This document shows, in pieces, positions 1-33,303 of a stretch of DNA of 33,303 nucleotides; positions within the stretch are counted from its first letter, which is position 1, and each line of letters begins with the position of its first letter. This DNA is from Thermoguttaceae bacterium. Its GTDB lineage: Bacteria > Planctomycetota > Planctomycetia > Pirellulales > Thermoguttaceae. Made by a program: the position numbers and the translations under genes. Below the pieces are notes generated by a model. The model was not told where the DNA came from. It did no database searches and saw nothing but the letters and a program-made list of their open reading frames with translations. The stretch covers positions 1 through 33,303 of the forward strand of contig JARKPK010000087.1 in NCBI GenBank assembly GCA_029975295.1, in the 5' to 3' direction.

Positions 1-2
1 GC

Positions 3-104
3 TACGACACGTATGACGGCCCGATCGTCAACGATCGGCCGTTCAACCGCGGCAACTCCAGCAGCCAGTGGTCGGGCGGCTTCGACATGATCTTCACCTT
101 CTAG
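3..104 (+). CDS. C-terminal end of an outer-membrane beta-barrel (porin-like) protein, partial
   Basis: Only the last 33 codons and the stop are inside the window; the start lies upstream. The frame ends in DMIFTF, a terminal aromatic strand typical of outer-membrane beta-barrel proteins recognised by the BAM machinery. Shortly before it is the stretch GNSSSQ, which also occurs at the same distance from the end of the next gene (GNSSSQFLFACDLVITF). The two are therefore tandem paralogues. The fragment is too short to name a family by itself; the assignment rests on similarity to its neighbour. A strong hairpin terminator follows about 60 bp downstream, so the two paralogues are probably separate transcription units. 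Confidence 0.7.
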   Translation, partial: YDTYDGPIVNDRPFNRGNSSSQWSGGFDMIFTF

Positions 105-164
105 CGCCGACGAACCCCGCGCGGCTCCCCGCCGCACGGGCGCACTCGTAAGTTGAGAAGCACC

Positions 165-210
165 CCACGGGCCGCCGACGACCACTGTTCCTCGGCGGCC
201 CGTGGCCTTT
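165..210 (+). terminator. Rho-independent terminator after the first porin gene
   Basis: A perfect 14-bp inverted repeat (165-178 with 192-205) encloses a 13-nt loop and is followed by CCTTTT. The very GC-rich stem and the short T-run fit an intrinsic terminator for the gene ending at 104. Confidence 0.75.
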
Positions 211-384
211 TGCCCCCAACCGAAACAATCCACACGTCGAGTTCGGCGGGATGCCGCCGAAAGACCCTCGCTTTCGCCGCTCGGTTTCGTCGTCTCGCCG
301 AACACTCACATCAGCAATTGTACAAATCGTCCGAGCCCCTCACCGGTTCGCTGCGACTATCGCCTCGACCTTAGGAGCGTCAAC

Positions 385-1614
385 GTGACTTCCTATCGCC
401 TCACTTTCGCTTCGTATGCCCTGTTGGCGTGTCTCTTTCTTTCGGCCGCGTGCGGAACAGCCTGGGCCGTCCCCGGCGCCTCCGAACGACCGTGGACCAT
501 GCCGCAGCCTGCGCTGTTAGAGTCGATGGGCTTTCAAATGGGCGGCTGGATTCAGCAAGGCATCACCTTGAACGATCGTCAGCCGAGCAACGGATTCAAT
601 GGCCCGGTCGGGCTGAACGATCTCGACCGCGAATGGCAGATGAATCAGCTTTGGCTCTATTTCGATCGCCCGTTGCGCAACAACGGCGAAGGCTGGGGAC
701 TGGGCGCGCATCTCGATCTGGTGTACGGCACCGACTGGCGCTTTGCGATCAACAACGGCCTGGAAGATCGCATCAACGGGCTGCACGGACAAACCTACGG
801 CATGGTCATTCCGCAGGCCTATGTCACCGTGGGCTACAACGATCTTTCGGTAAAGATGGGCCATTTCGCCAGTCCGATGCTGGTTTATGAAACCGTGCCT
901 ACCGTCGCCACGCCGCTCTATTCGCATTCGTATGCCATGGCCTTCTCCGAGGTGATTTTGGTGACCGGCGTGGTTGCCGACTACAAATTGACGGAGAATT
1001 TCACGCCGTTCTTCGGTTTCACCCGCGGCTGGATGCAATGGGAGGATAACAACGGCGCCCTCGATTGGACGGGCGGATTCCATTACACCTTTCGGCCGTG
1101 GAAAACCAAGATCAGCTACGCGGCCAACTGCGGTCCGCAAGACCCCGACGGACGCCAACAACGGTTCTCGCAGGTGGCCCTGGTTCGGCAGCCGCTAGGA
1201 CGCAAATGGGAGTACATCTTCCAAACGGACTACGGCTCCGAACTCTATGCCGCCCCGGGCGGCGGCACGGCCGACTGGTACGGCGTCTGCCAGTACCTGA
1301 ACTACTCCATCAATCCGCGTTGGCGCGCAATCGTTCGGGCGGAATGGTTTCGCGACGACGATGGCGCCCGCGTGTACGGTCCTCCGCCGGGCGCCGGCAT
1401 TCGCGCCTGGCCCGGCGCCCCGGGCTTTGCCGGCGACTTCTACGAACTGACCCTCGGCCTGAACTGGCGACCGCACCCCAACGTGCTCGTCCGCCCCGAA
1501 TGCCGCTGGGATTGGTATGAGGGCACGCTCAACTCGGCGGGCCAGCTTCCATTCAACGACGGCAACAGCAGCTCGCAGTTCCTCTTTGCCTGCGATCTGG
1601 TTATCACTTTCTGA
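385..1614 (+). CDS. Outer-membrane beta-barrel porin-like protein (OmpL/BBP2-like)
   Basis: 409 residues. I chose the GTG at 385 because AGGAG lies at 373-377, seven bases upstream, and translation then begins with a classical signal peptide (hydrophobic core about residues 8-24, ending near TAWA). The mature protein is rich in aromatic residues, glycine and alternating polar/non-polar strands, has no cysteine cluster, and ends in VITF, a C-terminal aromatic beta-signal. Early in the mature part is GGWIQQGITLNDRQP, followed by repeated strands such as AHLDLVYGTDWRF. This pattern matches the BBP2/OmpL-like putative porins common in Planctomycetes. The probable role is an outer-membrane channel or structural barrel; the substrate cannot be inferred. 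The open frame continues upstream to 202, but that part lies over the terminator and does not look like protein. Confidence 0.8.
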   Translation: MTSYRLTFASYALLACLFLSAACGTAWAVPGASERPWTMPQPALLESMGFQMGGWIQQGITLNDRQPSNGFNGPVGLNDLDREWQMNQLWLYFDRPLRNNGEGWGLGAHLDLVYGTDWRFAINNGLEDRINGLHGQTYGMVIPQAYVTVGYNDLSVKMGHFASPMLVYETVPTVATPLYSHSYAMAFSEVILVTGVVADYKLTENFTPFFGFTRGWMQWEDNNGALDWTGGFHYTFRPWKTKISYAANCGPQDPDGRQQRFSQVALVRQPLGRKWEYIFQTDYGSELYAAPGGGTADWYGVCQYLNYSINPRWRAIVRAEWFRDDDGARVYGPPPGAGIRAWPGAPGFAGDFYELTLGLNWRPHPNVLVRPECRWDWYEGTLNSAGQLPFNDGNSSSQFLFACDLVITF

Positions 1615-1700
1615 TCGGCCGTCAAGAAGAAAGCAGCAACCTGCCGCAGAAGCCGGAATCGCAACTCGCGGCCGACGCTCGTTCACATCTCCCCTGCTTT

Positions 1701-1744
1701 CGAGCCGCCCTGCGGATATTGCGATCCCAGGGCGGCTCGCTTTT
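1701..1744 (+). terminator. Rho-independent terminator after the second porin gene
   Basis: A 12-bp perfect inverted repeat (1701-1712 with 1728-1739) with a 15-nt loop is followed by CTTTT. It lies 86 bp after the stop of the porin gene. The rest of 1615-1960 holds no convincing gene. Confidence 0.7.
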
Positions 1745-1960
1745 GCGCGCAGACCGTTGCCTCGCATCGCACCGCCGACGTCGAAGCATGATACACTGCC
1801 GACCGTTGCTCCATCCGATTAACACACGCCAACGCACACTCCAATCGTTGTGTGCCGCTGCGATTTATGCTAATGATAATCGCTGTCGGCCGCTCGGCTG
1901 ATGCGAGTGCGTGAAACGCAACGCCCTGTTCGAGAAAACAGCTTGTTCGGGAATGCCGCT

Positions 1961-3715
1961 ATGATTGTTCCATCGGTCTTCCGTTGCCCGGTCGTTGCAG
2001 CCGCGGTTGTGGTTTGCTTCGTGCCGGCAATACCTGGGAGCGAATCGGCTTCGTCTTGGGCCGCAGCAGGCGAGCCGGCGCCCGCGGTGGAGGCCGGCCG
2101 AGTGGTTCGGGTCGAACAAAGCCACGACGGCAATGCGTTCGACTACCGTGTGGTCGGCATCGAACGCAAGGACGTGTACAACGTCATCCGACTCACCTAT
2201 CCGTCGCCGATTGAAACTACTTTACCGCAAAACAACACGATTCCCGCCGAATACTATCTGCCGCACGGGGCAACCGATGGCGCGCCGCGGCCTGCGGTCA
2301 TCTGCCTGCACATCCTCGACGGCAATCTTGAACTGGTGCGCATCTGTTGCAGTTCGCTGGCTTCGCGCGGGGTACCCGCCGTTCTTTTCCTGCTGCCCTA
2401 TTACGGCGAGCGCGGCGACGGTTCGGGCCACCGCGGGCTGTTGAGCAACACGGAGCTGCTGGCCGAGGCCGTGCGGCAAGCCTCGGCTGACGTGCGGCGA
2501 ACCGTCGATGTGCTGCAAGCTCGCCCCGAGGTCGATCCGCAGCAGATTGGCGTTTGCGGCATCAGTCTCGGTGCGCTGATCGCGGCCTCGGCCTACGCCG
2601 AAGACCCGCGTCTGCATCGCGCGGCGTTGATCCTCGGCGGCGGCGACCTGGCGGAAATTATCGCCCATGCCAACGAAACGCGCCGACTGCGCGAGGCGAT
2701 CGCCCAACTCTCTCCCGAAGATCAAGCCCGAGCGAAAAAGGCGATTGCCCAAGCCGATCCGCTGCGGACTGCGGCCCAGGCTCGGGCCCGCGCGGAAAAA
2801 GGACTTGTGCTGATGATCAATGCCGTTGACGATGAGGTGATTCCGCCGCGTTGCGCGCGGAAGCTGGCCGAGGCCTACGGCATGGCCGATCGTGTGCGCT
2901 GGCTGGAAGGCTTAGGACATTACACGGCGTTGGCCGCCCTGCCGGGCATTCTCCGCGAGGTCAACGCGTTTTTCGCCGGTGATTTGCCCATGGGCGTTTC
3001 CGCCCCGGCGCCCGCCGAGAACGGCCCGGCCCGACTCGCCGCACAAGTGGTCCGCGACGCCATTGCGATGATCGTCCGCCCGCCCGCCGAAGGTCGCTGC
3101 CACTTCGCCGATGCAACCGTGACGATCAACCAGCCGAAAGGCGCACTGCGCATTCCTGTTCGATGGATCCACGGTGATCGCGGCCGATTCCGTCTTTCGG
3201 CCGATGTGCCCCAGTTCGGTGCGATCGAACTAGGACAAGACGATCGGCCCTGGCTTCGCGCGGGCGACCGGGCCGTGTTCGTCGGCCGCGATGCGGTCGA
3301 AAAGCCGCCGACGCTGCTCGCGCTGATCGACGCCGAGGCGCAAACCAAGATCAAGTCGGTCGCCGGGGCAATCGATGGCGCGCTGGCCGTGCCGGCGGTG
3401 CTCGATTCACTCGCGAAATTCGAAATCGAGCGGCCCGACGACGGCTCGACCATCGTCCGCATTCTTCCCTTCCGCAAGCAAGTTGGGCCCGTGACGGTGC
3501 GGTGGTCGGCGGGCAGCCGATCGCCGAACCAAATCGAATTCGATGTCGAACGAACGAAGGGGCGCGCTGAAATTCGCGTGTGGCAGCTCGACGGGCCGTC
3601 GCGGCCCGAGCTGTTCGTCCCGCCCAAGAACATCAAACAGGAAATGGTTGACTCGGCAGACCTGCACCGCATGTTCGCCGCGGTTATTCACTTCTTGTTG
3701 GAGCAAGCCCAATGA
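1961..3715 (+). CDS. Secreted alpha/beta hydrolase with an extra C-terminal domain
   Basis: 584 residues from the ATG at 1961. The frame is open back to 1901, but only from 1961 does it begin with a signal peptide (hydrophobic residues about 10-24). The N-terminal half (about 60-345) is an alpha/beta-hydrolase of the dienelactone-hydrolase/acetyl-xylan-esterase type. The nucleophile elbow is GISLG with Ser202, the acid is probably Asp290 or Asp291 in NAVDDEVIP, and the base is His320 in GLGHYTAL; all three are present and in order. Residues about 350-584 form a second, mostly beta domain that I do not recognise. It probably acts in the periplasm on an ester or related bond; the substrate is unknown. 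Its stop codon overlaps the start of the next gene (ATGA), so the two are translationally coupled. Confidence 0.8.
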   Translation: MIVPSVFRCPVVAAAVVVCFVPAIPGSESASSWAAAGEPAPAVEAGRVVRVEQSHDGNAFDYRVVGIERKDVYNVIRLTYPSPIETTLPQNNTIPAEYYLPHGATDGAPRPAVICLHILDGNLELVRICCSSLASRGVPAVLFLLPYYGERGDGSGHRGLLSNTELLAEAVRQASADVRRTVDVLQARPEVDPQQIGVCGISLGALIAASAYAEDPRLHRAALILGGGDLAEIIAHANETRRLREAIAQLSPEDQARAKKAIAQADPLRTAAQARARAEKGLVLMINAVDDEVIPPRCARKLAEAYGMADRVRWLEGLGHYTALAALPGILREVNAFFAGDLPMGVSAPAPAENGPARLAAQVVRDAIAMIVRPPAEGRCHFADATVTINQPKGALRIPVRWIHGDRGRFRLSADVPQFGAIELGQDDRPWLRAGDRAVFVGRDAVEKPPTLLALIDAEAQTKIKSVAGAIDGALAVPAVLDSLAKFEIERPDDGSTIVRILPFRKQVGPVTVRWSAGSRSPNQIEFDVERTKGRAEIRVWQLDGPSRPELFVPPKNIKQEMVDSADLHRMFAAVIHFLLEQAQ

Positions 3716-5004
3716 ACGAGTTTGAATCGCCGGTGAACAGCAAGGATTTTGGAAACAACCGGCTCTCCCGGCGCGAAATGCTGCGCTGGGCCGGGCATTG
3801 GTCGGCCGCAATCGGCGCCACAGCGCTCGTTGGGCCATCGTTTGCGGCCACCGTGTCCGACGCGCAGCCCGCAGCATCGCCCGAGGCGCCGGCCGCGCAT
3901 CCGATTCGCACCGGTGCTCCCGAGATCGTCCGCTGGGCCAAAAACGGGAGCGGTCTGCTTTGCCGGCTGGCGGGCAAAACCGTTGTGCTGCTTGAGGGCG
4001 ACGCTCGGCAGATGGGCGCAGCGCACGGCGAGCTTCTCGCGCCCCAGGTGCGAAAGTTGATCGAGCGCGTGGTCTATTTCGTGGGAGCGGCCGACTCCGT
4101 GCAGTCGGGCCGATGGTTCATCGAGCACATGGCCGAGATCGAACACCGCACGCTGCCGCACATTCCGCAACGGTTCCTTGACGAATGCGACGCCCTGGCC
4201 GAAGCTGCCGGCGTATCCCGTCGCGATGCCCGATACGGCAATCTCTTCCCCGAGCGGTTCCATTGCAGCGGCGTGGCCGTGCGCGGCAAGGCAACCAAAG
4301 ACGGCCAAGTTCTCCACGCGCGCGTGCTCGACTACATGCGCGACATCAGCCTGCAAACATGCGCGGCCGTGATGGTCTTTCGGCCGAAGGATTGCTACGC
4401 GTGGATGAGCTTGGGTTATTCGGGCTTCGTCGGCACAGTAACGGCCATGAATGAAAAAGGTTTGGCCATCGGCGAGATGGGCGGGCGTGGCGAAGGCCGA
4501 TGGGACGGCATGCCGATGAGCTTCCTGCTGCGCGATGTGGCCGAGCGGGCCGCCAACGTGGCTGAAGCGTTGGAACTGCTGCGCACTACCCCTCGAACCT
4601 GCGAGTATTATTACGTGCTGAGCGACCGCTCGGGCGAGATCGCGGCCATTCATGCCGAGCCGGATCGCTTCGACGTGCTCCGCGCCGGCGAGAACCACCC
4701 CCTATTGCCGCCCGCCTTGGAAGACACCGTGCTCGTTTCAGGACCGGATCGCGCCGAGCATCTCAGCCGGCGGTTGAAGCAGCACTATGGCCGGATCGAC
4801 GCAGCGACGATGATCGAAATCATCAAACGCCCGGTGGCCATGGCGTCGAACCTGCACAACGCCGTCTTCGCGCCGCAAAGGCTCGACATGTGGTTCGCCG
4901 ACGCCGGCAAACACACGCCCGCCTGCGACGAACCCTACACGCACTGCAATATGCGGCAGTTGCTCGAATTCTTCGATAAGGCGAAGCGAGATCGGCCTTC
5001 ATAG
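3712..5004 (+). CDS. Tat-exported C45-family autoproteolytic acyltransferase/hydrolase
   Basis: 430 residues. The N-terminus carries a twin-arginine motif (SRREML, residues 19-24) and a hydrophobic stretch, so a folded protein is probably exported. The core resembles the acyl-CoA:isopenicillin N acyltransferase (MEROPS C45) branch of Ntn hydrolases. It has MGAAHGELL early on, then Cys185 in HCSGVAVRGKA as the likely N-terminal nucleophile after self-cleavage, followed by LHARVLDY, which corresponds to the conserved Arg/Asp segment after the nucleophile. Members cleave or transfer acyl groups on amide bonds; the substrate here is unknown. The start overlaps the stop of the alpha/beta hydrolase by four bases, so the two enzymes are made together and may act on the same compound. 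Family assignment is fairly firm, activity is inferred. Confidence 0.78.
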   Translation: MNEFESPVNSKDFGNNRLSRREMLRWAGHWSAAIGATALVGPSFAATVSDAQPAASPEAPAAHPIRTGAPEIVRWAKNGSGLLCRLAGKTVVLLEGDARQMGAAHGELLAPQVRKLIERVVYFVGAADSVQSGRWFIEHMAEIEHRTLPHIPQRFLDECDALAEAAGVSRRDARYGNLFPERFHCSGVAVRGKATKDGQVLHARVLDYMRDISLQTCAAVMVFRPKDCYAWMSLGYSGFVGTVTAMNEKGLAIGEMGGRGEGRWDGMPMSFLLRDVAERAANVAEALELLRTTPRTCEYYYVLSDRSGEIAAIHAEPDRFDVLRAGENHPLLPPALEDTVLVSGPDRAEHLSRRLKQHYGRIDAATMIEIIKRPVAMASNLHNAVFAPQRLDMWFADAGKHTPACDEPYTHCNMRQLLEFFDKAKRDRPS

Positions 5005-5225
5005 TGTGAATACACTACAGGTTCGATGCGGCCGTGCCCACGTGCGTCAGCGAACTCGGCAGCTGCGTTTGCCGGCCGAACGAGGCAGTATTGCGTGGGG
5101 TCCATTTGCCGACCCGGGGCCCGGCAGTTGGCTGGATGTGCCACCGTTGGCAAGCGGATAGGCTTTCAAGCGCGTGCCGCGGCGCGATTGTTCGGAAGTA
5201 CGGCACTAGTGATATGCCGGGCCAA

Positions 5226-5245
5226 TTCCGAACAACATTTCGGAA
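5226..5245 (-). terminator. Weak hairpin downstream of the radical SAM gene
   Basis: A 7-bp inverted repeat (5226-5232 with 5239-5245) with a 6-nt loop sits about 8 bp past the stop of the minus-strand gene. On that strand it is followed only by TTGG, so it is a weak terminator candidate. The remainder of the convergent spacer 5005-5252 shows nothing I can support. Confidence 0.3.
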
Positions 5246-5252
5246 AGCCGGC

Positions 5253-6698
5253 CTACTGCGAACGCGGCAGATGCGGTTCGTCGCGCCGCAAGCCGCGACG
5301 GCCGAGCGCTGCCCGGCCCATGGGTTGAGGAACGCCCTCGTGCCCGCCCGGCCCATCGGCCTGACTCAATGCCGCCTCACGGTCGGCGAACCAACGCGGC
5401 CAAAGCGATCCGGCATTGTCGCGGAGCCACGCCCAACGGAAATAGAAGCGGCGGAAACACGTCGCATGCCACTTCTCCATCTGTTCGCGCGAGAGATGCT
5501 CGTAGCGCAACACCGGGGTATAGACGTTGTATTTGCCGTAATCGAAGTCGTCGATGCGGTCGCGAATCTCAGCGAAGAACGGTGTGCCCGGATAGGGAGT
5601 GACAATATTGAAGTTGGCGAACGTCGGGTTGACGCGCAGGGCGTAGTCGAGCACCGCGCGGATGCTCTCATCGGTATCTTCCGGGAACCCGATCATGAAA
5701 CCGGCCACCGTGCGAATGCCCAACCGGCGGCAGGTGGCGATGAACTCCACTTGGCGATCGTCGGCAACGCCCGCGCGCCGATAACGGCGCAGTGTTTCCG
5801 CACTGGGCGTCTCCAGACCGACGGTCACACTCGTTAGCCCCACGCGGCGGAGCACCCGCAGCACCTCCGGCGGCAGGTGTTCGATCCGCGACTCGACCGA
5901 AAACTCGATCGGCTGCGGCAAACGACCGATCAAGTCTGCAAGGCGGTAAACCTGGTCGCGATCGCGGCCCCACAGCGGATCGCGGAACTTGAACGAACGA
6001 AACCCCCAGTGAAAGACATCGTGCTGAATCTCATCGACTACGGCCTCCGGGCTGCGGAGCCGCACCTTATTGCCGAACATCACGTAGGGACAATAGTTGC
6101 AACGGAACGAACAGCCGCGGCTAGCCTGAATCAGCGCCGTGGGAAATCGCGTGAAATCATAGCCGATACGAAATCGCCGCGGCTCGAACGGCGACCAATC
6201 AGGCAGCGGCAGAGCGTCGAGGTCTTCTACATCGCCCAACTCAACACACTGCCCGCGTTGCGCGATCGCGCGATCTAAGTGGTGGTAGAGCTGCTCCGGT
6301 TCGCCGTCAATTAGCGTTACGGGCAGCGACTCCCAGTGATCGGCCAGTGCCCGGGCCGCAGCGCCCACCACCAGCACAGTCGCCTCCGGCCGACGCCGCA
6401 CCAGTTCCTCCACCACCGACCGCTCGTGGTCATGCGTTTGCAGCGAAGGGCAGAAAACGTAAACGTCGGCCCCGTCCGGCGGACGATCGACCACATAACG
6501 AACTTCGTGCCCCAAACGACGCAACGCGCCGGCCAAATGGGCGAACACCAAGGCCGTCGGTCGGCGGTCGCGGGTGAAGAACCAACGGATCAGCCGATTT
6601 CGCAAGCCGGCCCGACGCGGATAAAGCCCCACGCCCAAACCGCCGGCGAAATCCTTCGACGACTCGATCCTCCATGTATCCCACAGAACCACTCGCAT
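5253..6698 (-). CDS. B12-binding-type radical SAM protein
   Basis: 481 residues. The ATG at 6698 is preferred over an upstream start because AAGGA lies seven bases before it and the sequence then begins MRVVLWDTWR, the first strand of a Rossmann-like domain. The N-terminal part (about 1-150) resembles the cobalamin-binding domain that precedes many radical SAM enzymes. The radical SAM core follows, with the 4Fe-4S motif CxxxCxxC at Cys196, Cys200 and Cys203 (GCSFRCNYCPY). Later come SVTVGLETPS, GFMIGFPEDTDES and PYPGTPFF, all typical of the B12-binding radical SAM superfamily. These enzymes often perform methylations or rearrangements; the substrate cannot be told. The nearest gene in the same direction is the kinase 408 bp upstream, too far to assume an operon. 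Confidence 0.85.
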   Translation of the reverse strand: MRVVLWDTWRIESSKDFAGGLGVGLYPRRAGLRNRLIRWFFTRDRRPTALVFAHLAGALRRLGHEVRYVVDRPPDGADVYVFCPSLQTHDHERSVVEELVRRRPEATVLVVGAAARALADHWESLPVTLIDGEPEQLYHHLDRAIAQRGQCVELGDVEDLDALPLPDWSPFEPRRFRIGYDFTRFPTALIQASRGCSFRCNYCPYVMFGNKVRLRSPEAVVDEIQHDVFHWGFRSFKFRDPLWGRDRDQVYRLADLIGRLPQPIEFSVESRIEHLPPEVLRVLRRVGLTSVTVGLETPSAETLRRYRRAGVADDRQVEFIATCRRLGIRTVAGFMIGFPEDTDESIRAVLDYALRVNPTFANFNIVTPYPGTPFFAEIRDRIDDFDYGKYNVYTPVLRYEHLSREQMEKWHATCFRRFYFRWAWLRDNAGSLWPRWFADREAALSQADGPGGHEGVPQPMGRAALGRRGLRRDEPHLPRSQ

Positions 6699-7106
6699 CC
6701 CGCAATCCTTTGCACCGCGTGGCTCGGCAACCAACCCATTTCGGCCGGAAGCAATCAGAAGCCATTGCCAACAGAAACCTTGGTCGATGGCGGCAGGGTT
6801 TCTACGTTCCGCTCAATAGCCTAACCGAGATTGCCCAACCCGCCAACAGCAGTTGACATTGCTCTTTTCTGATCCCCATGAGGGCGTTGTCCGCTCAGCA
6901 GATTCACAACGCCCGCCCTCCGCTGCGGGCTGAACGGCAAACAACAGCCCCCAAGCCTTCCTAATCCTCCAGGCTTGCCTATTTATCAAATCGGCACCAT
7001 GCCCCCTACAGCTCGATTCGAACAGCCGTTCGCCCCGGGCAAACTGCCGACAAGGCCGGCCAGCCGCAGCAGACTCGTGCCGGGCTGTGCTCGGCCGACT
7101 GGGCAT
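6699..7106. other. Intergenic region with one hairpin
   Basis: No gene is supported. A 9-bp inverted repeat (6882-6890 with 6906-6914, loop 15 nt) lies in the middle but has no adjacent T-run on either strand. A TTGACA at 6853 on the plus strand has no matching -10 box and no gene downstream. Confidence 0.5.
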
Positions 7107-7769
7107 TTACCCCTGCACGGGCAACCCCAACGCGCCGTGCAACGACCTCCAGAGAGCGTCGGCCGTCGTGTGGGGGCCTACCGCCAAAGCAACAACCTTG
7201 CGCCCTCGATCGCGGTAGAAATCGATCAGTGGACGCGTGCGCTGCTCGTACCACGCAAGCTTTCGAGAAACCTCGTCCAGGCTGTCGTCGCTGCGGTCGC
7301 GCCGGTCGCCGCCGATGTCCGATTCGATCCGCGCCCAAACCACCTCCGCGTCGCACTCAAGCACTGCCAGCAGTTCCACCCGAGCGAGCGATTCCATGGC
7401 CTTCGCTTGCCCGACATGACGCGGCAAGCCGTTGAGAACCACCAAATCAGCCGGCTGCACGGAACGCTCAACCAAGAATCCGGAAAACACGCGAGCCGCC
7501 AGCGGAAAGTGCTGATCTTCGAGCAATACACCCGACCGAAGCACATCGCGGAGGAACGTTAATTCAGAGGGCGAGAATCGCTGGTCAGGCTGATTGCGAT
7601 CGACCAACGCCCGCAACTGCCCTCCGAAGTCGAAGTGGAAACACCTTCGCCCCCCCAGGCCGCGATACGACAGCATTTCGCCCAGCGGGGTTTTGCCGGC
7701 ACCCGTCGGACCAACAAGCAACATCGCCGTTTGCAACTCCGTTCCGCTGGTTGCGTCGCTTCCGATCAT
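7107..7769 (-). CDS. Adenylate-kinase-like nucleoside monophosphate kinase
   Basis: 220 residues; start supported by GAGGG about eight bases upstream of the ATG. The protein has a P-loop GPTGAGKT (residues 20-27). Further on is LNGLPRH (residues 112-118), at the place of the adenylate kinase signature DGFPRT, and a C-terminal segment RRDRSDDSLDEVSRKL resembling the R-x-DD lid/core signature of adenylate kinases. The length (about 220 aa) is normal for the family. Two deviations are visible: Asn113 replaces the aspartate of the DGFPR signature, and Pro28 follows the P-loop Thr27. It probably phosphorylates a nucleoside monophosphate or a related small substrate with ATP. It may be a divergent paralogue rather than the main Adk, which usually lies in the ribosomal protein cluster. 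Confidence 0.72.
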   Translation of the reverse strand: MIGSDATSGTELQTAMLLVGPTGAGKTPLGEMLSYRGLGGRRCFHFDFGGQLRALVDRNQPDQRFSPSELTFLRDVLRSGVLLEDQHFPLAARVFSGFLVERSVQPADLVVLNGLPRHVGQAKAMESLARVELLAVLECDAEVVWARIESDIGGDRRDRSDDSLDEVSRKLAWYEQRTRPLIDFYRDRGRKVVALAVGPHTTADALWRSLHGALGLPVQG

Positions 7770-8407
7770 CGCAGATGCCCTCGCCTATTGGCCCGACACG
7801 CCGAAAGAGGACGCAAACACATCTCCGCGAGCACCAACGGCAACGGTTCTCACCCCCGAGTTAGCCAACCGCCTAAATACGCCGCTTCAACCGCGGGCCG
7901 AATCCATCTCGGAGACCCTCCGCAAGGCGTCAATGCGGCAGAAACCTCCGACGAGTCCGGCACACGTCACCGCGTCCAAAGCATCGACAGGCCCGCCCCC
8001 CCGAACGAGCGAAGCCGCACTGCCGTTCGCTTTCGGGCTGTCCGCGGTTGCGATTCGAGCCCGCCCGAAACGTTGCGTGCCGGCTAAGGAACGAATTATA
8101 ATCATGTCTGCGTGTTCAAAGCTCGCCGGTCGCCGGGCAAAGGCGCGATCGCCCTGTGGCGAAGAGCCTCCTGCGGCGACGACAGAAAATGGGCAGCTTA
8201 GAGGGAGCCGCGAAAATCGGAAAGCGGCCCGGGCGAGCGAGAAATGAAATTGGCCGATTCGCTGCGTCAACGACCGCTTTGCCGATCGTCCAGGTCGGCT
8301 TTGGTAATCGGCCATCACCCGACCAGTTTGGCGGCTCGAACCGCTCGGCCTTCCCCCGCGTATTGTGTACAGAGTTCTGCCGTTTCTTAGCACGAGGACC
8401 AACCAAG
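7770..8407. other. Divergent intergenic region
   Basis: 638 bp between the minus-strand kinase and the plus-strand isomerase-like gene. Open frames cross it on both strands, but none has a start signal or a recognisable protein. It contains one good plus-strand promoter candidate (listed separately) about 300 bp before the next gene. Confidence 0.5.
8073..8102 (+). promoter_or_regulatory. Candidate sigma-70-type promoter
   Basis: TTGCGT at 8073-8078 and a perfect TATAAT at 8097-8102 are separated by 18 bases. If used, transcription would start near 8109 and leave a leader of about 300 nt before the ATG at 8408. Confidence 0.4.
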
Positions 8408-9286
8408 ATGAGAACCCCCCTGAATCGTCGTGAAATGCTGAAGACTGCCGGCGCTGCCGGTGCATGTCTCGCCGTCGGACAAATGCTCCCCACCGCCTCT
8501 TGGGCCGCTCCGGCCGCTGCCGGCGCACCGAACGCCGAGAAGCTGGGTTGGCGTTTGGGTTGCCAAGCCTATAGTTTCAACCGTTTCAGCTTCTTCGAGG
8601 CCGTCGAGAAGACCGCTTCGCTGGGGTTGAAGTGGATCGAGGCTTACCCGGGCCAACGCATCAATAAAGACATCCAGGGCAATATCGGCCCGGGAATGTC
8701 GGCCGAGGCGAAGAAGGCCGTCAAAGAGAAGTTGTCGCAATCGGGCGTAACCGTGATCAACTTCGGCGTAACGGGAGCCAACCGGCCGGCATTCGAATTC
8801 GCCAAGGAAATGGGAATTGAAACGATCGTTTCCGAGCCCGATCCGAAGGAATTACCTGCTATCGACAAGCTTTGCGAGGAGTTCGGGATTCGCGTTGCTC
8901 TGCACAATCACCCGAAGCCGTCGCGCTATTGGAACTACGAGTACGTGCTCGAAGTGCTCAAAGATTGCAGCCCGCGAATCGGCGCCTGCGCCGACACGGG
9001 CCACTGGCTCCGATCGGAACTGAACCCGCTGGACGGCATCAAGGCCCTGAAGGGGCGGATTGTGTCGTTCCACTTCAAGGATCTGAACAAGAAGGGCGGC
9101 GGCGCGCACGACGTACCGTGGGGAACCGGTGTGGCCGATGTTCCGGCCTTGCTCAAAGAAATCCACTCGCAGCAGTTCAAGGGCGTGTTCTCGATCGAAT
9201 ACGAGCACAATTGGGACAACTCGGTGCCCGAGATCGCTCAGTGTGTTGCATTCTTCGACAAAGTGGCTGCCGAGTTGGCTAAGTAG
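8408..9286 (+). CDS. Tat-exported xylose-isomerase-like TIM barrel (sugar phosphate isomerase/epimerase family)
   Basis: 292 residues. The ATG at 8408 gives a twin-arginine signal (NRREMLK, residues 6-12, then a hydrophobic stretch to about residue 33); AGGA lies about ten bases upstream. The rest is an AP-endonuclease-2-like TIM barrel of the sugar phosphate isomerase/epimerase group. The expected metal-ligand positions are visible: Glu143 (VSEPD), His168 (LHNHP), Asp196 (ADTGHW), His222 (SFHFKD) and Glu264 (IEYEHN). Members interconvert sugars or their derivatives (IolE/IolI-like activities); planctomycetes carry many exported versions. The substrate is not predictable. The gene stands alone, and a hairpin with a short T-run lies about 180 bp downstream. 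Confidence 0.85.
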   Translation: MRTPLNRREMLKTAGAAGACLAVGQMLPTASWAAPAAAGAPNAEKLGWRLGCQAYSFNRFSFFEAVEKTASLGLKWIEAYPGQRINKDIQGNIGPGMSAEAKKAVKEKLSQSGVTVINFGVTGANRPAFEFAKEMGIETIVSEPDPKELPAIDKLCEEFGIRVALHNHPKPSRYWNYEYVLEVLKDCSPRIGACADTGHWLRSELNPLDGIKALKGRIVSFHFKDLNKKGGGAHDVPWGTGVADVPALLKEIHSQQFKGVFSIEYEHNWDNSVPEIAQCVAFFDKVAAELAK

Positions 9287-9393
9287 TCAGCCGGCCTCCG
9301 CGTTCGCTCGACCGGTGGGCGAGCAAGCCGCGCTGACGAGCCGAAATGACGGCGGGCGCGAAGACGCGTTCCGAGACCGGTTCGCGGCCAGTT

Positions 9394-9422
9394 CCTGCCA
9401 CTGCCGTCTGCACAGTGGCAGG
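9394..9422. repeat. 10-bp inverted repeat
   Basis: A perfect 10-bp inverted repeat (9394-9403 with 9413-9422, loop 9 nt) lies about 110 bp after the isomerase-like gene. No T-run follows, so it is a structured spacer element rather than a canonical terminator. Confidence 0.45.
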
Positions 9423-9467
9423 TCGGCGGTCGGTTCGTCGATGTGACAGAACAATACGAAACCATCG

Positions 9468-9509
9468 GGGGCCGACTTTGCTCCGCGCAATCGGCCCCTG
9501 ACTCGTTTC
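9468..9509 (+). terminator. Probable terminator downstream of the isomerase-like gene
   Basis: An 8-bp GC-rich inverted repeat (9468-9475 with 9491-9498) with a 15-nt loop is followed by a T-rich stretch (CGTTTCTT). It is distant from the stop codon (182 bp), so the assignment is tentative. Confidence 0.4.
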
Positions 9510-9762
9510 TTGGGCATCGCGTTGAAGAACCCGCGCGGGAAGGCGTACGGTGGCGATTGCGAACTTGCACTGCTTCCGCTGGTTACCGGCAGAGGTCCCC
9601 CCACAAACCGCAGAATGCGCGCCAACCGCCGTTTCGCCAGATTATCGAACGAGACCCATCGCAGGCGGCCCAGATCGGCAATGCGGTGAGAAAAACAAGG
9701 AAAAATCATCCATTATCGGCAAATCCCCACTGGACACTTTCGTAAATAAGACTTTTTCCTCT

Positions 9763-9805
9763 GCCTATTTCTTAGGCATCCGAGGCCGCCTATTTCCCGG
9801 GCATC
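9763..9805. repeat. Direct repeat upstream of the ribbon-helix-helix gene
   Basis: Two 18-bp copies (9763-9780 and 9788-9805), 15 of 18 bases identical, start 25 bp apart. The first is itself partly palindromic (GCCTA...TAGGC). They lie in an AT-richer patch (about 9690-9780) 140-180 bp before the ribbon-helix-helix gene and could be operator half-sites. The rest of 9510-9944 shows no gene. Confidence 0.4.
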
Positions 9806-9944
9806 GCACGCCCACAGCATGCGCACGATCGATTTCGGGCGCAAATGCTATCATGATATCACTTTACATTGGAACTTGACTTCCTGCGCCATGATCGCTG
9901 GTGAATGGGATCGTTCTACCAGCAACAAACATGGAGGAAGGAAG

Positions 9945-10352
9945 ATGAAGTCCGAATCGCCCGCTGTCAATTCCCTTGAACAAGCCCTCGCCGTCGCCGA
10001 AAAGGTCTTTCAGCAATCGCAGAACTGGGTTGGCTTCTACCGGGAGATTCTGGGCGAACAGGGCATTGTGCGCAAGATGTATCCTACCGGAGAGCAGTGG
10101 GCCGCCTTCTGCAACACCAACGAGTACCGCGAAATCCAACGCATGCTGCGCGAGCTCATGCGTCGCGGGCGAAAGGGCGAAAAGTCGGGCGAACCGACCC
10201 GCGTGATTACCGTCCGGCTGCCGAAAAGCCTGCACGAAAGCCTCCGCTTGGAGGCCTTCGCCACCGAGACCAGCATCAATCAGCTTTGCATCGCCAAACT
10301 GATGCAGGCGTTGGAGATGGATGATGGCAGTGCGAAGCCGACGGAGCAATGA
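9945..10352 (+). CDS. Ribbon-helix-helix protein, HicB-like antitoxin/regulator
   Basis: 135 residues. The ATG at 9945 follows a near-ideal ribosome binding site (GGAGGAAGGA, 9933-9942); the open frame extends upstream to 9819 without another good start. Residues about 86-120 (RVITVRLPKSLHESL, then ETSINQLCIAKLMQAL) form a ribbon-helix-helix DNA-binding fold like the C-terminal domain of HicB antitoxins. Residues 1-85 are helical and contain NWVGFYREILGEQGIVRKMY, not the usual HicB RNase-H-like domain. No HicA-type toxin or other small partner gene is next to it: rnpB faces it 41 bp downstream. It is therefore probably an autonomous transcription regulator. The DNA-binding call is firm, the toxin-antitoxin label is not. 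Confidence 0.75.
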   Translation: MKSESPAVNSLEQALAVAEKVFQQSQNWVGFYREILGEQGIVRKMYPTGEQWAAFCNTNEYREIQRMLRELMRRGRKGEKSGEPTRVITVRLPKSLHESLRLEAFATETSINQLCIAKLMQALEMDDGSAKPTEQ

Positions 10353-10393
10353 GCGCCTCACGGCGCGTGGCCCGCGAAGACAAGCAAAGAAAT

Positions 10394-11099
10394 GGGGTGG
10401 GCGGAACGGTAAGCCGGGTTCTGTTTCCTTCGTGAATACCAGTGCTATACCCGTCGGCCACGCCGACGAATCAGCGACCCTCGACTTCTGCCGGAAGCCG
10501 GCGGGCCATTGAGCCTTCGAGGGCGACCTGTTGATTTTCAGAGTAACAATGCAGCGAAGCCGACCGACGGTCGGTCGGCTCCCGCGGATAGAAGAATGCT
10601 CCGCAGTTGCATTGTTCTTCTGACGATCAACACCCCCGCTGCCTTTCGACGGATGCGTACCGCTATCATCGAAAAACAGCGTCGCTGATCATCACTGGAG
10701 AAGGACGGCGACCATTTATCTAGGACGGCGATTGCTCGCCGCCTCCAGCGGTCTACCCGGAAGTCGATAGCGGCCAAGAACCAACCGCTCCGCCGACTCG
10801 AAGCCGGCGAAATGCTTCCTGTTTGACCTTGCACCCGATGGGGTTTGCCGAGCCAGATCGGTCACCCGACCTGCTGGTAGGCTCTTACCCTACCGTTTCA
10901 CCCTTACCGCGCCGAGAGACAAGCCCACGACGAGGCGGTTTGCTTTCTGTTGCACTTTCCCTGGCCTTTCGGCCGGTGGGTGTTACCCACCATCGTGTCT
11001 TGTGGTGCCCGGACTTTCCTCCCGCCGCCAACAGCCGCCCAAGGGTATGACCCCTCAGACGACGCCGACGACCAGCGGCCGCCTGTTCCGCCCAACCCC
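10394..11099 (-). ncRNA. rnpB: RNase P RNA (type A) with a 280-nt extra arm
   Basis: The catalytic RNA of RNase P, which removes 5' leaders from tRNA precursors. On the minus strand the conserved core is plain: GGGAGGAAAGTCCGGGC (11008-11024, P4 5' side), GTAAGGGTGAAACGGTAGGG (10888-10907), a short P12 with a GUGA loop, and ACAGAACCCGGCTT (10411-10424, P4 3' side). P1 pairs 11085-11099 with 10394-10407, and P2 pairs 11077-11083 with 10707-10713, which fixes both ends. The length, about 706 nt, is nearly twice the usual 350-450 nt. The surplus is 10426-10705, inserted between the 3' strands of P2 and P4, the place of helix P19. It begins and ends with complementary strands (10426-10431/10700-10705, 10439-10444/10693-10698). 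A GGU suited to pair with tRNA 3'-CCA is visible in the presumed L15. Confidence 0.95.
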
Positions 11100-11106
11100 A
11101 AACGAA

Positions 11107-11135
11107 AGTATATCCCGCGTTCGCATCGAATAGAA
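11107..11135 (-). promoter_or_regulatory. rnpB promoter
   Basis: On the minus strand TATACT (11107-11112) is separated by 17 bases from TTCTAT (11130-11135). The -10 box ends seven bases before G11099, the first base of helix P1, so the predicted transcription start and the RNA's 5' end coincide. The -35 match is poor. Confidence 0.65.
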
Positions 11136-11147
11136 GCGATGCGAACG
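11118..11147. repeat. 11-bp inverted repeat straddling the rnpB -35 box
   Basis: Perfect 11-bp arms (11118-11128 and 11137-11147) flank an 8-bp centre that contains the -35 hexamer of the rnpB promoter. It could be an operator, or a second terminator of the rpsR transcript although no T-run follows it. Confidence 0.5.
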
Positions 11148-11238
11148 TTGGCGACCGATCGTGCCGTCGGAAGGAACAACTCAGCCGCGGCAAACGGCGC
11201 ACCCCGATCGCCGTGCAATTCACCCGACGAAGCGCAAC

Positions 11239-11272
11239 AAAAACGGCATCGTACGCAGTTGCGACGATGCCG
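11239..11272 (-). terminator. Rho-independent terminator of rpsR
   Basis: A 9-bp stem (11244-11252 with 11264-11272, loop 11 nt) is followed on the minus strand by TTTTT (11239-11243). It lies about 70 bp after the rpsR stop and separates it from rnpB. Confidence 0.8.
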
Positions 11273-11344
11273 AGACGGATTCCGTCCGACCGAACCATTC
11301 AGCTCAGCCGCCGAGGCCCTATCGCCCCAACGGCCGTCGGCGCG

Positions 11345-11620
11345 TTATTCTCCGACGTACGGCAACATGGCCATGAACCGCGCCCGTTTGATGGCGCGCG
11401 CTACGGCATGCTGACTGACGGCGGTGCAGCCGCTTTTGCGACGGCCGATGATCTTGCCTTGCCGGTTGGTCAGCTTCTTGAGAAGCTCGATATCCTTGTA
11501 GTCCACATACATCGGGCGCGGTCGCTGACCGTCGACAAACAGCGGATCCTTCTTCTTCGCCCGCGTCTTGCTTTTCGTGCGACGTTTGCTGACCTTGTTG
11601 ATCTGAATTTTCCGCGCCAT
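11345..11620 (-). CDS. rpsR: 30S ribosomal protein S18
   Basis: 91 residues, normal length or slightly long for S18. After a basic N-terminal extension (residues about 1-35, many Lys/Arg), the S18 core is clear: VDYKDIELLKKLTN, GKIIGRRKSGCTAVSQH and AVARAIKRARFMAMLPY. S18 binds in the platform of the small subunit together with S6. AGGA lies seven bases before the ATG. The gene stands alone, not next to rpsF, ssb or rplI as in many bacteria, and has its own promoter, a structured leader and a terminator. Confidence 0.96.
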   Translation of the reverse strand: MARKIQINKVSKRRTKSKTRAKKKDPLFVDGQRPRPMYVDYKDIELLKKLTNRQGKIIGRRKSGCTAVSQHAVARAIKRARFMAMLPYVGE

Positions 11621-11666
11621 ACCGATCCTAACAGGTTTGAAAGAATGAGGCCGACACCTCGCCCGG

Positions 11667-11701
11667 GCCGCTGATATTCAGACGGCTAGCGACAGCTCGC
11701 T
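11667..11701 (-). promoter_or_regulatory. Structured leader of rpsR (two small hairpins)
   Basis: Hairpin one pairs 11667-11674 with 11678-11686 (8 bp, single-base bulge, 3-nt loop); hairpin two pairs 11688-11692 with 11697-11701. Both lie between the predicted transcription start and the rpsR ATG. Autoregulation by S18 or S6:S18 is possible but unproven. Confidence 0.35.
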
Positions 11702-11721
11702 GGCAACTTGGTAAACCCCAT

Positions 11722-11749
11722 ATTTTAGCCACTTCTATCTTCCCTGCAA
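11722..11749 (-). promoter_or_regulatory. rpsR promoter
   Basis: On the minus strand TTGCAG (11744-11749) and TAAAAT (11722-11727) are 16 bases apart, giving a leader of roughly 95 nt. The rest of 11750-12054 contains no gene I can support. Confidence 0.55.
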
Positions 11750-12054
11750 CCCCGGGCGCGACGCCATTTCATCAGCCGACTTGCTTCGTGGCATTAGCGT
11801 CAGCCAGTCTGCCCGCTCCACGCGCCCACCGAGCGTCCGGCCGACGCACGCCGACTTCCGCAACACTCTGCCGGAACCACACTTATGACAACTTCGCCAA
11901 GGCCGACCAAACCAACTGCCGGTGCTGCGAACGAACTCGCTATTTGTCGAGCGCACCCCAATCTCAGACTGCGATTTCTGAAGTGGGCATCCCACCGCCG
12001 ACAGTCGCACAGGCGCCGTCACCGACGGCCGAACTCTCCCTCGGAAAAAAGGTC

Positions 12055-12744
12055 TCAAACCTCGGCTTGATCAGCATCGGACTGTGGCTCATACGACGCC
12101 GGAAGCACGCGGACCAACCGGCCCTCGACCACCACCCGCCCGGCCGCAATCAGCGCAATCGCCTCGGGATAGGCATCGCACTCGGCTGCAAAAACCCGCG
12201 CCGCCAGGGTTTCCGGCGTGTCGTCTTCGAGCACGGGAACCGCTCGCTGCATGATCACGGGCCCGTGATCGTACTGGTTATCGACAAAATGGATGGTACA
12301 TCCGCTGATCTTTACGCCGTATTCCAGTGCGGCCGCATGCACGCGCCGGCCGTAGAACCCTTTGCCGCAGAACGCGGGAATTAGGGCCGGATGGATATTG
12401 ACTACGCGATGAACAAAGTCGTCGGGAATGACCACCTGCTTGAGGAAACCGCCCATCACCACCAAGTTTACCTGGGCATGGCGGCACACGTCGAAGATCG
12501 CCCGGCTGAACTCATCGGCAGTCTCGTATTGCCCATGATCGACAACTCGGTGATCGATGCCCGCCTCCGACGCAAAGGCCAAACCGCCCGCCTTTGGCGT
12601 GCTGGCGACGACCACGCCGATCTCCACGTCGAGCTGTCGGCGATTGATTTTATCAATCAGGTTCTTCAGCGTCGTTCCACCACCCGAGATCAACACGGCC
12701 AATCGGAACTTGCGCGACGGCATACCGGCTGCGTCGTCCATCAT
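12055..12744 (-). CDS. purN: Phosphoribosylglycinamide formyltransferase
   Basis: 229 residues. PurN transfers a formyl group from 10-formyltetrahydrofolate to glycinamide ribonucleotide in step three of purine synthesis. The N-terminal Rossmann part has VLISGGGTTLKNLID. The catalytic block NIHPALIPAF holds the essential Asn and His, and SGCTIHFVDNQYDHGP holds the conserved Asp. Length and order are normal; the C-terminus runs about 20 residues beyond the core. The ATG at 12744 is preceded by AAAGGGTG at a suitable distance. The gene follows ileS by 207 bp in the same direction and may be co-transcribed with it. No other purine genes are nearby. Confidence 0.93.
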   Translation of the reverse strand: MMDDAAGMPSRKFRLAVLISGGGTTLKNLIDKINRRQLDVEIGVVVASTPKAGGLAFASEAGIDHRVVDHGQYETADEFSRAIFDVCRHAQVNLVVMGGFLKQVVIPDDFVHRVVNIHPALIPAFCGKGFYGRRVHAAALEYGVKISGCTIHFVDNQYDHGPVIMQRAVPVLEDDTPETLAARVFAAECDAYPEAIALIAAGRVVVEGRLVRVLPASYEPQSDADQAEV

Positions 12745-12951
12745 CGCTCATCACCCTTTCCCAAGAAGTCCGATCTTACCGCACGCAGAGCAACGCGCAC
12801 GCCACCATGCCGCCCGGCGATTCGCTTTCCGAGCAAAACCGGCAGCAACTGTGCCGACAGAAGCCCGTTCCCGGGCACCCGCCCGTTCTCAGGCGATCCC
12901 TGTTGCCTTTCGGTCGCTCGATCTTCCGGAGCCGGCGTCGGCGAGCTGCGG

Positions 12952-15900
12952 TCAATCACGGGCCGCGATCTGCAAATAAACCGTTGCCGGGTATTCGTCC
13001 ACTTTGACTTCGCGCGACACGGCGCCATCGATCGCCGCTGCGGCAAGCTCGACGGCCAGCGTCTCGCCGCAAACGTAGTCGCCGAACTGCTTGATGGCCG
13101 ACTTGAGTTCCTCCGACTCGGTAACTACGGCCACGCGGATACGGTCGGTGAACTGGCAGCCCGACTCCTTGCGCAAGTCTTGAATGGCACGAACCAAGTC
13201 GCGAGAAAGCCCCTTGGCCACCAATGCCGGGGTCAGTTCCGTATTGAGCACCACCACACACGACTTCCCCTGGGCCGCGGTCCAGCCCGGCTTCGCCTGA
13301 AGTCGGATTTGCACGTCCTCCGATTCGAGCGTCACGGCTCCATCGGGCAACTCCAATACGATCTTCCCCTGCGATTGCAGTGCCGCGTAAAGCCGGGCGC
13401 CGTCGCTTTCAGCCAAGGCCTTCTTCACCGCGGGCAAACGGCTCTTCAGCCGAGCCCCCAGGCGTTTCAAGTCGGGAAGCACAGTGTAATCGATGTACTG
13501 GTCGGCCTGCCGAATGAACTCCACTCGCTCGATGTTCAGTTCGTCGCAAATCAAGCCCGCATGTTGTTCAAGCCACGGCTGCTGCGAGGGATCGGCCAGA
13601 ACGATCTCCACCCGCGAAAGCGGCTGCCGCACCTTCAGCTCTGCCGCCATCCGCGCACTGCGCCCCAACGAAACGATCTCGCGAACCAGGGCCATTTGCT
13701 CGGCCAGTTGCGGATCGATCGCCGCCGGTTCTCCCACCGGGTAGTCGCACAGATGCACGCTTTCGACAACACCGCGGGGCAATCCCGTCGCAGCACGATC
13801 GGCGACCGCGCTGCCAACGGCGGATTCGTCTTCCGCCAAGGCGTCGGGCCCGGCGAAAGCGGTAACGGCCAAGTTGCGCCACATGGACTCGGCCACAAAC
13901 GGGGTGAACGGCGCAATCAGTTTGCAAAGGGTCAGCAGGCACTCATACAACGTCCAATAGGCATCGAGTTTGTCTTGGTCGAGCGAGCTCCCCCAAAAAC
14001 GGCTGCGGCTGCGGCGGACGTACCAGTTGCTCAATGCGTCGACAAACTCACTCAGCCGAGCGCACGCGCCGAAGTTGTCGTATGCGTCCATCCGCTCGGC
14101 CGCGGCCAAGGCGGTGCGATGCAACTCGCCGAGTATCCATCGATCCAACTCGCTCCGTTCCGCGAGTCGGCGATACCCCTGACCGCGACGGAGCACCTCG
14201 GGCCCCAGTTGGCCTGCTTCGCCGGAAATGCGGGCGCCCGGATCAAAGCCATCGATGTTCGCGTAGATCACAAAGAAGCTGTAGCAATTCCACAGCCGCA
14301 ACAAAAACTCCGGAATGCAGTCCTTGATGGCTTGCTCGCTGTAGCGAATCGACGTCCACGGCGGTTGATTCGCAAAGAAGTACCACCGCAACGCGTCCGC
14401 GCCGTACCGATCGAAAATCTCGTTCGGCTCCCGGTAGTTCCTCTTGCTCTTCGACATCTTCTGGCCGTCTTCGCCCAACATCAATCCGAGCACGATGCAG
14501 TTGCGAAACGGATGCGGGTATTCCCGTGCCAACTCAGCGGTGGGCGCGCCCCGCCCCGCCTCCCAACTCTCGTCCGCCACACCACCGTGATCCGCCAACC
14601 CGTCCCCGCTCGCTAACTTGCCGCCATTCACGGCCGCACCCTTCGCCTCGCTCCGATGGCGATCGGAAAAGAGCAAGGTGCTGATGGCCAAGAGGCTGTA
14701 AAACCAACCCCGCGTTTGATCGATCGCCTCGCTGATGAAGTCGGCGGGAAACTGGCCCGCAAAACGCTCGGCCGAACCCGGCTGGTGCGGAAACCCCCAT
14801 TGCGCGAACGGCATCGCCCCGCTGTCGAACCAGCAGTCGATCACATCGGGCACCCGCCGCATCTTCGCGCCTGCCGCGAAGGGCGAATCGTAGGTCACCG
14901 CGTCGATGTAGGGCTTATGCACGCAGAGATCGTCGGGCAATTCCGGCTTCCGACGCTTCGCCTCGGCCCACACCTCGAACCCCTCCGCGCCGGGCTTGGA
15001 CTTGAGTTCCTCGTAGCCGGCCACGGCCTCCATGCGTCCGGTCCGCTCGCAAACCCAAATCGGCAGCGGCGTTCCCCAAAAACGCTCGCGCGAAAGGGCC
15101 CAATCGACGTTCGACTCGAGAAAGTTGCCGAAGCGCCCGTCGCGAATGTGCTCGGGCAACCACTGCACTTGCGAGTTGTTTCGCAGCATTTCTTCGCGGA
15201 ACTTGGTGGTGCGAATGAACCAGCTCTTACGCGGATACTGGATCAGAGGGTCTTCTTCCGCCCGCCAGCAAAACGGGTAGTCGTGCAAGTATTGCTCCTG
15301 ATGAAGCAGCAAACCGCGGGCTTTGAGATCGCGGATGATCTCGCGATCGCAATCCTTCACCCATCGGCCCGACCAAGGAGTCGCTTCGGCCGTGAACTTG
15401 CCGTCGGGTGCGACGGCGCAGATCAGTTCCGGCCCGTCGCCCTCGACAAAACGAGCCTGTTCGGCGATCAGCACGTCGTAATCGACTTCGCCGAACGCCG
15501 GAGCCTGATGAACCACGCCGGTCCCGCTGTCGATCGTTACGAACTCTGCGGCGACGACCCGCCAGGCGACTGCCTCGCGCCCGCCGCTGCGCAGGCGACC
15601 TGTTCGCCCGCCGCATGTCCGGTAATAGAAGTCGAAGGGCGGCAGGTAACGACGACCGATCAATGCGCGCCCGGGCACCGTCTTTGCAATCTCATAGGCC
15701 TCGCATCGCAACTTGGCCATCACGGCATCGACCAAAGCCGCTGCTACAATCAGCGGCCGCGGCCATTGCGGCGAAGACACGAGCGCATATTCCAGGTCGG
15801 GATGGACCGCGGCGAACTGATTGCTCGGCAGGGTCCAGGGCGTGGTGGTCCACACCAGCAAATCGGCCTCGGCAGGGCTGCCGTCGGCGCCAACCAGCGG

Positions 15901-16530
15901 AAAGCGGACGTACACACTGGGGTCGGCCACCTGCCGGTAGCCCTGGCCAACTTCGCCGCTGCTTAACGCCGTGCCGCCTTGAGCCCACCACCACACGATC
16001 TTGTGCCCCTGATAGAGCAGTCCGCGATCGAAGAATTGCTTAAGCGCCCACCAAACGCTCTCTACGTAACTCCGATGAAAGGTGACATAGGCTTCATCAA
16101 GGTGGATCCAGAAGCCCAGCCGTTCGGTGAGGTGCTCCCATTGTTTCGTATAGCGAAAAACGCTTTCCACACAGCGGCCGATGAATGCCTCGACGCCGTA
16201 CGCCTCGATCTCCTCCTTCGAGTGGATGCCCAGCTCTTTGCAGACTTCGACCTCGACGGGCAGCCCGTGCGTATCCCAGCCCGCCTTTCGCTCGCAGCGA
16301 TAGCCGCGCATGGTGCGGTAGCGGGGGAAAAGGTCTTTGATCGCCCGGGTGAGGCAATGCCCCGGATGCGGCAAGCCGTTGGCGGTTGGGGGCCCTTCGT
16401 AGAAGACAAACGGAGGAGCGTTTCGCCGCGCGGCCAACGATTTCTCGTAGATACGCCGTCGCCGCCACAGGCGAATGATCTCCTCTTCCAAACGCGGGAA
16501 CGAAACAGAGCCTTCAACTTGCGTGAACAT
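12952..16530 (-). CDS. ileS: Isoleucyl-tRNA synthetase (long, eukaryote-like type)
   Basis: 1192 residues. Charges tRNA-Ile with isoleucine. The HIGH motif is HPGH at residues 55-58 (NGLPHPGH), [11 protein letters not shown] follows, the editing domain has [14 protein letters not shown], and the KMSKS loop is exact at 691-695. The C-terminus has no CxxC zinc knuckle and is longer than in E. coli-type enzymes, which points to the eukaryote-like (type 2) form. Just before the KMSKS region, about residues 622-668, is a low-complexity Gly/Ala/Glu-rich insertion (for example [20 protein letters not shown]) where other synthetases have only a short loop; the frame stays open through it. The ribosome binding site is weak (AGG about nine bases before the ATG). 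Confidence 0.96.
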
Positions 16531-16970
16531 CGTCCGAACGCCTAATGCGAGCCCGTGCCCGGGCTGCCCCTAACTTGAACTTAGAAAACGCCTTATGGCC
16601 GCAAGTCTCGCGACAAATACAGCCCCAAGCGTCGTCCAAAACCCGGGAATCCCTTGGAAAACCCAAAGTATCGCCCTGCATGGGCTTTAATGCAATGGGC
16701 TGGGCCGATGCGCTGCCGGGCGATTGCGCACCCCTGTGCCAGCAACCGCAACTACGTCTTCGCTGTTCTGTGTTGCGGACTGAAGGTCCGAGACTCAATC
16801 GGCCGTTGAACGCGAGTCCGTTGACCCTTGCTTCGGGGGCCGTGAGAATGACGGGGCAATCGGTCGCGGCGTCGCGTTGCCGCGCGTGGCATCGACCGTT
16901 GATCGGCCCCTTCTGCGACCGAGCGCCGTGCTTTTACAAGCTTCTCGCCCAAAAAACCAAGGCCAACCCA
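16531..16970. other. Divergent intergenic region between ileS and a secreted protein gene
   Basis: 440 bp that must hold the promoters of both neighbours. The open frame of the downstream gene extends through it to 16545 but lacks a ribosome binding site and signal peptide there. I see no T-box or other known riboswitch and no convincing promoter pair. Confidence 0.5.
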
Positions 16971-19037
16971 ATGCTGCCGAGCCCCAAGTTTGCGCCATCT
17001 GCCGCCCGTGCTCCCTCCGGAGTTGCCCGACGCCGGTCTTTACGGGCATCATGCACTTTGTGGGCAACCCTGACACTCATCTTCGCGGCCCTGGCATTTT
17101 CGCAGGCGCGCGGCGACAGTCCGCCGGAACAATTCGTCGGACGCGACGATCAAGGCCGCACCATCTATCGCTCGAAGCCGGTTGATGCCCGGTTCAACAA
17201 TCCTTCCGACCCGCAATATGAGGCAGAGTTCCAGCAACGGGCTGCCCGTGTGATTGCGGCGCAGTCGAGACTCAAGGTTCCGGCCGGCAACACCTACTTC
17301 GAGAACGAGAAACGCATCTACGGTTATCTGATGGCGCAGGTTTTGGCCGGACGCGATGGGGCGATCGCCGACCTTCAGGTGGACGACGCTCAGGCGAACC
17401 AATGGCACCGCGAAACCCGAGGAATCGACTTCTACGCCTGTTTCACGCTCAAGCATCAAACACGCAAGTATTTCTTGTTTGGCGACTTGCTGGAGCCCGA
17501 CTATCGCAAGCGGATGTTCGAAGGCGCACGAGCCTGGACAGCACAAGACCCGCTGCTGCGCCCGCACTATGCGTTCGACAAGCCCGGCGAAGGATGGGGC
17601 CCTGATCAGCGCAACAGTTGGGTGGACGTTCGCACGACGGAAAATCTGCACCTCATGCGAATCAGTTCGGTCTATCTTTTTGCGGAAGAAACGGGAAATC
17701 GCGCGACGGCCGACAAATACAAACAGCAGATTCGTCGCTATGCGCACACGCTGTTTCGCGCCGGAATCGGCGAATGGGATTCAGAGAACTACCACGGCCA
17801 CTCGCTGGCTCCGTTGTGCAACCTGTTCGATTTCGCCAAAGACGAACAGGTGCGGCTATGGGCCAAGGCCTGCCTCGACTGGTTCTATGCGGCCGGTGCG
17901 GTGAAATACTATCGGGGGGCGTTCGGCGGTCCCACCAAGCGCGACTACAACCATCCGCAGCCGTTCGGCGGCAGCGCGGCGAACATGCTCTGGCTTCATT
18001 TCGGCGACTCCCCGATCGCAAAGACCGATCGTTGGGAGTCGGACGAGGTCCACGTCATCACCAGCGCCTATCGCCCGCCTCAGGCCGTGATCGCCTTGGC
18101 AAGAAAGCGGTTCGATCGCCCCGTGGAGCTTTTCTCCGTCAAACCGCACTACGCGGCGACAACCACGGGCGACACTCGGTCGCCGCCCGAGCACTACGAG
18201 ACAATGTTCTTCGGTCGAACCTACCAACTCGGGTCGTTGGCCGGGGGCACCAGCGAGGACGGCGGCGATGTCAATGGATTCAAGATACTCGTCGAGAGCG
18301 AGCGACGCGGGGCCGAGTCGCTTCAATGCGTACCGGGGCCCGACCCGCTTTTCGTCGGTTCGCCGATGTACCAGAAGGGCAAGTTGGCCGGCCCGAATCG
18401 TGTGGCGCAATTCGAGAACTGCGCCGTGTGGCTCGTCCGCAACGGCAGGGCCCCCTGGTGTTGGGTCGTTCCGCAATCGGTGCGAATCCACGCACACGGC
18501 CAAGTGACAATTCTCGAGTGCGATCGTTCCTATGTGGCCATTCACCCGCTGGGAACGGAACCGCTGTCGCGCGACGACAGCCTCACGGCCGAGATCAGCC
18601 GGGGCGAATCGGCTCGCTTTCCAGATCATCAAGTCCTTCGAACGCGAGGTACGGCGTCGGCCTTCTGTGGGTTCGCGATTGAGGCAGGCGACCGGCACTC
18701 GCACGGCAATCTGACTGAGTTCACCCGCAAAGCGATGGCTGCCACGATCGACGCTTCTAAACTCGATGAAGGCATCATTCAATTCAAAACCGCGGACGGC
18801 CGATGGCTCGGTTTCCATTGGCACGACGACCCGCGGCAACTCGGCGTTTGGCGCAACGGCCGCCAACACGACTGGACGCGCCACGCCCAGTACCTCTACC
18901 GCACCGAATCGAGGGGCCGGCCCCCTCTGATCGAGTCGCGCTGGAGCGAAGGAAGACTGGAGGTTTCGGCGAACGGAAAGACCTTCCGCTGTGAAGTTGC
19001 CGATGACGGCCGAGTGATCTTCACGAACAGCCCGTAA
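16971..19037 (+). CDS. Large secreted protein of unknown function, possibly polysaccharide-lyase-like
   Basis: 688 residues. The ATG at 16971 has AAGG eight bases upstream and opens a signal peptide with a long basic n-region (ARRRSL) and a hydrophobic core at about residues 30-45. Residues about 100-330 are helix-rich with many Trp, Tyr and His (NSWVDVRTTENLHLMRISS, WDSENYHGHSLAPLCNLFDF). They look like an (alpha/alpha) toroid as found in alginate/heparin lyase-type proteins. Residues about 370-688 are beta-rich (FKILVESERRG, ENCAVWLVRNG, FKTADGRWLGFHWHDD). The two-part plan resembles heparinase II/III-like enzymes, but I cannot point to their catalytic motif, so no function is assigned. It is a single gene between the ileS divergence and a 487-bp spacer. 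Confidence 0.7.
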   Translation: MLPSPKFAPSAARAPSGVARRRSLRASCTLWATLTLIFAALAFSQARGDSPPEQFVGRDDQGRTIYRSKPVDARFNNPSDPQYEAEFQQRAARVIAAQSRLKVPAGNTYFENEKRIYGYLMAQVLAGRDGAIADLQVDDAQANQWHRETRGIDFYACFTLKHQTRKYFLFGDLLEPDYRKRMFEGARAWTAQDPLLRPHYAFDKPGEGWGPDQRNSWVDVRTTENLHLMRISSVYLFAEETGNRATADKYKQQIRRYAHTLFRAGIGEWDSENYHGHSLAPLCNLFDFAKDEQVRLWAKACLDWFYAAGAVKYYRGAFGGPTKRDYNHPQPFGGSAANMLWLHFGDSPIAKTDRWESDEVHVITSAYRPPQAVIALARKRFDRPVELFSVKPHYAATTTGDTRSPPEHYETMFFGRTYQLGSLAGGTSEDGGDVNGFKILVESERRGAESLQCVPGPDPLFVGSPMYQKGKLAGPNRVAQFENCAVWLVRNGRAPWCWVVPQSVRIHAHGQVTILECDRSYVAIHPLGTEPLSRDDSLTAEISRGESARFPDHQVLRTRGTASAFCGFAIEAGDRHSHGNLTEFTRKAMAATIDASKLDEGIIQFKTADGRWLGFHWHDDPRQLGVWRNGRQHDWTRHAQYLYRTESRGRPPLIESRWSEGRLEVSANGKTFRCEVADDGRVIFTNSP

Positions 19038-19524
19038 ACAACCGTGTCTGCCTCTGTTTCCCGCGACGTTCGGCGTTGCCCGCGAAGACCTCGTCATTGC
19101 GCGGCGCAAGCCGAACCGATTCTCGCAAAACAATCAACGAATCGCCCATCGGCCGTCCGTTGAAGTCGGCCGGCGTCCCGCTTTGCCGCCAAGGGCGGAA
19201 GACCGCCGATGCTTTTGCCTCGCTTGCGTTTGCCATAGAATGGCATTGTTGGCGAACCGCTCGAGCGGCCGCGTTTTGCCGCCAATTTGTTCGGCGCGAA
19301 CGGCCCAATAGGCACAACCCGTCGCGCCGGATGAGTCTGGCGTTTGTTGGCGATGATCCGATGGCGGCTGCAACGGCGTTCAACGTCGAGGGCAATGCGA
19401 CGACTTACGCTGCGGCAAGCGTCTATTGCAATGCGGCAAACGGCGGTTCGCGCTGCCGCGAAATGGCATGCTCGGCGCGCCGCTTGTGCAAACATGCGTT
19501 CGATGTCCCGTGGGGAGGCCAATC
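19038..19524. other. Intergenic region, no gene seen
   Basis: 487 bp with a 12-bp perfect palindrome at 19257-19268 and small hairpins (for example 19231-19245). Open frames on both strands lack start signals and protein-like composition. No terminator with a T-run is visible. Confidence 0.5.
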
Positions 19525-20277
19525 ATGCGTGCGACGATCAACGTGCTTGTTGGCGGCTTGTTGGCCGCCGCCGTCACAGCGACCGCTCGGGCGGAAACGA
19601 CGCTGACGATCCAGTTGACCGACGGACAGGCGGTCAAGACGGTCGGTGTGATCGACCGTTGGGATCAGGACGGCAATCATCGAACCCCGCCGGACAAAGA
19701 CGCGAAAATCGACGCCCCGGCGCTGGACGCCCGCGCCCGCGACGCCGGCAACGGCAAATGGGTTTTTGAAAAGCTCAAGCCGGGGCGATACGACGTGGTG
19801 TTGCTGGGCGACAAGCTGCGGATCGACGGGTTCACCTATGTGCCTGTGCGCGAATTCGACCCGTTCATCAAGTCCGACGCGCAGCCCGACGAAGAAGCCG
19901 CCGAGTGGATCTTCGAAGACATCAAAGCGTCGAAGCACTACGAAAACAAGGTCGAGCCGCTTTACTTGGCCGGCGACGACAAGGTTGTGCGGGTGCTGGT
20001 TATGTTGATTCGCGACAAACCCACGAGCTACACGCCCGGAGCCGGTACAATGCGCCACGAGATGTGGCAATACTCTTGGAACTATGGCGGCTGGCAGAAA
20101 GAACGGCGCACAAAGGTTTTCGACCGCGTGTTGATGCAAGTCAGCGAAATGCGTCAATGGACCTGGCTTTGGGAGCCGAAGCTCGGCGGCATCGAAGTGA
20201 AGAAAGAACCGGTGACGATCAAGTACACCGTGCCGAAAGCCGGCGACCGCAAGCTCAAAGGGCTCTATCCCTATTGA
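19525..20277 (+). CDS. Secreted protein of unknown function
   Basis: 250 residues. The ATG at 19525 has GGGGAGG six bases upstream and a clean signal peptide (cleavage probably after TATARA, about residue 22). The mature protein begins with short beta strands (TTLTIQLTDGQAVKTVGVIDRW). A segment LKPGRYDVVLLGDKL follows, as in carboxypeptidase-regulatory-like or transthyretin-like beta-sandwiches. A middle acidic part has DEEAAEWIFEDIKASKHYENK, and the C-terminal part is rich in Trp, Lys and Arg (MRHEMWQYSWNYGGWQKERR). I do not recognise the family. The gene converges with the ThuA gene across a 70-bp spacer. Confidence 0.75.
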   Translation: MRATINVLVGGLLAAAVTATARAETTLTIQLTDGQAVKTVGVIDRWDQDGNHRTPPDKDAKIDAPALDARARDAGNGKWVFEKLKPGRYDVVLLGDKLRIDGFTYVPVREFDPFIKSDAQPDEEAAEWIFEDIKASKHYENKVEPLYLAGDDKVVRVLVMLIRDKPTSYTPGAGTMRHEMWQYSWNYGGWQKERRTKVFDRVLMQVSEMRQWTWLWEPKLGGIEVKKEPVTIKYTVPKAGDRKLKGLYPY

Positions 20278-20347
20278 ATGGATCGACTCGTCGGCCGCTG
20301 ACGCCCGCTGGCAGGCCGTTTCCGCCGCCGCACAAAGGCGCAGTTGC

Positions 20348-21082
20348 TCAGCGCGCCGCCGCCCAGCGGATTCCGCGCTCGATCAGTTTCGGATAGGCCG
20401 GGTGCGACCAAGTCTTGTTGTCGTGCCCGAGTTGGAGATAGAAAACACGGCTGTTCTTGAACTGATAAACCCAGGCGACCGACCGGTTGTTCCGCGGGTC
20501 GTTCGTGGTTAAAAGCAGCCGCGCATCGGGGCTGACGTAGTAGTCTTTATACACTTCGTCGATGATCTCGAATTCGCTCAGACCCTTCGTGATTGGATGA
20601 TCCGCGTCGGCAATCTGCACGCGGATGGTTTGGTCGTGCTTCACCGACGATGGGCCGTATTCCTTTTCGCCGATCGTCTCTTTGGCGAAATTGTACTTGC
20701 CGCCGATCACGTCCTTCCAGCGGTCCCAGTTGCGGTGCGCGCCAAGATTGTGATGCAGCGAAACGACGCCGATCCCTTTTTCCAGCAGCGATAAGAACGC
20801 TTCGCGCTGCTGCGGCGCGATGTCGGGCGACATGTCGTACATCACGATCACGTCGAATTTTGCTTCAAGCCCCGGCGCGAGCAAGTCGGCCTGCTGAGGC
20901 ATTTGAGCTTTTTCGTATTTGATGCCCGGCAGGGCGTCGAGCATCGCGTAGAGTTCCTTTTCTTGGAAGCCGTGTCCACCGTAGGTGAAGAGCACGCGAA
21001 TCGGCTTCCCCGGCTCCGACGCAACCCCCGCGGCGCCAACCAGCCCCCAGAAACATGCGACCGTCAAGACCAACCGCGTCAT
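20348..21082 (-). CDS. Secreted ThuA-domain protein
   Basis: 244 residues with a signal peptide (MTRLVLTVACFWGLVGAAGVA). The mature part is a ThuA (trehalose-utilisation-like) domain with a class I glutamine amidotransferase-like fold: RVLFTYGGHGFQEKEL at the start, FDVIVMYDMSPDIAPQQREAF, GIGVVSLHHNLGAHRNWDRW, DADHPITKGLSEFEIIDEVY, and a final WVYQFKNSRVFYLQLGHD. The length fits a single-domain member. ThuA proteins are numerous in Planctomycetes and often lie near sugar oxidoreductases; their reaction is not settled. GGGGAA about nine bases before the ATG supports the start. Confidence 0.88.
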   Translation of the reverse strand: MTRLVLTVACFWGLVGAAGVASEPGKPIRVLFTYGGHGFQEKELYAMLDALPGIKYEKAQMPQQADLLAPGLEAKFDVIVMYDMSPDIAPQQREAFLSLLEKGIGVVSLHHNLGAHRNWDRWKDVIGGKYNFAKETIGEKEYGPSSVKHDQTIRVQIADADHPITKGLSEFEIIDEVYKDYYVSPDARLLLTTNDPRNNRSVAWVYQFKNSRVFYLQLGHDNKTWSHPAYPKLIERGIRWAAAR

Positions 21083-21744
21083 GGTTCGGTTCCCCGTTGC
21101 TCAAACAATGTTGGTAATCGGCGATAGGCAACGCCCCGCCGCGAACACTCGCCCAGGCCGAGATCGAGCCAGTCGGGCGAACATCGACTCTCGGCCCCGA
21201 CGCCCACTATACGGCGCGCCAGCAGCGAAAATCAACGGTTGCGGCCGGATCCAGGCCCGCGGGGCTCCCGAGCCGATCGGGCGAACAGGCCGCGACGGCA
21301 AACGTGGAAATGAGTTGACGCCACGCCCCGATGGGGGTAGATTTTCAGGGAGTGCGTCTGCGACACCGGCGATCAAACGATTCGGCCGAACGTGCGCGGA
21401 TGCGACCTCTGTACAACAAGTCCGGCACGGCCGATAGGCGGCCAGCCGGTTTCGTAAACGTGCAGATTGTTGGGGCTCAGATCAGATAGGCCGCAAGGCC
21501 GGCAGGCGGCAGACCGCAGCGGCCACGAAGAGCGGGTTGGCGCATGAGTTGCATGGGTTTCCCGAGGATCAGCGAAAGATAGTGACCTTCGTAAGCAGCA
21601 TGTGATCCTTCGGAAACCGTTCGGCATTGCCCACCGAGTTCGGCCCGGCAGTTGAGCGAGAAGATCAAATCGAGATTCGGGGCAACCGCCGAAGATTGCC
21701 TCGCATCGATTCCCCCATGGCGCAAACGGCTCACGGCGTTCCGC
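21083..21744. other. Divergent intergenic region
   Basis: 662 bp between the ThuA gene and the acetyltransferase. I see only scattered short inverted repeats and no supported gene. The acetyltransferase frame is open from a TTG at 21652, but the conserved family start is near 21745. Confidence 0.45.
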
Positions 21745-22302
21745 ATGGATCTGGCCTATTTCAAGCGATACCGAATGGAGATCGACCTGCGGGACCGCGT
21801 TCTCGCTCCAGTTGCGCCTCTCCCGCCCTATCGGCTGCTGGCATGGGATCCCGTTCTGATCGAAGGATTCGCCGTTGCGAAATTCGTCAGTTTTCGTTAC
21901 GAACTCGACGCCCATGTCTTCCCCTGCCTGGGCGATTTGACCGGCTGCCGGCGTCTGATGCACGAGATCGCCAGGAAGCCCGGTTTCCTTCCCGAGACGA
22001 CGTGGCTGATCGCCTGCCCCACAGCAACCGGCGGGCTTGAATATGTGGGCACGATCCAAGGCATTCGCGACCGCGAGGGCCACGGGGCGATTCAGAACCT
22101 CGGGGTCGCCCCGAATCATCGCAACGCCGGTCTGGGATCGCTGCTGCTCACCTGGGCGCTCGACGGTTTTCGCCGGGCGGGCCTGACCTGCGTTCAGCTC
22201 GAAGTGACGGCGCAAAACGAGGGCGCCATTCGGCTCTATCGTCGCTTTGGCTTCTCGGTCGTACGGACGGTGTTCAAGGCCGCCGAACCGGCTTATGCCT
22301 GA
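21745..22302 (+). CDS. GNAT-family N-acetyltransferase
   Basis: 185 residues from the ATG at 21745; no good ribosome binding site is visible, and an in-frame ATG at 21775 (MEIDL) is an alternative. The second half carries the GNAT acetyl-CoA site: GAIQNLGVAPNHRNAGLGSLLL, with the R/Q-x-x-G-x-G/A loop as RNAGLG, followed by VQLEVTAQNEGAIRLYRRFGF, the usual motif B. The N-terminal part (YFKRYRMEIDL, and VSFRYELDAHVFPCLGDL) looks like a conserved lineage-specific extension. The acceptor substrate is unknown. It converges closely with the DAHP synthase gene (27-bp gap). Confidence 0.85.
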   Translation: MDLAYFKRYRMEIDLRDRVLAPVAPLPPYRLLAWDPVLIEGFAVAKFVSFRYELDAHVFPCLGDLTGCRRLMHEIARKPGFLPETTWLIACPTATGGLEYVGTIQGIRDREGHGAIQNLGVAPNHRNAGLGSLLLTWALDGFRRAGLTCVQLEVTAQNEGAIRLYRRFGFSVVRTVFKAAEPAYA

Positions 22303-22329
22303 CCCTTCCGCGCATTCTCGAGGCGGCCG

Positions 22330-23688
22330 TCAGCGCGCAGCCGCTCGGCCGCGGCTCAATTTTCGCGCCAGCAGCAGGGCCATTTCCATGGCTTGCTCGT
22401 AGTTCAAGCGCGGGTCGACGTCGCTGCGGTAGTTCCGCGTCAGATCAGCCTCTGTCAGGCCGCGTGCGCCGCCGATGCATTCGGTAACGTTCTCGCCGGT
22501 CATTTCGAAGTGTACGCCGGCCAGCACCGAACCGAGGGCCTGATGGATGTCGATCGCCGTTTCGAGTTCGCGCAAAATCGCGTCGAAATCGCGCGTTTTC
22601 ACGCCGGAGGCCGTCGTCAGCGTATTGCCGTGCATCGGATCGCAACACCAAACGACGCGGCGGCCCTTGCGCAGAACGGCCTCGACCAATCGCGGCAAGG
22701 CCGCGGGAATCCGCGCCGCGCCGAAACGATGAATCAACATCAGCCGCCCCGGCTGATTGTCGGGATTTAACGTATCGCACAGCGCGAGCAGTTCTTCCGG
22801 AGTGCAGCCGCAGCCGACTTTCACCCCGATCGGGTTGGCAATGCCGCGGAAGTACTCGACGTGCGCCCCGTCGACCGAACGCGTTCGTTCGCCGATCCAG
22901 GGCAGGTGCGTGCTCAGATTATACCAACCAGTGCGGCGGGGAACTTGCCGCGTATGGGCCTGCTCGTACCAAAGGTGCAGCCCTTCGTGACTGACATAGA
23001 ACTCGCCGCGGCTGAGCCACTCGGCAAGCGATCGGCCCGCAATCGTTTCGACAAAACGCACCGACTCGGCGATGCCGCGCATCATTTCGCGGAACTCCGC
23101 CGACTGGCGCGAGAGATCGACAAACCCCAGTTCCCAGAATTCCGGATGCCGGAAATCGGCCAAACCGCCCTGAATCAGCGCACGGACGAAGTTCAACGTC
23201 AGCGCCGCGCGCTCGTAGCCGCGCAACAGCAGTTGCGGATCGGGCCGACGCTCGTCGGCGGTGAACCCCGGCCGGTTCACCAAGTCGCCTCGATAAACCG
23301 GCAGTGTCGTCTCCCCGCGGGTTTCAACGTCGCTCGAACGCGGTTTGGAGTATTGGCCCGCCAAGCGGCCGATGCGCACCACCGGCTGCTGAGCGCCGAA
23401 GGCCAGAATCAGACTCATTTTCAGAAGAATCTTCAGCTTCGCCGTAATCGGATCGGCCGAGCAATCGGCAAACGACTCGTTGCAATCGCCGCCCTGCAAA
23501 ACAAAACGCTCGCCGGCGGCGGCATCGGCCAGAAGGAGCTTGAGCTTCTCGATCTCGCCGCTGGTAACCAACGGCGGCAATTGCGACAACGAATCGACCG
23601 CCCGGCGCAACGCTTCACCGTCGGGATAGTCAACGCGCTGCGAGAGCGGTTTGTGTTGCCACGATTCAGGCGACCAAGCGATCGACAT
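22330..23688 (-). CDS. 3-deoxy-7-phosphoheptulonate synthase, class II
   Basis: 452 residues from the ATG at 23688 (a TTG four codons upstream is possible). It condenses phosphoenolpyruvate and erythrose 4-phosphate in the first step of the shikimate pathway. Class II hallmarks are all present: the metal Cys69 in LQGGDCNESF, RIGRLAGQYSKPRSSD, VKVGCGCTPEELLALCDTLN, RLMLIHRFGA, the metal His in WCCDPMHGNT, the metal Glu in GVHFEMTGENVTEC and the Asp in SDVDPRLNYEQA. Length is normal for class II (about 450). No other aromatic amino acid genes are adjacent. The 297-bp upstream spacer contains a GC-rich hairpin and a possible -10 box (TATGAT at 23836-23841). Confidence 0.96.
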   Translation of the reverse strand: MSIAWSPESWQHKPLSQRVDYPDGEALRRAVDSLSQLPPLVTSGEIEKLKLLLADAAAGERFVLQGGDCNESFADCSADPITAKLKILLKMSLILAFGAQQPVVRIGRLAGQYSKPRSSDVETRGETTLPVYRGDLVNRPGFTADERRPDPQLLLRGYERAALTLNFVRALIQGGLADFRHPEFWELGFVDLSRQSAEFREMMRGIAESVRFVETIAGRSLAEWLSRGEFYVSHEGLHLWYEQAHTRQVPRRTGWYNLSTHLPWIGERTRSVDGAHVEYFRGIANPIGVKVGCGCTPEELLALCDTLNPDNQPGRLMLIHRFGAARIPAALPRLVEAVLRKGRRVVWCCDPMHGNTLTTASGVKTRDFDAILRELETAIDIHQALGSVLAGVHFEMTGENVTECIGGARGLTEADLTRNYRSDVDPRLNYEQAMEMALLLARKLSRGRAAAR

Positions 23689-23767
23689 TGCTCGACGCAA
23701 TCAGGGAAGGTGAGCGGGGGGGTGATCTTCGGGCAGGCAGCGAGACAGACGATCGTTCTTCGCCATA

Positions 23768-23790
23768 AGCCGGCCGCCCGTTGGCCGGCT
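23768..23790 (-). other. GC-rich hairpin in the spacer upstream of the DAHP synthase gene
   Basis: Perfect 8-bp arms (23768-23775 and 23783-23790) with a 7-nt loop, about 80 bp before the ATG. No T-run follows on the minus strand. It could end the sppA-like transcript or be part of the DAHP synthase leader. Confidence 0.35.
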
Positions 23791-23985
23791 GGCGGCATCG
23801 CTCGGCAAAAGACCGGATATGGCGAGAACGCCTATATCATATCAAGTCCCCGACGAAATGGCGACGTTCCGCGCGTCATCTGTCGGAGAAGCCTGACTGG
23901 TTCGCCCAAACGACCGCGCCGTTTCCGGCGAATCGGCGTCATTATAGTCCGCCCAAGTGGGCTATGCACCATCCGATCAGGCGAT

Positions 23986-25056
23986 TCACTTGGCCCCACC
24001 GCGGTCGCCCGTCGGCTCGATGCCCCAAAGGTACATAAAGGTGGGAAGGTCGGGACGATCGAGCCCTGGAATGCTCAGCGGCATGAGTTTGTCGAGCGGC
24101 GGACGATTCGCCGTCACGGCATAGGGGGTGCGCGCCGGGTCGGTTTCGCGGCGCAGCATCACCACTTGGCTCGGCCCGCCCCCCGAACGGCTCTGAACGT
24201 CGCTGATCGCGTCTTCCAGATAGCCGAGTTGATCGATCAGGCCGAGGGCCCGAGCTTGCTCGGCCGTGAACACTCGACCGTCGAACAGGGCGGGGTTGTC
24301 TCGCGGCGCAGCGGGACGATTGGCCGCAACCACTCGCTGGAATCGCTTGTGGAAATCGTCGGCCATTTGTTGGAGCATGGCCGCAGTTTCGGGCGTGAGC
24401 GGCCGGAGCGCGGTGCCCATGTCGATATTCTGCCCAGCCTTGATCTGCTGCCCGGCCACGTTGACGAATCCCATCGCATCTTGCAGGTTGTAGAGATTGA
24501 GCACCACGCCGATGCCGCCCACCAAGGCCGTTGGGTGAGCATGAATCGAATCGGCCGCCGTGGCCAGATAATATCCGCCGCCGGCGCCCACTTCCATGAT
24601 GTAGGCCGTAACGGGCAATTGCGTTCGTTCTTTGAACCGCCGCAGTTCGTGGTGCATCATGTCGCAGACGGTTACCCCGCCGCCCGGCGAATTGATCCGG
24701 ATCACCACGCCGACAACCTGGCGATCAGCCGCCGCCGCGTCGAGCTTCTCGCGAAACAGGGCCAAGGGGTTCTCACCTTCGGAATACGGCCCCACTTGAT
24801 TGCCGTTGACCAAAACACCGTCAACGTCGATCAGCGCGATCTTCGTCGCGGCCGGCGCACATCCGGTCGGCCCATCGACCGCCACTGTTTGCAGCGGGCC
24901 CGAGTCGCGGCGAGGCGGAAGATCGGTGGATATCCGGCCTTGCACCGGTTTGGCCAGCGTGAGCCGCGCATTGGTGTTCACCGTCATGCCGCTGCGACAA
25001 CCGCCCGGCAGAAGCGCCAACAAGAACACGAAAACCAATCGCGACACGCCGTTCAT
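23986..25056 (-). CDS. SppA-like S49 family lipoprotein, probably catalytically dead
   Basis: 356 residues from the ATG at 25056 (a GTG four codons earlier is possible). The N-terminus is a lipoprotein signal with lipobox LPGGC (Cys20). The body is an S49/SppA single domain: IALIDVDGVLV, VIRINSPGGGVTVCDMMHHEL, ATAADSIHAHPTALVGGIGVV, and LFDGRVFTAEQARALGLID. In active SppA the nucleophile is the Ser of ASGGYY; here the sequence is GAGGGYY, with Gly159. In Bacillus SppA the base is a Lys 52 residues later in SGxxKD; here that place is Ile211 (KAGQNID). Both catalytic residues are thus absent while the fold is kept. A scaffold or binding role in the envelope is more likely than proteolysis. Confidence 0.88.
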   Translation of the reverse strand: MNGVSRLVFVFLLALLPGGCRSGMTVNTNARLTLAKPVQGRISTDLPPRRDSGPLQTVAVDGPTGCAPAATKIALIDVDGVLVNGNQVGPYSEGENPLALFREKLDAAAADRQVVGVVIRINSPGGGVTVCDMMHHELRRFKERTQLPVTAYIMEVGAGGGYYLATAADSIHAHPTALVGGIGVVLNLYNLQDAMGFVNVAGQQIKAGQNIDMGTALRPLTPETAAMLQQMADDFHKRFQRVVAANRPAAPRDNPALFDGRVFTAEQARALGLIDQLGYLEDAISDVQSRSGGGPSQVVMLRRETDPARTPYAVTANRPPLDKLMPLSIPGLDRPDLPTFMYLWGIEPTGDRGGAK

Positions 25057-25700
25057 GCCGTGGGCCACCAGAACCGGGACGATGCCGAGCCCGCCGCACC
25101 GATACGACCGGGCTTATCTGTCTTATCGGCATAAGCGGCAAGGTCGGGCCAGCCCGATTCGTCGGCCCCAAAACCGTTTGGCGCGCCTACCAACGCAAAG
25201 CGAAACCAGCCGCAGCCAACGCTATGGCCCCACGAGCGGGCCACGCCCATCAAGCGAAGCTCTGGATTCCGGCTCGATCAAAAGTCCGGGCATGCCGCAA
25301 AACGCAATCGCTTTAACTCCAACAACTTAAGTGTTTTACCGCGATTCCGACCCACCGCGGGATGAAGCAGTGTTGGCGCTGAGAAAGTGTTGTCGCTGAG
25401 GAATTGCCTTCGGTTCGGCCGAAACGGGGCGACAGAAATAGCCCGAAGTCTCTGGGAAACACGCTATTTTCCGCCACCAGCACAGACAACGCCACTTACC
25501 CAACCACGCCATTCAACACAAAGACGCAGCCGAGATCACTGGCGATGGGTTCGACAATCGCGGTGCCAACTGCGGCCCGGATGGGATCGATGGAATCAAC
25601 AAAACGAACCGGGGCCGGATCAAACGTTTCCTGCACCGCCATGATGAGACCGTCGCAATGCGTAATCCAAGACCACGAAAGTGATTGCGATGCAACGAAA
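25057..25700. other. Intergenic region
   Basis: 644 bp between the SppA-like gene and the tRNA with no supported gene. Its only distinct feature is a tandem 17-bp direct repeat at 25369-25402. No terminator with a T-run follows the tRNA on its strand. Confidence 0.5.
25369..25402. repeat. Tandem 17-bp direct repeat
   Basis: Two adjacent copies (25369-25385 and 25386-25402), 15 of 17 bases identical, built on AGTGTTG-GCTGAG. Function unknown. Confidence 0.6.
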
Positions 25701-25782
25701 TGCGGACGCCGGGAGTTGAACCCGGACCCCTTTCGGGACAAGATCCTAAGTCTTGCGTGTCTGCCAATTCCACCACGTCCGC
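25701..25782 (-). tRNA. tRNA-Leu(UAG)
   Basis: An 82-nt class II tRNA. The acceptor stem pairs GCGGACG with CGTCCGC, the anticodon loop is CTTAGGA with anticodon TAG (25746-25748) on a CAAGA/TCTTG stem, the long variable arm is CCC-GAAA-GGG, and the T arm is CCGGG-TTCAACT-CCCGG. The discriminator base is A, as expected for leucine tRNAs. CCA is not encoded, so it must be added after transcription. Confidence 0.97.
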
Positions 25783-25824
25783 GACCAAACAGCCGTTGCG
25801 TGCGCGATTAGGCCGCTGTAACCG

Positions 25825-26493
25825 TCATCGGCCGATTCCGCGCAGCAACCTGCTTTGAGTGGCCGAAACGTCATGCACTCGACTGCTCCAATCGGCCTGC
25901 GCGCACGGGAACGCATGGGCCGGGCAATGGTCGCAGTTGCCGTGGGTTCCCTGATCGGGACGCAAGACGTGCAGCCGCCGCACCAGCGAAGTCGTTTCGG
26001 TGCCCGATGAGTCGTACGCAACCGTCTGGGCGACCGGTTCGTTCTCCACCGCCACCATCACATACCAGTTCAACCCCGGCTGGGCCATGCACTGGTTGTT
26101 CAACGCGATCACCGTGTTCTCAGCCTGTTGGTAGTTCTCGGCGGGTTCGGCCGGAGCACCCTGCGATTTCCACACGCAATTGGGCACATCGCGCGCCGAG
26201 GCCGGCTCCCACCCTTCAGGCCACCAGATCGAGGTGATCTTATACACGACCGGAGTGCATAAACGCGCGTCAGGCCAAATCCGCCCCGTCTGATCGGCAT
26301 CGACCACGACGGCCCACTGCCCGCCGGCCTGCGACGACTGGTTATGCTCGATCGCCCGACGCAGGGCCTCGAAAAGGTCGAGGGATTCGCACAGCACCTC
26401 ACCCAAAGGGCCCGGCCGCGGCGGTGCATCGTCGAGCGATTCGGGCTGCCATCCTTCCGGACGCGCCACCAAGGCAACGCGATATCGGGTCAT
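25825..26493 (-). CDS. Unknown protein with a duplicated module and a Cys-rich tail
   Basis: 222 residues. The ATG at 26493 is chosen because GGAGGAAGAG lies just upstream. No signal peptide is visible, so it is probably cytoplasmic. The protein contains two copies of a module of about 60 residues. The first is RPEGWQPES (11-19) ... LFEALRRAIEHNQ ... QWAVVVDA; the second is WPEGWEPAS (91-99) ... YQQAENTVIALNNQ ... NWYVMVAVE. Each ends in a helix followed by a beta strand. The C-terminal tail has Cys187, Cys190 and Cys197 with His184, His189 and His193 among them (GTHGNCDHCPAHAFPC), which could bind metal. I do not recognise the family. It lies 43 bp upstream of the tRNA-Leu gene on the same strand. 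Confidence 0.7.
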   Translation of the reverse strand: MTRYRVALVARPEGWQPESLDDAPPRPGPLGEVLCESLDLFEALRRAIEHNQSSQAGGQWAVVVDADQTGRIWPDARLCTPVVYKITSIWWPEGWEPASARDVPNCVWKSQGAPAEPAENYQQAENTVIALNNQCMAQPGLNWYVMVAVENEPVAQTVAYDSSGTETTSLVRRLHVLRPDQGTHGNCDHCPAHAFPCAQADWSSRVHDVSATQSRLLRGIGR

Positions 26494-26961
26494 ACGCTCT
26501 TCCTCCGGGCCCATCGTAGCATCACCCTGCCCGATGGGCAAGCAGACGGTTATTCCACCTTCTCAGCTTCACCAATCGGCGAATCTCGCCATTTCACGAA
26601 CATCGTAAGAAACCCGGAATTGCTCAGGCGAGCAAAACATGCCCTTCGGCTGCTTCGCCGGTCCGCCGGCCGTTTTCTGGACGGCCTGGGCCTTTTCAAC
26701 TTAGGCTGTCCCCAAATCGCCGCAACGGAGCAATTGTCTGCTTAGCCGCTCCGACATCTCGGCGCGCTCGCGCATTCTTCGGCGGCCGGCACGATCAGGA
26801 AAACCGCACCATTCCCTTACCGGACCGCAGATCCGAACAAAACGCCCGTCCGATCGCAGCGCGCGCTTTTCGCATTGGCTGCGGCCGAGGACGGTTTCCG
26901 CACGGAGCGCGCTGCGCCCGCGACGAGACCCCATTTGGCCGACTTTCCAGCCCGCACTGCA
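26494..26961. other. Intergenic region, no gene seen
   Basis: 468 bp between two minus-strand genes. It contains a 9-bp inverted repeat with a long loop (26856-26864 with 26907-26915) that might form part of a terminator for the LRR gene, since TTTTG follows some way downstream on the minus strand. No gene is supported. Confidence 0.45.
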
Positions 26962-28020
26962 TCAGGGCGTTTCGACCACGTCGCGGACCGTACAGGCGGG
27001 CAACAGGGTGCGCAGCCTCGCGGCCCCTGCGGGCGTCACCTTCGTGCGAGTGACATGGACTTCTTTGAGCTTCGACAGCTTGGCCAACGATTCCACACTC
27101 GCATCGGTTACGACCGTACGCCCCAAGTGGAGAAACTCCAGGTCGCTCAAGGCCGCCAACGGTGGGATCGCCGCGTCGGTGATTGCCGTGGCGTCGAGGT
27201 TCAGCCACTTCAACTTCGCCAACTTGGCCAGTTGGGTTGCCGCCGGGTCGCCGACTTGCGTGGTGTACAGATTCAACTTCACCAATGCCGGCAACGCGGC
27301 CAGTTCGGCAACGCCCGCCGATGTCACTTGCGTCTTGCTGATGTCCAAGTCAGCAAGGGCGGGAAGCTGCGCAAGGGCTTTCAGACCTTCGTTTCCCACT
27401 TGGGTGTCGCTAATCCGCAGGCGTTTCAGCTTCTTCAGGCCGGCCAGCTGCTTCAGCCCCGAATCGGTGATCTTCGTGCCGGTGAGCAGCAATTCTTCTA
27501 GGTTGGCCATCGTTCCGACGACTTCCAGCACCGCATCGTCCGCCGCGGTGTTGTCGAGTCCGAGCACTTTGAGCGATTCGAGCCCGACCAGCCGTTTGAC
27601 CCCGGCCGCCGAAACAGCGCAACCGGTCAACTTGACGCTTTTCAGCCCTCTTAATTCCGCGACTAGGGCCATGTCATCGTCGTTCAGCTTGCCGTCAACT
27701 GCCTCCAGCGCCGAAGGCTTCTCGGCCGAAGGCTTGAGCACCGCTCCTCGGGCGGTCAATCGCTCGGCCGGTGTTGCCGCCGCCGCGTCGGCCATGACAA
27801 CGCACTGCCCGATCGCATCATGATGATCGACTGCAAATGCCGCCTTGTAAGAACTCGGCCCCGACACGCAAGCGTCCGCGCGAGCCGCCTCACACTGGCC
27901 GCCCCAGCCCGTCTTGGCCAAAGGCAATAGACTTTCGCCTCGGGCTGTCGCAACGCCCAAACTCCATTCCACACCGCACAAGGCAACGAAAAACAACACG
28001 AACATTCTTTGCGAGACCAT
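26962..28020 (-). CDS. Secreted leucine-rich-repeat protein
   Basis: 352 residues. The ATG at 28020 has GGAG seven bases upstream and gives a signal peptide (MFVLFFVALCGVEWSLGVATARG). After about 75 residues without recognisable domain come roughly eight to nine leucine-rich repeats of 24 residues, for example ANLEELLLTGTKITDSGLKQLAGLKKLKRL and the following copies. They are of the bacterial type with the consensus L-x-x-L-x-L-x-x-T-x-I/V-T-D-x-G. The protein ends shortly after the last repeat. Such repeats make a binding solenoid, probably for protein partners outside the cytoplasm; no enzyme domain is attached. The gene lies 77 bp downstream of the heparinase-like gene and is probably co-transcribed with it. 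Confidence 0.85.
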   Translation of the reverse strand: MVSQRMFVLFFVALCGVEWSLGVATARGESLLPLAKTGWGGQCEAARADACVSGPSSYKAAFAVDHHDAIGQCVVMADAAAATPAERLTARGAVLKPSAEKPSALEAVDGKLNDDDMALVAELRGLKSVKLTGCAVSAAGVKRLVGLESLKVLGLDNTAADDAVLEVVGTMANLEELLLTGTKITDSGLKQLAGLKKLKRLRISDTQVGNEGLKALAQLPALADLDISKTQVTSAGVAELAALPALVKLNLYTTQVGDPAATQLAKLAKLKWLNLDATAITDAAIPPLAALSDLEFLHLGRTVVTDASVESLAKLSKLKEVHVTRTKVTPAGAARLRTLLPACTVRDVVETP

Positions 28021-28097
28021 CGAACTACTCCGTCTGCAATACTCGGGCACCGGCAATGCTTTCTTCGTTTTCTCGACCGAAGGCGGCCGTTCGCCAT

Positions 28098-29927
28098 TCA
28101 GCGTTTCGACGGCTGGCTCGGCTTGGTCGCTTGCGGCCATTTGCTCAGTTCACTGAGGGCAGGCGGTGCGATCTGGCCGGCGCTGCCGGGAGTGAACGCA
28201 ATAGCCAGCGTAGTCTTGCCCGGCCGGCGCGGCAGCCGCACAACGAGTTTAGTAACGCCGTCGTTCGTTTTTTGCGGCGCGGGGGCCTTGGCCGACGCCG
28301 TTTCGAACTTGGCCCCCGCCGGCGCAACAATCTCGGCGCGAAGCCGGGCGTCTTTGATCTTCAACTGTGCAACACTGTCTTCCAAGGTCACTTGGGCAAG
28401 GGTATGCATCTGCCAAACGACCGAATCGACCGGATCGACGATTTCATCCTGCACAAGCACCTGCCGCCGTTCGCGCAACGCCACTCCGCGCCCCACAGCC
28501 TTCGCCTGCCCCTGATAGGCGGCCGAAAGATCGGCCACCGCAAAGGCCCATTCCGGTTTGCTCTGGAACGCGACGATGGGGGCCACCGCCCGCGGCTCCT
28601 GGTTCCGACCTCCGATCAAGAGCGTGTTCTGCCCTTCCGTTGACAAGCGGTAGTACGTCCACCGCTGTTTGCCGAAATAGCCCGGCAGGTTGTAATCGTC
28701 GGCTCCCAGATCAACCGCCCACCGTTGACCGTCGGCATCGAGCACGAACATCCCCAGTTCCAAATGACTGTGGTTCGCCTTGTTGTCTCCACCCTTGAAT
28801 CCCACGTACACGGCCGATGGAGTCCAGTTGCCGCGAAGCATGGCCACATCGGCGTGGCGAAAATGACGATCGAGCGGCGCATCGGCCGGCGGAGCGCTGC
28901 GAGAGTCGAACCACCACAAGCCCTGCGGCGAGGTGCTGTGCACCACCTCGCGTTCGTGCCAACTGTACAGAGGGTTGTTGAACTTCCGTGCCAGCCAGTA
29001 CATTTGCCAGGCGCCGCCGGTGCGGTCGCCGCCATCGGCGTAGTTGAACGACAAACCCGAGGAGCCGATCATCTGTATGCGAAAGTCGCCGGTAATCGAG
29101 AAGCCGGGCGCGCCGGCCAAGCCGAAATCGTTGCCCAGGGCGCTTTCCAACGCGGCGAGCATGTAGCAGTTGTAGCTGGTGGCGTAATTCCAGTAGCCCG
29201 GTCCTTCGTCCCAAGCTCCGTCGGGCGCAAACGACGCCATGGCCCGCGGCAAGCTCCGCAGCGCAGCCGACACGATATATCCGGCCAACGCGGGCTCTTC
29301 GTCGCCCACGGCCAGCGCGCCCATCGTCATGCCGCCGTTGCAAACCTGGTTCCAATTATGGCTGCACTTGGCCCACCAACCGTCGCGCAGGTAAACCTTT
29401 TCGCCCTCGCGCAATCCCTTAACGACAATCGCCTCCCGAATTGTTTTCCGCTGCTCGGGCGTCAACTCGTGGAACAGCCAATCATAGCCGATGGCCAAAG
29501 CATTCGTCATTTCGGCTGTATCGAGGAAGTGCGACGGGTTCCAATCCTTGAATCCGGCGGCCGTCAGCATCTCGGCAATGGCCCGATCGCGGCAGCGTTT
29601 GTCGCCGTCGATCCGATACACCGTGGCCAGCGTAAATACGTGATCGAGGCATTTCCGGCTTTCGTTCAGAAGCCGTGGGCCGATGATCTTATACTCCACC
29701 TGCCGATCGCGCAGGCACCGCTCGGCATGCTGCTTCACCGCGCCGTAGTAGCGCGCCGTGGCCGGATCGGATTGAATCTGTTGTTTGAGACGAGCCAAGT
29801 CGGCGTTGGTGGCCAACAGCCGCGGGTGCTCGCGGCGCAGAGTTTTCAACGAGGTCTCGGGCGTCGGGAAGTTCGCCGGCGACGCGGCAGCGACCGTCAG
29901 GGCGAGAAAGATCGGGGCAAGGGTCAT
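28098..29927 (-). CDS. Secreted heparinase II/III-like protein
   Basis: 609 residues with a short signal peptide (MTLAPIFLALTVAAASPA). The N-terminal part (about 30-330) is an (alpha/alpha) toroid of the alginate-lyase/chondroitin AC lyase type: HPRLLATNADLARLKQQI, ALAIGYDWLFHELTPEQR, SHNWNQVCNGGMTMGALA and EGPGYWNYATSYNCYMLAAL. The C-terminal part is the heparinase II/III beta domain, with NHSHLELGMFVLDADGQRW (His386 and His388) and WAVDLGADDYNLPGYF. The paired toroid and beta-sandwich plan and length match heparinase II/III-like polysaccharide lyases, which cleave uronic-acid-containing glycans by beta-elimination. The glycan is unknown. The LRR gene follows in the same direction; the ppk gene upstream is separated by 296 bp with a hairpin. 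Confidence 0.87.
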   Translation of the reverse strand: MTLAPIFLALTVAAASPANFPTPETSLKTLRREHPRLLATNADLARLKQQIQSDPATARYYGAVKQHAERCLRDRQVEYKIIGPRLLNESRKCLDHVFTLATVYRIDGDKRCRDRAIAEMLTAAGFKDWNPSHFLDTAEMTNALAIGYDWLFHELTPEQRKTIREAIVVKGLREGEKVYLRDGWWAKCSHNWNQVCNGGMTMGALAVGDEEPALAGYIVSAALRSLPRAMASFAPDGAWDEGPGYWNYATSYNCYMLAALESALGNDFGLAGAPGFSITGDFRIQMIGSSGLSFNYADGGDRTGGAWQMYWLARKFNNPLYSWHEREVVHSTSPQGLWWFDSRSAPPADAPLDRHFRHADVAMLRGNWTPSAVYVGFKGGDNKANHSHLELGMFVLDADGQRWAVDLGADDYNLPGYFGKQRWTYYRLSTEGQNTLLIGGRNQEPRAVAPIVAFQSKPEWAFAVADLSAAYQGQAKAVGRGVALRERRQVLVQDEIVDPVDSVVWQMHTLAQVTLEDSVAQLKIKDARLRAEIVAPAGAKFETASAKAPAPQKTNDGVTKLVVRLPRRPGKTTLAIAFTPGSAGQIAPPALSELSKWPQATKPSQPSKR

Positions 29928-30078
29928 GGCGGGGCAGTCCTTGGGGTGGGGAGTGGTGTGTGAACCGGAAGAAAGCTCGGCGGCAGGCTCGGCCCGCAGC
30001 TCGCCACTGGTTGTCGATCATCGGAAGCGGTTGGGCCTCAAACGGGGCAGGCACAAGCGGATTCGCGTTCGTTCCGAA

Positions 30079-30103
30079 AGGGCGGCCGTTCGCAGACCGC
30101 CCT
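30079..30103 (-). terminator. Possible terminator of ppk
   Basis: A 7-bp GC-rich stem (30079-30085 with 30097-30103, loop 11 nt) about 120 bp after the ppk stop is followed on the minus strand by TTTC. The T-run is short. Confidence 0.4.
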
Positions 30104-30223
30104 CGTTGCATTGTTTCTCGAAGGACTGATCGCGCAGGCCGCCGGAAGCGCGATTGTTAGCGTAACCCCGACGGCGGCAGCACGCAACCGATGCAACAAC
30201 TTTCGCCTTGCCGCGAACCCGAC

Positions 30224-32344
30224 TCACTGCGAATCGCGGGGGCGTTCCAGCGGTTGAAACTGCCGCTCGGCGTGCTCGGCCGCCCGCGCCGCGGCCAGCG
30301 ATTCGCGGTAGAACTTCTCTTGAGCACGAACCTTCGGCCCCTGCCGTTCGACCGGGCGATACTGGCCATCGGGCCCGAGAACGCGAGCCTTCACGTTGTC
30401 GGCGAAGAAGGTCTCCAGGATGTTGATCGCGCGGCGCCGAAGGACAGGATCGACCAACGGAAACATCGTTTCCAACCGCTTGTGCAGGTTGCGCGTCATC
30501 AAATCGGCGCTGCTCAGATAAACCTCTTCATGGCCTCCATTGCCGAAATAGTAGATGCGAGCGTGTTCCAGGAATCGATCGACGATTGATCGCACCTCAA
30601 TCGTTTCCGAAACGCCTTTGACTCCGGGACGAAGGCAACACACCCCGCGAATATTCAGCAACACGCGAACGCCCGCCTGCGACGCCCGATACATCGCCCG
30701 AATCACCTCGGGCTCTTGCAGCGAATTGGCCTTGGCCATGATCAAACCGGGACGATCGGGGGTGGAAACCTTGATTTCCCGCTCGATCAACTCGATGATC
30801 CGCCGATGCAAACCCGTGGGAGCGATGACCAATTTCGCCCAGCCGACGGCCTCGGAATAACCGGTCAGGAGGTTGAAGAAGGCCGACGTGTCGTTGGCAA
30901 TGTCGCGGTCGGCGGTCAATAAGCCGAGATCGGAATAGAGCCGCGCGGTTCGGTCGTTGTAGTTGCCCGTCGCCAAGTGAACGTAGCGTTGAATCCGCGA
31001 ACCCTCGCGGCGGACGATCAGCAGCGCTTTGGCATGCGTCTTCAACCCGGCCACGCCGTAAATCACATGGCAACCGGCGTCCTCTAGCCGCCGCGCCCAG
31101 GTCACATTGCGCGCTTCGTCGAATCGGGCGCGCAGCTCCACGAGAACCGTCACCTCTTTCCCGTTCTCGCCGGCCCGCTGCAGCGCGCGGACAATCGGCG
31201 AGTTGCCGCTGGTGCGATAGAGGGTTTGCTTGATGGCCAGCACGCAGGGGTCTTCGGCCGCCTGTTCCAGAAGCTTGACGACCGGCTCGAAGCTCTCGTA
31301 CGGATGAAAGAGCAAGACATCGCGATCCTTGATGGCGGCCCAAAGGTCTTCGGCGCCCAACAGATCGCGCGGCGTTTGCGGCGGCCAATCGTCGCCGCGC
31401 AACTGATCGAAACCCGGCCAATGCGCCAGTTCCATCAGCAAGCCGGCGTCGTTGGCCACCGGCAATTCGTAAACCTCTTCGCTGCGCAGCTTCAGCCATC
31501 CGGCCAAGAATCGCAAGATGCGCTGGTCGGCCCCGGCCGAAATCGTCAAACGCACGGCAACCCGCCGCCTCCGCGACCGAACTGCTTGTTCCACCTTGCC
31601 CAGCAGATCGGGAGACTCGTCGTCGCTGATGATCACATCGGCATCGCGCGCAATCCGAAAAACCGCCGCCGCCAGCACCGCCCGCTCAACAAAAAGTTTG
31701 GGCAGGAACACCGTAATCACGTCTTCCAGACGAGCCAATTCCGTCCCGTCCTCGCACGGCAATTCCACCAAACGGCGAAACTGGGTGGGCACGGGAACAA
31801 CCACGATCTTGCCGTCGCCCGCGCCGTCTTCCTCCGGAGCGGCCAGCACCGCCGCCACGTGCAATTGCAGGTTGGGCAGCACCGGCGCGGGCCGAAGCTC
31901 TTCAACGGCCAGCGGCGTCAACACGGGCAGCAGTTCCTTCTGGAAGTACCCGCGCAGAAAGCGCTGATGCTCCTCGTTCCATTCGTGCGGTTCGAGCAAA
32001 CGCAGCCCATGCCGGCGCAGTCCGGAGCAACAGTTGATGATGCCGTCCGACTGCTCTTGGATCATCCGGCGCACGCGGGCATGGATGGCCGAAATCTGCT
32101 GGGCGGGGGTCATGCCCGACGGGTCGCGGCGGCGGACGCCCGAATCGCGCGCGCGGCGCAAGCCAGCCACGCGCACCAAAAAGAACTCGTCTAAGTTCGA
32201 GCTGACGATCCCGAGAAACTTCAGCCGCTCCATCAGCGGCAGTTCGGAATTCAATCCTTCACGGAGCACACGGTCGTTGAACTCGAGCCAACTGAGTTCT
32301 CGATTGATGTACAGCTTCGGGTCTTTCAGAGGATCTTTGGCCAT
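30224..32344 (-). CDS. ppk1: Polyphosphate kinase 1
   Basis: 706 residues, normal for PPK1. It reversibly transfers the gamma-phosphate of ATP to a growing polyphosphate chain. The N-terminal domain begins LYINRELSWLEFNDRVL and ERLKFLGIVSSNLDEFFLVR. The two phospholipase-D-like catalytic domains carry the phosphorylated histidine His437 in GLKTHAKALLIVRRE and the second histidine His605 in GGHEEVYLSSADLMTRNL, both at the expected places. The C-terminal 25 residues are rich in Glu, Arg and Ala. The upstream gene in the same direction is ppx, so synthesis and breakdown of polyphosphate are encoded together. The ribosome binding site is not obvious. Confidence 0.97.
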   Translation of the reverse strand: MAKDPLKDPKLYINRELSWLEFNDRVLREGLNSELPLMERLKFLGIVSSNLDEFFLVRVAGLRRARDSGVRRRDPSGMTPAQQISAIHARVRRMIQEQSDGIINCCSGLRRHGLRLLEPHEWNEEHQRFLRGYFQKELLPVLTPLAVEELRPAPVLPNLQLHVAAVLAAPEEDGAGDGKIVVVPVPTQFRRLVELPCEDGTELARLEDVITVFLPKLFVERAVLAAAVFRIARDADVIISDDESPDLLGKVEQAVRSRRRRVAVRLTISAGADQRILRFLAGWLKLRSEEVYELPVANDAGLLMELAHWPGFDQLRGDDWPPQTPRDLLGAEDLWAAIKDRDVLLFHPYESFEPVVKLLEQAAEDPCVLAIKQTLYRTSGNSPIVRALQRAGENGKEVTVLVELRARFDEARNVTWARRLEDAGCHVIYGVAGLKTHAKALLIVRREGSRIQRYVHLATGNYNDRTARLYSDLGLLTADRDIANDTSAFFNLLTGYSEAVGWAKLVIAPTGLHRRIIELIEREIKVSTPDRPGLIMAKANSLQEPEVIRAMYRASQAGVRVLLNIRGVCCLRPGVKGVSETIEVRSIVDRFLEHARIYYFGNGGHEEVYLSSADLMTRNLHKRLETMFPLVDPVLRRRAINILETFFADNVKARVLGPDGQYRPVERQGPKVRAQEKFYRESLAAARAAEHAERQFQPLERPRDSQ

Positions 32345-32532
32345 GACTTAACCGCGTATGCTTCCCATTGTCGACGCTCAGTACCGTAATGCGCCAAGGC
32401 CTGCCAACGAAAGGCCGACGAACAGAGACCGCCCCAAGAGACACTGATTGCATTTGGTCTTCTGACGAGCAATCGGCCCTCACCGCGCCCCCCAACAAAG
32501 CCCGCCGCCCGACCGCAAGGCGACGGGAGGCC

Positions 32533-33303
32533 TTACCCGGTTTCCAAGCGGATGTGCATGCCGAACACCTCGTCAAACAGATCGCTTTTGGCCGCCAGCG
32601 AGTGCTGTTCGAGCGCCAGATCGTATTCGCCCGGCACGGTCAGCACCAAGTCGTCCCCGTCGCGTTCCATCGCCATGTGCCGCATCTTTCGGGAATGGCC
32701 GCGGGCCAGCGCGTCGGCCACACGGAGCAGCGCCGCCAACTTGTTGACCACGACTCGATCGTCGCGATTCAGGGCCATGTAGGCCGCGTGCGAAGTGCGG
32801 GGAAGGCTGCGCCGATGATACCGCGCAATCTGCGAGACGATGGCAATTTCCGACCGGCTCAGTCCGAAGATTTCGGAATTGGCGATCAAATACTCGCTAT
32901 GTTTGTGATGCGAGCGATTGCTGACGAACCCGCCCACCTCGTGCAGCAGCCCGGCAACGCGAAGCAGCAGCCGATGGCGCGCATTCAATCCATGATCGCG
33001 CTGCAAAAAGTCGAAAAGCTTCACGCACAGCTCGGCCACGTTCATGCCGTGGTCGAGGTCCACACGGTATTTCTCCGCCATGGTCATGGCGGAATGAATC
33101 ACGCCGGCCAGCAGGGCTTCGTCTTCGCTGCCGGTCACCCGACGGGCCAACTCCAACAGCAGCCCATCGCGCATCGACACATGCGAAACGACAATCCGCT
33201 CCGCCTTTCCGCGATGAAGCAGCGCCTGATAGACGAGCAGCGCCGGCACGATCGTTTCCGCCTCGGCGAACGGAAGCCCGAACCGCTTGGCCAACTCGTC
33301 GGC
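32533..33303 (-). CDS. ppx: Exopolyphosphatase Ppx/GppA family, C-terminal part
   Basis: The gene runs off the right edge; about 256 C-terminal residues are present. They begin at the end of the ASKHA phosphatase part (ADELAKRFGL, ETIVPALLVYQALL, SMRDGLLLELARRV, with the typical S-x-R-[DE]-G-[LV]-L motif). They continue into an HD-like helical domain: AGLLHEVGGFVSNRSHHKHSEYLI, ARYHRRSLPRTSH and KLAALLRVADALARGHSR. This is the layout of long Ppx/GppA proteins, which hydrolyse polyphosphate ends or pppGpp. The position directly upstream of ppk1 (188-bp gap) favours exopolyphosphatase. Confidence 0.92.
   Translation of the reverse strand, partial: ADELAKRFGLPFAEAETIVPALLVYQALLHRGKAERIVVSHVSMRDGLLLELARRVTGSEDEALLAGVIHSAMTMAEKYRVDLDHGMNVAELCVKLFDFLQRDHGLNARHRLLLRVAGLLHEVGGFVSNRSHHKHSEYLIANSEIFGLSRSEIAIVSQIARYHRRSLPRTSHAAYMALNRDDRVVVNKLAALLRVADALARGHSRKMRHMAMERDGDDLVLTVPGEYDLALEQHSLAAKSDLFDEVFGMHIRLETG

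Follow-up and report, generated by a model that had tools for sequence, protein, structure and literature searches.

A dispersed palindromic element at the centre of a 280-nt P19 arm in the RNase P RNA of a Thermoguttaceae bacterium

The RNase P RNA gene (rnpB) of this Thermoguttaceae genome carries a long, heavily paired arm, and raises the question of where this arm came from and whether its pairing has been selected. The gene lies on the minus strand of a 33,303-nt stretch of DNA, referred to here as the window. The core had been described from the sequence as canonical type A, and the covariance model RF00010 bore this out, with a match at 10699-11083 scoring 252.2 bits against a gathering threshold of 100. 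P1 (10399-10407/11085-11093) formed nine of nine Watson-Crick pairs, and both P1 and the 3' strand of P4, ACAGAACCCGGCUUA (minus strand), were found beyond the insertion. The RF00010 alignment and the 3' P4 motif also confirmed that the 280 nt occupy the P19 position, with the 3' strand of P2 on one side and that of P4 on the other. From P1 to P1 the RNA measured approximately 695-699 nt, and approximately 419 nt without the arm. The 'nearly doubling' of the preliminary description overstated the increase, which is two thirds. An ORF on the plus strand (9819-10352) directly adjoins the 3' end of rnpB, and has a weak HicB-family match (PF05534, E 1.1e-4).

P19 is variable in length and stacks on P2, according to the available part of PMC12974513. 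A search of the order with RF00010 matched 362 of 396 genomes, and P19 was then considered in 133 loci, comprising 102 from the family, the present rnpB and, beyond the family, those of 30 chosen low-scoring genomes. The span from the 3' strand of P2 to the 3' strand of P4 was measured in 125 of these (L076, L084 and L212-L217 were left out), with a median of 30 nt when the present gene was included. The RNA resembles other type A RNase P RNAs (RF00010) in its core and P1 and differs at P19, with a span of 288 nt here versus 10-112 nt in the other 124 loci. When the segment 10426-10705 was compared across relatives, as had been suggested earlier, the arm was present in none of these 124 loci, the genus being represented in the comparison by this one genome. 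Among the measured loci the arm is private to this genome. In another genus of the family, g22, P19 measured 97-112 nt at three loci (L070, L078 and L080, from genomes G029, G028 and G030) and contained several hairpin-like stretches of the form GGGCC...GCCC. A separate repeat capture in that genus was rejected, as the stretch of G029 matched only itself within G029; G028 and G030 each gave a single match, confined to the 3' part of that stretch (query 84-118). In two further loci, L088 (G036) and L208 (G135), P19 is short (39 and 43 nt) although the rnpB matches span 596 and 601 nt, which places the additional length in other parts of these RNAs.

RF00010 reported a single match in the 5.0-Mb draft genome, and the PIN_5 profile, which we take to represent the HARP-type RNase P, gave no match in the same draft. 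A second rnpB or a protein-only RNase P, either of which could have relaxed the demands on this gene, was rejected on these two results, and rnpB is thus probably needed by the cell.

Folding of 10420-10712 gave -144.4 kcal/mol, versus -105.4 for shuffled sequences (sd 5.1; z -7.6; 0 of 200 as low). When the whole RNA was folded, 103.8 pairs were expected within the arm and 0.25 between the arm and the core, and the arm is predicted to fold independently of the core. Folded separately, the 104-nt centre gave a z of -8.7 and the remaining 176 nt a z of -4.95. Several helices proposed earlier reappeared with pairing probabilities of 0.75-1, namely 10426-10431/10700-10705, 10529-10535/10626-10632, 10545-10553/10608-10616 and the side hairpin at 10453-10467 (10453-10458/10462-10467). 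The apical hairpin, placed earlier at 10559-10579 with 9 bp, was recovered in the same probability range but is longer, with 11 bp (10557-10567/10571-10581). Two outer long-range helices of the earlier proposal show full complementarity (10439-10444/10693-10698 and 10470-10478/10681-10689), but their predicted pairing probability was 0.2 or less; in the minimum-energy fold they are replaced by 10637-10651/10667-10681 and 10477-10484/10517-10524. A known RNA family within the arm was rejected, as an Rfam scan of 10409-10725 gave three matches, all below their gathering scores, the best being CRISPR-DR12 (E 0.051; 20.9 bits against 37). The features of the locus are collected in Table 1.

Table 1. 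Coordinates of rnpB, its P19 arm and copies of the dispersed element within the window
Feature	Position	Strand	Basis
rnpB, type A RNase P RNA, P1 to P1	10399..11093	-	5' end at high coordinate; RF00010 252.2 bits and P1 pairing
280-nt arm at P19 position	10426..10705	-	RF00010 alignment, folding, P19 length comparison
Basal P19 helix, 3' strand	10426..10431	-	pairs with 10700-10705, probability 0.84-0.98 in whole RNA
Basal P19 helix, 5' strand	10700..10705	-	predicted pairing with 10426-10431
Outer-arm side hairpin, 10 + 4 bp	10444..10475	-	includes the side hairpin proposed earlier, 10453-10467
Outer-arm side hairpin, 8 + 4 + 5 bp	10477..10524	-	includes 10477-10484/10517-10524, minimum-energy fold
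Outer-arm side hairpin, 15 bp + 3 bp	10637..10681	-	15 bp at 10637-10651/10667-10681, minimum-energy fold
Apical hairpin, 11 bp + 3-nt loop	10557..10581	-	10557-10567/10571-10581 in minimum-energy fold
Copy of dispersed ~104-bp palindromic (MITE-like) element	10529..10632	.	model R1 E 2.9e-18 in a whole-genome search (this copy is one of the 17 sequences building R1); end pattern at both ends
Element inverted end 1	10531..10555	+	1 mismatch to TTGATnnTCAGAnnAnCAATGCAAC
Element inverted end 2	10606..10630	-	0 mismatches
Degenerate element copy elsewhere in window	32369..32474	+	R1 E 9.7e-6
Possible further degenerate element copy in window	21468..21574	+	R1 E 5.0e-4
Element ends, written form			TTGATnnTCAGA

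A DNA search of the arm against the genome returned weak matches, and all of those with E <0.3 fell in the middle of the arm (query 83-192). These matches belong to an element of approximately 100 bp in total, in which TTGATnnTCAGAnnAnCAATGCAAC is followed by approximately 50 variable bases and by the inverted complement of the first arm; the variable middle often resembles GAGGCCGACCAACGGGAGGCCGG at one side. The centre of the arm, 10529-10632, is a copy of this dispersed repeat, and an origin of the arm as an ancestral domain of RNase P is set aside on that ground in the reading preferred below. The possibility that the outer arm (10426-10528 and 10633-10705) is another dispersed repeat was rejected, as the genome matches confined to these parts were short and had E values of 0.37 or more, and the element model found no second copy within the arm.

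When up to 3 mismatches were allowed, the end pattern matched 43 times in this genome (G000) versus 0 times for the reversed control, and twice in the window versus 0.01 expected. A model of the whole element, R1, was built from 17 copies, 15 of them from this genome. It placed the element at no fewer than 87 distinct places in the genome at E <=1.3e-4; at least 144 matches were obtained at E <=1 and at least 22 at E <=1e-9, of which 14 belonged to the training set and 8 were new. These counts are lower bounds, since 150 of 9554 candidates were scored, and the E values are rough owing to a short calibration. Exactly 104 bp were occupied by 37 of the 87 copies (range 93-143 bp). The better copies have 25-bp inverted arms at both ends, and in several others one end is degenerate; in many, a constant distance separates the two ends, the total length is approximately 100 bp and TA often stands alongside. 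As a candidate target-site duplication, TA stands at both ends of some copies (for example C49:8317, G007:C16:6750 and G091:C150:5650), and TG/CA at the rnpB copy. Conserved blocks within the ends are interspersed with variable positions, at which even a single copy can differ from one end to the other. Stop-free frames of at least 450 nt wholly enclosed 23 of 30 copies versus 485 of 526 control stretches, which only hints that the copies avoid genes.

This genome has many copies of the element and its relatives have few. Among 119 genomes of the family, 27 had at least one match to the end pattern, the present genome included, with 43 matches here and 9 in the next highest. Outside this genome there were 52 forward matches in 26 genomes; single matches in relatives mean little, because the reversed control itself had 12 matches, spread over 11 genomes. 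Under stricter filters, at E <=1e-5, R1 gave 33 matches here, one or two each in G007, G014, G023 and G091, and none in 114 of the 119 family genomes. The exact end pattern had 0 matches among the named genomes searched, a search that perhaps did not include the record of the window itself. In nine contigs of genome G092, which belongs to another genus, TTGATCTTCAGATAAAAAACGAAAC is present, unaltered at seven places and differing by one change at the other two; this sequence may be a younger relative of the end of the element.

Bacterial miniature elements of the MITE type are 70-300 bp in length with terminal inverted repeats of 15-30 bp, according to the excerpts available from PMC3733652. 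The present element agreed with them in the properties tested, namely size, terminal inverted repeats and many dispersed copies. Compared with ERIC, NEMIS, RUP and other known bacterial MITEs, its copies are very diverged, TA is common at its ends without being invariable, and it has no known transposase partner. Vioque, in 1997 (NAR 25:3471), is said to have described STRR repeats within rnpB of heterocyst-forming cyanobacteria. That case is alike in having a class of genomic repeat inside rnpB, but the STRRs are, by their name, short tandem repeats, whereas the repeat here is a 104-bp inverted-repeat element. In E. coli, 81 of 157 sRNAs contain REP palindromes (PMC12306157, in the part available). 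These are likewise palindromic repeats in noncoding RNAs, although there the hosts are small regulatory RNAs and the REPs are short; in the passages of that paper at hand, rnpB is present only as a size marker. The palindromic elements of Rickettsia are inserted in frame in genes that likely encode functional proteins, as far as the excerpts of PMC3733652 go, and so lie in protein genes, whereas the palindromic repeat here lies in an RNA gene. In the open-licence literature, which makes for a weak negative, no paper was found on a MITE or palindromic element in RNase P RNA, nor one linking the Rickettsia palindromic elements with RNase P.

The preliminary description had argued that pairing so extensive must be selected. 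As an argument this fails, because the element is an inverted repeat and the palindrome came with it; the right comparison for the copy in rnpB is with the other copies of the element. The nearest other copy was 57-71% identical in the 40 copies checked, and 70% identical for the rnpB copy. The copies are thus old, and the rnpB copy is no fresh insertion. The same figures bear on an assembly artefact or misjoin, an idea invited by a draft of 190 contigs and by the presence of a dispersed repeat in the arm: a short-read misjoin at the element is unlikely because the copies are so dissimilar, and a helix closes the arm at both of its ends just where P19 should lie. An artefact is therefore considered highly improbable.

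All 87 distinct R1 places (E <=1.3e-4, two places matched on both strands being counted once) were folded on their better strand. The rnpB copy had a z of -10.2, versus a mean of -1.88 for the 86 others (sd 1.48, minimum -5.23), and ranked second among the 87 in minimum free energy per length. In a set of 30 copies (five of 35, L163, L178, L184, L222 and L223, were left out for incomplete flanks or odd length) it had a z of -10.0, and the next best -4.8. Substitutions were then compared over 99 consensus columns, bases inserted in a copy being excluded, in 28 copies; L163, L178, L184, L222 and L223 were left out, as were L176 and L189, which are longer matches. The rnpB copy differed from a consensus built without it at 27 of the 99 columns, and is about as diverged as the other copies. 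Its minimum free energy was -56.2, close to the -54.9 of the consensus, versus -29.7 (sd 4.4) when the same substitutions were placed at random, with 0 of 3000 placements as low. The z was about -6, versus -3.1 to +1.6 for the 27 other copies. For the transcribed strand the values were -56.4 versus -28.1 in simulation (sd 4.35; 0 of 2000 as low), corresponding to a z of -6.5, versus -2.9 to +0.8 for the 27 others.

The rnpB copy kept 25 of 27 arm pairs, the best among the 28 copies, and its inner perfect hairpin was the longest (10 bp as counted in that comparison; the next 7). Of 24 consensus pairs in its arms, 20 were unchanged, one was changed on both sides, two on one side and one was broken. 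Its excess stability comes largely from the hairpins of the middle, and not from compensated arm pairs; nor is it specific to the transcribed strand, since the two strands are nearly alike in folding (z -9.4 and -10.0). No conserved RNA structure is claimed for the element family: RNAalifold on 17 copies gave six pairs, of which one had changed on both sides. This is almost no covariation, and the conservation of the ends is at the level of DNA sequence. Taken as a whole, the family bears no sign of RNA-level selection, its ends being kept as in a mobile element.

For the middle 104 nt of the arm, the comparison with sibling copies supports selection on the pairing, and the earlier claim is to this extent supported. 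Either the pairing has been maintained and improved in the rnpB copy, as a transcribed structured RNA would lead one to expect, or this copy stems from an unusually perfect sub-variant for which no close sibling was found, and the first is preferred. The rnpB copy may descend from an ancestor other than the consensus, and with an origin from a perfect sub-variant less selection would be needed. In its full form, the second option makes the palindrome a neutral passenger in a tolerant helix, paired by virtue of its inverted ends or as a very palindromic sub-variant, with no selection in rnpB. The element is indeed inherently an inverted repeat, relatives differ in the length of their P19 (up to the 97-112 nt of g22), and the arms of the rnpB copy have stayed near the consensus, with a single compensated pair. 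A passenger would not, however, be expected to stand so far from the 86 other copies in folding and from the 27 tested alike for their substitutions, and we regard it as unlikely.

A hairpin that had to be recognised for removal would likewise be expected to be under selection for good pairing. RNase III substrates resemble such long hairpin helices, and fragmented 23S rRNAs offer a comparison for an RNA that works in pieces. By this analogy, the arm might be an intervening sequence cut by RNase III or another nuclease, leaving a two-piece RNA joined by P1 and P4. The predicted helices of 11 bp, 15 bp and an imperfect 21 bp or so (7 + 5 + 9) are consistent with such a substrate; this explanation is given a slightly lower probability than that of a passenger.

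The reading that we favour, and consider reasonably probable, is that a MITE-like palindrome was captured in P19 and then held by selection as a putative insulating RNA hairpin. A dispersed palindrome of approximately 104 bp would have inserted in the terminal arm of P19 in the sole RNase P RNA gene found. P19 stands at the margin of the catalytic domain, and it may have tolerated the insertion because of this peripheral position and because an insert closing on itself would spare the core. An insert that was unpaired or mispaired would put at risk the fold of the single RNase P RNA found in the genome, and we propose that changes keeping the insert paired were retained for this reason. Selection for self-pairing would in this way keep approximately 100 extra bases from misfolding the core. 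The insulating role is itself an inference; the trace left by an intervening sequence that is processed out, or by a new domain with a function, would be much the same.

Were the arm a new, functional domain of this universal ribozyme, the mobile palindrome would have been domesticated, as a fold-selected P19 arm of the mature RNA that contributes to stability or to protein or substrate contacts; from the sequence evidence, we hold this to be possible but improbable. If domestication were true, an RNA expansion segment would have been seen arising from a transposable element. How expansion segments come to be added to structured RNAs is still an open question, for which accretion models are among the proposals in the available part of PMC12974513. 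Here the donor can be named, a dispersed palindrome, and its dozens of copies outside rnpB are a built-in comparison. The sibling test is a quantitative way to tell an insertion that is tolerated in an essential RNA from one that is kept for its structure.
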